Shown here: positions 1 to 50,744 of the stretch, piece by piece | How the letters are laid out: every line of letters begins with the position of its first letter | Position numbering within the stretch: position 1 is the stretch's first letter | From: Candidatus Peribacteraceae bacterium | GTDB lineage: Bacteria; Patescibacteriota; Gracilibacteria; Peribacterales; Peribacteraceae | Reading direction: 5' to 3' | Length of the DNA: 50,744 bases | Assembly: GCA_028711345.1 (NCBI GenBank) | Contig: JAQTSK010000007.1 | Location: 1-50,744 of the forward strand | Notes under the pieces: generated by a model | Databases searched by the model: none | The model's input: only the letters and a program-made list of their open reading frames with translations | Told to the model about the DNA's origin: nothing | Translations under genes and position numbers: made by a program

Positions 1-410
1 AGCTGAGTCCCAGACGGGACAGAGCGGGCACGAGGACGGGGCACTGCGAACCGACTGCAGATGTAACATGATTCGGCGCTGCCGGATGCGGAGGAGTGGA
101 TTCTGAAAGCATCAGGACATGATAGCAGAAATCCGGCTTCCGGACTAGGGCCTGAAGAGTCACTGCTCACTGACCTTGCACGTCCAAATCAATCTTATCG
201 TTCGTTGACGCTGCTCCTTCCGCTTGTCGCCCCCACCCCTAACCCCTCCCCGGATCCCTGCGGGGATGGCCGGGGGAGGGAAATTTTCATTCAAGCATTT
301 GCCTCTCCCCTCTCTCGGCTGTTCGCCGCAGCGAACCCGGGGGAGGGACGGGGGGAGGGGGCGCAGACTCAGTGAGCGATTACCCTGAAGATGTTGCAGA
401 AGAGTGACAG
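1..410. other. No supported gene; spacer with GC-rich repeats
   Basis: No reading frame here has a convincing start, domain or coding texture. Short frames at the left edge could be the tail of a gene outside the window, but they are not recognisable. The right half holds GC-rich palindromes (see the repeat at 229-364). The sequence around 365-386 (CAGACTCAGTGAGCGATTAC) resembles the 21-bp inverted repeat found inside the broken transposase near 36.8 and 37.1 kb, so this may be debris of the same repeat family. Confidence 0.5.
229..364. repeat. GC-rich palindromic repeat pair
   Basis: Two adjacent palindromes built from CCCCTCCCCGG / CCGGGGGAGGG arms, the first at about 241-280 and the second at about 302-360. 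The same element (ccccatcccctcccccgg ... ccgggggagggg) occurs at 40328-40392 inside a glycosyltransferase gene, so this is a dispersed REP/MITE-like family rather than a local accident. It lies just downstream of the minus-strand gene ending at 411 and could act as a 3' hairpin. Confidence 0.6.
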
Positions 411-1658
411 CTAGCGGACACCCTTGTTGCAGAAAAGGAGGAAGCATTTTTTATACAACCATTCATATCCCACTGCCGACAGCAAGGCGTAGGCGAGAAA
501 AATGGCAAGGTGATAGCGCGGATAAGCGAGAATGAAGGAGAAAAAGAGCGTAGCATACGCGATGATGCTCCAGAACAAGACGTATTCTCTGCGGAGAGTG
601 CGGATAAGACCGAGCAGGATGCCAAGGTAGAGCACGGCAGTCATCATTGCTTCCAGAATATTGTAGATCCTGCCCCAACCATTCACGTAAGGAAGGTGAA
701 GTTCGATGGCACCTGCGAGCATGAGGACCGGTGTCATCGGCGATAGAAGAAGCGTACGGAGGCTTTCTCCGAGAATCCGTTTCTCTGCGACAGGATCATG
801 CGGTATTTCTTTCCCCCTGCATGTGGGCGACATCTTGTCCAGATCATGTGTGATATATTCATCCCAGAGGCATTGAAAGGGATCGATCAGCGTAAAACGG
901 CGTGCCTTCTCCGCCTTGGTGAAGAGCAGAGAGGAGCTCACATGTGCATCTGTCACGATAAAGCGGCCACCTTGGAGATAATTGTGAGTTGCCCATAGCA
1001 GGGATGCTGTAAGTGGCAATAAGAAGATCGGCAGCCAGTAACGTGAGGGAAGACGCTCAATCATGAATACGAGAAGCAAAACAAAAGGGAAAAATATGAA
1101 GGTGAAATATGTCAGGACAATAGGGATGAGACAGATGCCCACCACCAGCCCATTTTTCCAGGAGGGCATTTGTCGGAGGCGAAGGTAGTATGTGCTCAGG
1201 AGAAGAAATGACGTGAGTACGATACTTTCGCGTAGCGGCGAAAGCACAACATGATAGATTGCGGGTGAAAGCAGGAGAAACGCGAGTGTGATATAGGCGA
1301 CGAAGGGGGAAATGGCAGATCGTATCCGGCGGAAGAACAGGAGGGACGCGCCGGCATGCAGGATGCTTTGCAGAAGCAACACAGCTCCGACATTGCGTAC
1401 TCCAAAGACGAAATACACACTTGCCATAAAGAAGCTGTAACCCGGTTCGCGGTAGGTGGTGAGTGTCCTGCCGTCAATGGAATACAATCCGTGTCGGACG
1501 AGATGAACGGCAGCGGCACTGTAGTAACTGGCATCGTCGCCCAGGAGAATCTCGATGGGGAGAGAAAGTCGTATCCGGAGCAACCAGAGTGTAATGCCGA
1601 AGAAAGCCGCAATGAGCGCATACTCAACATGCCGCAAGCGACAGATGCCATGTTTCAC
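411..1658 (-). CDS. GT-C (GT39/ArnT-like) polyprenyl-phosphate-sugar glycosyltransferase, membrane protein
   Basis: A polytopic membrane protein of 415 residues. The first hydrophobic segment (about 14-32) is followed by an external loop with GDDASYYSA (about 40-48), where the acidic pair sits as in the catalytic loop of GT-C enzymes (PMT, ArnT). The motif HGLYSIDGRT and about nine more hydrophobic segments follow. Family enzymes move a sugar from a polyprenyl-phosphate donor to an acceptor on the outer face of the membrane. The start at 1658 is GTG; no better start is visible. It is the last gene of minus-strand block A. A fragment of a close paralogue lies immediately upstream (1655-1891), so the gene pair probably arose by tandem duplication. 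The substrate is unknown. Confidence 0.72.
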   Translation of the reverse strand: MKHGICRLRHVEYALIAAFFGITLWLLRIRLSLPIEILLGDDASYYSAAAVHLVRHGLYSIDGRTLTTYREPGYSFFMASVYFVFGVRNVGAVLLLQSILHAGASLLFFRRIRSAISPFVAYITLAFLLLSPAIYHVVLSPLRESIVLTSFLLLSTYYLRLRQMPSWKNGLVVGICLIPIVLTYFTFIFFPFVLLLVFMIERLPSRYWLPIFLLPLTASLLWATHNYLQGGRFIVTDAHVSSSLLFTKAEKARRFTLIDPFQCLWDEYITHDLDKMSPTCRGKEIPHDPVAEKRILGESLRTLLLSPMTPVLMLAGAIELHLPYVNGWGRIYNILEAMMTAVLYLGILLGLIRTLRREYVLFWSIIAYATLFFSFILAYPRYHLAIFLAYALLSAVGYEWLYKKCFLLFCNKGVR

Positions 1659-1891
1659 ATTGTTAATAATACATGTTTTCCTGACTGCGAGTGATACTGT
1701 GTGCGTCCGTCCAGAGAGTACAGACCGTGTTGAGCCAGAGAAACGGCTCCGGCATGGTAGTCGCCCGCATCCGACGTAAATGTTTCTTCAGGAGGTACAC
1801 GCAGGCGGCTCGGGAGAAGGAAACTCCAGATCAGGACGAAGAACATCACGCAGCCGACGAGGAAGAGAGGATGACGCAGGGGCTCTTGGAG
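1655..1891 (-). pseudogene. Truncated N-terminal fragment of a paralogous GT39-like gene
   Basis: The translation contains FFVLIWSFLLPSRLRVP, then DAGDYHAGAV and HGLYSLDGRT. This parallels the start of the intact gene downstream (LWLLRIRLSLP, DDASYYSAAAV, HGLYSIDGRT). Similarity stops at about the point where the intact gene begins. The frame upstream is closed by TAA at 1892-1894, so neither a proper start nor the membrane core remains. It is best read as the leftover of a tandem duplication. Confidence 0.6.
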
Positions 1892-1951
1892 TTAGCGAAG
1901 TATGTAATGCCTGACGCGGCAGCCAAACAACGGCATCGGGCGGATATATCG

Positions 1952-3115
1952 TCACGAAGTTACTCGACGTGAGCGTAGAACGTCCGTGAACAACTTGAAA
2001 CACGCTATAACAGTCCGTGACCACAACCGCGGCTCAACTAAAATAATACAGAGTGTCTTGAGCAAGAAATGCGGTCGTCTCTGGCGGATAAAAAACACCG
2101 CAAGTTCCGGCATGCCTTTAATGCGCTGCTTAAGATCCGAGGCGACAGTCAATCCCAAGGCCATATGTCTGCATCGATTCGCTTCGCATACATTGCCCAA
2201 GGTTGTGTATAACTCTGCAGCCTTCATAAGAAAGCGATGGCGATTTACGCGAATAACATCCGTTGCAAGAATATTGACTGTTTTGATTAAGAGCTGATCA
2301 GCCGTCTGTCTTTCGCCACGGCCAATGGCCTCTTTCGCTTCTTTGAGGAAAGAATCAGGTCCATGCCCAATATTCGGAGAATCGCCGTGAACATATGGAT
2401 ACGAGAGTAAAATACAATTGCTACGAAGCATTCTGCGAATCGGAAGGTCATCGCGAACACCTTTTGCTCGAGCCAGTTGCTCGCTCTGCCCGACGAGCGA
2501 GAATGTGATCCGCTCATTCTTGAGCCATTTCCAAAGATATTGCGATTCAGTCGACGATTCCATCCGATCATGGTTTGCAATATCCTGAACAAAAATCGTC
2601 CCCAACACACGGGGAAACACTTTCTGCGTGTACCACTGGGCAAACCCCGCATCGTGGCAACTGTCAATGAGTAGAAACTGGGGGGTCTCTGCCACCTCCT
2701 CCGTTGTCATCATTGCATCACCGATATGAATGAGATGCCGCTTCGGATCAGAAGCACTGGATTGGTTTGAACGGATGATCTCGGGCAGTGGCCTGCCGTT
2801 GATCTGCGTGATAATGTCAAAAGAATGAAGAGTGCCGTTGCCATTCTTGGTAACTGCGGCAAGCAGGTAGTTGGTGGACCACCCTGCATTCGGCGAAATC
2901 TCCCAAACAACGGCGGGCCTCTGTTCACGAACGAGCATGTACATCAGCTCACCATCAAAATCGCCGAAAGTCGTCCCATACCCCTGCCTGTTCATACGAT
3001 CACAGATGGGGCGGAGAAGACACCCCAGTGCGTAAAGTTCATCGTGATATTTTCGATACAGTGCAATGACATCGATGTCGTTCTGTATTGGAGAAGATGG
3101 AAGGAGGCTGCTCAT
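1952..3115 (-). CDS. Class I SAM-dependent methyltransferase (Methyltransf_24-like)
   Basis: 387 residues from ATG 3115. A glycine-rich SAM-binding stretch, VVWEISPNAGWS, is at about 69-80. The acidic motif FLLIDSCHD (about 150) takes the place of the I-D-G-x-H strand of this family, and VFPRVLGTIFVQDI follows. The C-terminal 150 residues are helical and unassigned. An upstream in-frame ATG at 3217 would add 34 residues that look non-coding, so the shorter start is preferred. It follows the capsule-type GT-B gene in the same direction and probably methylates a sugar or cyclitol in the surface polysaccharide; that role is inferred from context only. Confidence 0.65.
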   Translation of the reverse strand: MSSLLPSSPIQNDIDVIALYRKYHDELYALGCLLRPICDRMNRQGYGTTFGDFDGELMYMLVREQRPAVVWEISPNAGWSTNYLLAAVTKNGNGTLHSFDIITQINGRPLPEIIRSNQSSASDPKRHLIHIGDAMMTTEEVAETPQFLLIDSCHDAGFAQWYTQKVFPRVLGTIFVQDIANHDRMESSTESQYLWKWLKNERITFSLVGQSEQLARAKGVRDDLPIRRMLRSNCILLSYPYVHGDSPNIGHGPDSFLKEAKEAIGRGERQTADQLLIKTVNILATDVIRVNRHRFLMKAAELYTTLGNVCEANRCRHMALGLTVASDLKQRIKGMPELAVFFIRQRRPHFLLKTLCIILVEPRLWSRTVIACFKLFTDVLRSRRVTS

Positions 3116-3223
3116 TGATGGTTGGGAAAGAATAGAGATGCGCGACCAGAAGCATCGTAAGCCGGAGGATATGTGTTGAGCCATCCAAAAAGCAAACGAA
3201 ATAGCCACGCTGCACAAGGTGTA

Positions 3224-4885
3224 TCAATGCACAACCGGAGCGGCGAGATAATCATCATCATGTGAACGGAGAACCCAATCGACGAAGACGCCCAAATCGG
3301 CATCCTTCTCGAAATCACACGCTTTGTTGACTCGGAAAAGGGCTACATGACGATGCGACGTATCCACAGGCGCTATCTCGCAAAGCTTAAATGGTAGTAG
3401 ACGGCGTTCGAAGAGCGCCTGTGCATGCTGACGGGCGAGCGTCACGACTTTCGAATCAAGCCGTGGAATCGTCTGTATCGTACGAATCTTCTCCAGATAT
3501 TCCTCCCGCGTCTGTGAATCGTTAGTGAACCCCATGCCGGAATAACGTCCTGTGCCTGCAGTAAGCACCGGAACACCGAAGCATGGAGCCTCAATACCAA
3601 CAGTTCCCCGAACCGTCACGCAGTAATCCATGCACTGAAAAAACGAATAGGTGCTGATGTCGGTATCAGGCGGCACGATTGAGATATGTGCCGGAAGAAC
3701 GCCGACGTCAGCCGCAAGTGCGACGGCTTCCCTGGAACCCGCGACGCTCCCGAACTGCTTCACCTTCCAGACGTAATCGGGGTGCAGCTTGATGAGCCAG
3801 TTCACTGCCGGATTTTTACATGCCACTTTAACCGTCTCCACAAGCCAATCCTGATAATCCCGGAAGAGGTTGTTTCCGTAAAAAAATGTTCCATCCCACA
3901 ATACGTGGGAAAAAATGACTGCAATTTTTTTTGCGGGATCGAGTCCGAGTTGTGAACGGACCTCGCCGGAAGTCTTTTCGCGACTGTTGACTGTCGTGAA
4001 CTTCTGATTGAACCAACTCCCTCTTCGGTAGCTTGAACGCATTCTTTCCATAAACTCTTCTTCGGCTCTCACTGACCACGGATCGGCCTGCACCTTCTCC
4101 CAGCTTCGCAAAGACAGTGAGAAAGGATGGCGATTGCCTTCGCCGTGTTGACGGTAACGGCGCATGATTAAACCGTCCGAACGATGACCATGGAAATACT
4201 GGATGCAATTGAGCCCCAGTCGTAGCGCCTCGTCGAATACTTCTCCATATGGAGAATACCCACGCTCCATCCAGAGAACCGCTGCAGGCGACGGGTAGCG
4301 TGAAAAAAGCACTCGGGACGCTCTTGACGCAAGAATGGAGGACCGCAGAATGTCGCGTAGCATTCGAAAAGTGACAGGGTCATCGAGGTCAACGTCACCG
4401 CACTTCAATCTGTTTACCAGCGTGGAAAGTATGTGCCGACCGGTCGGCACACCGTCAACGGTGAGCGTAAGCAGGGAAGAGAACGAACGATGGCTGGCAA
4501 GAAGAGAATCCACTAAACGTTCGTCACCGGTCGTGGCTTCTGTAAGAATAAGATCATCGAAAAAAACGGTATCACGGATTCCGAAGACCCATGCATACCT
4601 TCGTGCCCAAGTCGCGCTGCGATAGGTCACAAGTATCGGTCGATGACCCTGTGCGGCCAGTCCCCGCATTAAAGTGCCATCAAGGATTGCTCTCGGCACC
4701 CAGTTACTCAGACTGATGAAGAGTACGGGCTGACCATCTGCGGTAAACGACGAACGGAGAAACCGATGCCGCAGAAAGAAAACAAGAAAAGATGTGTACA
4801 AGCCAAGCTGTACAATGAGCTTCCGGGGGTGCAGAAGGAGTTCTGCACGACGCAGGAATGAATGCATGGGGGGAGAAGTTTTCAT
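3224..4885 (-). CDS. GT-B fold capsule-polysaccharide-synthase-like protein
   Basis: 553 residues. An N-terminal hydrophobic stretch (about 22-38) suggests membrane association. The C-terminal half holds the GT-B nucleotide-binding pattern typical of capsule synthesis proteins: LIKLHPD (about 375), then SFFQCMDYCVTVRGTVGIEAP (about 430-450) and GVPVLTAG. The TVxxRGTVGIEA block is shared by capsule synthase and CDP-glycerol-transferase-type proteins that handle CMP- or CDP-activated donors. The start ATG overlaps the stop of the NeuA-like gene (ATGA at 4882-4885), which indicates translational coupling. With the nonulosonic-acid genes directly upstream, transfer of a CMP-activated nonulosonate is a reasonable guess, not shown. 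Confidence 0.65.
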   Translation of the reverse strand: MKTSPPMHSFLRRAELLLHPRKLIVQLGLYTSFLVFFLRHRFLRSSFTADGQPVLFISLSNWVPRAILDGTLMRGLAAQGHRPILVTYRSATWARRYAWVFGIRDTVFFDDLILTEATTGDERLVDSLLASHRSFSSLLTLTVDGVPTGRHILSTLVNRLKCGDVDLDDPVTFRMLRDILRSSILASRASRVLFSRYPSPAAVLWMERGYSPYGEVFDEALRLGLNCIQYFHGHRSDGLIMRRYRQHGEGNRHPFSLSLRSWEKVQADPWSVRAEEEFMERMRSSYRRGSWFNQKFTTVNSREKTSGEVRSQLGLDPAKKIAVIFSHVLWDGTFFYGNNLFRDYQDWLVETVKVACKNPAVNWLIKLHPDYVWKVKQFGSVAGSREAVALAADVGVLPAHISIVPPDTDISTYSFFQCMDYCVTVRGTVGIEAPCFGVPVLTAGTGRYSGMGFTNDSQTREEYLEKIRTIQTIPRLDSKVVTLARQHAQALFERRLLPFKLCEIAPVDTSHRHVALFRVNKACDFEKDADLGVFVDWVLRSHDDDYLAAPVVH

Positions 4886-5595
4886 GATGTGTGACGAAGA
4901 TGGTACTGCAGTAATGACTCTGCGATGACCAAATCCAGGGGATCATTGATATCAAATCCTTCCATGGGACTCACGGGGAACATTTTCGCAGTGTTCCCGA
5001 GAATGGGAGCTACGTCACCCCGTGCTGATGCTTCGCGAAAAGCAACAACACGAGTGGCGTAGAAACAGCTGTTTTCTTCAAAAAGAACGTCGCCCGCTTC
5101 ATCGCGCCCTTTTTGACAACGAGCCGCATCAGGGAAAACTCGCTGGGGCTTCCCCTCACGCAGTAACCAGTAATCTTTCAACGATTTGGTAACGGCAAAA
5201 ATACAATCTACCTGCGGATCGCTCTCGATGTACCCGATCAGGCGACGAAGTGTCGCCGGCTGACGGAAGGGAGATGTCGGGGGCAGTGTCACAATCCAAG
5301 CCGGAAGTGCATGTTGGCGCTCGAGTACGTCTAACGCATGGAAGATCACATCGTCCGTCGACGAGGAGTTTGTTGCAAGAGACGATGGTCGGTCAATCAC
5401 CTGTATGCCTTCTGTCAGAGCAATGACCTTCGTGGCAGGGTCCTCGGTTGATACATACGAAACTCCGTGAAGCTGCAACGTCCGCAGCAAACGAAATGTG
5501 TGGCTAATGAGCGGAATACCACCAAGGGGAACCGTATTTTTTCGAGGAATCCGCTGTGATCCTCCGCGAGCCGGAACGACGAACGATAGGAGCAT
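4882..5595 (-). CDS. neuA: CMP-nonulosonic acid (sialic/legionaminic) cytidylyltransferase, NeuA-like
   Basis: 237 residues from ATG 5595. The N-terminus FVVPARGGSQRIPRKN is the diagnostic nucleotide-binding motif of acylneuraminate cytidylyltransferases. LPPTSPFRQ (about 115) and the late block GFDINDPLDL (about 217) also match the family. It couples CTP to a nine-carbon keto-sugar acid to give the CMP donor. A start at 5628 is possible but would overlap the CBS gene and push the ARGGS motif inward. It sits in the order neuB, neuC, CBS protein, neuA, as in legionaminic/sialic clusters. Whether the substrate is NeuNAc or legionaminic acid cannot be decided from sequence. Confidence 0.85.
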   Translation of the reverse strand: MLLSFVVPARGGSQRIPRKNTVPLGGIPLISHTFRLLRTLQLHGVSYVSTEDPATKVIALTEGIQVIDRPSSLATNSSSTDDVIFHALDVLERQHALPAWIVTLPPTSPFRQPATLRRLIGYIESDPQVDCIFAVTKSLKDYWLLREGKPQRVFPDAARCQKGRDEAGDVLFEENSCFYATRVVAFREASARGDVAPILGNTAKMFPVSPMEGFDINDPLDLVIAESLLQYHLRHTS

Positions 5596-5596
5596 G

Positions 5597-5959
5597 CTAG
5601 GACGGAATCTGTCGACGGAGATAATCATTCACCGTCATGACTGACTGCAGTTCCATTGCCTTATTCACGATCGGGATGAGACAAAACCCTCGCGACGCAA
5701 ACAGACACGCAGCCTGCTCCCAATCTTCACTCTGAAGATAGGAGAATTCAATCTTCATGTGCTCAGCAACGGGCGCATGAATATCAACATTCCTGAGCAT
5801 CGCACGCAGAATATCACCCTCAGTCACAATGCCTACTATCTTGTATCGATCTGAATCTTGTACCACAACAGCAGTTCTCGCGGCATTCGCCTGTATCACC
5901 TTTGCCGCCTCGAGAAGAGTTGTGGAAGGAAAAACAATAAGCGAGGTGAAATCTTTCAT
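5597..5959 (-). CDS. CBS-domain protein of nonulosonic acid cluster
   Basis: 120 residues made almost entirely of a CBS pair: VFPSTTLLEAAKVI and KIVGIVTEGDILRAML form the first module, and LIPIVNKAMELQSVMTVNDYL the second. In legionaminic-acid clusters the PtmE-type protein has such a CBS pair fused to a sugar-nucleotidyltransferase. Here only the CBS part exists. It could be an adenylate-sensing regulatory subunit for a neighbour enzyme. ATG 5959 is chosen because the upstream in-frame start is TTG. It lies 11 bp after the epimerase gene and 1 bp before the neuA start. Confidence 0.7.
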   Translation of the reverse strand: MKDFTSLIVFPSTTLLEAAKVIQANAARTAVVVQDSDRYKIVGIVTEGDILRAMLRNVDIHAPVAEHMKIEFSYLQSEDWEQAACLFASRGFCLIPIVNKAMELQSVMTVNDYLRRQIPS

Positions 5960-5970
5960 AAACAAAAAAA

Positions 5971-7101
5971 TCAATAAGTAAGGCGCTTGACTAACAGTGT
6001 ATCACTGATCGGCGTTGACTCTAACACACGAAGAATGCGATCGGATGACCTGCCATCCCCATAGGGATTTTTGGAAGATGCAAGACCTTTCCTGAACGAC
6101 GAAGACATCGCACGTTCCAGAGCGGACGAAATAGACGATGCTTCAAACGCGCAGTTAATGACATTTGCGCCCTGTACGCGCCGGTGCTGACGACGTCCGA
6201 TGTTCAATGAAGGCGTGTGAAACGTCGGCGCTTCTAACAATCCGGAGCTGGAATTACCGACAATGCATGAAGCATGTTGTAACAATCCCAGATAATCCGC
6301 TCGGGGAAGATTGGCGAAAATATGATCGGATGACGTTCGTGCGGCCATAATTTTCTGGCGGACAATCGTAGATCCTGCATCATTATTGGACAGGATCCAT
6401 ATTCGGGGGCAGGAAACCAACTGCACTGCATCAATGACGGATTGCACCTGCAGATGCTGATGCTCGAAATCCTCAGTTGTTGGATGTAGAACAATAAGGA
6501 GATATCCGCCATCACCTATTGGATACGATTGCCCCAATTGCTGCCGATGAGTCACGTTTCCGGCGACGATCGGATCGAGAGCCGGATGTCCCACCATGTG
6601 AATGCGGAACGGCTCCTCGCCGAGTTTCCGCAAACGTTCGGCCGCATCTTCATTGGCTGCGAAATGGAGATGGGCAAATTTTCCGATCGCATGTCTGGTA
6701 ACGCCATCAATATTGCCCGATAATTCCCCGGCCTGGATGTGTGCAACCGGCGTGTATGTGTATGATGCGGCGATAGCCCCCATCAACTGTTCACCGCGAT
6801 CACCTGCAATGACCAGCCAGTCCGGCCGCACTCGGTGAAGAGTATCTACGAATGACTGCAGAAGGACGCCCAGCGATTTAGCCATCGAGAAATGTGAAGA
6901 GCCTTCGAGGGACATGAACAGCTCCTGCGTGACATTGTATCCTTGACTGCGCACTTCTTCGATAAGGGAACCGTAGGCGGAAAGCATCAGCATATTGGTC
7001 GCACAGATCTCGTGGCGCACTCCACGCCGAACACAAAGATCAATCAACGGCTGAATGTAGCCCCATTCACCCCTCGAACCACAGAGAAAAAGAATATTCA
7101 T
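5971..7101 (-). CDS. neuC: Hydrolysing UDP-GlcNAc (or diacetylbacillosamine) 2-epimerase, NeuC/LegG-like
   Basis: 376 residues. The N-terminus ILFLCGSRGEWGYIQPLID matches hydrolysing UDP-HexNAc 2-epimerases. Family blocks seen further on are VIAGDRGEQL (about 97), HIQAGELSGNIDGVTRHA (about 121-138), VVLHPTTEDFEHQ-type sequence (about 208) and the GNSSSGLLEAP phosphate-binding block (about 286). The product would be ManNAc, or its 2,4-diacetamido-trideoxy analogue, which feeds NeuB. ATG 7101 is preferred over a TTG two codons upstream. It sits between the neuB- and CBS-encoding genes. Confidence 0.85.
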   Translation of the reverse strand: MNILFLCGSRGEWGYIQPLIDLCVRRGVRHEICATNMLMLSAYGSLIEEVRSQGYNVTQELFMSLEGSSHFSMAKSLGVLLQSFVDTLHRVRPDWLVIAGDRGEQLMGAIAASYTYTPVAHIQAGELSGNIDGVTRHAIGKFAHLHFAANEDAAERLRKLGEEPFRIHMVGHPALDPIVAGNVTHRQQLGQSYPIGDGGYLLIVLHPTTEDFEHQHLQVQSVIDAVQLVSCPRIWILSNNDAGSTIVRQKIMAARTSSDHIFANLPRADYLGLLQHASCIVGNSSSGLLEAPTFHTPSLNIGRRQHRRVQGANVINCAFEASSISSALERAMSSSFRKGLASSKNPYGDGRSSDRILRVLESTPISDTLLVKRLTY

Positions 7102-7164
7102 TGACAATGAATAAGAAAATGCAGAGACATTGTACAGGGAGATCCCCGACGCGGAAACAGCGGT

Positions 7165-8256
7165 TTACGAGGTTTGTATTTGTTCGGAAAGCCGGACGTC
7201 TCTCCAGAACAACGGCGTGTTCGGGGGAATATTGCGAACGACAGTCGCGCCGACAAGCTTCTGGATGTCGATCGATTGGATGCCATCCGGATGACCTGTA
7301 CGCTTGGTCCAGATCATGCCGGCACCGATCATCTCTGGCGAAATAATCTGACCGGCTTTGAGGCTTTGTTCAGTCACCACGTACCGAAACGCCCACTGAC
7401 GAACCGCCGCCTCTTTTCGATGGACAATACGGCGATTCCCCCGGGATTTTTCAATCTTGCGTATACCGTCAACCAGAGAGGCCAATGCTTCGAATGAAAT
7501 CGAAACCGACTGATCAGGACCCGGCTGATCCTTGTCAAGAATCACATGCTTCTCCACAATGGCGGCGCCCAACGTCACTGCGGCGAAACTGGTATAGAGG
7601 TCGGGCGTGTGATCGGAAAATCCGATGACAGCCTGGGGGTATCGGTCTCGCATGATCGTCAAAACATCGAGATTGATATCCTCATACACGGGGGGGTATT
7701 CGCTCACACAGTGGAGGAGGGCGAAAGGGATACCGATTGCCACAAGCTCATTGTACGTACGATCAATTTCGGAAAAATCACTCATGCCTGTCGAAACGAT
7801 CATCGGTTTGCCGAATGCCGCGATGCGAACCAGCGAGGGAACATCCGTCATTTCGCCGGAGCCGATTTTGAATGACGAAATGTCGAGCGAATGAAGTTCA
7901 GCGGCTGCGGTATAGCTGAAAGGAGTACACATGTACGTAATACCAACGACTTCTTCGGCATACTTCTTCAACTCCCGATGCTGATCGAGTGTTAAGGAAT
8001 AACGCTTTAGGAAGTCGTACAGCGGAAGGTCCTTCTGAAAATTCTCCGACATAGGAAGATGTTGCAACATCTCCGCATCGACAAGATGATGCTGAAATTT
8101 CACGGCACTGGCTCCTGCGCGCTTCGCTTCTTCAATCATGCGCTTGGCTGTATCCGTATCACCGAGATGATTGTCACACGCCTCGGCAATGATGAAGCAG
8201 GGGTGTCCGACCCCAATGACTTGGCCGGAGAATGACACAATCGGAGATCCGTTCAT
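7165..8256 (-). CDS. neuB: N-acetylneuraminate/legionaminate synthase, NeuB-like
   Basis: 363 residues from ATG 8256. A TIM-barrel synthase domain (FIIAEACDNHLGD near the start, AVKFQHH, FKIGSGEMTD, MIVSTGMSDFSEI, GFSDHT, VEKHVILDK) is followed by a C-terminal antifreeze-like SAF domain (about 300-363, ending VGATVVRNIPPNTPLFWRDV). It condenses PEP with an N-acyl-mannosamine-type sugar. An upstream GTG at 8289 is possible but gives a non-family N-terminus. It starts the nonulosonic-acid set in this operon. Confidence 0.88.
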   Translation of the reverse strand: MNGSPIVSFSGQVIGVGHPCFIIAEACDNHLGDTDTAKRMIEEAKRAGASAVKFQHHLVDAEMLQHLPMSENFQKDLPLYDFLKRYSLTLDQHRELKKYAEEVVGITYMCTPFSYTAAAELHSLDISSFKIGSGEMTDVPSLVRIAAFGKPMIVSTGMSDFSEIDRTYNELVAIGIPFALLHCVSEYPPVYEDINLDVLTIMRDRYPQAVIGFSDHTPDLYTSFAAVTLGAAIVEKHVILDKDQPGPDQSVSISFEALASLVDGIRKIEKSRGNRRIVHRKEAAVRQWAFRYVVTEQSLKAGQIISPEMIGAGMIWTKRTGHPDGIQSIDIQKLVGATVVRNIPPNTPLFWRDVRLSEQIQTS

Positions 8257-8349
8257 GGACACATTGTAAACGCAGAAGTAAGGGGTCACCAGCGATTGAG
8301 CGCCATCATCCTGATCGCTCGGAACCAGTCTGGCAGATCACGACCCCAG

Positions 8350-9483
8350 TCATCTGCCCACCACTCGACGAATGACGGCACAATAATCGTCCGCCGTTCG
8401 CTCCCGCAGCGTAATGAGGCGCTGTCTCTCTCCCGATCGAATCTCCACGAGGCGATAAATCTTCTTGAGAATGGCTTCCGAATCAGCGTTCTTGGCAAAT
8501 ACAGTCGGCAATCCCATGAATTCGACAGCACGCAGTCGCGAATCGGTGCCGGCAACCAATGATGGCACTCCGATGCCGGCAAGTGGAATAGCCGCATGCA
8601 AACGGCTCACGAAGGCCACCTTTGCACCTGCAATAATCTTCCCGTATTCCTCGGGAGTTGTCGGCAAGTGAACCGGCACGCCAAATCCCCGTGCCAACTC
8701 CCGTTCCTTCTCATTGTGACAAAGCATGTGGACTGCATGGTCACGTTTGAGTGTTTCGATCACCTGCTGGACCGTCGATCGCCAGACGACAGGATCAACA
8801 TGCTGCTGCCAGTCACTGTTCGCTCCCCGTTCCTGAAAATTAACAAGGATATACTGATCGCGTTTTACACCTTCAGCCACACGTTCAAAGAATGCCCCCG
8901 AAACAATTGCTGCGCAGGGAATGATCTCCGGATGAAATCCTAATTCTTCCCATAGTGTTTTCGCAAGAGTATCACGCACAGTAGAAGCAGCGAGAAAGCG
9001 ATGCTGACGAACGAAATATGCCCGATCCAGTGGATCAGTGATGATCTCAGGAACGTGCTCTAACGGATAACACGAGCCAACAGCGGCATCGATCACCGGA
9101 ACACCACGATAATGGAATGCGCCAAGCATGTGGTGAAACATCAGCTTCATCATGGGCTTGCCGGCAACCTCCGGAATGATGTTCGGTCCCCCGCAGGCAA
9201 TTGCGAGGTCAAAACTTAATCGTGAGGTCTGCGGCCACAGAAATGTGCACCACACATCTTTGCTCAGCAGCCGGATCAGCGTTCGTCTGACCGTACCCAC
9301 TGGTAAACGCATGACGAAACGTAATGGGTGAAATCGCGCGTACACATCAAAGGGATGATGCTGTTCAAAATGGACTATTTGCAAATCCGACCCGAAACAT
9401 CGGTGAAGTATTTCCTCCATGCCAATTGCCATAAACGCATGTCCGATATTGCCGATGCGATGGGAAAGAAGGGCTACACGCAT
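8350..9483 (-). CDS. Polysaccharide pyruvyl transferase family protein
   Basis: 377 residues. Features of the family are IGNIGHAFMAIGMEEIL at the N-terminus, ACGGPNIIPE (about 98), LVNFQERGA, and the CsaB/WcaK-like C-terminal part AKVAFVSRLHAAIPLAGIGVPS (about 300) with HAAIPLA. Members add ketal pyruvate to surface sugars or act as related GT-B-like transferases. It lies between the C-methyltransferase and neuB in the same direction. The exact acceptor is unknown. Confidence 0.72.
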   Translation of the reverse strand: MRVALLSHRIGNIGHAFMAIGMEEILHRCFGSDLQIVHFEQHHPFDVYARFHPLRFVMRLPVGTVRRTLIRLLSKDVWCTFLWPQTSRLSFDLAIACGGPNIIPEVAGKPMMKLMFHHMLGAFHYRGVPVIDAAVGSCYPLEHVPEIITDPLDRAYFVRQHRFLAASTVRDTLAKTLWEELGFHPEIIPCAAIVSGAFFERVAEGVKRDQYILVNFQERGANSDWQQHVDPVVWRSTVQQVIETLKRDHAVHMLCHNEKERELARGFGVPVHLPTTPEEYGKIIAGAKVAFVSRLHAAIPLAGIGVPSLVAGTDSRLRAVEFMGLPTVFAKNADSEAILKKIYRLVEIRSGERQRLITLRERTADDYCAVIRRVVGR

Positions 9484-9506
9484 GCATGCTCAGAGAAAAT
9501 AACGAG

Positions 9507-10769
9507 TCATACAACAGCTACCGCATCATTTTTCACAATGCGCGGCACGGGCAGCGGCACGATGAAATCCCCGCTGTACCCCCGCTTCTTAAGATTGATC
9601 ATGAGTTCATCCGCGATATGCCACGCAAGCAAAAGAACACTCTCCGGTTGATCGGCGTAGAGCTTGGATTCCTCAAGGACAGGAATCCCCCGTCCCGGCA
9701 TGTACTTGCCGATTTTCTTGGATCCGGAAATTTCGAGAACGCAGTCGATGATCCCGTCGTCGAGACCGACGTAGTTGACAAGCGTCGATGCACGCGACGG
9801 TGCGCTGATGGCGTAGATATGCTGTCCCTTCGTTTTCAGTTTCTTTAAAAGAGCGTACAGCTTGAGTTTCGACGCTATCACTCTGTCACGGAACGTCGGC
9901 GCCCAACTGTCGCCGTTGAGTCCCGCTTTCACTTCCAATGCAAGCAGTCGTTCGACGGAAGCGCGGACGCGGTACTTGGGCGACCGCGAAGCGTACACGC
10001 GAACGGAACCGCCGTGGGTGGGGATACGCTTCACATGGAAGATGTGGAATCCGTGCAATTCGAGCAAATACTTGAGACTGTGAAGGGAGTAATAGCGCAG
10101 GTGCTCGTGATAGATGGTGTCGTACTGCACCGTCTTCACGAGATCCAGCAGGTAATGGGATTCCGAAATGAAGACGCCGTCGTCCGTCAGAATGGACCCG
10201 ATGGCCTCGACGATGCCGTTGATGTCGGGAATATGTGCGAAGACGTTGGCAGCGGTGACCAGTCTTGCTTTCCCCTTTTCCGCCGAAATACGTACGGCAC
10301 TGTCTTTCCCGAAGAATGTCATCCACGTCTCCACGCCGTCCGCCAGCGCGAGGTTGGACGTCAGAGACGGTTCGATCCCGAGGACGCGATGTCCGCCAGT
10401 CAGGAAATTTTTGAGGAGCGTACCGTCGTTGGACCCGATGTCGACGACAAGGTCCTGTGCCGTGAGCTTGAGCATCGGCTGCGCCTCTCGATAGAGCTCC
10501 GCGAAATTTTCGCGGAGGATGCGCGTTGTTCCGCTGGTGTAGGGATAATCGGGGGGGAACAGAACGGCAGGATCAGCCGCAAACCCGAGCTGGACCAAGT
10601 GACAGACCGGACATTGCAGGAGCTCGGCGGGAAACCACGATTCAAGGTCATGCGGAGCGCCGATAGGGCGCATGGTGTTGACCGGAGGCAGGTATCCGAG
10701 GAAGAGCACCTGCGCAAGCGGGGAATGTCCGCAGATCTGGCATGCGGTGACGGGACCGTTCGTAGACAT
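9507..10769 (-). CDS. Zinc-binding sugar C-methyltransferase (TylCIII/NovU/CloU type)
   Basis: 420 residues. N-terminal zinc-binding cysteines CQICG (about 10-14) and CPVC (about 53-56) are followed by a class I SAM domain (LVVDIGSNDGTLLKNF, GIEPS). The segment YHEHLRYYSLHSL is the His/Glu-rich active-site region typical of TylC3-type enzymes, and a C-terminal Rossmann-like domain follows (YAISAPSRASTLVNYVGL). These enzymes methylate carbon 3 of nucleotide-bound 4-keto-deoxy sugars. It is 6 bp downstream of the epimerase gene. With gmd and a ColD-like dehydratase elsewhere in the window, a branched deoxysugar is conceivable. Confidence 0.85.
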   Translation of the reverse strand: MSTNGPVTACQICGHSPLAQVLFLGYLPPVNTMRPIGAPHDLESWFPAELLQCPVCHLVQLGFAADPAVLFPPDYPYTSGTTRILRENFAELYREAQPMLKLTAQDLVVDIGSNDGTLLKNFLTGGHRVLGIEPSLTSNLALADGVETWMTFFGKDSAVRISAEKGKARLVTAANVFAHIPDINGIVEAIGSILTDDGVFISESHYLLDLVKTVQYDTIYHEHLRYYSLHSLKYLLELHGFHIFHVKRIPTHGGSVRVYASRSPKYRVRASVERLLALEVKAGLNGDSWAPTFRDRVIASKLKLYALLKKLKTKGQHIYAISAPSRASTLVNYVGLDDGIIDCVLEISGSKKIGKYMPGRGIPVLEESKLYADQPESVLLLAWHIADELMINLKKRGYSGDFIVPLPVPRIVKNDAVAVV

Positions 10770-10775
10770 AGGCGA

Positions 10776-11777
10776 TCAGGAAAGGAAGAGGTCGGCGCGG
10801 ATTGTACCAGATCGCGTCGGTCGGGGGTGGGAAACGTACCACTCGATCGTCGGACGCAAGCCGGCTTCCAGTGTTGTCTTCGGACAAAACCCGAGCGCCT
10901 TGAGCTTACGAGTATCAGGGCAACGCCGCAGCGTACCGCCTTCCATGGCCGCACCTTGAACGATGCGGATATTTCTGCCCATGCACGCGGCAACCGTTGT
11001 CACCAAGGAAGCGATCGCCACCTCGTCCATCGTTCCAATGTTGTAAATGTTCATGTGACTGCCTTTGCCATACATCAAGAGGAGACCGTCGACGAAGTCA
11101 TCGATGAAGATGAACGCACGCGTCTGCAGACCGTCGCCCTGAATGGGGAAGTCCATACGGTCCGAGGCGGCAGCCATCGATTGCAACCGACAGATGAACT
11201 GCGGAATGACGTGTTCGTAGCCCATCGCCGGACCGTAGACGTTGTGCGGACGGAAAACGAGGACGCGATCAAAGTGCTCCCGCCCGTAATTGAGCGCCAT
11301 CAGCTCGCTGATAATCTTGCCGCCGCCGTACGAGTATCGGGGATTGAGAGGATCCGGAACAGACAGTGGCGTCTCCTCATCCGTGGGGACGGATGGCGGC
11401 GTCTGGTACACCTCGGAACTGGAGGCGAGGATGAGCTCGGGGACACCTTCCTGAATGGCGCCGTTGAGCACGTTCGTCATCCCCTTCACGCCGACATCCA
11501 GCACGTAGGCGGGATAGCGGTAGAAGAATTCCGTCCCATTCACGAACGCGAGGTGCCACACGCACCCGATGTCCTTCATGGCGCGACGTACGGCGACGGG
11601 ATCGCGGATGTCTCCTTCGACGATCTCGACGTCCTTCGCACACGCACCCAGACGCTCGGCCGAGCCGCGGGAAGAATTGTCGAACGAGCGAACAGCGTGA
11701 CCGTCCCGCACCAGCCTCCGTACCAGCGCGGAGCCGATGAAACCGAGACCGCCGGTGACGAGGTGCTTCGTGGACAT
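10776..11777 (-). CDS. NAD-dependent nucleotide-sugar epimerase/dehydratase (extended SDR)
   Basis: 333 residues. The Rossmann motif TGGLGFIGSALVRRL is at the N-terminus. The catalytic triad is Ser in LASSSEVYQ and Tyr/Lys in YSYGGGKIISE (YGGGK fits YxxxK). FRPHNVYGP is the usual substrate-side block. It resembles UDP-glucose 4-epimerase-type enzymes but the substrate cannot be fixed. A GC-poor 169-bp spacer lies upstream, so it is probably the first gene of the transcription unit running down to 411. TTTAAT lies 5 nt before the ATG and may be a -10 box. Confidence 0.78.
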   Translation of the reverse strand: MSTKHLVTGGLGFIGSALVRRLVRDGHAVRSFDNSSRGSAERLGACAKDVEIVEGDIRDPVAVRRAMKDIGCVWHLAFVNGTEFFYRYPAYVLDVGVKGMTNVLNGAIQEGVPELILASSSEVYQTPPSVPTDEETPLSVPDPLNPRYSYGGGKIISELMALNYGREHFDRVLVFRPHNVYGPAMGYEHVIPQFICRLQSMAAASDRMDFPIQGDGLQTRAFIFIDDFVDGLLLMYGKGSHMNIYNIGTMDEVAIASLVTTVAACMGRNIRIVQGAAMEGGTLRRCPDTRKLKALGFCPKTTLEAGLRPTIEWYVSHPRPTRSGTIRADLFLS

Positions 11778-11946
11778 GAAGAATTAAAATCGGAACAGGA
11801 ACATCCTATCATGCAAAACTGTTATTAAAACATTTTCAATTCTCCTCGAGAATAACGGAACTGAATGCCGCGAAGCGTTTACTAAAAACCAAAAGTAGCA
11901 GTATCTTTTTTCGGGACTGTTATAACATTGAAAACGCGAAGTGGTA
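11778..11946. promoter_or_regulatory. AT-rich intergenic region, probable promoter region
   Basis: 169 bp clearly richer in A+T than the flanking genes, lying between two minus-strand genes. It should hold the 3' end of the upstream unit and the promoter of the unit beginning at 11777. No strong T-tailed hairpin was found. I assign no exact -35 element. Confidence 0.4.
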
Positions 11947-13254
11947 TCAGCTTCGTGTCATCCCTGCCGCTCTCATCAATTCTCCGGAGAGTTTTTCCGC
12001 GATACGCTGAGGCGTGAAGAAGCGTTCGTACGTCCGCCGCCCGCCCTCCCGTATGCGGCGATTGAGATCAGGATCGGTGACCGCACGAACGATCAGCTCC
12101 GCCACCTCTCTGCCCGTCGAGCCGATGAGCGCATTCTCCCCGTGGACGATCTCCGGAATCGCGAGCGTGCTCCGCGCATGGGCGACCAGGCAGAGACTTT
12201 GGCTCCACGCAATGATATGTCGAGTGTACGCAGCAATGTACGAACCGACGTTATTGAACATGCAGAAAGCATCTGCCCCTGCGAATTCCGCATCCAAATC
12301 CTTGACGAAGCCGCGAAGGACAACGCTTGGCTGCTGCAAAAGCGGACGCAAGGATAGAGGAGCTTCCCCCGCTCCGATGATGTGCACCTGATAGGACTTT
12401 CCACCGAATAAGCCCGAAAGGTGCGGAAGTACTTCTTTCAAGAGAAACCGCAAACCATAGGCTGTCCCAGTCCTCGCAAGATGGCCGACGTGACCGATGA
12501 TTTTGTACGGAGGCTCCGGAACACGAGAAGATGTGCGGCTTCCGTCGGCAATCCATGTATTTCCGACATACGATGAATGCCGATGCCCGTGCTGTGCGTA
12601 AATATCGACATTGGCCGCCGTCACATTCGCAATCACATCCACACGATTCATCAGCTGATGATGTGTCCGGACAAATAACCAAAGCCTCAGACGTTGATTG
12701 AGTCTGTGAAAAAATGACAGAACATCGCGATGTTTCTCAGAAAAAAAGAGTCTCCCATCGAGAAAGTGTGCAATTTTTGGTTGATAGTCAATATCGCCCT
12801 GGTAGGAAACGCGGGGTATGCGCAAGCCATCGGTGGCCGCAACACCTCGAGGAGACCAAATTGTGAGAATGGCATCCGCGCGAGAGTGTTTAGATCGTTC
12901 ATGCAACACCCCTGAAAGCCTGACACTCGGATAGAAATGACGCAAACAAGCTGTCGGACTGAAAAGAAGGCGCAAATAGTACAATCGATGTCTGACGCGC
13001 CTGAAGTGTGTTCCGAGAAACAACGGAGGAAGAACATGTATACCGAATTCGTGGAGAGCCTGTATTTCTGCACATTCAGCAGGGGTTAGCTCCCCTTCCT
13101 TTCGGCTCTCCGGCAAAATACACTGATACGTGACATCATTACCCAATTTCTGCAACTCCCGAAGAAGCAGAAACAGAACAACATTCACGGCAGTGACTGC
13201 CGGATCACAATCCGATCGGAAAGGCACATCATCTGCAACAACGAAAATCCTCAT
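11947..13254 (-). CDS. GT4-type glycosyltransferase
   Basis: 435 residues from ATG 13254. A GT-B fold is suggested by the N-terminal IFVVADDVPFRSDCDPAV and a C-terminal donor domain with IIGHVGHLARTGTAYGLRFLL, VHIIGAGEAP, VVLRGFVKDLDAEFAGADAFC and a late IVHGENALIGS block. The last gives the E-x(n)-N pattern of retaining GT4 enzymes. It overlaps the dehydrogenase stop by ATGA (13251-13254), so it is translationally coupled to it. The acceptor is unknown. Confidence 0.75.
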   Translation of the reverse strand: MRIFVVADDVPFRSDCDPAVTAVNVVLFLLLRELQKLGNDVTYQCILPESRKEGELTPAECAEIQALHEFGIHVLPPLFLGTHFRRVRHRLYYLRLLFSPTACLRHFYPSVRLSGVLHERSKHSRADAILTIWSPRGVAATDGLRIPRVSYQGDIDYQPKIAHFLDGRLFFSEKHRDVLSFFHRLNQRLRLWLFVRTHHQLMNRVDVIANVTAANVDIYAQHGHRHSSYVGNTWIADGSRTSSRVPEPPYKIIGHVGHLARTGTAYGLRFLLKEVLPHLSGLFGGKSYQVHIIGAGEAPLSLRPLLQQPSVVLRGFVKDLDAEFAGADAFCMFNNVGSYIAAYTRHIIAWSQSLCLVAHARSTLAIPEIVHGENALIGSTGREVAELIVRAVTDPDLNRRIREGGRRTYERFFTPQRIAEKLSGELMRAAGMTRS

Positions 13255-14456
13255 GCTGCGTGTGGCGGTAACACATTCCACAGATCGACGACCTTCTTCT
13301 CCTTCGGAATAACGAGGCTTTTGTAGGCGGAATGCGGCACGCCGATGATGATGATCTCGGCTTTGTTCACGGCATCCGCGGCAGGAATCAGTTCCGGACG
13401 CTTGGCGAACTCATCGGAGGTGAGAACCGTGGCGCCGTGGAACCGCAGGAACTTCGCCACCTTGAAGGAGAGGGAATCGCGGACGTCGTCGATGTTCCCC
13501 TTGAACGCCATGCCGAGGATGGCAACGGTCTTCCCGTGGATGCTTCCACCCGTCTCGCGGAGCAGATGATCGATCACGAATGCCGGCAATCCTTCGTTGA
13601 TCATCATGGCTGCATGACCGATGAAGAACTGGTTTCGGAACGCCGCAGAGAGCTGCATGGTGTCCTTGAGCAGACAGGGACCGGCGGCGAATCCGGGTCC
13701 CGGAATATCCCCGCGCTTGTAATGATGCGTCATCGCGTGGTGAATCCGTTGGTAATCGAGTCCGTGGTCTCTCGCCATCATGTAGAACTGGTTACCGACA
13801 GCGAACTGGATGTACCGCCACGAATTGAGAAATAATTTGGTGAACTCCGCTTCCTCCATGGTGGTCTCGATGGTCTCCACCTTGAGCCGGCCGAACAGTT
13901 CCTGCGCGATCGCGACGGCCTTCGGCGATGAGCCGGAGATGATCTGCGGCAGCGTCCGGAGCTCTTGGATGGCGTATCCCTGCACGATCCGCTCGGGACA
14001 GAACGCCAGTTCGACCGGGCACCCGTGATCCCGGAAGAAGTCCACGAGTGCCTGCGACGTGCCGGGGAACACCGTGCTCCGGAGCACCAGACACTGATCG
14101 GCTGTCAGAAACGGGAAGATGCTCTCCGCGAGCTTGAACAGAGGGCTGGTCTTGGGACTCAGGTACTCATCCACCGGCGTGCCGATAGTGACGAGAACGA
14201 TCTTCGACTGTCGGCAGACCTCGAGAGAATCGGCAACGGTGAGGTTCTTCCCGATCACCTTCCTAAGAATCGGATCCGCTCCGTACTCGATGAACGGCAT
14301 GACGCCGGCTTCGATCCCGGCCCGCTTGGACGTGTCCAGATCGTAGAGAGCAACCTTGAGGCCGCAATCGGCAAATACGATGCCCAGGGGGAGTCCGACA
14401 TGTCCGAACCCGCCGATGATGGTGACGTCGTAGAGGTGTGAGGATGCCATAGACAT
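13251..14456 (-). CDS. Nucleotide-sugar 6-dehydrogenase (WbpA/WecC/UDP-Glc DH family)
   Basis: 401 residues. An N-terminal NAD domain (VTIIGGFGHVGLPLGIVFAD), a middle domain (ETTMEEAEFTKLFLNSWRY) and the catalytic block GPGFAAGPCLLKD with the nucleophile Cys near residue 260 are present. A C-terminal UDP-binding domain follows (VAILGMAFKGNIDDVRDS). It oxidises C6 of a UDP-sugar to the uronate. Its block structure is that of the UDP-GlcNAc/ManNAc group, but substrate choice is not certain. TATAGT lies 4 nt before ATG 14456 (10 nt before ATG 14450), so the true start may be 14450. It could supply UDP-GlcNAcA to the ManNAc3NAcA route encoded near 31-36 kb and 22 kb. Confidence 0.82.
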   Translation of the reverse strand: MSMASSHLYDVTIIGGFGHVGLPLGIVFADCGLKVALYDLDTSKRAGIEAGVMPFIEYGADPILRKVIGKNLTVADSLEVCRQSKIVLVTIGTPVDEYLSPKTSPLFKLAESIFPFLTADQCLVLRSTVFPGTSQALVDFFRDHGCPVELAFCPERIVQGYAIQELRTLPQIISGSSPKAVAIAQELFGRLKVETIETTMEEAEFTKLFLNSWRYIQFAVGNQFYMMARDHGLDYQRIHHAMTHHYKRGDIPGPGFAAGPCLLKDTMQLSAAFRNQFFIGHAAMMINEGLPAFVIDHLLRETGGSIHGKTVAILGMAFKGNIDDVRDSLSFKVAKFLRFHGATVLTSDEFAKRPELIPAADAVNKAEIIIIGVPHSAYKSLVIPKEKKVVDLWNVLPPHAA

Positions 14457-14461
14457 GCCGA

Positions 14462-15559
14462 CTATAGCACAGAATCGCCGACCTCCACCGACTGTCCGTC
14501 ACGCGCGGATAGCTCCGCAACATCCAGAAGAAAGCGGGTACGGAGCCCGGCCACGAATGAGGGCTCGAAATTGTGCGTACTGTTCCGGATCGACTGAACA
14601 AATCGTTCTGCGAGTGCAGCCGTGTGGGAAATGCGTCCATCCGTCCCCGGAGGGACGATGATCCCTTTCGGAAGCGGAAGATCTTCATATGATGCTTTAC
14701 CGTTCTTTCGTATGGAACATCTATACCCGACACCGAAATTCTCAATGGTGTCGGTACCGACACGCATGGACCCAAAGCTGCCGTGCACTTCGATCCAGTG
14801 CCCTTTCCCTTCGGTCGCCACCTGTGACGCGGATAGGACGACCGGGCAACTCGATGTAAGTTCCAGAAGCATGCGACAGTGATCAGGGGCTGTGACGGAT
14901 CTCCGAACACCTGCACTATCCATGCGGTGAGTGATGCTGATACCAAGGTCTGCCTGCAAGCGCCTCACCGATCCGAAGACCCACTCGATAGTATCGAGAA
15001 GGTGGACAATCAACGCGGTGAGCACGCCACCGCCGCGGTCAAGGTCGCACTGCCATCCCCACAACCGGCTGGGATCGGCCCATCCTCCCGTCATCCAGTG
15101 GACATCGATCCGCTGCAGCGTCCCGCAGACACCGTCATCGATCTGCTGTTTGAGTTCCTGGAAAGCGATCAACTCGCGGCACTCGAAATTCACCGCGTGG
15201 GCAATCCCTGCATGCTTGGCTGCATTGAGCAATTGCGCCGCTTCGGTCCGGTTCCCTCCCAGCGGCTTCTCGGCGAAGACATGCTTCCCCGCACGGACTG
15301 CCGCTTCAATAATCGCGGCTTCCTCGGCGGGAGGAACGGCGACCGTCACGATATCGATGTCCGGGCAACGGATGAGATCGTCGATGCTCGCAAATGCGCG
15401 CAGCGACGAATCCCGTCCGGCGATGGAGAGTGCACGCTCCGGCGTCCGTGACGCGATGCCGACGACAACGGCGTCCGGTAGCATCCGGAACGCGGGAACG
15501 TGGACACGCGCGCCGAATCCGGAACCGATCACGCCGATACCGATCGGTTTGTTCATCAT
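14462..15559 (-). CDS. Gfo/Idh/MocA family oxidoreductase
   Basis: 365 residues from ATG 15559 (a second ATG follows directly). The Rossmann start IGVIGSGFGARVHVPAF, the EKPLGGN motif (about 96) and the central block HWMTGGWADPSRLWGW define the family. The tail is the usual beta-sheet domain. It is a second, divergent member besides the WlbA-like protein at 31032, so it likely acts on another sugar. It sits between the ABC exporter and the 6-dehydrogenase, 5 bp from each. Longer open frames upstream run antisense to nothing and overlap the exporter, so they were discarded. Confidence 0.8.
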   Translation of the reverse strand: MMNKPIGIGVIGSGFGARVHVPAFRMLPDAVVVGIASRTPERALSIAGRDSSLRAFASIDDLIRCPDIDIVTVAVPPAEEAAIIEAAVRAGKHVFAEKPLGGNRTEAAQLLNAAKHAGIAHAVNFECRELIAFQELKQQIDDGVCGTLQRIDVHWMTGGWADPSRLWGWQCDLDRGGGVLTALIVHLLDTIEWVFGSVRRLQADLGISITHRMDSAGVRRSVTAPDHCRMLLELTSSCPVVLSASQVATEGKGHWIEVHGSFGSMRVGTDTIENFGVGYRCSIRKNGKASYEDLPLPKGIIVPPGTDGRISHTAALAERFVQSIRNSTHNFEPSFVAGLRTRFLLDVAELSARDGQSVEVGDSVL

Positions 15560-15563
15560 GTGA

Positions 15564-17378
15564 TCACGCGAATTTCTGCTCCTCCCAGTAAGAATGGAAG
15601 AGTCCCTTGCGCTGCAGAAGCTCCTCCAGCGTCCCCTCTTCATGGCACCGTCCGTCCTCGATGACCACGATCTTGCCGGCATTGCGGATGGTGGACAAAC
15701 GATGAGCGACGACGATCGCCGTCTTACCCCGGATCGCCTCGTTGATCGCCTCCTGAACGAGCTTCTCCGTGATGGAATCCAGCGAGCTCGTCGCCTCATC
15801 CAGAATGAGAATATCCGTATTCCGCAGCAGTGCGCGAGCAATGGAAACCCGCTGCTTCTCTCCGCCGGACAGTTGCACGCCGCGGTCTCCGATGAGCGTG
15901 GACAGTCCGTTCGGCAGGCCACGGACGTACGTCTCCAGTCGTGCCCTGGCAACGGCATCGTTGAGACGCGACTCGGAAACGTCACTCAGTCCGTAGGTGA
16001 TATTGGCGCGGAGCGTATCGTTTAAAAGCAGTGTGTCCTGACTGACGACCGCCATGTGTGATCTGAGCGATGAGGAGGTAAAGGTGCGGATGTCGATACC
16101 GTCGAGGAAGATCGACTCCGGAGGACAGTCGTAGAGACGCAGGAGGAGACTGACAATCGTGGTTTTTCCGGTACCGGTCGGACCGACGAGTGCCGTGACG
16201 CAGTTCTTGGTGACGGAAAACGATAGGTTCCGGAGAATATGACGACTTTCGCCGTACGAAAATGTGAGATCACGGAATTCGATGGTACGCAGCAAACCCG
16301 GAAACGTCTTTCTCCCGTCCGGAACGATGTGCTTCCCCGCGGAATCGAAGACGGAAGCAACCTCCTGCACCGGACCGCTGGCATTGGCGAGATTACTCTG
16401 AAACCCGGTAATGACGCCGAACTTGTTCGACGAATTCAGAACGAGGTAAAAGTACACGAGGAATGACGGTGCAGTCGTCTGCCCTTCGCGGACCAGAAGG
16501 AACAGCATGCCGGAGAGCAGCAGGAGTGCCGAGAAGAGAGTGATGAGTTCCTGCAGAGGACCGATGAGCTGCTTGTACACGTTCGTGCGGTGCTCCAGCC
16601 GTGCACGGTGATCGCTGATGTCCGTGTAGCGCCGACGTTCGATATCTTCGGTGTTGAAGCTCTTCACGAGGGGGATGGTGGAAAGAATCTCCACCACCTT
16701 TTTCCCCAGTTGGCTGACGCTTTGGGCACTCTGCCGCGAGAGGCTGCGGATGACTCGAATCATCGACTGCACGCCGAAATGCAGAAGGAAGAAGACCGGA
16801 ACGGCGACCAGTGTCAGCTTCCACGAGATCAGGCACATGACCACGACGTAGGCGACGAGGGAGAAAAACGTCTGGATGAAACGATCGACGTTAAGTAATG
16901 GCTGCAACGCCTCGGTGGTGAACTGCGAGAGGACGATGCTGTGGTGTCCCACGCTGGTCCGGTCGAAGAAGAGCTTGCCGAAACCGAGGTAAGCCGAGAA
17001 CACCTGCTTGCGCAGATGGTGGACGGTACGGGTCCCGAGATACGACATGGTGAGCGATGCCGAGTACCGAAGCACGTTCTTGACAACGATGACGACGACG
17101 AAGAGCGACAGGAGGACGAGAAACAGCATTTTGTCGCTGCCGCTCACGCTCTCCGGCAACATCCCGATGATGCGCCCGATGCCGGTGATCTCTTTGATGA
17201 AGCTAAAATCTTTGGCGAGGAACCCCCCGAGCATAGGGATCAGGAGACTCATTCCGACCCCTTCGAATGCGGCGGCGGCGATGGAGAGGACGATCGGAAT
17301 AATGAAGTACGCCGGATTGATGTGGATCTTCTTGAGGAGCGAGAGAATACGGCCGGTCGTTGAGAGTTCGCTCCGCAT
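15564..17378 (-). CDS. ABC exporter, fused membrane and ATPase domains (MsbA/PglK-like)
   Basis: 604 residues. Hydrophobic segments around 21-45 and 80-110 and further helices form a six-span exporter domain. The ATPase domain has Walker A GPTGTGKTT (about 398-406), the Q-loop VVSQDTLLLN, signature LSGGEKQR (about 503), Walker B ILILDEATSSLD (about 523) and the switch His in VAHRLS. Within a polysaccharide locus it is a candidate flippase/exporter for lipid-linked oligosaccharide. ATG 17378 was chosen since the longer frame adds 60 residues antisense to the next gene. It is divergent from the methyltransferase at 17430. Confidence 0.88.
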   Translation of the reverse strand: MRSELSTTGRILSLLKKIHINPAYFIIPIVLSIAAAAFEGVGMSLLIPMLGGFLAKDFSFIKEITGIGRIIGMLPESVSGSDKMLFLVLLSLFVVVIVVKNVLRYSASLTMSYLGTRTVHHLRKQVFSAYLGFGKLFFDRTSVGHHSIVLSQFTTEALQPLLNVDRFIQTFFSLVAYVVVMCLISWKLTLVAVPVFFLLHFGVQSMIRVIRSLSRQSAQSVSQLGKKVVEILSTIPLVKSFNTEDIERRRYTDISDHRARLEHRTNVYKQLIGPLQELITLFSALLLLSGMLFLLVREGQTTAPSFLVYFYLVLNSSNKFGVITGFQSNLANASGPVQEVASVFDSAGKHIVPDGRKTFPGLLRTIEFRDLTFSYGESRHILRNLSFSVTKNCVTALVGPTGTGKTTIVSLLLRLYDCPPESIFLDGIDIRTFTSSSLRSHMAVVSQDTLLLNDTLRANITYGLSDVSESRLNDAVARARLETYVRGLPNGLSTLIGDRGVQLSGGEKQRVSIARALLRNTDILILDEATSSLDSITEKLVQEAINEAIRGKTAIVVAHRLSTIRNAGKIVVIEDGRCHEEGTLEELLQRKGLFHSYWEEQKFA

Positions 17379-17417
17379 GCGCGGATAGCTTGTCTGTTTC
17401 AGGGAACGAAAACAAGG

Positions 17418-17429
17418 TACGATCGCGTC
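17418..17429 (+). promoter_or_regulatory. -10-like hexamer with leaderless spacing
   Basis: TACGAT at 17418-17423, then 6 nt, then ATG 17430. Transcription would start at or next to the A of the ATG. No convincing -35 was found. It is part of a window-wide pattern. Confidence 0.5.
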
Positions 17430-18080
17430 ATGATCGTCACGCAACCGGACCGGTACATTCTGCAGGAGCAAATGAGCCGGTATGCCCCGGAACTCTCCGG
17501 CGACCTGCTGGACATCGGGTGCGGCGGATGCAGACGGTACGCAGGATACTTCCGGCATGTCAAAACGTACCGCACACTGGACGCCAATGCCGCGTGGAAA
17601 CCGGACATCGTCGGATCAGCCGAGCATATTCCGCTGCCGGACAACTCCGTCGATGCGGTGCTGTCGACGCAGGTCTTCGAGCACCTGCCGCACCCGCAGG
17701 TTGCTATCGCAGAAGTGTTCCGCGTCCTCAAGCACGGCGGCCGCTGCCTGCTCACCGTCCCCCAGACCAACGAACTGCACGAGGAACCGCACGACTACTT
17801 CCGCTACACGAAGTACGGCTTACGGACGCTCTTCACCGACGCCGGCTTCCGCGTGGACGTCATGGAGCAACGGGGCAAGTATCACAGCATGCTGATGCAG
17901 ATCCGCATCCGTCATTTCATCAACACGTGGAAGCCCTACGAACGGCGATGGGCGATGTGGATCCTCTGTCCGCTGAGCCTGATCCTGACGAAGTACGCCC
18001 TCTGGCGCGACAACCGGACGACGAGTCCCGCAGCCGCTCTCCATACCATCGGCTGGTGCGTACTGGCGACGAAGCCGTGA
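17430..18080 (+). CDS. Class I SAM-dependent methyltransferase (Methyltransf_11-like)
   Basis: 216 residues. SAM motifs are DLLDIGCGGCRRYAG (about 25-40), TLDAN, AEHIPLPDNSVDAVLSTQVFEHL (about 64-86) and VLKHGGRCLLTVPQ. The region after residue 110 (HEEPHDYFRYTKYGL) is typical of small SAM enzymes in surface-sugar and quinone pathways. A C-terminal hydrophobic stretch (about 172-186) may touch the membrane. It is divergent from the ABC exporter, with 51 bp between the two starts. The methyl acceptor is unknown. Confidence 0.75.
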   Translation: MIVTQPDRYILQEQMSRYAPELSGDLLDIGCGGCRRYAGYFRHVKTYRTLDANAAWKPDIVGSAEHIPLPDNSVDAVLSTQVFEHLPHPQVAIAEVFRVLKHGGRCLLTVPQTNELHEEPHDYFRYTKYGLRTLFTDAGFRVDVMEQRGKYHSMLMQIRIRHFINTWKPYERRWAMWILCPLSLILTKYALWRDNRTTSPAAALHTIGWCVLATKP

Positions 18081-18112
18081 CGGAATGTTCTCGGATGTTG
18101 ATGGAATGAAGA

Positions 18113-18246
18113 GAAAACTATTAAATGGCTAAATTGTTCAATGGCTAAATGGTTAAACGGTTAAATGGCTGCATAGTTAGGTGACTGTATCCACCAATCA
18201 CGCGTTTTCGCTTGCGAACAATTTAACCATTGAGCCATTTAACCAT
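18113..18246. repeat. Intergenic inverted tandem repeat (TTAAATGGCTAAATGG family)
   Basis: Several imperfect copies of TAAATGGCTAAATGGTTAAA are followed about 40 bp later by inverted copies (ATTTAACCATTGAGCCATTTAACCATT). The whole can fold into a long AT-rich hairpin after the methyltransferase gene. A shorter version recurs at 25432-25495. Confidence 0.6.
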
Positions 18247-18288
18247 TCGTCCATACCACCATCTCCTCCACAACCTCCGACTCTGCGC

Positions 18289-18301
18289 TATTCTCCTCCC
18301 G
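18289..18301 (+). promoter_or_regulatory. -10-like hexamer with leaderless spacing
   Basis: TATTCT at 18289-18294, then 7 nt, then ATG 18302. No Shine-Dalgarno is present; the spacer is all pyrimidine plus one G. Confidence 0.5.
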
Positions 18302-19492
18302 ATGCGCATCCTCCAGATCACCGACGATCTCCCTCCGGCCGTCCTCGGCGGATCGGGGCGCATCGCGTGGGAAACAGCCATCGGACTCAGGAGTGCCGGA
18401 CATGACGTGCACATCCTGACTGCGGCGGAGGACGGAGTGTTCCCTGCAACCGAAGACGGCATTGCGATCCACACGATCCCCCTCCGCGGGAAACGCTTCG
18501 CACACTTCAGGAGTGTCTTCGACCGTACGCGTGAGAACGAAGTGCTGGCAGTCATCAAACAGGTGAATCCGCAGATCATCCACGCACACGGCCTCGCGTG
18601 GCAGATGGGATACCGGTGGATCGCGCCTTCGACAACACTCGGCATTCCATGCGTCTATACCGCGCACGGCGTCATGACAGCCGCCTACGGAAAAGTATTG
18701 GAACATCACCCGCATCTGTCGCACGACCTGAAAACCATGCGATGGGAATTCAACCCGCTCCGAAACTTCATGATCCGAAGCGCACTCAACCGATGTGCTT
18801 CCGTCATCTGCGTAAGCGATGCGCTCAGGATATTTTTGGCCGGCACCGGACTGCTGCATCTCGTCACCCTGCATAACGGCATCGACCTCGCGACATGGAA
18901 AGAATCGGCGTCGCGGGACGAAGCCAGAAAGAGACTGAATCTCCCGACCGACAAGTGCTGCTTCCTATTCGCCGGCCGCATCGGACACGACAAGGGCTCC
19001 ACCGCGCTCGACCTGTCGCTGCCGGACAAATCACTCCTCTTGGTCGCGGGAGACGCGCGTGACGGAATGTTTCACCGGATCAATGATCGTGCCCGCGTCT
19101 TCCCGCATCAGTCCCCCGAGCAGATGCGCCTGCTGTACTCAGCGTGCGATGCCGCCATCGTGCCGTCCGTCTACTTGGATCCCTTTCCGACCGTCTGTCT
19201 GGAAGCCATGGCCTGCAGCCGTCCGGTCATCGCGACCTGCTTCGGCGGTGCGCGGGAAGCGGTGCAAGACGGCGTCACAGGATGGCTGGTCAACCCGCAA
19301 GACACGCAAGCCCTCGGCGATCGACTGCAGTGGTGCATGGATCACCCCGACGAGGTCCGTGCAGCTGGAAGGAATGCACGTGAGCACATGGAACGGCACT
19401 TCGGAATCGACCGCTACATCGAGCGATTGCTGTCGATCTATGCGGAGGCGACGGGATCCGCAAAAGGCAGTAAGAAAGGAATGCGACAATAA
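18302..19492 (+). CDS. GT4 family glycosyltransferase
   Basis: 396 residues. The N-terminus MRILQITDDLPPAVLGGSGR is the acceptor-domain start of GT4 enzymes, and IIHAHGLAWQ and VTLHNGIDL follow. The donor domain has FLFAGRIGHDKGSTALDL and the retaining-GT pattern DPFPTVCLEAMACSRPVIAT with GGAREAVQDGVTGWLV. The longer open frame from 18230 lies in the repeat and was not used. The last residues are lysine- and serine-rich and unconserved in look. Confidence 0.82.
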   Translation: MRILQITDDLPPAVLGGSGRIAWETAIGLRSAGHDVHILTAAEDGVFPATEDGIAIHTIPLRGKRFAHFRSVFDRTRENEVLAVIKQVNPQIIHAHGLAWQMGYRWIAPSTTLGIPCVYTAHGVMTAAYGKVLEHHPHLSHDLKTMRWEFNPLRNFMIRSALNRCASVICVSDALRIFLAGTGLLHLVTLHNGIDLATWKESASRDEARKRLNLPTDKCCFLFAGRIGHDKGSTALDLSLPDKSLLLVAGDARDGMFHRINDRARVFPHQSPEQMRLLYSACDAAIVPSVYLDPFPTVCLEAMACSRPVIATCFGGAREAVQDGVTGWLVNPQDTQALGDRLQWCMDHPDEVRAAGRNAREHMERHFGIDRYIERLLSIYAEATGSAKGSKKGMRQ

Positions 19493-19507
19493 CCGCCTCG
19501 AGGAGAA

Positions 19508-19645
19508 ATTTTTTAATTTTCAATTTACAATTTTCAAAAATATCAAGGACCAATTTTCAAGTTCCAAATGCCTGTAATCGACACTATTGAAAATTGAGCC
19601 CTAAGCATTGAGCCTTATTTGAAAATTGCAAATTGGAAATTTCGA
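19508..19645. repeat. Intergenic inverted repeats between convergent genes
   Basis: AT-rich spacer with AATTTTCAATTTACAATTTTCA and, inverted, TGAAAATTGCAAATTGGAAATT, plus internal copies of TTGAGCC. It separates two convergent glycosyltransferase genes and probably works as a two-way terminator. Its sequence differs from the other intergenic repeat arrays here but its layout is the same. Confidence 0.55.
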
Positions 19646-19648
19646 CAA

Positions 19649-20830
19649 TCATTTTCGTCCGAGTCCCAATCTCTCGTACAGTTGTACATACTGCTTCGTG
19701 ATCACCCCCCACGCATACGCCCCCCGCGCAAACGCCATCGCCTTCCGACCCTTGGCACAAAGCGTCTCCGGATCACGCAGGAACGCGATGATCGCATCCG
19801 CCAAAGGCTTGAGTCGGTCCTCGGATAAGCGCTGCGGCGGATCGTAGGTGCACGCCTCGCTGTCGTAGACGGTGACCAGATCGCCGAATGAACTGTCAGG
19901 TCGCAGGAGATCGATGAGACCGCCGACACGACTCGCGATGATCGGCTTGCCCATGCCCATGGCCTCGATGCAGGAAATACTGCGGGCCTCCGCACTGGAA
20001 GGCATCAGCACCAGATCGGCATGCTGGTAGTACGGACGCAGCGTGTCATTCGCGCGACTGCCGAGCAGCGTGACATGACCCTGCAGATCGAACTCTTCAA
20101 TCAATGAACGGATGAACGGTGCCGCCCTCCCCTCCCCGATGGCGACATAATGAAAGTCGGACGTGACGCGCTGCACGAGTGCGAGCGCCTGCACCAGAAT
20201 GTGAATGCCGTTCTTGGGCACCAGTCTCCGGACGGTGAGGAGACGTTTCACCCCCTGCGGAAGAGAAGCGAATTCCGGCGGAACGGGAAGGAGCGGGTCG
20301 GGCTGCAGGAGACGCGCGTCATACCCGTTGCTGACCGCCGTGATTTTGGCTCGCGGAACAAACGCAGCCGTGAGCTCCGTGATTTCATCGCTGGTTGATG
20401 TGATGTGCGAGGCCAATCGCATGGAGACGCGCTGGCAGACCTTCACGAGGAGCGAATCGATGAAACGCGGATGTGCTTCGGGGACGATCCCTTTGCCCTG
20501 CTGCGTGAGCAGCATCGGCTTCCTCCTGATCTTCGCGATCACACTGCAGATGCAGGCGAGGCGGAAGGAGTACATGCTGTGGACGATGTCGTGACGACCG
20601 ATGATGCGCCAGAGCATCGCAACATTCCGGAAGAAGCCGGTTGGGGAGAAAGACCACGGGCAGCGGACAATCCCCCGTTCATCATCGGTGCGGGACATCG
20701 TGTTGGTGAACACGGTGACGGAATATCCCAGCGCAGTCAGTTCGCGCTTGAGGTGATACACGCACATTTCCGCGCCCCCGATGCACGGGAGGTAATCTTC
20801 GCACGTCAGCAGGACGCGGTTGCCTGTCAT
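19649..20830 (-). CDS. GT4 family glycosyltransferase
   Basis: 393 residues from ATG 20830. LLTCEDYLPCIGGAEMCVYHL opens the acceptor domain, with IVHSMYSFR and ITAVSNGYDARLL later. The donor domain has RLLTVRRLVPKNGIHILVQAL, VTLLGSRAND, and MPSSAEARSISCIEAMGMGKPIIAS, which holds the E-x7-E-like motif, then GGLIDLL. It overlaps the epimerase stop by ATGA (20827-20830), so the two are coupled. Confidence 0.82.
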   Translation of the reverse strand: MTGNRVLLTCEDYLPCIGGAEMCVYHLKRELTALGYSVTVFTNTMSRTDDERGIVRCPWSFSPTGFFRNVAMLWRIIGRHDIVHSMYSFRLACICSVIAKIRRKPMLLTQQGKGIVPEAHPRFIDSLLVKVCQRVSMRLASHITSTSDEITELTAAFVPRAKITAVSNGYDARLLQPDPLLPVPPEFASLPQGVKRLLTVRRLVPKNGIHILVQALALVQRVTSDFHYVAIGEGRAAPFIRSLIEEFDLQGHVTLLGSRANDTLRPYYQHADLVLMPSSAEARSISCIEAMGMGKPIIASRVGGLIDLLRPDSSFGDLVTVYDSEACTYDPPQRLSEDRLKPLADAIIAFLRDPETLCAKGRKAMAFARGAYAWGVITKQYVQLYERLGLGRK

Positions 20831-21798
20831 GCCGCGTGAAATGAATCCTTGTGTCGCAGGAGCCACTCGTACGTCTCCCGCAGTTGCGATGGAAGATCGA
20901 TGACCGGCCGGTACTGCAAATCCTCCGTCGTGCGGGAGATATCGGCGACCCGTCTGAACACATGATCCCACTGACGTCCGGGCTTGAGGATCGTCCCCGC
21001 AGTGTTGCCGGCGATGTTGTTGATGTGCTCCGCAAGCTCGCCGACCGTGACGTGCATGCCGGTGCCGACATTGTACGTTCTGCCTGCACTGATCGGCTTC
21101 TCTGCGGCAAGAAGCGTCGCTTCGACGGTATTGCCGACGAACGTGAAGTCCCTTCCTGCGTTCGGATCGCCGGTGATGGGGAGAGGTTCGCCGCGCATGG
21201 CAAGCGCGAAGAAATTGGGGACGACATTGCGGTAGAGACCGGGCAGTTCGCCGGGGCCGAACGAATTGAAGTATCGGAGGATGGTCGTATCCATGCCGAA
21301 GTACTCGTGGTAGAACCGGACTAAATACTCGCCGTGAAGCTTGTTAATGGCATAGGGAGTATCCAGCCGGAAGTCACGCGTGTCGACCGCGAATGAATCG
21401 GCGCTGCCGTAGACGCAGGATGAGGATGCGAAGACGAACTTCGAAACGCGTGCGCGCCTCGCGTGTTCCAACATCCTGATGGTGCCGATGCTGTTCACTT
21501 CGCAATCGATCACGGGATGATCGACGGAATTCTGGTTCGCGAAGTGCGCGGCCAGATGGAAGACGATCCGGGGCGCAACGGCGAATGCGCGCTCAAGCGC
21601 CGCCTCATCCGTCACGGACCCCCGCACCAGCGTCACCCGCGGATCATCCAGCACATCACGGGAGAGCCGCGGATCACCGGAACTGCAGTCATCGATAATG
21701 ACGAGCCTCTCCACCTTCGACGTCAAGAGGCGGCGGCAGAGCGCGGACCCGATGGCGCCGAGACCGCCGGTGATGAGGACGTTTGCTTGTTTGATCAT
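20827..21798 (-). CDS. NAD-dependent nucleotide-sugar epimerase (extended SDR)
   Basis: 323 residues from ATG 21798. The Rossmann motif is ITGGLGAIGSALCRRL. The catalytic residues are Ser in FASSSCVYG and Tyr/Lys in TPYAINKLHGE (YxxxK). YFNSFGPGE and GRDFTFVGNTVEA are UDP-glucose 4-epimerase-like blocks. An in-frame TTG at 21804 is less likely. It lies 2 bp after the 2-epimerase stop and is coupled to the downstream GT. Confidence 0.8.
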   Translation of the reverse strand: MIKQANVLITGGLGAIGSALCRRLLTSKVERLVIIDDCSSGDPRLSRDVLDDPRVTLVRGSVTDEAALERAFAVAPRIVFHLAAHFANQNSVDHPVIDCEVNSIGTIRMLEHARRARVSKFVFASSSCVYGSADSFAVDTRDFRLDTPYAINKLHGEYLVRFYHEYFGMDTTILRYFNSFGPGELPGLYRNVVPNFFALAMRGEPLPITGDPNAGRDFTFVGNTVEATLLAAEKPISAGRTYNVGTGMHVTVGELAEHINNIAGNTAGTILKPGRQWDHVFRRVADISRTTEDLQYRPVIDLPSQLRETYEWLLRHKDSFHAA

Positions 21799-21800
21799 CG

Positions 21801-22877
21801 TCAACAGGAGAGTGCGGCGAGTATACGCTCCCCCGCTTTCCCGTCCCAGAGCGGCGGGACGATCACCGCCGGATCACCGGAAGCCGCGGCAAAATCCAGA
21901 ACGGTCGTTCGATCCGTTCCCTTCGTCAGATCGATGAGCGTATTGCTCCCGCTTTCAATCGTTGACGGCCGTTCGGTGTTCAGCCGGAGTGTGAAACATT
22001 TCTTGCGGAGGAACGTCGCCTCCTCCTGCATGCCGCCGGAATCGGTGAGGATGAAGCTTGCACGCTTGATGAGGGCGAGGAATTCAATGTATCCGAGGGG
22101 ATCGATCACCGTGACGGATGGCACGAGACACGCGCTGAGATCGAACCGGCGGATGTTCTGCTGCGTGCGGCGATGCAGGGGAAGGACGACGGGGCAGCGT
22201 GTTGATACCTCGGCGATGAACCGGAGATTCCGCTCCAGATCCTCGGGACGGTCGACGTTGCTCGGTCGGTGGAGCGTGGCGATGGCGAACCTGCGGGGAA
22301 GATGCGGCGGCACCGCGGCCCGATCGATGGCCGGCTGCATCCGCACGAGCGTGTCGATCATGGTATTACCGACCAGATGAGCCGTTCCTCTTAACTGTTC
22401 ATTCTTCATGTTCCGCATGCCGGATTCCTCACTGACGAAGAGAACATCCGACAGTTGATCAATTTCAATACGATTGAGCTCTTCGGGCATCGACGTATCG
22501 AATGAGCGAAGTCCGGCCTCCACGTGACCAAGTGTGATGCCGATTGTCCTCGCGGCTCTGGCTGCGCCGACGGCGCCGTTGACATCGCCGTAGACCAGAA
22601 CGATATCCGGCTGCAATTCCTCAAGAACGGACGTCATGGCACACGCAGTGAGATCGATCACCGTCTCACGGTCGAACCCGCCTTTGATGCCGAGGTTCCG
22701 GGTCGGTGCGGGAATGTTGAGCTCCTGAAAAAACACATCGGAAAAGAGCGGATCGTAATGCTGGCCGGTGTGTACGATCAGATGCCTCATATCCTCCCTC
22801 GCTGCGATGGCATGATGCACCGCCGCGAGCTTCACGAAGTTCGGACGGGCGGAAGCGGAAGAGAGAATCGTGAGCAT
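21801..22877 (-). CDS. wecB: Non-hydrolysing UDP-N-acetylglucosamine 2-epimerase (WecB/WbpI-like)
   Basis: 358 residues from ATG 22877. SASARPNFVKLAAVHHAI, VHTGQHYDPLFSDVFF, LVYGDVNGAVGAA, GHVEAGLRSFD, PEELNRIEIDQLSD and LTDSGGMQEEATFLRKKC are the family's diagnostic blocks. It inverts C2 of UDP-GlcNAc or of a 2,3-diacetamido-uronate derivative. With the enzymes at 31-36 kb and the 6-dehydrogenase at 13.3 kb it could make UDP-ManNAc3NAcA. TACACT lies 9 nt before the ATG. An upstream in-frame ATG at 22970 lies in the repeat array and was rejected. Confidence 0.85.
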   Translation of the reverse strand: MLTILSSASARPNFVKLAAVHHAIAAREDMRHLIVHTGQHYDPLFSDVFFQELNIPAPTRNLGIKGGFDRETVIDLTACAMTSVLEELQPDIVLVYGDVNGAVGAARAARTIGITLGHVEAGLRSFDTSMPEELNRIEIDQLSDVLFVSEESGMRNMKNEQLRGTAHLVGNTMIDTLVRMQPAIDRAAVPPHLPRRFAIATLHRPSNVDRPEDLERNLRFIAEVSTRCPVVLPLHRRTQQNIRRFDLSACLVPSVTVIDPLGYIEFLALIKRASFILTDSGGMQEEATFLRKKCFTLRLNTERPSTIESGSNTLIDLTKGTDRTTVLDFAAASGDPAVIVPPLWDGKAGERILAALSC

Positions 22878-22911
22878 GACTGAAACAGTGTAGGAGGATG
22901 TTAAAAGAGGA

Positions 22912-22991
22912 ACAAACAGAGGAGGAGAGGATTGAGAAGAGGAGAGGATGAGAGGAACACTTCTTCTCATCCTCTTTTTCCTCTCATCCTC
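22912..22991. repeat. Purine/pyrimidine inverted repeat array
   Basis: GAGGAGAGGATTGAGAAG and GAGAGGATGAGAGG copies, followed by inverted CTTCTTCTCATCCTC and CCTCTCATCCTC copies, can fold into a long stem. A near copy lies at 24165-24250. Both arrays sit directly after the stop codon of a minus-strand GT gene and before the -10 of the next one, so termination or insulation is likely. Confidence 0.6.
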
Positions 22992-24149
22992 TTATCCTCC
23001 CATCGCCCCCACCACCCTCTCCATCCTCCTCTGCCACGAGAACTGCGCGATGTGTGCTCTGGCGAGACCTGCTTTCTTGCGCGCTCCCTCAGGATCATCC
23101 AGAACGAGACGGATCGCTTTTGCCAATCCTTCGCTGCTTCCCGAAGGATAGAACGTGACGAGCGACTCATCGGCGATATCCCGAAGCGGCGGGAGATCGG
23201 GGACGAGCGACGGACGTCCGCTGGCGAGATACTCGAAGAGCTGGAGCGGGGAGAACGACTGCAGGAAGAACGGATGATCGGAGTCCGGAGCCGGAAAGAG
23301 AAGAACATCGGAAGCGGCGAGAAGGGAGGGCACCTGCAGACGGCTGATGAGCCCGAGGAACGTGAGCATCGGCGTGAGTCCGTCCGGAACTGTCGCGTTC
23401 AATCGTTCTGCAACATCTGGCGGCCCTCCGGCGATCACGGAACGGAACGCAAGACCGCGCTTCCGGAGAATGTCCAATGCCACCAGCATCTCCGGTATGC
23501 CCCGCGAATGCCCCTCCACCATCAGCGTGCCGACGAACGTCAGCAGCGGAACGCCGCTTCGAACCCCGAGTGACGCACGGGTCTGATCGATGGGCGCGGT
23601 CGTCTCGAAATCCTGCAAATCGACGCCGTCACTCTCGACGATGACGGGGATATCGACGAGTCCCCCGTCCACCAGCGCCTGCCGGAGGGCTGACGTGAGG
23701 ACGACGACCAGTCTGCATCGTTTCAGTGATGTGATGAATCGCGCCGAAAGACGTTTCGGCATGTGACGCAATTCCAGAATGACGGGCAGACCGATGCGTC
23801 CCAATTCCGGCAGGAGTTCGGGGGTATTCGTGTAAATGAGATCGAAAGCGTTCCTGCGATCCGTCAGCGTCCGTTTGAGCGCGCGGCGGAAAGCCCCGAT
23901 GGTCAGCATCCCACGGAACAGACGGAAGAATGCGTCGGCGCCGCCCGGCTTCCTCATGCCGAGGCGCTCGATGGACAGCGGAGTGGAGAGCCCGTAGACC
24001 GACGTAACGGTCTCACCGTCGTCCGCCCACGGCGTGAAAATGTGCACGCTGTGACCGTTCTCCTGCAGGGCCTCCGCCACTTTCGCCACCTGATACGACC
24101 GTGCGCGATCGCTGGGCAATCGGAGGGTGGTGCAGTAGGCGATGCGCAT
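22992..24149 (-). CDS. GT4 family glycosyltransferase
   Basis: 385 residues. MRIAYCTTLRLPSDRARSYQ opens the protein and is nearly shared with the next gene upstream (MRIAYCTNVRLPSERAHGHQ), so the two are paralogues. The donor domain has LLTFVGTLMVEGHSRGIPEML, LLAASDVLLFPAP and FSPLQLFEYLASGRPSLVPDLPP. The last is the phosphate-binding/E-x(n)-E region. TACACT at 24156-24161 lies 6 nt before the ATG. Confidence 0.8.
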   Translation of the reverse strand: MRIAYCTTLRLPSDRARSYQVAKVAEALQENGHSVHIFTPWADDGETVTSVYGLSTPLSIERLGMRKPGGADAFFRLFRGMLTIGAFRRALKRTLTDRRNAFDLIYTNTPELLPELGRIGLPVILELRHMPKRLSARFITSLKRCRLVVVLTSALRQALVDGGLVDIPVIVESDGVDLQDFETTAPIDQTRASLGVRSGVPLLTFVGTLMVEGHSRGIPEMLVALDILRKRGLAFRSVIAGGPPDVAERLNATVPDGLTPMLTFLGLISRLQVPSLLAASDVLLFPAPDSDHPFFLQSFSPLQLFEYLASGRPSLVPDLPPLRDIADESLVTFYPSGSSEGLAKAIRLVLDDPEGARKKAGLARAHIAQFSWQRRMERVVGAMGG

Positions 24150-24155
24150 GGGATG

Positions 24156-24161
24156 AGTGTA
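24156..24161 (-). promoter_or_regulatory. -10-like hexamer with leaderless spacing
   Basis: On the minus strand TACACT lies 6 nt before ATG 24149. The same hexamer precedes the paralogous gene (25384-25389). Confidence 0.5.
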
Positions 24162-24164
24162 GAG

Positions 24165-24250
24165 GGACGAGGAGAGGATTGAGAAGAGGAGAGGATGAGA
24201 GGAGCACTTCTTCTCATCCTCTCATCCTCTTTTTCCTCTCATCCTCTCAA
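24165..24250. repeat. Purine/pyrimidine inverted repeat array, second copy
   Basis: Near duplicate of 22912-22991 (GAGGAGAGGATTGAGAAG then inverted CTTCTCATCCTC units). It runs into the 3' end of the upstream gene: the last residues RMRGKRG of the protein ending at 24222 are encoded by repeat units. Confidence 0.6.
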
Positions 24251-25376
24251 CGATTCTTTTCATCCTCTCCTCCCACGTATATCTCTCCACCAATGATCGG
24301 GCCCTCGCTGCGCGTGCCGCAGTTTCCTCCGGATGATCAACGATCCACGCGAGTGCTTGATTGACACTGTCCGTATCACCCGGCTTGCAGAAGACAGCGG
24401 TCTCTTCGGAAAGAACATCCCGAATGGTCGGAAGATCCGATGTGACGATCGGACGACCGCTCGCCATGTACTCGAACATCTTGAGCGGCGACATGTGCAG
24501 CCGGTAGTGGGGCAGATCCGGAAACGGCATGGCGAGGATGTCGCAGGCCACCAGCGCGGAGGGCACCTGCGATGCGGGAATTTCGCCGGTGAACCGGACA
24601 TCGTGATCGCCCAAGCCGAGAGAGGACGCGAGCGATCTGTACTGACGACAATCCGTATCCGGACCCCCGACGATGAACGCGAAGAAGCGCTTGTCTTTCG
24701 CGATGGAGCGAAGCATCGTCTCCACCCCTTTCTCCATTCCGAGGGTTTTGAGCCTCCCGACGTACCCCACCACCGTCCTGTCGGTCCGGAGATTGAATGA
24801 CTGCCTCGCGATATCCTTGGATGGGAGCGACGCATACTTCCTGAGGTTCACCGCATCACCCTCCACCATGATCTTCGCCGGTTCCACTCCCCATGCACGG
24901 AGCGCCCCCGCCATCGCCTGTGTCAGAGGAACGACCAGTGCGCAACGATTGCAGAGTGCGGTGAATGCGGAGCGGCCGAAACGAGGCAGCTGGTGCAACT
25001 CCAGAATCGTCGGAACCCCCGTATCGATCATGGTCGATAGCAACGACGGACTCCGCGTGTATGCAAGATCAAAGGAAGCGGACAGGAGCAATCTGCGGAT
25101 TCCGCGGCGCATGACCGCATTCATCCACCGGAGACCGAGGACACCGGGTAGAAACGGGGATGCGATGGGATCGAATCTGCCGATGTACTGGAGCTTCAAC
25201 GTTTTCAAGACTCCCTCGTACGTCCAGAAATCCGCACCGACGACATTCCTGCGTAACGGTGCGAGAATCGTGACTTCATGACCAAGCGTTGCCAGTGCGT
25301 TCGTCACCTCAGCGACCTGATGCCCGTGGGCACGTTCGCTGGGCAGCCGGACATTGGTGCAGTACGCGATGCGCAT
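24222..25376 (-). CDS. GT4 family glycosyltransferase
   Basis: 384 residues from ATG 25376. It is a paralogue of the downstream gene: shared start MRIAYCTNVRLPSERAHGHQ, then TVVGYVGRLKTLGMEKGVETM, LVACDILAMPFPDLP and MSPLKMFEYMASGRPIVTSDLP with the donor-binding Glu. The C-terminal RMRGKRG is made by the intergenic repeat, which moved the stop codon. The retained similarity suggests recent tandem duplication of gene plus spacer. Confidence 0.8.
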   Translation of the reverse strand: MRIAYCTNVRLPSERAHGHQVAEVTNALATLGHEVTILAPLRRNVVGADFWTYEGVLKTLKLQYIGRFDPIASPFLPGVLGLRWMNAVMRRGIRRLLLSASFDLAYTRSPSLLSTMIDTGVPTILELHQLPRFGRSAFTALCNRCALVVPLTQAMAGALRAWGVEPAKIMVEGDAVNLRKYASLPSKDIARQSFNLRTDRTVVGYVGRLKTLGMEKGVETMLRSIAKDKRFFAFIVGGPDTDCRQYRSLASSLGLGDHDVRFTGEIPASQVPSALVACDILAMPFPDLPHYRLHMSPLKMFEYMASGRPIVTSDLPTIRDVLSEETAVFCKPGDTDSVNQALAWIVDHPEETAARAARARSLVERYTWEERMKRIVERMRGKRG

Positions 25377-25383
25377 GGGAGAA

Positions 25384-25389
25384 AGTGTA
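25384..25389 (-). promoter_or_regulatory. -10-like hexamer with leaderless spacing
   Basis: On the minus strand TACACT lies 7 nt before ATG 25376. Confidence 0.5.
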
Positions 25390-25431
25390 GCAGGAGAAAA
25401 ATGGGATGGATCATACACTCCAAGCTGTCGT

Positions 25432-25495
25432 GTTAAATTGTTAAATGGCTAAATGGTTACACAGACGGAATCCGGTGTTATCCCTTAACCATGTA
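25432..25495. repeat. Short TTAAATGGCTAAATGG repeat in divergent spacer
   Basis: TTAAATTGTTAAATGGCTAAATGGTTA followed by inverted CCTTAACCATGTAGCC. It matches the array at 18113-18246 in unit sequence. It lies between two divergent genes, so a simple terminator role does not explain it here. Confidence 0.5.
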
Positions 25496-25524
25496 GCCGC
25501 ATACTCGCAACCGTCTCTCGATGC

Positions 25525-25536
25525 TATGATCCTTCC
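25525..25536 (+). promoter_or_regulatory. -10-like hexamer with leaderless spacing
   Basis: TATGAT at 25525-25530, 6 nt (CCTTCC), then ATG 25537. Confidence 0.55.
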
Positions 25537-26709
25537 ATGTCCCCACCCGCCATTCCACTGATGCGTTCGACGTTCTTCGATGAAACCCGTACGCGCGAAG
25601 CACTCGCAACATTCGTCCGGAACGCTCCCCGACTCAGCATGGGAGAACAGTGCGCTGCGTTCGAAAAATCCTTTGCCGCATTTCAAGGGCGTTCCCACGC
25701 AATCCTCGTAAATAACGGCAGTGCCGCAAACATCGGACTCATTCAGGCTCTCCTGAATCTCGGACGACTGCGGAGAGGAGATCGCGTCGGCGTATCGGCC
25801 GTGACGTGGGCGACGAACGTCATGCCGCTCATCCAGCTTGGTCTGCAGCCGGTCGCCATCGACTGTTCGGTCGATCATCTCAATATGACCTCATCCGCTC
25901 TCTATGAACACATCGGATCCATCAAAGCATTGTTCATCACCAATGCACTGGGGCTCTGCGGCGACATCCCGGCAATTGCGGAGCTCTGCCGAACTCACGA
26001 CATCCTGCTGCTGGAAGACAACTGCGAATCCCTCGGCACGCGCATCGGAGGGACGCTGCTCGGCAACTTCGGCGTAGCATCGACCTTCTCATTCTTCGTC
26101 GGCCATCACCTCTCGACCATTGAAGGAGGCATGATCTGCACGGACGATCCTGAACTGGCGGCAATGGTAACGACAGTTCGTGCACACGGCTGGGATAGAA
26201 ACCTTCCTGCCAAGCGACAGATTGCGCTGCGAAAAGAGCATGGCATTGATGAGTTCCATGCCCGGTACACATTTTACGACTTGGCGTACAACATCCGGCC
26301 TACCGAAATCACCGGATTTCTCGGTAATACGCAGCTCCCTCTACTGGATGCGACCATCGAAAAGCGGGAGCGGAATTTCCGTCGGTTCAGGGAAGCGATG
26401 ACGACACTCCCCGACCGCTATCATCCGCTGAACTGCGGACACATCGAACGCGTCTCCGGTTTCGCGATGCCGTTGGTCGCGAGGACGGCGAACATTCTGC
26501 GGGAGACCATGGAGCGCTTCACGCGGGAAGGAGTGGAGATACGTCCCATGATCGCCGGCGACATCACACTGCATCCCTTCTGGAAGAAGTACGGCTTGCC
26601 TGAAGCCGTCTGCCCGGGGGCTCGCACCATCCATGAATGCGGCATGTACGCCCCCAACAATCCCGACCTCACCGATGACGAAGTATCACTCATCTGCTCT
26701 CTACTCTGA
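25537..26709 (+). CDS. colD: ColD-like sugar 3-dehydratase (His-type DegT/DnrJ family)
   Basis: 390 residues with the fold motifs of DegT/DnrJ/EryC1 enzymes: LVNNGSAANIGLIQAL, VSAVTWATNVMP, LLLEDNCESLGTRIGG. The PLP-anchoring Lys is replaced: the block reads FFVGHHLSTIEGGM with His190/His191. This is the hallmark of PMP-dependent 3-dehydratases such as ColD (GDP-4-keto-6-deoxymannose 3-dehydratase). The adjacent gmd makes exactly the ColD substrate, so a GDP-3,6-dideoxyhexose route (colitose-like) is the natural reading. A ColC-type epimerase/reductase is not evident, although one of the unassigned SDR proteins might fill the role. An RfbH/SpnQ-type CDP substrate is less likely given gmd and no adjacent ferredoxin-type gene. 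Confidence 0.8.
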   Translation: MSPPAIPLMRSTFFDETRTREALATFVRNAPRLSMGEQCAAFEKSFAAFQGRSHAILVNNGSAANIGLIQALLNLGRLRRGDRVGVSAVTWATNVMPLIQLGLQPVAIDCSVDHLNMTSSALYEHIGSIKALFITNALGLCGDIPAIAELCRTHDILLLEDNCESLGTRIGGTLLGNFGVASTFSFFVGHHLSTIEGGMICTDDPELAAMVTTVRAHGWDRNLPAKRQIALRKEHGIDEFHARYTFYDLAYNIRPTEITGFLGNTQLPLLDATIEKRERNFRRFREAMTTLPDRYHPLNCGHIERVSGFAMPLVARTANILRETMERFTREGVEIRPMIAGDITLHPFWKKYGLPEAVCPGARTIHECGMYAPNNPDLTDDEVSLICSLL

Positions 26710-26785
26710 CGACCGTGCTGCTACACTGTCCCTTGGATTCTTCCGGCTCCTTTGATTCCTCTACTTCTTCTGTTTCCTCTCATAT

Positions 26786-27820
26786 ATGAAGCGCGCGCTC
26801 ATCACCGGCATCACCGGCCAGGACGGTTCTTATCTGGCCGAGCTGCTGCTGCAAAAAGGGTACGAAGTCCACGGGTTGGTGCGCCGCGCATCAACGTTCA
26901 ACCGCGGACGCATCGAGCACCTTTTCATCGATGCTCACACGACAAAATTCCCGCTCGAACTGCATTACGGGGATTTGAGCGACTCGAACTCCCTGCTCCG
27001 CATTCTCGCGACCGTGAAACCGGATGAGATCTACAATCTCGGTGCACAGAGTCATGTCGGAATCAGCTTCGACATTCCGGAGAGTACCGGGGACATCACG
27101 GGGCTCGGCACCACAAGACTGCTCGAAGCGGTTCGTTCGCTGGATCTTCCGGCACGTTTCTATCAGGCGAGTTCGAGCGAACTCTACGGCAAAGCATTCA
27201 CGGTGCCCCAGAATGAAGAAACCCCGTTCTATCCGCGCAGTCCGTACGCGTGTGCCAAAGCCTACGGTTTCTTCCTCGCCCGCAACTACCGCGAGAGTTA
27301 CGGCATGTTCGCGGTGAACGGCATCCTCTTCAATCACGAATCCCCGCGTCGCGGCGAAAACTTCGTGACACGCAAGATCACCCTGAGTCTCGCACGGATC
27401 CTCAAGGGCACGCAGGAATGCCTGTTCCTCGGAAATTTGGAATCGAAGCGCGACTGGGGGTATGCACCGGAGTTCGTGGAGGGAATGTGGAGAATGCTCC
27501 AACAATCCGCACCCGACGACTACGTGCTGGCGACAGGGAGAGAACAATCGGTACGCGAATTTCTGGAGCTGTGCCTGAAACGTGCAGGCATCAAATGGAC
27601 GAAACAGGGGACGGGTGCTGAGGAAACGTACAGAGATGCCAAAGGCCGCACAATCGTCGCACTCGATCCGCGTTACCGTCGTCCGGCGGAAGTGGATATA
27701 CTGCTCGGTGATCCGTCGAAAGCCAAGGAGAAGCTCGGATGGACGCCGAAGACGACGCTCGAAGAACTCGCAACGATCATGATGGAAGCGGATTGTCGGA
27801 CGCTGGGGGTAAACATTTGA
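26786..27820 (+). CDS. gmd: GDP-mannose 4,6-dehydratase
   Basis: 344 residues. [75 protein letters not shown] (YxxxK) and [18 protein letters not shown] are all hallmark blocks of Gmd. The later part has [20 protein letters not shown] and [11 protein letters not shown]. The length is usual. It converts GDP-mannose to GDP-4-keto-6-deoxymannose. It is 76 bp after the ColD-like gene, with the same direction. Confidence 0.93.
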
Positions 27821-27887
27821 AATTCGGCGACTGAACCCGCATCCGCTTCCATTGCTCCTTGGAGTCCGATCTGCCGATACCACCCTG

Positions 27888-29078
27888 ATGCGCATCCTCG
27901 TCCTCACCCCCTGGGCACCCTACCCCCTGACCGGAGCCTGTCAGCAGGACAGGTTCTCCGGTCTCAAGCAGATGCGGTCAATGGGATATGACATCCACGT
28001 GCTTGCGCGCACCCTCCCCTTCCAGTCGAAGGAACAGATCGAGCGAATCTTCGCCACAGAAGGCATCCCTATCACCCTCATCCCGCATACCGCATCTCCG
28101 TGGAAACTCATCGCAGGGAATATCCCGGCGATCCTCCGGCATCCCGCGCTCCTAGACGGTGCGGCGCTGGAGTACCTCGATGCTCAGTACCTCTCCGCAC
28201 TCCGGTTCCTGATCCTGTCTCAACGACCCGACCTGATCTGGATGGAGTACTGCACTCACTGGCCGCTCCTCCGGATCCTCAAATCGGAAGGAATTCCCAT
28301 CATCGTGAAATCCTCCCTCAATGAACCGCAGCACTGCATCGATGAGCACGGAGGTTCTCTGATGGCTCGACTCAAGGCTCTCCCGAAGAAAACGGGAGAA
28401 CGCATCGTCGCACGCAATGCAGACCTCGTTCTTGCCATCACTCCGGACGAGGAGCGGTGGTACCGATCGCTCGGCGCGACGCACACCGGTGTTCTGCCCC
28501 TGCGAGGATTGAGTCAATGCTTCGAACGACGCAGCCACTCGGCAAAAGACCGGCTCGATGTCGTATTTCTGAGCGCGTCCTACAACGTCGGTCACAACCG
28601 CGATGCGCTCCTCTTCCTGCTGAAAGAAATCCTCCCTGAAGTCCGTCGTCGGCTCCCCGGGCACATCCGCTTCCACCTGACGGGCGGAAAATTCCGTGAG
28701 GAATGGAAGAGGTATCTTTCAGACGACCTGCGCCTCGTCGGATACGTCCCGGACTTGAGCGGTTTCCTCCGGACGATGGACGCGGCGGTGTGCCCGTGGA
28801 TCTCCGGACAGGGCATGCAGCAGAAAGTCTTCGAACCGCTGTGCCGCTCCCTCCCGCTCCTCACGACGAAAACCGCCGGGTACCCGTTCGTGGACGGAAA
28901 AGAAGTGCTCCTCTGCGCCACGCCGCAGCAGTATGCCGATGGACTCGAGAAGCTCCTCGATCCGGCGCTGCGCAATGCCGTGGCCGCGGCGGCGTACGAG
29001 AAAGCATGGTCATTGTTCAATGAGGAAATAATGAAGAGGACGGTGAAAGAAGCGATTGAGTCGGTCATCAATACATAA
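27888..29078 (+). CDS. GT4/GT1-like glycosyltransferase
   Basis: 396 residues from ATG 27888. MRILVLTPWAPYPLTGACQQDRF opens the acceptor domain. The donor domain has VVFLSASYNVGHNRDALLFLL, IRFHLTGGKF, LRLVGYVPDLSGFLRTMDAAVCPW and MQQKVFEPLCRSLPLLTTKTAG with the EPL donor motif. It resembles sugar-transferase/PEP-CTERM-type GTs in which the glycine-rich donor block follows a YVPDL segment. Upstream in-frame ATG 27852 was rejected because MRILV is the family start. Confidence 0.75.
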   Translation: MRILVLTPWAPYPLTGACQQDRFSGLKQMRSMGYDIHVLARTLPFQSKEQIERIFATEGIPITLIPHTASPWKLIAGNIPAILRHPALLDGAALEYLDAQYLSALRFLILSQRPDLIWMEYCTHWPLLRILKSEGIPIIVKSSLNEPQHCIDEHGGSLMARLKALPKKTGERIVARNADLVLAITPDEERWYRSLGATHTGVLPLRGLSQCFERRSHSAKDRLDVVFLSASYNVGHNRDALLFLLKEILPEVRRRLPGHIRFHLTGGKFREEWKRYLSDDLRLVGYVPDLSGFLRTMDAAVCPWISGQGMQQKVFEPLCRSLPLLTTKTAGYPFVDGKEVLLCATPQQYADGLEKLLDPALRNAVAAAAYEKAWSLFNEEIMKRTVKEAIESVINT

Positions 29079-29236
29079 CGGCTGGTGTTGTGTCGGGCAT
29101 GTTTCAGGACAATGAACCAAGGCGTACAAAAGCAAGAAGGCAACGGGCAATGATCACCATCGAACAATAGACGGGAGAAATCTGAATGGTGATCCGATCC
29201 CGAACGTCATCGTTGGTCGTTTGGGTATCCTTCGTT

Positions 29237-29249
29237 TACAATTCTGTCC
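29237..29249 (+). promoter_or_regulatory. -10-like hexamer with leaderless spacing
   Basis: TACAAT at 29237-29242, then 7 nt, then GTG 29250. The same TTACAATTC/CTACAATTC context precedes 31032. Confidence 0.5.
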
Positions 29250-30950
29250 GTGTTTGTACGATTGCAACGATACTGCGGCGACGGGTGTGCGCTCTTCATT
29301 CTGCTCTACGTCATCGCTTCGGTGTTCGTGACGTGGGCGGTGGCATTGCCGCTGTTCGATCCGGCCTACCGTGGTTTGCTGCCGTACTTGTCCGCCGACC
29401 ACCTGTACTACGCCCTGCACGTTCAGGAAGCGTTGCTGGGCGGCGATGTGAGCAACGGCATATTTTCACTCGGCAACGTATCCGGGGTACAGCCCGTCGG
29501 ACTGGAGATCGTTGCGGGATGGCTCTTCGGTTGGACGCATCTGACGGGCGGGGATGTCGTCCGCATCGTCACGCTGGTGGTGTTTCCCTTGTGGTTACCG
29601 CTCGGGTACATCGTCCTGCGCAAGACAGGTTCGTCCCGCATTGTGGCGATGGTCGCCGCCGCCGGATTCTTCTGGCTCAATATTCTCGCAGTGCACCGGT
29701 ATGTCCATCAATCGTGGAGTTTCCCGTGCTTCCTCATCGGCCTCTGGCTGCTGGTACGCTGGTGGCAATCTCCGCGGTTCTCCACCGCCGTCGCGGCCGG
29801 TGCATGGACAGGAATGATGACGCAGGTCTACTTCTGGAATTGGACCTTCCTCGCAACGGTCTTGGGATGCCTGACACTGTGTACCGTGCTGCCGCGTTGC
29901 ACCCGAGGAACGAACGGATCTGTCTATCGAAGGACGCTCCCCGTTCTCTGGGGGGCATTTTTTTTACTCGCGCTGCCGTACATCGTCCAGACTCTGGGAA
30001 ATCTCCAGTCTCCGTTCTTCGCGGAGACAGCCCGTCGGAGCGCCCTCCTCCTGACGCGGGAGATCGAATCATGGCCGCGCAGCATCGTCACGGTTGTCCT
30101 TGCCGTGAGCGGTATCGTCACTGCGTACCGGTACGCAGATCAGAAACACCTCGGTCCGCTGCTTGCCCTTGCATCGGCACCCGCGCTCGTACTCAATCAA
30201 CAACTCATCCACGGGAGAGTCATCAGTTTCTCGACGCACTTTGTCCCGTTCATCTCCTTTGCGACCGTCGTGCTCATGGCGTGGGCGTGGTCGCATCGGC
30301 GCACGGTATCATGGTCCGGATGGATCATCGTGGCGGCGGGACTCATCTTCAACGCCCCGCTCGCCATGGAACGGGGCTGGAGTCTGTCGTTCTTCCGTAC
30401 GCAGGTGTCGAATTACTCTTTCCAGCATCTTGCATCCGCCATGACGGTGCTGCGCTCGGACGGTGCGAAAGACGTCATTCTGACGGACAAGGAGACGGCG
30501 CTGCACGTCGCAGCGCACACGGATGATGACGTTGTCTTCGTCGAGTATATCCGGCACCTGCTCCTGCCGACATCGGAGTACGCGGAGCGCTTCTGCCTTT
30601 CCGAGCTTCCGTCCGATCCACCGGTCAGTGGCGAAGAAGTGCCGGAGCAGCTTCGGGAACTCAGCCGTGTCGGTCAGACGCAGATTTCCGAGGCGTTCCG
30701 CGAGAATGCCGCAACCGCGCGTCTCGCCTGCTGCACAGTGCGGAAGGATCCGGCTGCGTCTTTACAGCATTACGGTGTGACGGCGCTTCTGTGGGATGAG
30801 ATCTTGCACCCGGACTGGCGCATCGATTCGAAGCTCTTCTCTGTGCGGGAGCGCGGTGACGGGTGGAGCCTCTGGCGTCTCAATGATCTGAAAACCGGTG
30901 ATGTCGACGCGCGATTGCAGAGTGCCCGATCATCCTGCATGGCGCTGTAA
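29250..30950 (+). CDS. Polytopic membrane protein, probable GT-C type glycosyltransferase or O-unit modifying enzyme
   Basis: 566 residues, start GTG 29250. A first hydrophobic segment (about 14-35) is followed by an external loop with SADHLYYALHVQEAL (about 49-63), the placement expected for the acidic catalytic loop of GT-C enzymes. About ten more hydrophobic spans follow, up to residue 375. A soluble C-terminal domain of roughly 190 residues has no recognised motif. A GT-C transferase is likely from the layout; no family was identified with certainty. Confidence 0.55.
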   Translation: MFVRLQRYCGDGCALFILLYVIASVFVTWAVALPLFDPAYRGLLPYLSADHLYYALHVQEALLGGDVSNGIFSLGNVSGVQPVGLEIVAGWLFGWTHLTGGDVVRIVTLVVFPLWLPLGYIVLRKTGSSRIVAMVAAAGFFWLNILAVHRYVHQSWSFPCFLIGLWLLVRWWQSPRFSTAVAAGAWTGMMTQVYFWNWTFLATVLGCLTLCTVLPRCTRGTNGSVYRRTLPVLWGAFFLLALPYIVQTLGNLQSPFFAETARRSALLLTREIESWPRSIVTVVLAVSGIVTAYRYADQKHLGPLLALASAPALVLNQQLIHGRVISFSTHFVPFISFATVVLMAWAWSHRRTVSWSGWIIVAAGLIFNAPLAMERGWSLSFFRTQVSNYSFQHLASAMTVLRSDGAKDVILTDKETALHVAAHTDDDVVFVEYIRHLLLPTSEYAERFCLSELPSDPPVSGEEVPEQLRELSRVGQTQISEAFRENAATARLACCTVRKDPAASLQHYGVTALLWDEILHPDWRIDSKLFSVRERGDGWSLWRLNDLKTGDVDARLQSARSSCMAL

Positions 30951-31019
30951 AGTGCGCTACGAGCAAATGAACGATCTGCAGCCGCCAAGCGGGTGATTCA
31001 CCCGTTCACGATCTCCCGC

Positions 31020-31031
31020 TACAATTCCACC
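31020..31031 (+). promoter_or_regulatory. -10-like hexamer with leaderless spacing
   Basis: TACAAT at 31020-31025, 6 nt, then ATG 31032. Confidence 0.55.
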
Positions 31032-32036
31032 ATGCAACCCGTCACTACCGCCCTCATCGGCCTCGGCTACTGGGGCCCCAACCTCCTGCGAAACTTCGGC
31101 GCACAATCCCTATGCCATCTGAAGTACGCCTGTGATCTCAGGGATGAGAATATCGCCAAAGCCAAGGCGCACTATCCGGCTGTGACGTTCACGAAGGATG
31201 CCGCGCAAATCTTTGCCGATTCAGCTGTCGAACTCGTCTTGATCGCAACCCCGACCAAGTCCCACTTCCCTCTCGCCAAAGCCGCATTGGAAGCCGGAAA
31301 GCATGTATTCATCGAAAAGCCGATGTGCGCCTCGACCGCCGAAGCCAAAGAACTCAATGCGATCGCCGCGTCAATGAAGAAATTCATCTTCATCGATCAT
31401 ACGTTCGCATTCGCGCCGTCGGTTGCAAAGATGCGCACCTATGCGAAAGAGGGGGCGCTGGGCGATCTCCTCTACTTCGACTCCACACGCATCAACCTCG
31501 GCATCATCCAGCCGGATACCAACGTCCTCTTCGACCTCGCCATCCACGACCTGACGATCCTGAGCACGGTCAAGGATCTGACGAAAGTGAAAGAACTCTG
31601 CGCGCACGGAACGCAGTACTACGGGAAACAAGTCGAGGTCGGGCATCTCCACATGACGTTTGACGACGGTTTCATGGCGCACATTTCCGTCAGCTGGCTC
31701 TCGCCGGTGAAGATCCGCCACACCATTCTGGCAGGGACAAAAGCGATGGTGACGTACGACGATACCGAACCGAGTGAGAAGGTGCGTCTCTACGACAAAG
31801 GCGTGGTACATGACACCAACAAGCCCAACCCCATGCTCCCGACCTACCGTTCCGGCGATGTTCTCATCCCCGCCCTGCCGCCGAAGGAAACACTCGGATT
31901 GGAAGCCGCACACGTGCTTCAGTGCATCAGAGAGAACGGCAAACCGATTGTCAGTGGTGAAGACGGTCTTGCTGTCCTCACGATTCTGGAAAAAGCCGAT
32001 GAATCGCTGCGAACCGGAGCGACCGTAAAATTGTGA
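31032..32036 (+). CDS. wlbA: UDP-GlcNAcA 3-dehydrogenase-like oxidoreductase (WlbA/WbpB, Gfo/Idh/MocA)
   Basis: 334 residues. ALIGLGYWGPNLLRNF, LIATPTKSHFPLAKAAL, EAGKHVFIEKPMCAS and the block LFDLAIHDLTIL are typical of the WlbA/WbpB branch, which oxidises C3 of UDP-GlcNAcA in the diacetamido-uronate pathway. ATG 31032 is chosen over an upstream ATG because of the TACAAT spacing and the family start. The aminotransferase (34912) and acetyltransferase (33521) needed for the next two steps are close downstream. Confidence 0.78.
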   Translation: MQPVTTALIGLGYWGPNLLRNFGAQSLCHLKYACDLRDENIAKAKAHYPAVTFTKDAAQIFADSAVELVLIATPTKSHFPLAKAALEAGKHVFIEKPMCASTAEAKELNAIAASMKKFIFIDHTFAFAPSVAKMRTYAKEGALGDLLYFDSTRINLGIIQPDTNVLFDLAIHDLTILSTVKDLTKVKELCAHGTQYYGKQVEVGHLHMTFDDGFMAHISVSWLSPVKIRHTILAGTKAMVTYDDTEPSEKVRLYDKGVVHDTNKPNPMLPTYRSGDVLIPALPPKETLGLEAAHVLQCIRENGKPIVSGEDGLAVLTILEKADESLRTGATVKL

Positions 32037-32088
32037 TTATCTCTGCGGGGCAGCAGCCCTGCGCTACTTACTACCCGCTTTTCGCTCA

Positions 32089-33537
32089 ATGCCTCCCTAC
32101 CGTCCCTACGTCAGCAAAGACTTCGCAATCGAAGGAAGCTTCCTGCGCCTCGATGATAAGGCGAAGGCGTGGAATGAGATCGATGGTCGGATGCGGACGG
32201 CGATCCGCAAGGCCCAGCAGAGCAAGGCAACGGTGAAAAAAGTGGCAAACACAAAAGCGAACGTCGAGAAGTTCGTGCATTTCTGCCTGAATCCCGACGA
32301 CATACCGGCCCAGCTCACCGACCGATATCACCTGTACCTCGGCGAACTCGACAACAAAGTGATCGCGGCGATTCTCGTCGTGGAAGTGGGCAACAAGCTC
32401 TTCATGCTCTGTCACGCCAGCGTGCCGGAGGCCAAGAAGATCAACCTCCCAAGCCTCCTGATCTGGACCGTCGTCGAGGAGTTCACCGGATCACGTTTCC
32501 GCGTTCTCGACATCGGCACGTCGTACCGCGCGTCACTGCAAACGTTCTTCTCCGGCTGGCGGACCCAGCCCTATCCCATGATCATGCAACCGCCGGAGCT
32601 GAAGCCGTCACTGATGCTCACACCGTTCGACACCGCGGCAATGGGCGAACCGCTCCCCGATGATGCGGAAGCGATCAGCAGAAAGGCGATCGACGCGCTG
32701 GCCGGCGGAAAGCCGTGGACGTTTTTCCCGCGCGCGATGTACGGCCTCTTCACGATTGTGAAAGCACTGAAGAACGACGGTGTCATCAAAGATAAAAACA
32801 ACGTCTGGGTGACGACGACGACAGACACACAGTACGTTTCATCCTGCGTAAGCTCTGCAATCGAGCAAACGTGCAAGGTAAGCCGGACGCTGACCCAAGA
32901 CACTTCTGCCATCGTCCTAGTCCACGAGTTCGGCTTCCCGCATCCGAAGCTCAAAGAACTACGGAAGATCGCTGACGAGCGCAAGATCCCGCTCATCGAA
33001 GACTGCGCCTACAGTCTCGGAACCGCCGGCACCGGCGTCACCGGCGATTACGTCCTCTATTCCTTTACCAAAGCATTCCCCGTGCAATTCGGGGGAATCA
33101 TTGTCGGCAGGAATTTCACACATGAAGAACTCTGGAAAGGGTACGGGTGCAGCGACAAAGGCAAAGAAGAATACACGCTCAGAATGCTCGCGCCGTGGAT
33201 CAAAACGATGACTGAGAGCAAAGCCGGACGACGTGAAACGTACCAGTGGTACGAGAGCATCTTCGGACCCGACCGGACATACTTCCCGCTCACGGATACC
33301 GTGAATCCCGGGGCCTTCGTCCTGAAGATGACTGATGAAAAAACGATGGAAGAAACGAGTGCCTTCGTGCGACGATTCGGCACCGAGTGCGGCAACTACT
33401 GGAAGAACGGTGCTATCATCCTGCCCGTCCACCAGCGCCTCGAACCCGCGCACCGCGAGTACATCGCCGGAAGTGTTCTGGCCACCGAACGCGAATGGTG
33501 CGGCGTCCCCAATGCCCCCCATGGAACTCACCATTAA
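32089..33537 (+). CDS. Fusion of FemAB/GNAT-like acyltransferase with DegT-type aminotransferase domain
   Basis: 482 residues. Residues 1-180 look like a FemAB/BioF2-type GNAT fold (RMRTAIRKAQQSK, YHLYLGELDNKVIAAILVVE, LIWTVVEEFTGSRFRVLDIG). Residues about 225-470 are an aminotransferase domain: SAIVLVHEFGFPHPKLKEL, IEDCAYSLGTAGTG and LYSFTKAFPVQFGGIIVG. Lys328 sits at the PLP position. The N-terminal part of a normal DegT enzyme (substrate/PLP-phosphate motifs) is shortened, so catalysis is uncertain. The combination of an N-acyltransfer fold with an aminotransferase fits amino-sugar acylation. It overlaps the next gene by 17 bp. Confidence 0.6.
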   Translation: MPPYRPYVSKDFAIEGSFLRLDDKAKAWNEIDGRMRTAIRKAQQSKATVKKVANTKANVEKFVHFCLNPDDIPAQLTDRYHLYLGELDNKVIAAILVVEVGNKLFMLCHASVPEAKKINLPSLLIWTVVEEFTGSRFRVLDIGTSYRASLQTFFSGWRTQPYPMIMQPPELKPSLMLTPFDTAAMGEPLPDDAEAISRKAIDALAGGKPWTFFPRAMYGLFTIVKALKNDGVIKDKNNVWVTTTTDTQYVSSCVSSAIEQTCKVSRTLTQDTSAIVLVHEFGFPHPKLKELRKIADERKIPLIEDCAYSLGTAGTGVTGDYVLYSFTKAFPVQFGGIIVGRNFTHEELWKGYGCSDKGKEEYTLRMLAPWIKTMTESKAGRRETYQWYESIFGPDRTYFPLTDTVNPGAFVLKMTDEKTMEETSAFVRRFGTECGNYWKNGAIILPVHQRLEPAHREYIAGSVLATEREWCGVPNAPHGTHH

Positions 33538-33991
33538 AGACACGCAGCACGGCGACCACGTCGACATCCGCAATGCGTCGGTAAATGGTTTGCGAGCGGG
33601 AAAGAACGGCAAGATCCGCGACTTCACCATCCTCTTCGGGGGACCGGACAAGCCGGTGACCATCGGTGATGACTTCTTCATCGGCACGCACTGCTACGTC
33701 AACGGTGTCGCCGGACTGACGATGGGCTCACGGGTCACCATCGCGCACGGAGCGATGCTCTTCACCGACTCGGGACCGAATACGTCACCCATCCTGCAGA
33801 AGCGATTCCCGATCGTCGCCGCTCCCATCGTCATCGGCAACGACGTGTGGATCGGCGCGGGGGCGATGATCCTCCCCGGAGTGACGATCGGATCCAGATG
33901 CGTCATCGGGGCAGGCAGCGTCGTGAAAGAAAATGTGCAGGATGACACCATTGTTGCAGGCTCGCCGGCGAAGGTGATCGGAGTACTCTGA
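33521..33991 (+). CDS. wlbB: Left-handed beta-helix (hexapeptide) acetyltransferase, WlbB/WbpD-like
   Basis: 156 residues from ATG 33521 (ATG 33512 also possible). Hexapeptide repeats run through VTIGDDFFIGTHCYVNG, MGSRVTIAHGAML, IVIGNDVWIGAGAMILPGVTIG and CVIGAGSVVKENV, and the end GSPAKVIGV is standard for nucleotide-sugar and serine acetyltransferases. Between a WlbA-like dehydrogenase and a DegT aminotransferase, the expected step is N-acetylation of UDP-GlcNAc3NA. A general O-acetyltransferase cannot be excluded. Confidence 0.78.
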   Translation: MELTIKDTQHGDHVDIRNASVNGLRAGKNGKIRDFTILFGGPDKPVTIGDDFFIGTHCYVNGVAGLTMGSRVTIAHGAMLFTDSGPNTSPILQKRFPIVAAPIVIGNDVWIGAGAMILPGVTIGSRCVIGAGSVVKENVQDDTIVAGSPAKVIGVL

Positions 33992-34003
33992 GCTAAGCAC
34001 CCT

Positions 34004-34843
34004 TCAATCGTGCTGATCGCTGATCGCTGATCGCTGATCGCTTCTCTGCCATGGCCTCGTCTTCCACATCAGCAGCCACAGGTATCGCATCTGCTCGTAC
34101 TCGATTGCAAGCGGCATCCGCGGGCCGCGCTTGGGTATGAGCCGCACGAGAACAATGACAAGACACCGACGGACAATCGACCTGATGTTGCGGAGGAGAA
34201 TCCACCGGAACCACCGGCCGAAGCGAATCGTCCCGAGTACCCTCACTTCGATGGCCAGGTATCTGTCCGAACGGGGACGGGAGAACGCCACGGGATGGAG
34301 GGGAACGTACACGACATCATCGATCCTGCCGACAACACTGCCTGCGATGACGTCCAGACGTTCATGCACCGGCTTCACGCACCCGCGTACGCAGGAAAGA
34401 TGAAACAGCCGGATGTGATCGGTGACGTTCAGACTGACGATCGGTTTCCCGCCGAGCGTGAAGATCCGCTTCACGTAGTACACACCCGGTTTCCCGTGCA
34501 CGGCGATCTCGCGCACATCGTTCAGTAATGCCGGACTGATCGACTCATCCGCATCGACGCAGAGAATCCACCGATGACGGGCCAAAGCGTAACCGGCATT
34601 CCTTACGCCGGAAAAATCAATGATATAACCCTGCTCATCCAAATACTCTTTCGGCTGCGGAAACACGCGGCAATTGGGCTGCTGCGACAGAAACTCCGCT
34701 GTCCCGTCGGTCGACCCGCCGTCCAGCACGATGATGTCATCGATCTCCTGCATGGATGCCAGATACGCCGGAAGCGTCTTCATGACGTTCTTGGTGAGCA
34801 GAACTGTGCTCACGGGGATGCGGTGCGATTCAATACTGTTCAT
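34004..34843 (-). CDS. GT2 family glycosyltransferase
   Basis: 279 residues from ATG 34843 (ATG 34876 would add 11 residues). VSTVLLTKNVMKTLPAYL, IIVLDGGSTDGTAEFL and WILCVDADESISPAL give the GT2 nucleotide-binding and DxD-type motifs. A C-terminal basic, hydrophobic region (WFRWILLRNIRSIVRRCLVIVLV) probably binds the membrane. The last residues SDQRSAISDQ come from the GATCGCT repeat at 34011-34041, so the C-terminus has been remade by the repeat. It is convergent with the acetyltransferase, 12 bp apart. Confidence 0.82.
   Translation of the reverse strand: MNSIESHRIPVSTVLLTKNVMKTLPAYLASMQEIDDIIVLDGGSTDGTAEFLSQQPNCRVFPQPKEYLDEQGYIIDFSGVRNAGYALARHRWILCVDADESISPALLNDVREIAVHGKPGVYYVKRIFTLGGKPIVSLNVTDHIRLFHLSCVRGCVKPVHERLDVIAGSVVGRIDDVVYVPLHPVAFSRPRSDRYLAIEVRVLGTIRFGRWFRWILLRNIRSIVRRCLVIVLVRLIPKRGPRMPLAIEYEQMRYLWLLMWKTRPWQRSDQRSAISDQHD
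34011..34041. repeat. GATCGCT tandem repeat at 3' end of GT2 gene
   Basis: Four consecutive copies of the 7-mer TGATCGC between convergent genes, translated as the C-terminus of the minus-strand GT2 protein. The unit is a partial palindrome (GCTGATCGC). Confidence 0.7.
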
Positions 34844-34875
34844 GAAACTGGATTGGGACGGGAAGTCTTCTTTCA

Positions 34876-34911
34876 TTTTACATTTTACATTCTACATTCT
34901 ACATTCTTTTC
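34876..34911 (+). promoter_or_regulatory. Tandem TACATTC/TACATTT repeats forming a leaderless -10
   Basis: Four TACATT units in a row (34877-34905). The last, at 34900-34905, lies 6 nt before ATG 34912. So the repeat array supplies the -10-like hexamer of the downstream gene and is also the spacer of a divergent gene pair. Confidence 0.5.
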
Positions 34912-36012
34912 ATGCCCGTCCCCTTCCTCGACCTCAAAGCTCAGTATCGATCGATCAAGTCAGAAATCGATCCGGCGATCCAAGCCGTCATCGACTCGTG
35001 TGCGTTCGCCCTCGGTCCCGCCGTGGAGAAATTCGAACGTGATTTCGCCGCGTACTGCGGCACGAAATACTGTATCGGCGTGAGTGACGGCACCGCAGCG
35101 CTGGAACTGGCGATGCGCGCATATGACATCGGTGCAGGCGAAGAGGTGATCACCGTCGCCAACTCGTTTTTCGCAAGCGCTGAAGCGATTTCACTTGCCG
35201 GCGCAACGCCGATCCTCGTCGACTGCAACGAAGACGATGCCTTGATCGATGTCACGAAGATCGAAGTTGCAATCACCAAAAAGACCAAGGCGATCATTCC
35301 GGTTCACCTCTACGGTCAGTGCGCGGATATGGATGCCATCAATGCGATTGCGGCTCAACACAATCTGATCGTCATCGAGGATGCCTGTCAGGCGCACGGC
35401 AGCGGGTACAAAGGCAAGCGTGCGGGATCGATCGGCCACTGCGGCGCCTTCAGCTTCTACCCCGGCAAGAACCTCGGCGCGTACGGCGAGGGTGGTGGTG
35501 TCACAACCAATGACGAGTCGGTTGCCCTGAAGATCCGCATGCTCCGCGACCACGGCATGCGCGAGAAGTACAAGCACTCGGTCATCGGCAAGAACGACCG
35601 TCTGGACGGCATTCAGGGCGCGGTTCTCGGAACAAAGCTCCCGCATCTGGAAGCGTGGAACACGAAGCGCCGTGCGCACGCCGATCTCTACCGGAAACTC
35701 CTTGGTAATCATCCCAAAATCAAACTCTTCAAAACGCACGCCGATCGCGTCCACAACTATCACCTCTTCGCCATCCGCGTACCGAACCGTGACGCGGTCC
35801 AGCAACAACTCAAAGACAAAGGCATTGCCACCGGCATTCACTACCCCATCCCCATCCACCTGCAGGAAGCCTATGCGGGGAAATGGCAAAAAGGTGATTT
35901 CCCGGTCGCGGAACGCATGGCGGACGAGCTCCTGTCACTGCCGATGTTTGCGGAGATGAATACGGAGATGGTGGAGGAGGTGATCAAATATTTGACATAT
36001 ATTGTTAAGTAG
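34912..36012 (+). CDS. wlbC: PLP-dependent DegT/DnrJ/EryC1 sugar aminotransferase (WbpE/WlbC or FdtB-like)
   Basis: 366 residues. VPFLDLKAQYRSIKSEID, VSDGTAALELAMRAYDIG, ITVANSFFASAEAI, IEDACQAHGSGYKG and FSFYPGKNLGAYGEGGG are the standard blocks. Lys186 is the PLP lysine. The C-terminal GIATGIHYPIPIHLQEAY is the substrate-side region of 3-aminotransferases such as WbpE/WlbC and FdtB/QdtB. With WlbA- and WlbB-like neighbours, transamination at C3 of UDP-3-keto-GlcNAcA is the best reading. Confidence 0.82.
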   Translation: MPVPFLDLKAQYRSIKSEIDPAIQAVIDSCAFALGPAVEKFERDFAAYCGTKYCIGVSDGTAALELAMRAYDIGAGEEVITVANSFFASAEAISLAGATPILVDCNEDDALIDVTKIEVAITKKTKAIIPVHLYGQCADMDAINAIAAQHNLIVIEDACQAHGSGYKGKRAGSIGHCGAFSFYPGKNLGAYGEGGGVTTNDESVALKIRMLRDHGMREKYKHSVIGKNDRLDGIQGAVLGTKLPHLEAWNTKRRAHADLYRKLLGNHPKIKLFKTHADRVHNYHLFAIRVPNRDAVQQQLKDKGIATGIHYPIPIHLQEAYAGKWQKGDFPVAERMADELLSLPMFAEMNTEMVEEVIKYLTYIVK

Positions 36013-36013
36013 G

Positions 36014-36026
36014 TATAAATGTGTCA
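36014..36026 (+). promoter_or_regulatory. -10-like hexamer with leaderless spacing
   Basis: TATAAA at 36014-36019, 7 nt, then ATG 36027. This also argues for ATG 36027 over the in-frame GTG at 36021. Confidence 0.5.
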
Positions 36027-36404
36027 ATGTTACCTTTCAAACCTGACTTTCCCGGAACAGGAACTAAAATCGATCCATACCAAGTGCCGCCCAACGGAAA
36101 AGGCTGGGCTGATGTGCTAGTAGCAGGCATTGTGGCTCCCCCTACGGAAATAGTATTTGCTCGTTTCGATAAAGCGGGAGAGCTGCCACATCCGGATTGT
36201 CCTTTTACTTCGAGACAATGCCTGTGGAGAATTCTTGCAGAACAGGGAACCAAAGGAGGTGCGCCCGCAGAAATCCATGCCGATAACAACACTCAATTCG
36301 GTGAAACAGTGGAATGTCCAGATTGTGCAGAAGATGCGTCTGGTGAGGAGAAATTAGCCGTTCATCAACGAAAACAATTCCTGAGAGAACGAGAAAAAAT
36401 ATAA
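36027..36404 (+). CDS. Hypothetical protein with two cysteine pairs
   Basis: 125 residues, no recognised family. It is hydrophilic with no signal peptide. The sequence has PDFPGTGTKIDPYQVPPN near the start, a middle hydrophobic strand VLVAGIVAPPTEIVFA, and later PDCPFTSRQC and VECPDCAEDA. The CPDC pair with the earlier Cys pair could bind zinc. A highly charged helix ends the protein. The base composition is lower in GC than the gene before it, which may indicate a separate origin. It starts 14 bp after the aminotransferase stop. Confidence 0.55.
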   Translation: MLPFKPDFPGTGTKIDPYQVPPNGKGWADVLVAGIVAPPTEIVFARFDKAGELPHPDCPFTSRQCLWRILAEQGTKGGAPAEIHADNNTQFGETVECPDCAEDASGEEKLAVHQRKQFLREREKI

Positions 36405-36462
36405 TACGTTCAAGAAAAGCAATACTGAATTTTATGCATGAGAATAGTATCATTTTTTACTG

Positions 36463-36476
36463 AGCCCTTTCGGGCT
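36463..36476. repeat. Small hairpin AGCCC-TTTC-GGGCT
   Basis: Five-base-pair perfect hairpin between the hypothetical gene and the broken transposase. No T-run follows on the plus strand, so it is not a clear intrinsic terminator. Confidence 0.4.
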
Positions 36477-36720
36477 GTGCCTCATCTTCGATGACGCAGT
36501 ACATTCCATCGGAATCAATCCAGCCACACCTCCATCGGATCGAGGCGGTCTTGGTAGTGGAGCGATGTCCACGGCCAGTCGGGAATCTCCGTCGCCCATC
36601 CGTGTTTGACGGCATTGCCGTGAACGTAGGAGAGAGCGGCGGATCGTTGCGTGCCGTCACGGATAAGCTCATCGTGGTAGCCTTTCTGCCATCGAATCCG
36701 ATGATCCGACTGCTTGCTCG

Positions 36721-36740
36721 CGGCGGTTTTCGAACCGCCG
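36721..36740. repeat. Palindromic element, GC variant
   Basis: CGGCGGTT-TTCG-AACCGCCG: an 8-bp stem with 4-nt loop. It has the same layout as the 37239 and 37627 copies but a different stem with both arms changed, so pairing is maintained. It borders the sequence inserted in the transposase. Confidence 0.6.
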
Positions 36741-36796
36741 CTGCGGATAGAGGCGGTGATTCGGGGATCATTTCGTCGTGCGGCAACGATTCGTAC

Positions 36797-37155
36797 AGTA
36801 ACCCGTCACTGACTCTGATCCGGAGATGGCTTGCCCTCCGCCCGCCCTCATCCTCCCGCTCCTTCTCCCCGCCTCTTTGATGATGCAAAGACAATAGCGA
36901 TGGCATGATTTCTTTCGATGGAGCGTGAAGAAGGAGAGCCGCTTCTGCTTCAATGACATTCTTCCGTTCTCGCGAGATGAGCTGATGAGCACTCTCGAAA
37001 GCTGGCTCCGCAGAACGTCACCTCCTCTTCACGCTTTCAAGAGTAAAGTTTCGATTGCATCCACAATGGACTGAATGTCTGCAGGGAGAGTGGAGAGGAG
37101 GATGGGAGGTGAGGGCGCACTGTGATGACAGCCGCAGAGTCAGTGACGGGTTACT
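36797..37155. repeat. 21-bp perfect inverted repeat inside transposase insertion
   Basis: AGTAACCCGTCACTGACTCTG at 36797-36817 (first 20 bases given to its last-but-one base are enough to find it) is the exact reverse complement of 37135-37155. The arms are 317 bp apart. They may be the ends of a small non-autonomous element that split the transposase gene. Confidence 0.6.
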
Positions 37156-37238
37156 TCGTACATCATTATTCTCACTGGCAACGATTCTAACATCATTGTT
37201 CCCCGGAGCAGCGATTCGATCATCCTTATTCCCCGCAG

Positions 37239-37258
37239 CAGCGATTCGAAAATCGCTG
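37239..37258. repeat. In-frame palindromic element in transposase ORF
   Basis: CAGCGATT-CGAA-AATCGCTG, identical over 20 bp to 37627-37646. On the minus strand it encodes RSDFRIAA within the transposase remnant. Degenerate copies continue towards 37190 (RIAAPGNN, RIVASENN). Confidence 0.75.
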
Positions 37259-37531
37259 CGGCACAGAAAGGAGGAAACATCCCTTGAACTGTTCTTCTTG
37301 AACGAATGCATGAATCCGCTCACACCCTTTTCCCCGACACTCACAATGATGTGAACGTGATCGGGAAGAATGCAAAACGCATGCAACTGCACACCATGGA
37401 CACTCCTGCTCATGCAGAGATTGTCGATCAACATCTCCGGCACTCCTTGCATCGTGCACCATGGAATGCGCCCTGCCGCATTCGTCGTGATATGAAATGT
37501 CCCCGCCAGCGCAGGATGTCGCTGCCCCATA

Positions 37532-38587
37532 TCACACACCCTTCTCAATAAACCCGCCCATCCTCCTGATCAATCCCGTCAGACTGTGCCCCTCTTCGAC
37601 AATGCGATACATCCCTTCCCCCGTAGCAGCGATTCGAAAATCGCTGCGGATACCATCGGACACATGCTGATCCGCATCCAGCGGCAATTGATCTGCATAT
37701 TTCTGAATGAATACGGCAATTGCCTGCGGAGATTCTTCCACTGGAGCATCGGAAATACCAATGGCGGCGGCATTGCCCTTCGTCGTCACCGGATAGCAGC
37801 CGCACGTCATGGCCTCCAGCATCGTCTTATCGATCGTCTCCGACGCCATGTTGAGGATCAGCCTGTGCCGCACGTAGATCTCCGGCAACCGCGTCATCGG
37901 AACCGTCCCGTGGAACGTCACTCTCGATCGAAGATCCAAGCGATCAATCAACGCATGCAGTTCCGCGACGTACTCCTTCTCCGCTTCGATGCCGTAGATG
38001 TCGATGGTGTACTTGGGATCCAGATGCGTCAGTGCTTCGATGGAAAGCTCCAATCGCTTCGATCTGCTCAGGCGATGCACGACCAATAATCGAGAGGGAT
38101 TCTGTGCGAGATTCCGCCGCTTCATCCACACACTCAGGTCGATGCCGTGACCGACGACCGTCTTCTTCTTTGACGACGAATATTGCGGCAAACTCTGCGG
38201 AGTGGCGCAGAAGAACCGCGTGCCGAACCAGCCGAAGAGCCGGACTCCCCACTGCATTTTGTAGTGCGTGTACCAGAGGTACGTCGGTAAGCGATAATGC
38301 ACCAGAAACCACCACCAGCACCCGAGCAGGTACCAAACCGGAGCCATGTGAATGAACACCCGATCGTACGGAAGCGTCATGATCAACCGTTCAAACGTGA
38401 GAACTGATTTGAACTTCGATGCACCGTGTTCCTTGCCGAGCGAATGCACGGGAAATTCAAACTGCTGCGCGGATCCCTCGAGGCAGATCACCTCCACGTC
38501 GAACCCCTGCCGGATGAACTCGCGGATCCAGAGCGCGCCGAACGCGTCCTGTCCGTGGAGCTTCTGGGTGATGAAGAGGAGACGCAT
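37532..38587 (-). CDS. GT4-like glycosyltransferase with in-frame palindrome near C-terminus
   Basis: 351 residues. MRLLFITQKLHGQDAFGALWI opens the acceptor domain. The donor domain has RLLVVHRLSRSKRLELSIEAL, YTIDIYGIEAEKEY, VTFHGTVPMTRLPEIY and NMASETIDKTMLEAMTCGCYPVTT with the E-x(n)-E motif. Residues about 313-321 (GIRSDFRIAAT) are encoded by the 20-bp palindrome at 37627-37646, which appears to have been inserted without breaking the frame. TACAAT at 38597-38602 (minus strand) lies 9 nt before the ATG. Confidence 0.8.
   Translation of the reverse strand: MRLLFITQKLHGQDAFGALWIREFIRQGFDVEVICLEGSAQQFEFPVHSLGKEHGASKFKSVLTFERLIMTLPYDRVFIHMAPVWYLLGCWWWFLVHYRLPTYLWYTHYKMQWGVRLFGWFGTRFFCATPQSLPQYSSSKKKTVVGHGIDLSVWMKRRNLAQNPSRLLVVHRLSRSKRLELSIEALTHLDPKYTIDIYGIEAEKEYVAELHALIDRLDLRSRVTFHGTVPMTRLPEIYVRHRLILNMASETIDKTMLEAMTCGCYPVTTKGNAAAIGISDAPVEESPQAIAVFIQKYADQLPLDADQHVSDGIRSDFRIAATGEGMYRIVEEGHSLTGLIRRMGGFIEKGV
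37627..37646. repeat. In-frame palindromic element in GT gene
   Basis: Second copy of the 20-bp palindrome CAGCGATTCGAAAATCGCTG, read as RSDFRIAA in the glycosyltransferase. This is the behaviour of Rickettsia-type palindromic elements. Confidence 0.75.
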
Positions 38588-38602
38588 GCGGGAGGTATTG
38601 TA

Positions 38603-38694
38603 GGTAAGGTAAGTAATGTAAGTAAGGTAAGTGTTGTGAACAAAAGAATTCCGTACCTTACGTACTTTACCTACCTTACGTACCTTACTTTCTG
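38603..38694. repeat. Intergenic inverted tandem repeat (GTAAGGTAAGTA family)
   Basis: GTAAGGTAAGTAATGTAAGTAAGG units are followed by inverted CCTTACGTACTTTACCTACCTTACGTACCTTAC units, able to form a long stem. The last residues of the upstream fusion protein (KVRYVR) are encoded by repeat units. Confidence 0.6.
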
Positions 38695-40944
38695 CAAAAA
38701 TTCCGCATACTCCCTAATCGTCTTCCCCTTCTCGAACTTCCCGCCGATCCCCACCGCCTTCTTCCCCATCGCATCCAATGCCGCGGCATCCGACAGCAAT
38801 GCCTCCGACCTCTCCCGCAAATCCTCCTCGGTGCCGTTCGTAAATGCTCCATTTACGCCCTCTTCAATCACATCCGGCATAATTCCGACTCTGGTTGTCA
38901 GAACAGGAATACCACACGCCATGGCTTCCAGCGCGACGCGCGGACCGCCTTCGCTCTTCGACGGCATCACGAACAATCGGGCCGATCTGATCCCCGCAGC
39001 GATGTCCCGTTCCGTCGGCAGCCAGCCTGCGGACGTCACCCGATTGGCAATCCCGAGCGACACCGCGCGCGATTCGAGTGATGAACGGAGTGGCCCGTCG
39101 CCGATCAACAACAATGTTGTCTCCGGCAATTCTTTGAGTGCCCGCAGCAGTTTGCCGAAACCCTTATTGGCAACCAGCCGTGCGCAACAGACGAGATCGT
39201 ATTTCTTTTCAGCGGAAGGATCGGGGCGAAAAACGTCAGTATTAAGATAGAACGACGGAACCAGTTTCAATCGATCGGAAGCGATGTCCCATGATCGGAG
39301 CAAGTCGCCGACCGGACGGCTGACGATCCGCACCGCATCGAAGTGCCGGACGTGCGACGGCAGGAAGATCCGACTCATCCATTTTCCGATCCATTCTGTG
39401 ATTGACGCCGGCTTCGGCCATCCGACCACGTGATGAAGTTCGATGACCGCCGGAATTGTGCAGATCTTCCTGAGCATCCGCGCACCGATCCCATTGTAGA
39501 ACGGCGGGTAGTCGTGCACGGTCATCACATCGTGATGCTGTGCAGCGATAAGCTCCGATCCTTTCTTTTTGATCCAGAACGGCTGATACCAAAGCCCTCG
39601 TGACGATGGATGAAAATGAACCTTCTCAGGCAATTGAGTAAATGGTGAATTGTTAACTGTTAATTGTTGCCTCGGGCAAATGATATCAATCCTCTCCCAG
39701 TGCTTTGAAAATTCCTCCAGCATCTGCGCGAAGGCGCTGCGCTTGCCAGCGAGAACGGACCGGTCGCCGGAGATCATGAGTAATTTTTTAGCACCAAAGA
39801 GCGGGGCTGCCGCCCCGCGGCAAAGAAGATCATCAAATAATCCCACATGTTCCCCCGCCACCGTTCCCCATCCCCGTTCAATCATCGGCTCCGCTGCCGT
39901 CGCGGCAAATCGATCATACTCACCCATGATCTCTTTCACCGCCGAGGCAATCTGCGCGGGGGTGAGAATCTCCCGAACGATCATTCCGGCGGATAACTCG
40001 GGGCTCAATCCCGTCTCCTTGGTAAGCAGTACCGGCAATCCCGCAGCCCTCGCCTCCAGCGCGGCATTCGGACTGATCTCGGTAATCGACGGAATGACCA
40101 GAAGATCATGGTCGGCGAATATCCGCTGCTTCTCCTCACCGGCAACGGACGGCAGGAACCGGACCCGATCCTGCAAATTCAATGCGGCAACTTGCGCGCG
40201 GAGTCTCCCCTCCTCCGGCCCTCCACCGACAATCGTCAGCGTCACATCGGGTAACTCCGACAGAGCGGCGATTAGCGACGGGTAATTCTTGAACCGCACC
40301 AACCGACTCAGAACAAGCAAGCGAAAACCCCCACCCCATCCCCTCCCCCGGCTGCTCCGCAGAGCCCGGGGGAGGGGCGCAGGGGAGGGGGACGGCAACG
40401 TATTTTCAATCACCGAATGCCCCGGCAGCTTCCTGAAATGCTTCTCGTAGATCTCCTCCTGAAACCTCGTCGAGAAGATGATGTGATGGAAGACGAGGAG
40501 CAGCCTCTGCATCTTCCAGAGAAATGGCCCGGACTCATACCATGCACGCAGACCGAGCATACCGCCCCGCGCGGTATAACGCTCCCAGATGAAATCGCCG
40601 CCCAGACGCAACACCTTCCTTGGCTTCCGGAGCCGAGCGAGCATCAATGGTACACCGACGCTCACCGACGAGAATGCTTCAATGATGTCCGCATCGGCGG
40701 CAAATTTTTTGAGCGCTCTTGCAAACAGAAACCATCGGATCACGGGTTTGCCCTTCCATGGGACGGAAATGATCTCCCATGCACCATCTTGTGAGATCGT
40801 CGTTTTCTTTGTATCGGCTTTTCCGTACGTGATCACCGTCACCTCATGACCTGATTGATGCAACTCAGCCGCCAACGCACGAACGTACGTCGCCGGTCCG
40901 CCGATATCCGGAGGATAAATTCCCGTTGCTAAGACAATCTTCAT
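38671..40944 (-). CDS. Double GT4-GT4 fusion glycosyltransferase
   Basis: 757 residues from ATG 40944. The first GT4 unit (1 to about 385) starts IVLATGIYPPDIGGPATYVRAL and has LLVLSRLVRFKNYPSLIAAL, VRFLPSVAGEEKQRIFADHD and EISPNAALEARAAGLPVLLT. The second (about 390-757) starts LLMISGDRSVLAGKRSAF and has VCCARLVANKGFGKLLRAL, VTSAGWLPTERDIAAGIRSA and SEGGPRVALEAMACGIPVLTT. Two complete GT-B enzymes suggest two successive transfers by one chain. Residues about 184-206 (proline- and glycine-rich) are encoded by a GC-rich palindrome. The start overlaps the recombinase stop (ATGA, 40941-40944), coupling the two genes. Confidence 0.82.
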   Translation of the reverse strand: MKIVLATGIYPPDIGGPATYVRALAAELHQSGHEVTVITYGKADTKKTTISQDGAWEIISVPWKGKPVIRWFLFARALKKFAADADIIEAFSSVSVGVPLMLARLRKPRKVLRLGGDFIWERYTARGGMLGLRAWYESGPFLWKMQRLLLVFHHIIFSTRFQEEIYEKHFRKLPGHSVIENTLPSPSPAPLPRALRSSRGRGWGGGFRLLVLSRLVRFKNYPSLIAALSELPDVTLTIVGGGPEEGRLRAQVAALNLQDRVRFLPSVAGEEKQRIFADHDLLVIPSITEISPNAALEARAAGLPVLLTKETGLSPELSAGMIVREILTPAQIASAVKEIMGEYDRFAATAAEPMIERGWGTVAGEHVGLFDDLLCRGAAAPLFGAKKLLMISGDRSVLAGKRSAFAQMLEEFSKHWERIDIICPRQQLTVNNSPFTQLPEKVHFHPSSRGLWYQPFWIKKKGSELIAAQHHDVMTVHDYPPFYNGIGARMLRKICTIPAVIELHHVVGWPKPASITEWIGKWMSRIFLPSHVRHFDAVRIVSRPVGDLLRSWDIASDRLKLVPSFYLNTDVFRPDPSAEKKYDLVCCARLVANKGFGKLLRALKELPETTLLLIGDGPLRSSLESRAVSLGIANRVTSAGWLPTERDIAAGIRSARLFVMPSKSEGGPRVALEAMACGIPVLTTRVGIMPDVIEEGVNGAFTNGTEEDLRERSEALLSDAAALDAMGKKAVGIGGKFEKGKTIREYAEFLQKVRYVR
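40328..40392. repeat. GC-rich palindrome inserted in frame in GT fusion
   Basis: CCCCCACCCCATCCCCTCCC...GGGGAGGGG arms around CTGCTCCGCAG. It is a copy of the 229-364 family. It is translated as a proline-rich then glycine/arginine-rich stretch between the two Rossmann halves of the first GT unit, where a linker tolerates extra residues. Confidence 0.7.
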
Positions 40945-41753
40945 AAGGGACTTTTGATAGTGCGAAGCGCAGGCTGCGTGACATGAGTATACCGCTGCGT
41001 CGTCCGGATATTGGCATGTCCGAGGAGTTCCTGCACGTACCGGATGTCCGTCCCATTCTCCAGAAGATGAGTTGCAAAGCTGTGACGAAGGGAATGAAAA
41101 GTGGCAGGTTTGATGATTCCTGCTTTTTGCAATGCGTGCTGCACGACCTTCTGCAGCGTTTCCGTCGTGAGCTTGCCCCCGCGCTCGCTTACAAACACGG
41201 GGTCGGATCCTTGTCTGAGGACTGACAATTGCCGCAGAGAATCCATCAGGCGACCCGGCAACAATGTGACTCTGTCCTTGGCTCCCTTCCCGCTCTTGAT
41301 GTGGATGCACCCGCGGTCGAAATCAATGTCCCGTATGACCAGATCCTTCACTTCGCTGACGCGCAAACCGGCACCGTACGCCAGCGCGATGATCAGCTTG
41401 TGCTTTGCGTTCGGCGTCACTTCCATCATCCGTTCGATCTCCTCGTGCGACAGCACCACCGGCAACCGCCCCTCCCTCTTCGGATATGGAATGTTGATCC
41501 GTGTGCTGATGCCGCAGATCTCCCTGTAGAAGAATTGGATGGCATTGAGATGAACATGCACCGTCTGCGAAGCGGCCCCGCGCTGCACCATGTCCAGAAT
41601 GTACGAGCGGAGGTTCTCGATATCCAACCGATCCTCCGCGCCGGACTTCCGGTGGAAGTATGCGGCCAGCGCCGAGAGATAACTTTCGATGGTCCGCAGA
41701 CTGTACTTTCGCATGACCATTTCCGTCCTTGTGCGCTCAAGATGATGTTGCAT
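40941..41753 (-). CDS. Tyrosine recombinase, XerC/IntI-related, candidate cassette integrase
   Basis: 270 residues with an N-terminal SAM-like DNA-binding domain (1-90) and a catalytic domain. The full active site is visible: Arg131 (GAGLRVSEV), Lys156 (GKGAKDR), His220 and Arg223 (HSLRHSFATHLL), His246 (LGHAN) and Tyr255 (RYTHV). The end TIKSPL recalls the RSPL tail of integron integrases. The distance from Lys156 to His220 is 64 residues, as in XerC/XerD. IntI1 has about 106 because of its extra insertion, which is therefore absent here. The gene points away from the cassette array and starts about 100 bp from the first boundary, the standard integron geometry. AAGGA lies 9-13 nt before the ATG, one of the few Shine-Dalgarno-like sites in the window. 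It is translationally coupled to the GT fusion. Confidence 0.88.
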   Translation of the reverse strand: MQHHLERTRTEMVMRKYSLRTIESYLSALAAYFHRKSGAEDRLDIENLRSYILDMVQRGAASQTVHVHLNAIQFFYREICGISTRINIPYPKREGRLPVVLSHEEIERMMEVTPNAKHKLIIALAYGAGLRVSEVKDLVIRDIDFDRGCIHIKSGKGAKDRVTLLPGRLMDSLRQLSVLRQGSDPVFVSERGGKLTTETLQKVVQHALQKAGIIKPATFHSLRHSFATHLLENGTDIRYVQELLGHANIRTTQRYTHVTQPALRTIKSPL

Positions 41754-41857
41754 AGGTGTACATCCTTACACCTTTCTAAAACCATTGCAACACCGATGTA
41801 TCGGCATACCATTCGAATTCAAGCGTTCGACATTAGGAATGTTCGTATAATCGCTAG
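41754..41857. promoter_or_regulatory. attI-like region and integrase upstream region
   Basis: 104 bp between the recombinase start and the first cassette. It holds the inverted repeat AGGTGTA (41754-41760) / TACACCT (41767-41773), the palindrome CCGATGTATCGG (41793-41804), and TATAA (41846-41850) - 7 nt - TTATA (41858-41862) around the expected crossover G^TT at 41857/41858. The 5-bp arms with a 7-nt centre look like a tyrosine-recombinase core site. Which palindromes are binding sites and which regulate the gene is unknown. Confidence 0.65.
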
Positions 41858-41956
41858 TTATATGACATACGTCCTTTTCCTTTTGCGGCTGACGCCTTAC
41901 TGCTCGTAAAAAAATCCGATTTTGTTTCTTTGTTGATGAGGGGAAAAGAGGAGTTC

Positions 41957-41984
41957 GCCCCGCTGCGGCGGGGCTCAGTTTTTT
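41957..41984 (+). terminator. Rho-independent terminator at head of cassette array
   Basis: A GCCCCGC-TGCG-GCGGGGC stem (7 bp) is followed by TCAG and TTTTTT. It stops plus-strand transcription entering cassette 1 from the attI side, so cassette genes would not depend on a leader promoter. Confidence 0.75.
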
Positions 41985-42091
41985 GATAGGGGGATGTGTG
42001 TGTTTTTGTGTGTTGTTCAACGTTTATTTTCTGTGGATATATGAACCATTTGGTGCAATAGTATGTAACAATCTACTCACTCGCACGAACT

Positions 42092-42973
42092 ATGCCAGCA
42101 ATACCCTATGAAAGAATCGGACAATATCTCAAGGAGGCAATGATCGTTTTGAAGAAAAATGGAGGAGAACTGAAATCACGTGAAGTGTTTGAACAAGTTG
42201 GTAAGCGAATCGATTTTAATGACCACGAACTTGAACAATACGAAAAAAGCGGATACGTGCGATGGCGGTCTGTTCTGCACTTCTATTCAATCGATGCTGT
42301 AAAAGCTGGCTGGATTCGAAAACAAAAGGGCTACTGGTATCTCACTCCCGAAGGAGAGGCTGCCATAAACCTTTCAAATATGGATTTGATTGAAAAAGCG
42401 AGAGATGAATACAAGAAGTGGAAAGTAACTCAGCCAGAGGAATCGGAGGAACCATGTGACGTGGAAGAGTCTGGTGGTGGATATAGCGTAGCACTTGAAC
42501 AAGCCGAATCAGAAGCAACCGCTGGCATCGAGGAGTATGTCCGAAATCTCAACGCCTATGAATTTCAGGATTTAGTAGCTGCCCTGCTTCATGCAATGGG
42601 ATTCTACACTCCATTTATTGCACCCAAAGGAAAAGATGGAGGTGTGGACATTACAGCTTTTAAAGATCCGCTCGGAGCGGAAGCCCCGCGCATTAAGGTC
42701 CAGGTGAAGCACCACCAGGCAAACAAATGTGGCCCCCAAATCGTTCGTGAACTTCTTGGATTGCTCCGCAAAGATGGCGAAGTGGGTATCATCGTTTCTA
42801 CTGCGGGTTTCACGGCAGATGCCATCGTAGAAATTCAAAAATCCCCCCTGCACATTCAGGCTATTGATTTGAAAGACTTCATCGAACTATGGCAGGAATA
42901 CTACAATAAAATGGAGGAGGAAGATAAGAAACTCCTGCCACTTAAATGGATTGCTTTTGTTGATGAGAAATAG
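42092..42973 (+). CDS. Mrr-like restriction endonuclease (cassette 1)
   Basis: 293 residues. An N-terminal winged-helix Mrr_N-type domain (about 1-90, with KGYWYLTPEGEAAI) is followed by an acidic linker (about 110-145) and a C-terminal PD-(D/E)xK nuclease domain: YEFQDLVAALLHAMGFYTPF, KGKDGGVDITAF (about 179-190) and IKVQVKHHQ (about 202), with the D...QxK catalytic pattern. Such enzymes cut modified DNA (type IV). GTNNN-type integron cargo often includes defence genes. It lies 108 bp after the terminator. The base composition is clearly lower in GC than the polysaccharide locus. Confidence 0.82.
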   Translation: MPAIPYERIGQYLKEAMIVLKKNGGELKSREVFEQVGKRIDFNDHELEQYEKSGYVRWRSVLHFYSIDAVKAGWIRKQKGYWYLTPEGEAAINLSNMDLIEKARDEYKKWKVTQPEESEEPCDVEESGGGYSVALEQAESEATAGIEEYVRNLNAYEFQDLVAALLHAMGFYTPFIAPKGKDGGVDITAFKDPLGAEAPRIKVQVKHHQANKCGPQIVRELLGLLRKDGEVGIIVSTAGFTADAIVEIQKSPLHIQAIDLKDFIELWQEYYNKMEEEDKKLLPLKWIAFVDEK

Positions 42974-43003
42974 GCATTGATTCGTTTTCTTTGTTTATGA
43001 ATT

Positions 43004-43303
43004 ATGAAAATCGACCTTGAAAAATTCTGGGAATTTCTACGTCAGTGGAGCGTTGGCAAAATTATTGTAACCCTATCGCTCTTGATTGTCCTTTATTATG
43101 GACATTTATATCCAGAAATCATAAAACCATTTTTTTTCGTTGGTGTATTTCATGAACTTTTTGATTTATCGCACAACAAAGTAGATAGCTCCGAGAAAGG
43201 TTTACTTCAAAAAATTGTGTTTAATTTTTTCATGTTAATTTCGATATCTTCAATTATGGCAATTTGTTACATTGTATTATGGGCTCCGGTCATTCACCCC
43301 TAA
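43004..43303 (+). CDS. Small two-span membrane protein (cassette 1)
   Basis: 99 residues. Hydrophobic segments are at about 19-36 and 70-94, with a charged stretch HNKVDSSEKGLLQ between. No family recognised. It follows the Mrr-like gene by 30 bp in the same cassette and may be a partner or an independent gene. Phe/Ile-rich and low in GC. Confidence 0.55.
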   Translation: MKIDLEKFWEFLRQWSVGKIIVTLSLLIVLYYGHLYPEIIKPFFFVGVFHELFDLSHNKVDSSEKGLLQKIVFNFFMLISISSIMAICYIVLWAPVIHP

Positions 43304-43689
43304 CCCCTCTGCCCGTCGCCCAGTCCGTTCGTCGATGCCTCAACTTAAACGGTAAAAACAAAATCGGATTTTTTTTCGAGCAGTCCCACTGCGGTGGGCA
43401 AAAGGAAAAGGCCGTACGATCATATAACAGCGGCTGTACGGTTCGGGGCAGCTCCGTTTTGAATTGGAATGGAAGTCGCTGCCCCTCACCCAAACTGGCT
43501 GGCAGTCGCCTTCGGCACATTATACTGCCAGCCAGCTTCGTACAGCCGCAAACGTTGTACGAAATAAAATGCCATCTTTTTGAATGCCAGTACGCTACGA
43601 ATCATAACCGTCCGCCGCCCCCCATGTTTGTTGTTTTGTAGGATTACTAACAACAAACCTAGTACTGTTGTATACTTTCCTTCGTCTTC
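43304..43689. other. Non-coding end of cassette 1, attC1 and start of cassette 2
   Basis: 386 bp without a gene. It holds CACCCCTAACCCCTC (a half copy of the GC-rich repeat family), the right arm of cassette 1 with the small hairpin CCCACTGCGGTGGG, attC1, the left arm of cassette 2, a TG-rich motif (43623-43642) and a -10-like TATACT at 43671-43676, 13 nt before the next ATG. Confidence 0.7.
43420..43562 (+). repeat. attC1
   Basis: TCATATAAC (43420-43428) opens and GTTGTACGA (43554-43562) closes the site. Helix A GCGGCTGTACG/CGTACAGCCGC, helix B GGGGCAGC/GCTGCCCC and helix C GGCTGGCAGT/ACTGCCAGCC. This is the most divergent of the six sites, yet all three helices are kept by paired changes. 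Crossover is expected between 43554 and 43555. Confidence 0.9.
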
Positions 43690-44040
43690 ATGAGTCCATT
43701 TGTTTCCTTCCTCATCGGCTGCCAGCTCGTAGCCAGTTGCCTCTGTTGCTTCTCTGAGACGCGCATTCTGCCCACCCGGACTTCGTGCACTGCCACATCA
43801 TCAGTGTGCCGCACGACTGATGACGCTTCTACACCATCCTCCGATCACTGTCAGACGGAATCGTGTTTGCTCGGTAGTGATGCAGGCGCGTTCGTTTCCA
43901 TGACCTCAATCGATGCGGTGCCCCCGGCGGTAACGCGTTGGAATGATCTCGTACAAGAAGAGGGCACAAACTCGCTATCTTTCGCCGAAGGATACCGTCC
44001 GGAGAACTGGAGTATACGTACGGTCGTCCTCCGGGAATAA
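43690..44040 (+). CDS. Cys-rich putative exported protein (cassette 2)
   Basis: 116 residues. The N-terminal 22 residues are hydrophobic and end in cysteines (FLIGCQLVASCLCCF), compatible with a signal or lipoprotein leader. A Ser/Thr/Cys-rich segment follows with Cys at about 33, 40, 54 and 59. The C-terminal part PPAVTRWNDLVQEEGTN is more ordered. No family recognised. Its position just before two DsbA-like genes suggests that disulfides matter for it; that is inference. Confidence 0.45.
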   Translation: MSPFVSFLIGCQLVASCLCCFSETRILPTRTSCTATSSVCRTTDDASTPSSDHCQTESCLLGSDAGAFVSMTSIDAVPPAVTRWNDLVQEEGTNSLSFAEGYRPENWSIRTVVLRE

Positions 44041-44156
44041 ACATCTTCATCACAGAGCGACTTCGTGTACGACCGTCATGTTCGGTCTGCACGGATGTGC
44101 GCGTAAATACGTGAATCCCTGTCAAATCAGTTTCCTATTCTCTTCCCAATTCTCTC

Positions 44157-44936
44157 ATGACCATACAGTGGAAATCCTCATCAGCAGATACTGGAGCCTC
44201 ATCTACAGGCACCATCTGGTTCCCCGTTTCGATAGGTCTCATCGGCATCATTGTCGGCTTCGGCCTCGCAAATCTCGTGAACGTTCGCATCCCATCGAAC
44301 ACGGGAACTCCCCCTCCTGTTCCACCATCAGCGGCCGCACCAGCCGCCCCTCGGCCTCCCGCGGAACCGCAAGTCGCACAAGAAGTCCCCCCCGTCGACC
44401 CTGAGAAAGACCACATACGGGGAAATCCGAATGCACAGGTGGCCGTCATCGAATACTCGGACTTCGAGTGCCCCTTCTGCAAACGCGTTCACCCCACCTA
44501 CCAGCAGATCATGAAGGAATATGGCGACAAGGTTATGTGGGTGTACCGTCACTATCCTCTGGGCTTCCATCAGAACGCGCAAAAAGAAGCCGAGGCGACG
44601 GAATGCGCCAATGAACTCGGCGGCAACGATGCCTTCTGGAAATTCACGGACGGCATCGTCGAGAAAACGACCTCCAATGGAACCGGATTCCCCCTCGATC
44701 AGCTCCCTGTGCTCGCGAAGGAAATCGGTCTCAGTGAAACGAAGTTCAAGTCCTGCCTCGACAGCGGCAAGTACGCGCAGCATGTGAAGGACGACATGGA
44801 TGGGGGAAGCAAAGCAGGCGTGAGCGGTACGCCGGGGAACATCATCCTCAACGTCAAAACGCAGAAGAATACCATCATCTCCGGCGCACAGCCGTTTGCA
44901 AACTTCAAGTCCGCGATCGACGCGCTCCTCCCTTAG
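44157..44936 (+). CDS. DsbA-family thiol-disulfide oxidoreductase, membrane anchored (cassette 2)
   Basis: 259 residues. One N-terminal membrane segment (about 20-42), then a proline/alanine linker (about 48-80), then a DsbA/BdbD-like thioredoxin fold with GNPNAQVAVIEYSDFECPFCK and Cys105-Cys108 as the CPFC active site. GVSGTPGNII is the cis-proline loop. It would act outside the membrane, oxidising or isomerising cysteine pairs in exported proteins. No Shine-Dalgarno; the ATG follows ATTCTCTC. GC is close to that of the host locus, unlike cassette 1. Confidence 0.85.
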   Translation: MTIQWKSSSADTGASSTGTIWFPVSIGLIGIIVGFGLANLVNVRIPSNTGTPPPVPPSAAAPAAPRPPAEPQVAQEVPPVDPEKDHIRGNPNAQVAVIEYSDFECPFCKRVHPTYQQIMKEYGDKVMWVYRHYPLGFHQNAQKEAEATECANELGGNDAFWKFTDGIVEKTTSNGTGFPLDQLPVLAKEIGLSETKFKSCLDSGKYAQHVKDDMDGGSKAGVSGTPGNIILNVKTQKNTIISGAQPFANFKSAIDALLP

Positions 44937-44976
44937 TCATTTCCCCCATTATTTCTTGAAATATTTTTTCCTTTCC

Positions 44977-45558
44977 ATGATTCTTCTTTCGTCTGTCGCG
45001 CTCTCTTCCTGCGTGGATACGACCGGTATTTCTCCGCTGTCCAGCCGGAAACCGATGGGCAACCCTAACGCATTCGTATCGGTGGTCGAGTACTCCGATC
45101 TCCAGTGTCCGGCATGCAAGACGGCGCAGTCCGTCGTCGTGGCTCCGCTGCTTCAGCAGTACGGAGACCGCATCCGTTTCGAATTCATTCACTTCCCCCT
45201 TCTTTCCATCCACGAGTACGCCCTCGATGCCGCACAGGCAGCGGAGTGCGCCGCGGATCAGGGACGATTCTGGGAGTTCATCGACCTCGCCTATGATCGG
45301 CAGGATGAACTGAGCCGGAAGGTGTTGCCGCAGTGGGCTGCAGACACGGGCGTGCGTGACACCGCCCTCTTCAGCCTCTGCCTTGCATCCGGGATCAAGA
45401 AAGAAGCCGTCATGAACGATCTGGACATGGGAAGAGAGCAGGACGTTGCGGGAACCCCGACGTTCTTCGTGGACGGCAGAAAGACCGAGGCCACGCTCCC
45501 TGCCCTCTCCGCTGCCATCGAAGAAGCGGCTGATCGGGTGAAGAATGTCCCACTCTGA
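44977..45558 (+). CDS. DsbA-family lipoprotein (cassette 2)
   Basis: 193 residues from ATG 44977. The leader ILLSSVALSSC has a lipobox with Cys at about 12. The mature part has GNPNAFVSVVEYSDLQCPACK with active-site Cys44-Cys47 and VAGTPTFFVDGRK as cis-proline loop. It is a paralogue of the preceding protein, 40 bp downstream. A TTG 81 bp upstream was rejected because it would bury the lipobox. Two Dsb proteins in one cassette suggest an oxidase/reductase pair. Confidence 0.83.
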   Translation: MILLSSVALSSCVDTTGISPLSSRKPMGNPNAFVSVVEYSDLQCPACKTAQSVVVAPLLQQYGDRIRFEFIHFPLLSIHEYALDAAQAAECAADQGRFWEFIDLAYDRQDELSRKVLPQWAADTGVRDTALFSLCLASGIKKEAVMNDLDMGREQDVAGTPTFFVDGRKTEATLPALSAAIEEAADRVKNVPL

Positions 45559-45586
45559 ACTTTTTCTGTTATTCTTCCCTCCTCCA

Positions 45587-46498
45587 ATGAATACACGTAT
45601 CGACCACTGCGGCCTGCAAACCTCCAAAACGCGCGAAAGGCACTTCTTGCTGGCACTGTTCCTCAATGGAGGACTGGCGGTCACCGAACTTGCCATGAGT
45701 GTCGTGACGGGCAGCACGGCGGTACTCGCGGACGGACTCATGAACGTCGATGACCTCGCGGCGCTTGTCTTCAGCATCTACAGTGAACGAAAGACACGGC
45801 AAGTGCCCGATAAGCGGCGCACGTTCGGCTACGGAAGGATGGATGCGCTTGCGGGATTCGTCAAAGGCTGCTTGCTACTCCTCTCCTCTCTTGTCGTACT
45901 CTTGCAGGCGGGAAAGATCCTCTTGATGCCGGAAACAGTGGCAGGCACGACGGTTCTCTTCATCGGCATCGCCTCACTCGCGGTCAATTTCATTTCGTCC
46001 GTCATGCTCAAGGCCGACGCATGCTGCAGTCTGAACGCTCGCGGAACGTATGCCTGTATGAAGTATGACATGATCGGCTCTGCCTCACTCATCGCGAGCG
46101 GGCTCCTCTCCGGCTATTTCACGGTCGTATACTTCGATGTCGCCGCCGCGCTCCTGATCGCGTTCTTTATGGTCAGGAGCGGGTGGGGCATTTTCAAGGA
46201 AGGCGCACAACTCTTCCTGCAGTCTGCTCCGGAGGATTTCCCCTACGATGCTTTTGAGAAGGCGGTTCTTGCCGTCAAGGGTGTCATCGCTGTCGGCGAT
46301 ATTCACGTCTGGAGCCTCACGCCGGAGGAGCACCATCTCACGTGCAACGTGCAGATCAAAGTGGAAAACATCTGCGATTGCGAGCGGATTATCGGAGAAG
46401 TGGAACGACTCTGCGGGGAACGGTTCGGCATCAGTCACCACACCATCCAGCCCGTGTACACGGAGGAAACTCTCCAACGCTTCTGCAAGGCGCGCTGA
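45587..46498 (+). CDS. Cation diffusion facilitator-like transporter with altered metal site (cassette 2)
   Basis: 303 residues from ATG 45587 (ATG 45545 possible, overlapping the previous gene). Six hydrophobic segments and a C-terminal cytosolic domain (SLTPEEHHLTCNVQIKVENICD) give the CDF layout. GSTAVLADGLMNVDDLAAL (about 42-60) is the TM2 motif, where usual HxxxD or DxxxD residues read L-M-N-V-D-D. In TM5 the usual HxxxD reads CMKYD. So the canonical zinc tetrad is not intact and the substrate may differ. TATTCT lies 11 nt before the ATG. Confidence 0.72.
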   Translation: MNTRIDHCGLQTSKTRERHFLLALFLNGGLAVTELAMSVVTGSTAVLADGLMNVDDLAALVFSIYSERKTRQVPDKRRTFGYGRMDALAGFVKGCLLLLSSLVVLLQAGKILLMPETVAGTTVLFIGIASLAVNFISSVMLKADACCSLNARGTYACMKYDMIGSASLIASGLLSGYFTVVYFDVAAALLIAFFMVRSGWGIFKEGAQLFLQSAPEDFPYDAFEKAVLAVKGVIAVGDIHVWSLTPEEHHLTCNVQIKVENICDCERIIGEVERLCGERFGISHHTIQPVYTEETLQRFCKAR

Positions 46499-46745
46499 TG
46501 CATCGAACAGCTACAACTGCGACCTGACTTGGGCTGTTATAGCATCGCCCAAATTCTCAGTATTCTTATTGCCTATCGTTTGTCGGCACTCCTGTCGTAA
46601 AAGGCGACACTGTCATCTTGTTTGTGTTTTTGTTTTGTATGTTGTTTCCCCCCAGCGGACGGTTATGAAACGACACATACGCTGGTGGCGTATATGTCAT
46701 TGACGATCGCGTACTGGCAGAAAAAAGGAAGATGGCATTTTACAT

Positions 46746-46881
46746 CGTACAACACGGGCTATGCGGTTCGCTTTGGCTCCGTTTTGAGATTAATCGGAAG
46801 TCGCCAAAGCTCTCCCATATTTGGCAGGTGTGGCAAAAATTATACACCTGCCAAACATCGCATAGCCCGAAACGTTGTGCG
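46746..46881 (+). repeat. attC2
   Basis: CGTACAAC (46746-46753) to GTTGTGCG (46874-46881). Helix A 46755-46765/46859-46869 (CGGGCTATGCG), helix B 46770-46777/46803-46810 (GCTTTGGC) with loop TCCGTTTTGA...GGAAGTC, single-stranded CTCTCCCATA, helix C 46820-46831/46844-46855 (TTTGGCAGGTGT). Nearly identical to attC6. Crossover is expected after 46874. Confidence 0.92.
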
Positions 46882-46927
46882 AAATGGCGGAACCGTTCAG
46901 AGAAACAGAAATTTCGATGGCCAATCC

Positions 46928-46956
46928 TTGACATAATTCTTCCTAAAACGGAAAAT
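46928..46956 (+). promoter_or_regulatory. Cassette 3 internal promoter (candidate)
   Basis: TTGACA at 46928-46933, 17-nt spacer, GAAAAT at 46951-46956. The predicted start lies a few nt before or at ATG 46969. The -35 is perfect and the -10 weak. Confidence 0.5.
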
Positions 46957-46968
46957 TCTCTCGTACTC

Positions 46969-47157
46969 ATGTCTGGACTCTCACAATCACCGGGGGAACA
47001 GCCTGTTATTTATGAGACACCATTTGGTGTTCAACAATTAAAGATGAGTGATCTAACAGGAGATACTTCACCACTTACTAAAGAACAACGTGAACAGCCT
47101 GTTATTTATGAGACACCTTTTGGTGTTCAACGATTAAAGATCAAAGATCTGTTGTGA
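46969..47157 (+). CDS. Small two-module protein (cassette 3)
   Basis: 62 residues made of two near-identical modules: EQPVIYETPFGVQQLKMSDL (about 10-29) and EQPVIYETPFGVQRLKIKDL (about 42-61). The DNA of the two copies is also nearly identical, so the duplication is recent or under repair. No family recognised. The LKxxDL ends look like short amphipathic helices, possibly protein-binding tags. Compare the two-module protein of cassette 5. Confidence 0.6.
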   Translation: MSGLSQSPGEQPVIYETPFGVQQLKMSDLTGDTSPLTKEQREQPVIYETPFGVQRLKIKDLL

Positions 47158-47495
47158 AGAACAATCCAAGGCCATCGAAATTTCTGTGCCCTATCGGGTA
47201 GTTCCGCCACATCGCACAACAGCGGGTGTGCGGCTCATCGGCACTCCGTTTGATTGAATTCGGAAGTCGCGCCGATTCGCCCAAATCCGGCCATGGTAAG
47301 CCGCAAAGCGGCAAATTGTACCATGGCCGTACTTCGCACACCCGCAAACGTTATATGACATTCCGTTTTTTTGGGCGCCCCCCATGTTTGTTGTTCTGTT
47401 GGTGTTTGTTGTAAAAGTACCAGACTCAATTTCTGGCTCTGAACAGTCAATTGAGGTACAATACTTGTAGTTTACATGAGCACACCTACATACAA
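47158..47495. other. Non-coding end of cassette 3, attC3 and head of cassette 4
   Basis: 338 bp without a gene: right arm of cassette 3, attC3, left arm of cassette 4, TG-rich motif (47383-47412) and a -10-like TACAAT at 47457-47462, about 33 nt before ATG 47496. Confidence 0.7.
47213..47358 (+). repeat. attC3
   Basis: CGCACAAC (47213-47220) to GTTATATGA (47350-47358). Helix A GCGGGTGTGCG/CGCACACCCGC, helix B ATCGGC/GCCGAT, helix C GGCCATGGTA/TACCATGGCC capped by AGCCGCAAAGCGGC. Crossover is expected after 47350. Confidence 0.9.
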
Positions 47496-48431
47496 ATGAA
47501 GACCGATTATCACTTTCATCCAAACCTCCACGCCAAGAATCCCGAAAAAAGACTTCGACGTATTTGGGGTGCAATTACTGCCAATGGGCTCGATGCGATA
47601 ATTTGTACTGAACACGCCTACAAAAATGCCCCCGACGCATACAGACGCTTGATTGCGACGAAGCCTACAAATGCGCAGACACACATTTATCCAGGTGTCG
47701 AACTGATTACCAATGAAGGGAAGGGTATTGAGATAATCGCATTCGCAGAACACGACTGGTACGACGATCATCCTTTGCTACTCAAACCATTCGCCATGAA
47801 TTTATCGGAAATGCTTGCATATTTGCAGAACTCCGATTTGCAATGGTTCGTTCCTCATCCGTTTCTTCCCGGCAATCCGCTGAAGAGACTATTTCCTGAC
47901 GAAGGAAGCATGTTGGATTTTTTGAGACAAGTACCCGCCTTTGAAATGCAAAACGGGTGCTACCTTCTTCTGGAAAAGTTTTTCGAGTACATGCCTTGGA
48001 CTTGGCTGCACAATGTTGAAAAGAAGCTACGTGACAGTGTGCAACTTTCACAATCGCTTTTGAAAAATGGAGAGCATGCATTTTACGCAATCGGCTCAGA
48101 TGCTCATCATCCGCGAGATCTTGGCTTCTACATTGATATTCCAACATCAAAACCACAGCCAAATCGGACAGAGGCGTTTCAGGCTCTTATCACGAATAAG
48201 ACGATTGATGCAGTTCATGTCCCTTCACAATGTTTTTCACTGAGACACCTGCTCTACACAGGGTGGACGACATTCAGTGAATCATGCATGAAGCGGGAGT
48301 GGCATCGATATGCATACCAGCATGAAGTATTTGAGATTGAGCCGGCAGCTCAGCATGATCTCACCACCACACACTCTTTAGTTTTAGATGGTATGCCAGA
48401 ATATTCACAAGTAGATGCAAGAGAGGCGTAA
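47496..48431 (+). CDS. PHP-domain metal-dependent phosphoesterase (cassette 4)
   Basis: 311 residues from ATG 47496. Metal-binding motifs in order: DYHFHPN (4-10, HxH), ICTEHA, YPGVELIT, FVPHPFLP and AIGSDAHHPRDLGF (about 205), the usual PHP set. These enzymes hydrolyse phosphomono- or diesters of small molecules or nucleic acid ends. Its 3' end overlaps the convergent CarS-like gene by 71 bp. With two CDP-lipid enzymes in the same cassette, a phosphatase step in lipid head-group synthesis is possible but unproven. Confidence 0.78.
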   Translation: MKTDYHFHPNLHAKNPEKRLRRIWGAITANGLDAIICTEHAYKNAPDAYRRLIATKPTNAQTHIYPGVELITNEGKGIEIIAFAEHDWYDDHPLLLKPFAMNLSEMLAYLQNSDLQWFVPHPFLPGNPLKRLFPDEGSMLDFLRQVPAFEMQNGCYLLLEKFFEYMPWTWLHNVEKKLRDSVQLSQSLLKNGEHAFYAIGSDAHHPRDLGFYIDIPTSKPQPNRTEAFQALITNKTIDAVHVPSQCFSLRHLLYTGWTTFSESCMKREWHRYAYQHEVFEIEPAAQHDLTTTHSLVLDGMPEYSQVDAREA

Positions 48432-48879
48432 TAATCAGTGCGGTCAGAAATATTTCCCATGCTATTGGCATCACGATAATCGCAAAGAGACTGCCTCCTA
48501 AGATGAAATCCAATTGATCGAATGGCACAAACGGTTTTCCGGATGGAATGTTTTTCCATCGTTTGAATCCTGATTTCACGGCATCTCCTACCAATGCGCC
48601 AAATCCCATCAGTCCTCCGGCGATTATGGCAGTCGATAAAGACTGTGTTCCATACCACCCCCATTGCAATGACCATAACAACCAGCTGCCCAATACTCCT
48701 CCTATCACCCCAGAATATATTCCCCTGTATGTTTTATTTTTCCCCAATTTTGTTGGCGCGATGGCATACCCAAGCGGCAATTTAAGCGCACCGGCAATAG
48801 GGGGCATCATGTTGCCAAAGTACGCAGGAACATATGTCAGAATCGCATTTGCCAATAATATCATGAGGGGAGACTCCAT
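48361..48879 (-). CDS. CDP-archaeol synthase-like (CarS/DUF46) membrane protein (cassette 4)
   Basis: 172 residues from ATG 48879. Four or five hydrophobic segments. KTYRGIYSGVIGGVLGSW, GGLMGFGALVGDAVKSGFKRW, IPSGKPFVPFDQLDFILGGSLF are the conserved cytosolic blocks of the CarS/CdsA superfamily (GDxxKS, D-x-x-D region). The family makes CDP-activated lipids from phosphatidic-type lipids and CTP. Found mostly in archaea, but bacterial members exist. It overlaps the upstream phosphatidyltransferase gene by 19 bp and lies opposite to the array direction. Confidence 0.75.
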   Translation of the reverse strand: MESPLMILLANAILTYVPAYFGNMMPPIAGALKLPLGYAIAPTKLGKNKTYRGIYSGVIGGVLGSWLLWSLQWGWYGTQSLSTAIIAGGLMGFGALVGDAVKSGFKRWKNIPSGKPFVPFDQLDFILGGSLFAIIVMPIAWEIFLTALIITPLLHLLVNILAYHLKLKSVWW

Positions 48880-49490
48880 CGAAAAAGAACAAGATAAACA
48901 ACAACCATTGCTGCGTAGTAGAGCGCGAAAACCATCAAAAACCATTCAAGCCATATTGTCTGCATCAATCCAAAACCAATCAGCACTGTCAGCAAAAACA
49001 ATGGATATTTTGTACGAATGACAGGGAAAGTGGGTGGATTTCCTCGTGCATTCATCAACACAAAATGCACAACCAAGATGAGATAGCAAATGCTATAGAG
49101 CAGCAACCAGAAGCCCCCCCCCAATCCAAACCACTGCAATGTCAGCACGGTGGCTACCAGTGACGCATGATCAACTACAACATCCAAGTATGCCCCCCGC
49201 TGAGAAGCAATCCCCTTGTGGCGGGCCAATGCTCCATCTATTCCATCCAGGAATAAGTGAAGCAGATATGCCAATATGAGGAATACCGGTGAATACAAAA
49301 ATCCGAGAGGCAGTAAAATCATCACCAGTATCCCAAGTAACGAAAGTGCGTCTGGGCTGACATTGGCTCTATCCAAAATTTTGAGTAATGGAAGAAATAC
49401 TTTCTGTCTCCATGTACCAAAGGAATGCTGGAATGCAGCTTCGTTGGCAGAAAATGCATGAAGTTGGTGCAAATGGTCTTTTTCTTGCAT
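48861..49490 (-). CDS. CDP-alcohol phosphatidyltransferase family membrane protein (cassette 4)
   Basis: 209 residues from ATG 49490. The signature D-x2-D-G-x2-A-R-x8-G-x3-D-x3-D is complete in DGIDGALAR...GAYLDVVVD (about 83-106). About six hydrophobic segments follow. Such enzymes replace the CMP of a CDP-alcohol with another alcohol to form phospholipids or phospho-linked heads. ATG 49490 is chosen because TATTAT lies 6 nt upstream; ATG 49526 is an alternative. Its partner gene makes the CDP-activated substrate, so the two form a short lipid route. Confidence 0.8.
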   Translation of the reverse strand: MQEKDHLHQLHAFSANEAAFQHSFGTWRQKVFLPLLKILDRANVSPDALSLLGILVMILLPLGFLYSPVFLILAYLLHLFLDGIDGALARHKGIASQRGAYLDVVVDHASLVATVLTLQWFGLGGGFWLLLYSICYLILVVHFVLMNARGNPPTFPVIRTKYPLFLLTVLIGFGLMQTIWLEWFLMVFALYYAAMVVVYLVLFRWSLPS

Positions 49491-49496
49491 GTCCAA

Positions 49497-49502
49497 ATAA
49501 TA
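49497..49502 (-). promoter_or_regulatory. -10-like hexamer with leaderless spacing
   Basis: On the minus strand TATTAT, 6 nt (TTGGAC), then ATG 49490. It shows that genes inside cassettes follow the same start pattern as those of the host locus. Confidence 0.5.
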
Positions 49503-49581
49503 CGCAATAATCAGCAACCAATCCATGTGTGTTTTTGCTGTTTTGTATGTTTTTTCCCTCCCGCCCAAAAAAACGGAACGG

Positions 49582-49727
49582 TCATATAACACGGGTTACC
49601 CGGTTCGCCGTTGCTCCTTTTCAAGATTTCAATTGAGGTCGCAACGGCTCTCCCAAATTTGGCGGCGTTAAGCCCTGTCGGGCAAAGTATAACGCCGCCA
49701 AACTTCGGGTAACCCGAAACGTTAGGC
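49582..49727 (+). repeat. attC4
   Basis: TCATATAAC (49582-49590) to GTTAGGC (49721-49727). Helix A CGGGTTACCCG/CGGGTAACCCG, helix B GCCGTTGC/GCAACGGC, helix C TTTGGCGGCGTTA/TAACGCCGCCAAA capped by AGCCCTGTCGGGC. Crossover is expected after 49721. Confidence 0.92.
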
Positions 49728-49791
49728 AACATATTTGGCGAACTACCCGTTCTTTCTTGATTCTTTCAATCATCGAGTCAATAATTGGGTC

Positions 49792-50028
49792 ATGTATGAG
49801 TCTCGTTTCAGCGTCTTTGACACACCTGATCCTAATGGCGATGCAGCGTCTGCTGCCCATATCGATGAATTGCGAAAGGCTTTGAATTGTCCAGAACAAC
49901 CAACCTATAGAATGGAGACTCGCACTGTTCCTTGGGGCAATCTTGATCCAAGTGCCGATCCTGTATCTGCCGCTCAGATCGAAGAATTACGCAGACGCTT
50001 GTCTGAAAGAACGGCTGGAACAAATTGA
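49792..50028 (+). CDS. Small two-module protein (cassette 5)
   Basis: 78 residues from ATG 49792 (a TTG 57 bp upstream is less likely). Two modules: FDTPDPNGDAASAAHIDELR (about 9-28) and LDPSADPVSAAQIEELRRRL (about 52-71), each an acidic loop with an ASAAxIxELR helix. The linker EQPTYRMETRTVPWG recalls EQPVIYETPFG in the cassette 3 protein. No family recognised. The acidic DPNGDA loop resembles a dockerin/EF-hand-like metal loop only superficially. Confidence 0.55.
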   Translation: MYESRFSVFDTPDPNGDAASAAHIDELRKALNCPEQPTYRMETRTVPWGNLDPSADPVSAAQIEELRRRLSERTAGTN

Positions 50029-50051
50029 TGAATCGTTCGCCAAATACGATT

Positions 50052-50195
50052 GCCTAACACGGCGTATGCGGTTCGTCGGTGGCGCTCTTAAGATTTCAAT
50101 GGATGCGCCACCTCCTCTCCCATATTTCGCCACGGTGAGCCCTATCGGGCACATTATACCGTGGCGAAACATCGCATACGCCGAAACGTTAGCTG
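50052..50195 (+). repeat. attC5
   Basis: GCCTAAC (50052-50058) to GTTAGCTG (50188-50195). Helix A CGGCGTATGCG/CGCATACGCCG, helix B GTGGCGC/GCGCCAC, helix C TTTCGCCACGGT/ACCGTGGCGAAA capped by AGCCCTATCGGGC. Crossover is expected after 50188. Confidence 0.92.
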
Positions 50196-50218
50196 AAATA
50201 GTATTTTTATCCCTGCCT

Positions 50219-50428
50219 CTACTGTGTATTGAATATCAATCTTAACTTACCTTGTGCTCGTCCAAGACATGCAAGTATTTCCTGCATATTCTGCAAATTA
50301 CCTTGTTCTGCTAATCGTTGGGCTCCAATCTGTCTTATCCCACTTAATTGTTCAGTGATTAACGTTAATTGTCGATCACAGTCATCGAGATGCTGTTCTA
50401 TCGCCGATGACAGAGTTAAAGTAGCCAT
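50219..50428 (-). CDS. Small helical protein, opposite orientation (cassette 6)
   Basis: 69 residues from ATG 50428. Predominantly helical with heptad-like leucines (IEQHLDDCDRQLTLITEQL, then LAEQGNLQNMQEILACL). No family recognised. It has its own promoter on the minus strand, so it is expressed independently of its neighbours and against the array direction, which is usual for toxin-antitoxin-like or regulatory cassettes; no partner gene is present, so that label is not applied. Confidence 0.6.
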   Translation of the reverse strand: MATLTLSSAIEQHLDDCDRQLTLITEQLSGIRQIGAQRLAEQGNLQNMQEILACLGRAQGKLRLIFNTQ

Positions 50429-50438
50429 TCTTGACAAG

Positions 50439-50466
50439 ATATTATATTAATAACTTAATATGTCAA
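50439..50466 (-). promoter_or_regulatory. Sigma70-type promoter of cassette 6 gene
   Basis: On the minus strand TTGACA (50466-50461), 16-nt spacer, TAATAT (50444-50439); an overlapping TATAAT (50446-50441) gives 14 nt. The ATG at 50428 lies about 10-12 nt further on, so the leader would be only a few nt. Confidence 0.6.
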
Positions 50467-50492
50467 TACCAAAGTACCAAAAAATACTACTT

Positions 50493-50626
50493 CAGCTAAC
50501 ACGGGCTATGCGGTTCGCTTTGGCTCCGTTTTGAATTACTTGGAAGTCGCCAAAGCTCTCCCATATTTGGCAGGTGTGACGAATATTGTACACCTGCCAA
50601 ACATCGCATAGCCCGAAACGTTGGAT
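50493..50626 (+). repeat. attC6
   Basis: CAGCTAAC (50493-50500) to GTTGGAT (50620-50626). Helix A CGGGCTATGCG, helix B GCTTTGGC and helix C TTTGGCAGGTGT as in attC2, with different loops. Crossover is expected after 50620. Confidence 0.92.
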
Positions 50627-50744
50627 GACATTTTTTCCCCATGCTCCGCCACCGGTAACTGTGTGTTGTTTTGTGGGTGTTTTGTAACAAATCAAATCCA
50701 TTTCGATGGTCTTGATACTTTTTCTATTGGATTTATTGCAATAT
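50621..50744. other. Start of cassette 7, cut by window end
   Basis: Begins TTGGATGACATTTTTTCCCC and holds the TG-rich motif (50660-50687). Its attC should begin with ATCCAA if the pairing rule holds. No gene is visible in the 124 bp present. Confidence 0.7.

Follow-up and report, generated by a model that had tools for sequence, protein, structure and literature searches.

The DNA analysed here (the window) is one whole contig of 50,744 bp, issued from a Patescibacteria genome of 1.77 Mb (92% complete, 93 contigs). Small genomes and TGA reading among relatives of the class, together with named matches, point to a Patescibacterium of the Gracilibacteria type. The contig carries a tyrosine recombinase gene with an attI site 106 bp upstream of its start (GTTATATGA at 41857) and an array of six attC sites (43419-50630), all oriented away from the integrase (Table 1), which agrees with the standard integron placement proposed in the first-pass annotation. 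The contig stops 114 bp past attC6, so that the far end of the array lies outside the assembly. The inverted repeat next to the integrase start is, judging from its sequence, a possible operator for this gene. Short tandem repeats of the GTAAGTAAG type are found on both strands of an intergenic region (38590-38690).

Table 1. Integrase, attI, attC sites and cassettes of the window
Feature	Position	Strand	Description
Integrase ORF	40941..41753	-	270-aa tyrosine recombinase, I2-less integron integrase
Inverted repeat	41754..41773	.	AGGTGTA-catcct-TACACCT, abutting the integrase start codon; read from sequence
attI	41832..41868	-	bottom strand ATGTCATATAACTAGCGATTATACGAACATTCCTAAT; R box and L box at fixed spacing; crossover G^TT 41857-41859
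Cassette 1	41858..43554	+	Mrr-like restriction endonuclease 42092-42973, small protein 43004-43303; bounds from attI and attC1
attC1	43419..43564	-	folding strand -; z -6.7
Cassette 2	43555..46874	+	3.3 kb; DsbA-like thioredoxins 44157-44936 and 44896-45558; cation efflux protein 45545-46498
attC2	46744..46884	-	z -9.3
Cassette 3	46875..47350	+	476 bp; short ORF(s) only
attC3	47211..47360	-	z -5.8
Cassette 4	47351..49721	.	326-aa ORF without assignment 47451-48431 (+)
Cassette 4 lipid genes	48361..49592	-	CDP-archaeol-synthase-like 48361-48945 (-); CDP-alcohol phosphatidyltransferase 48861-49592 (-)
attC4	49581..49731	-	z -8.0
Cassette 5	49722..50188	+	
attC5	50049..50198	-	z -7.6
Cassette 6	50189..50620	+	
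attC6	50491..50630	-	z -6.9

The integrase possesses the six catalytic residues attributed to it at first pass (R131, K156, H220, R223, H246 and Y255), which are invariant in a 24-relative alignment. The same annotation had pointed out that Lys156 and His220 are separated by 64 residues, against about 106 in IntI1, and alignment bears this out: about 42 residues of IntI1 and the other canonical IntI (105-107 residues from K to H), located between 'LRQLSVLRQ' and 'GSDPVFVS', are absent. In IntI, the I2 helix specific to that family (around patch III) lies in this missing stretch. The short K-to-H region is common to all of the 24-member family alignment, throughout which the SPL tail, rightly described as IntI-like, is invariant as well. 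The top NCBIfam match of the protein is the integron integrase family TIGR02249, in two pieces and with 225.7 bits against a curated cut-off of 265, followed by XerA_Arch (219.6 against its own cut-off of 220). The best PDB sequence match, VchIntIA (2a3v), is also obtained in two pieces, with the insertion skipped. A structural model, advised in the first-pass annotation as a further check, was generated by AlphaFold2 from a 39-row alignment (mean pLDDT 91.4, pTM 0.81). It contains no extra helix in the 178-196 region, and its closest solved structure is VchIntIA 2a3v (TM 0.85), against TM values of 0.54-0.56 for XerA and 0.47 for XerD, to which differences in domain pose contribute.

The phylogeny, built with the insertion columns dropped and including IntI, Xer and archaeal proteins, as had also been advised, gathers all SPL-tailed proteins, canonical IntI included, in one clade (support 100/99), hereafter the IntI superclade, one member of which (L214) has lost the tail. 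The Xers of the phylum, E. coli XerD, Bacillota XerD-like proteins and an archaeal XerA-like protein all lie outside this superclade. Within it, the canonical, I2-bearing IntI form a separate clade (100/100), outside of which the integrase falls, and the Patescibacteria core, including the window integrase, forms another (100/100). A larger quick tree concurs on IntI. The tree supports no particular branching order among four groups, namely the canonical IntI, that of Patescibacteria, one rich in Bacteroidota and one of archaea. Grouping the integrase with the Xers of its phylum is rejected (p-AU 1.4e-5), and a clade uniting the Patescibacteria group with canonical IntI is compatible with the data but not demonstrated by them (p-AU 0.40). 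The integrase is, thus, a member of the IntI superclade and not a Xer, and the source genome holds a separate Xer, about 39% identical to it (G000 C39). By the defining insertion of the canonical IntI family, it is not a canonical IntI either. The first reading of the locus had offered two options, the first being that an Xer-like enzyme recombines folded attC sites here; the tree removes the 'Xer-like' class from this option, and the sequence data support the remainder, an insertion-less enzyme probably acting on folded attC.

The bottom strands of the window attC fold with z scores of -5.8 to -9.3, and their consensus fold is a basal 11-bp L stem opening to two arms, with compensatory change in 27 of its 45 pairs. 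No match to the window attC was found in Rfam. Where the stem meets the two arms, TGGGnGA and GAAC are conserved and unpaired on the bottom strands (43415-50637), a possible protein or folding signal. Two further sites of the same type are present in the source genome, at L082:17549-17698 (G000 C6) and L083:9198-9313 (G000 C7, near the contig end); the lone attC on C6, which follows a subtilisin-like gene, may represent one cassette that was inserted elsewhere than in the array.

In a circular cassette, R'' and R' match, and insertion at G^TT leaves the R' half at the upstream boundary. This record is intact in the window: each of the six attC has an R'' that is exactly reverse-complementary to the R' of the site before it (attI in the case of attC1), over 9-10 nt including GTT. 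The array has therefore been built by site-specific insertion of circles, and the match also locates attI. Since its boundary marks are intact (attC2 R'' matches attC1 R'), cassette 2, which is unusually long and contains three genes, moved as one unit. In cassette 4, both membrane-lipid genes are opposite to the array strand, and cassette 3 includes two 59-nt copies (46996-47150), 92% identical and 96 bp apart. In the arrays of the whole family, 31 of 61 neighbour pairs located within 5 kb match over 5 nt or more in addition to GTT; the corresponding figures are 2 of 94 when a site is compared with its own R' and 25 of 349 among non-neighbours.

Relatives of the integrase (about 40-58% identity) occur, scattered, in 16 of 59 related genomes, most of which also encode a separate Xer (about 33-43% identity), and the family is present in 51 of 380 Patescibacteria genomes, these data being mostly metagenome assemblies. 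With a covariance model made from the six window attC, which misses divergent sites, attC were detected in 12 of the 59 relatives, 11 of which are among the 16 that carry the integrase family (Fisher p 1.7e-7). The same model found attC in 30 of the 37 family loci having at least 2 kb upstream and none in the other seven; in many other family loci, at most a few hundred bases separate the gene from the contig end. All 113 attC near family members are upstream of the integrase, i.e., on the attI side, and on the integrase strand, with none downstream or opposite. A de novo search yielded an attI consensus, ATTTCnnnnAACTcGTTtTTATnCGAA, in 36 of the 51 family loci (against 1.4% of shuffled regions), and in 35 of these 36 the L box stands at one fixed spacing. 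One relative (G058; C95 and C27, i.e., L126 and L127) has attC-like sites with no family integrase detected.

The second option raised at first pass was that the real integrase lies elsewhere. The array could have been built in trans, or in the past, by an I2-type integrase (leaving a CALIN), the adjacent gene being an unrelated Xer-like or ICE/phage integrase. The NCBIfam score under the curated cut-off fits this explanation, as do the fragmentation of the source assembly and the roughly 8% of the genome that is missing from it. Nevertheless, a search of the 380 Patescibacteria genomes gave no I2-type IntI over the TIGR02249 cut-off, whereas 41 of the 60 control-family genomes yielded one over the cut-off in the same search. 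The four tyrosine recombinases of the source genome (92% complete) include none with an I2-type insertion; the three besides the integrase comprise a Xer of 304 aa and two proteins unrelated to it. A second recombinase near the array, another possibility mentioned in the first-pass annotation, was found in none of the fetched family loci, each of which has a single one, the window contig itself stopping inside the array. The presence of attI next to the integrase, with a fixed geometry, in 36 of the 51 family loci, the one-sided, same-strand arrays and the placement of the integrase in the tree also go against a remote builder, as does the lack, in the window attC, of the bases read by I2-type IntI. 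An origin of this kind is, thus, very improbable, and the suggestion of an integrase elsewhere is unsupported. One recombinase (G194 C5:2411-3307, L136) was considered as an I2-type IntI and rejected: it belongs to the IntI superclade and, where I2 would be expected, bears the basic insertion FVVPRLGRSRESGEKERLKVGG; this K/R-rich insertion is, however, unlike I2, and the score is below the cut-off.

The I2 helix and the extrahelical bases of attC are taken as what enables integrons to recombine single-stranded DNA, and the DNA side of this pair, not raised in the first-pass annotation, was compared between groups. Mixed attC alignments (Patescibacteria, Bacteroidota, other) being too poor for one covariance model, all groups were submitted to a single procedure relying on a detector and a boundary test: only those candidate attC that passed the neighbour-boundary test (at least 9 nt) were kept, and their L arms were aligned with bulges allowed. 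Shuffled loci submitted to the same detector and test gave 0-2 sites. Bulges were scored among the first 12 pairs of the R''-L'' arm, which is the position of the extrahelical bases (PMC2727003). Beside I2-type integrases, a set dominated by a single gammaproteobacterial family and completed by a few other groups (L189, L244, L247 and L248), 208 of 215 sites have the L''-arm bulge, at the expected spacing (MMMMR..., MMMMMR...). The bulge is found in 6 of 49 sites of the I2-less loci of Patescibacteria and 3 of 58 of those of Bacteroidota (9/107 together). As sites within one array are related, the fair counts are those per locus: 26 of 26 for I2-type integrases, against 0 of 12 in Patescibacteria and 0 of 11 in Bacteroidota (0/23 for I2-less loci). 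The boundary filter does not itself remove bulges, since the canonical set passed it with them. The I2 helix and the bases that it reads are, thus, absent together.

Outside Patescibacteria, chain-verified attC arrays accompany I2-less relatives in the Bacteroidota Flavobacterium enshiense, Rufibacter, Winogradskyella, Algibacter and Seonamhaeicola. For example, the array of Flavobacterium enshiense (L148:11492-19319) has ten sites, with 9 of 9 boundaries verified. In these Bacteroidota loci, attC invariably lie on the downstream side of the integrase and on the strand opposite to its own, so that the array runs in the direction of the gene, reversed relative to Patescibacteria. Bacteroidota I2-less integrases of this kind, with N-terminal extensions and attC arrays placed downstream, were noted at L148, L144, L145, L151, L156, L159, L166, L170, L173, L191 and L196. 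No I2-type IntI over the cut-off was found in the genomes of L148, L166, L165 and L146. Single attC-like sites stand beside I2-less integrases in Paenibacillus (L146:11357-11495) and in a Spirochaetota assembly (L165:11641-11757). The archaeal and alphaproteobacterial I2-less members showed no convincing array, and lacking I2 alone, therefore, does not make a protein an integron integrase.

By its architecture (an integrase beside attI, an array with foldable attC bottom strands and circle insertion at the R' G^TT), the window system is an integron, and it probably works like one. The preferred explanation, to which a probability of roughly 0.84 is given, is a chromosomal Patescibacterium integron, run by an integrase in which the I2 helix has either always been absent or been lost, and which takes up circular cassettes with a folded attC. 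The substrate would be circular cassettes in which the attC bottom strand is folded as a hairpin, the protein encoded in the window being the probable catalyst; by recombining R' (at G^TT) with either attI or a second attC, it would have produced the observed array. The folded attC would be treated as a duplex-like core site, in place of the reading of extrahelical bases by I2. This core site would comprise an R box (TTTCnnnnAAC), a small asymmetric unpaired spacer that would mark the strand (4 nt against 1 in Patescibacteria attC, about 3 against 3-4 in canonical ones) and an uninterrupted L stem of about 11 bp. Recognition is probably achieved through the R and L boxes and the asymmetric spacer; the letters of the L box (TATnCGA) are conserved in Patescibacteria attC and recur in the L box of the family attI.

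Conserved L-box letters common to attI, together with the absence of extrahelical bases and the action of the Xer relatives on duplex DNA, would also suit attC that are recombined as ordinary double-stranded core sites, as by Xer at dif, with the hairpin as a by-product or in another role. However, long-range pairing is conserved through the compensatory changes mentioned above, and the folds reach z values of -6 to -9. Moreover, R''-L'' and L'-R' would both be core sites in duplex DNA, yet the boundaries record crossover at R' only. Crossover restricted to R' is known for the recombination of bottom-strand attC. A double-stranded substrate is, thus, quite improbable, and a folded single strand remains the likely one.

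The folded-attC explanation also has to face what is known of IntI1. According to published work, its activity is abolished by deletion of the I2 region, and its attC x attC recombination by removal of the extrahelical bases from both partners (PMC7790495, PMC2727003). Both requirements would have to be circumvented by an I2-less enzyme, which counts against the proposal, and, as IntI1 reportedly no longer recombines two attC once these bases are removed (PMC2727003), we infer that the window integrase must join two attC by other means. The seven family loci in which the model detected no attC, the attC of G058, the archaeal and alphaproteobacterial members devoid of arrays, and the portions of the array and of the genome that are missing from the assembly also weigh against it. 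Nevertheless, in VCR sites devoid of extrahelical bases, the spacer is still able to impose strand choice in attI x attC recombination (PMC2727003), which constitutes a precedent for strand choice without these bases.

How the I2-less state arose is a separate matter. The I2 helix could have been lost secondarily, and the extrahelical bases of attC afterwards, which would make these systems simplified rather than pre-I2. This order of events is compatible with a tree that does not fix the order of the I2-less groups and canonical IntI and does not reject a clade of Patescibacteria and canonical IntI (p-AU above). Canonical IntI, however, form one clade without any I2-less member inside, and the Xer outgroups lack I2; a single gain of I2 on the IntI stem is, therefore, the simplest scenario, and secondary loss is unlikely. 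It can tentatively be proposed, as a possibility falling short of even odds, that these are living pre-I2 integrons, in which recombination of folded attC through the R and L boxes and spacer asymmetry would be the older mode, I2 and the extrahelical bases being a linked, later addition in one branch.

Overall, this appears to be an overlooked integron branch that works differently. Among openly licensed papers, no report was found that links insertion-less integrases to attC arrays or to bulge-less attC, nor any paper joining integrons or attC with Patescibacteria/CPR in this sense. As IntegronFinder requires the I2 domain (PMC9668308), it would score arrays of this type as lacking an integrase, and integrons would seem less widespread among Patescibacteria and Bacteroidota than they are. 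For I2 and the extrahelical bases, 'a direct proof of causality' has been said to be lacking (PMC7790495); natural integrons devoid of both, in two phyla, make the question of causality directly testable.

Compared with known systems, the integrase shares its K-to-H distance and catalytic fold with XerA, XerD and XerH, although these fall outside the IntI superclade and have no SPL tail. Smyshlyaev et al. (2021) described an 'integron-like' subgroup of tyrosine recombinases in which the insertion is not fully conserved (PMC8138268); that paper calls the insertion essential to the function of integrons, and its relevant passages do not link the insertion-less members to attC arrays or altered attC. 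Integrons of reversed orientation have been reported for Spirochaetota (PMC9668308), and the Bacteroidota I2-less arrays resemble them, their integrase pointing along the array, whereas the Patescibacteria arrays, including that of the window, have the usual divergent orientation. With canonical IntI integrons (IntI1, VchIntIA), the window system has in common a tyrosine recombinase of the same superclade, with 2a3v as the closest solved fold, an attI beside its gene, a divergent array, bottom-strand attC folding, crossover at the R' G^TT and the circular-cassette signature. It differs from them by having neither the I2 helix nor extrahelical bases in the L'' arm, by its asymmetric 4/1 spacer, by L-box letters that are conserved and common to attI, and by a basal stem that opens to two arms.
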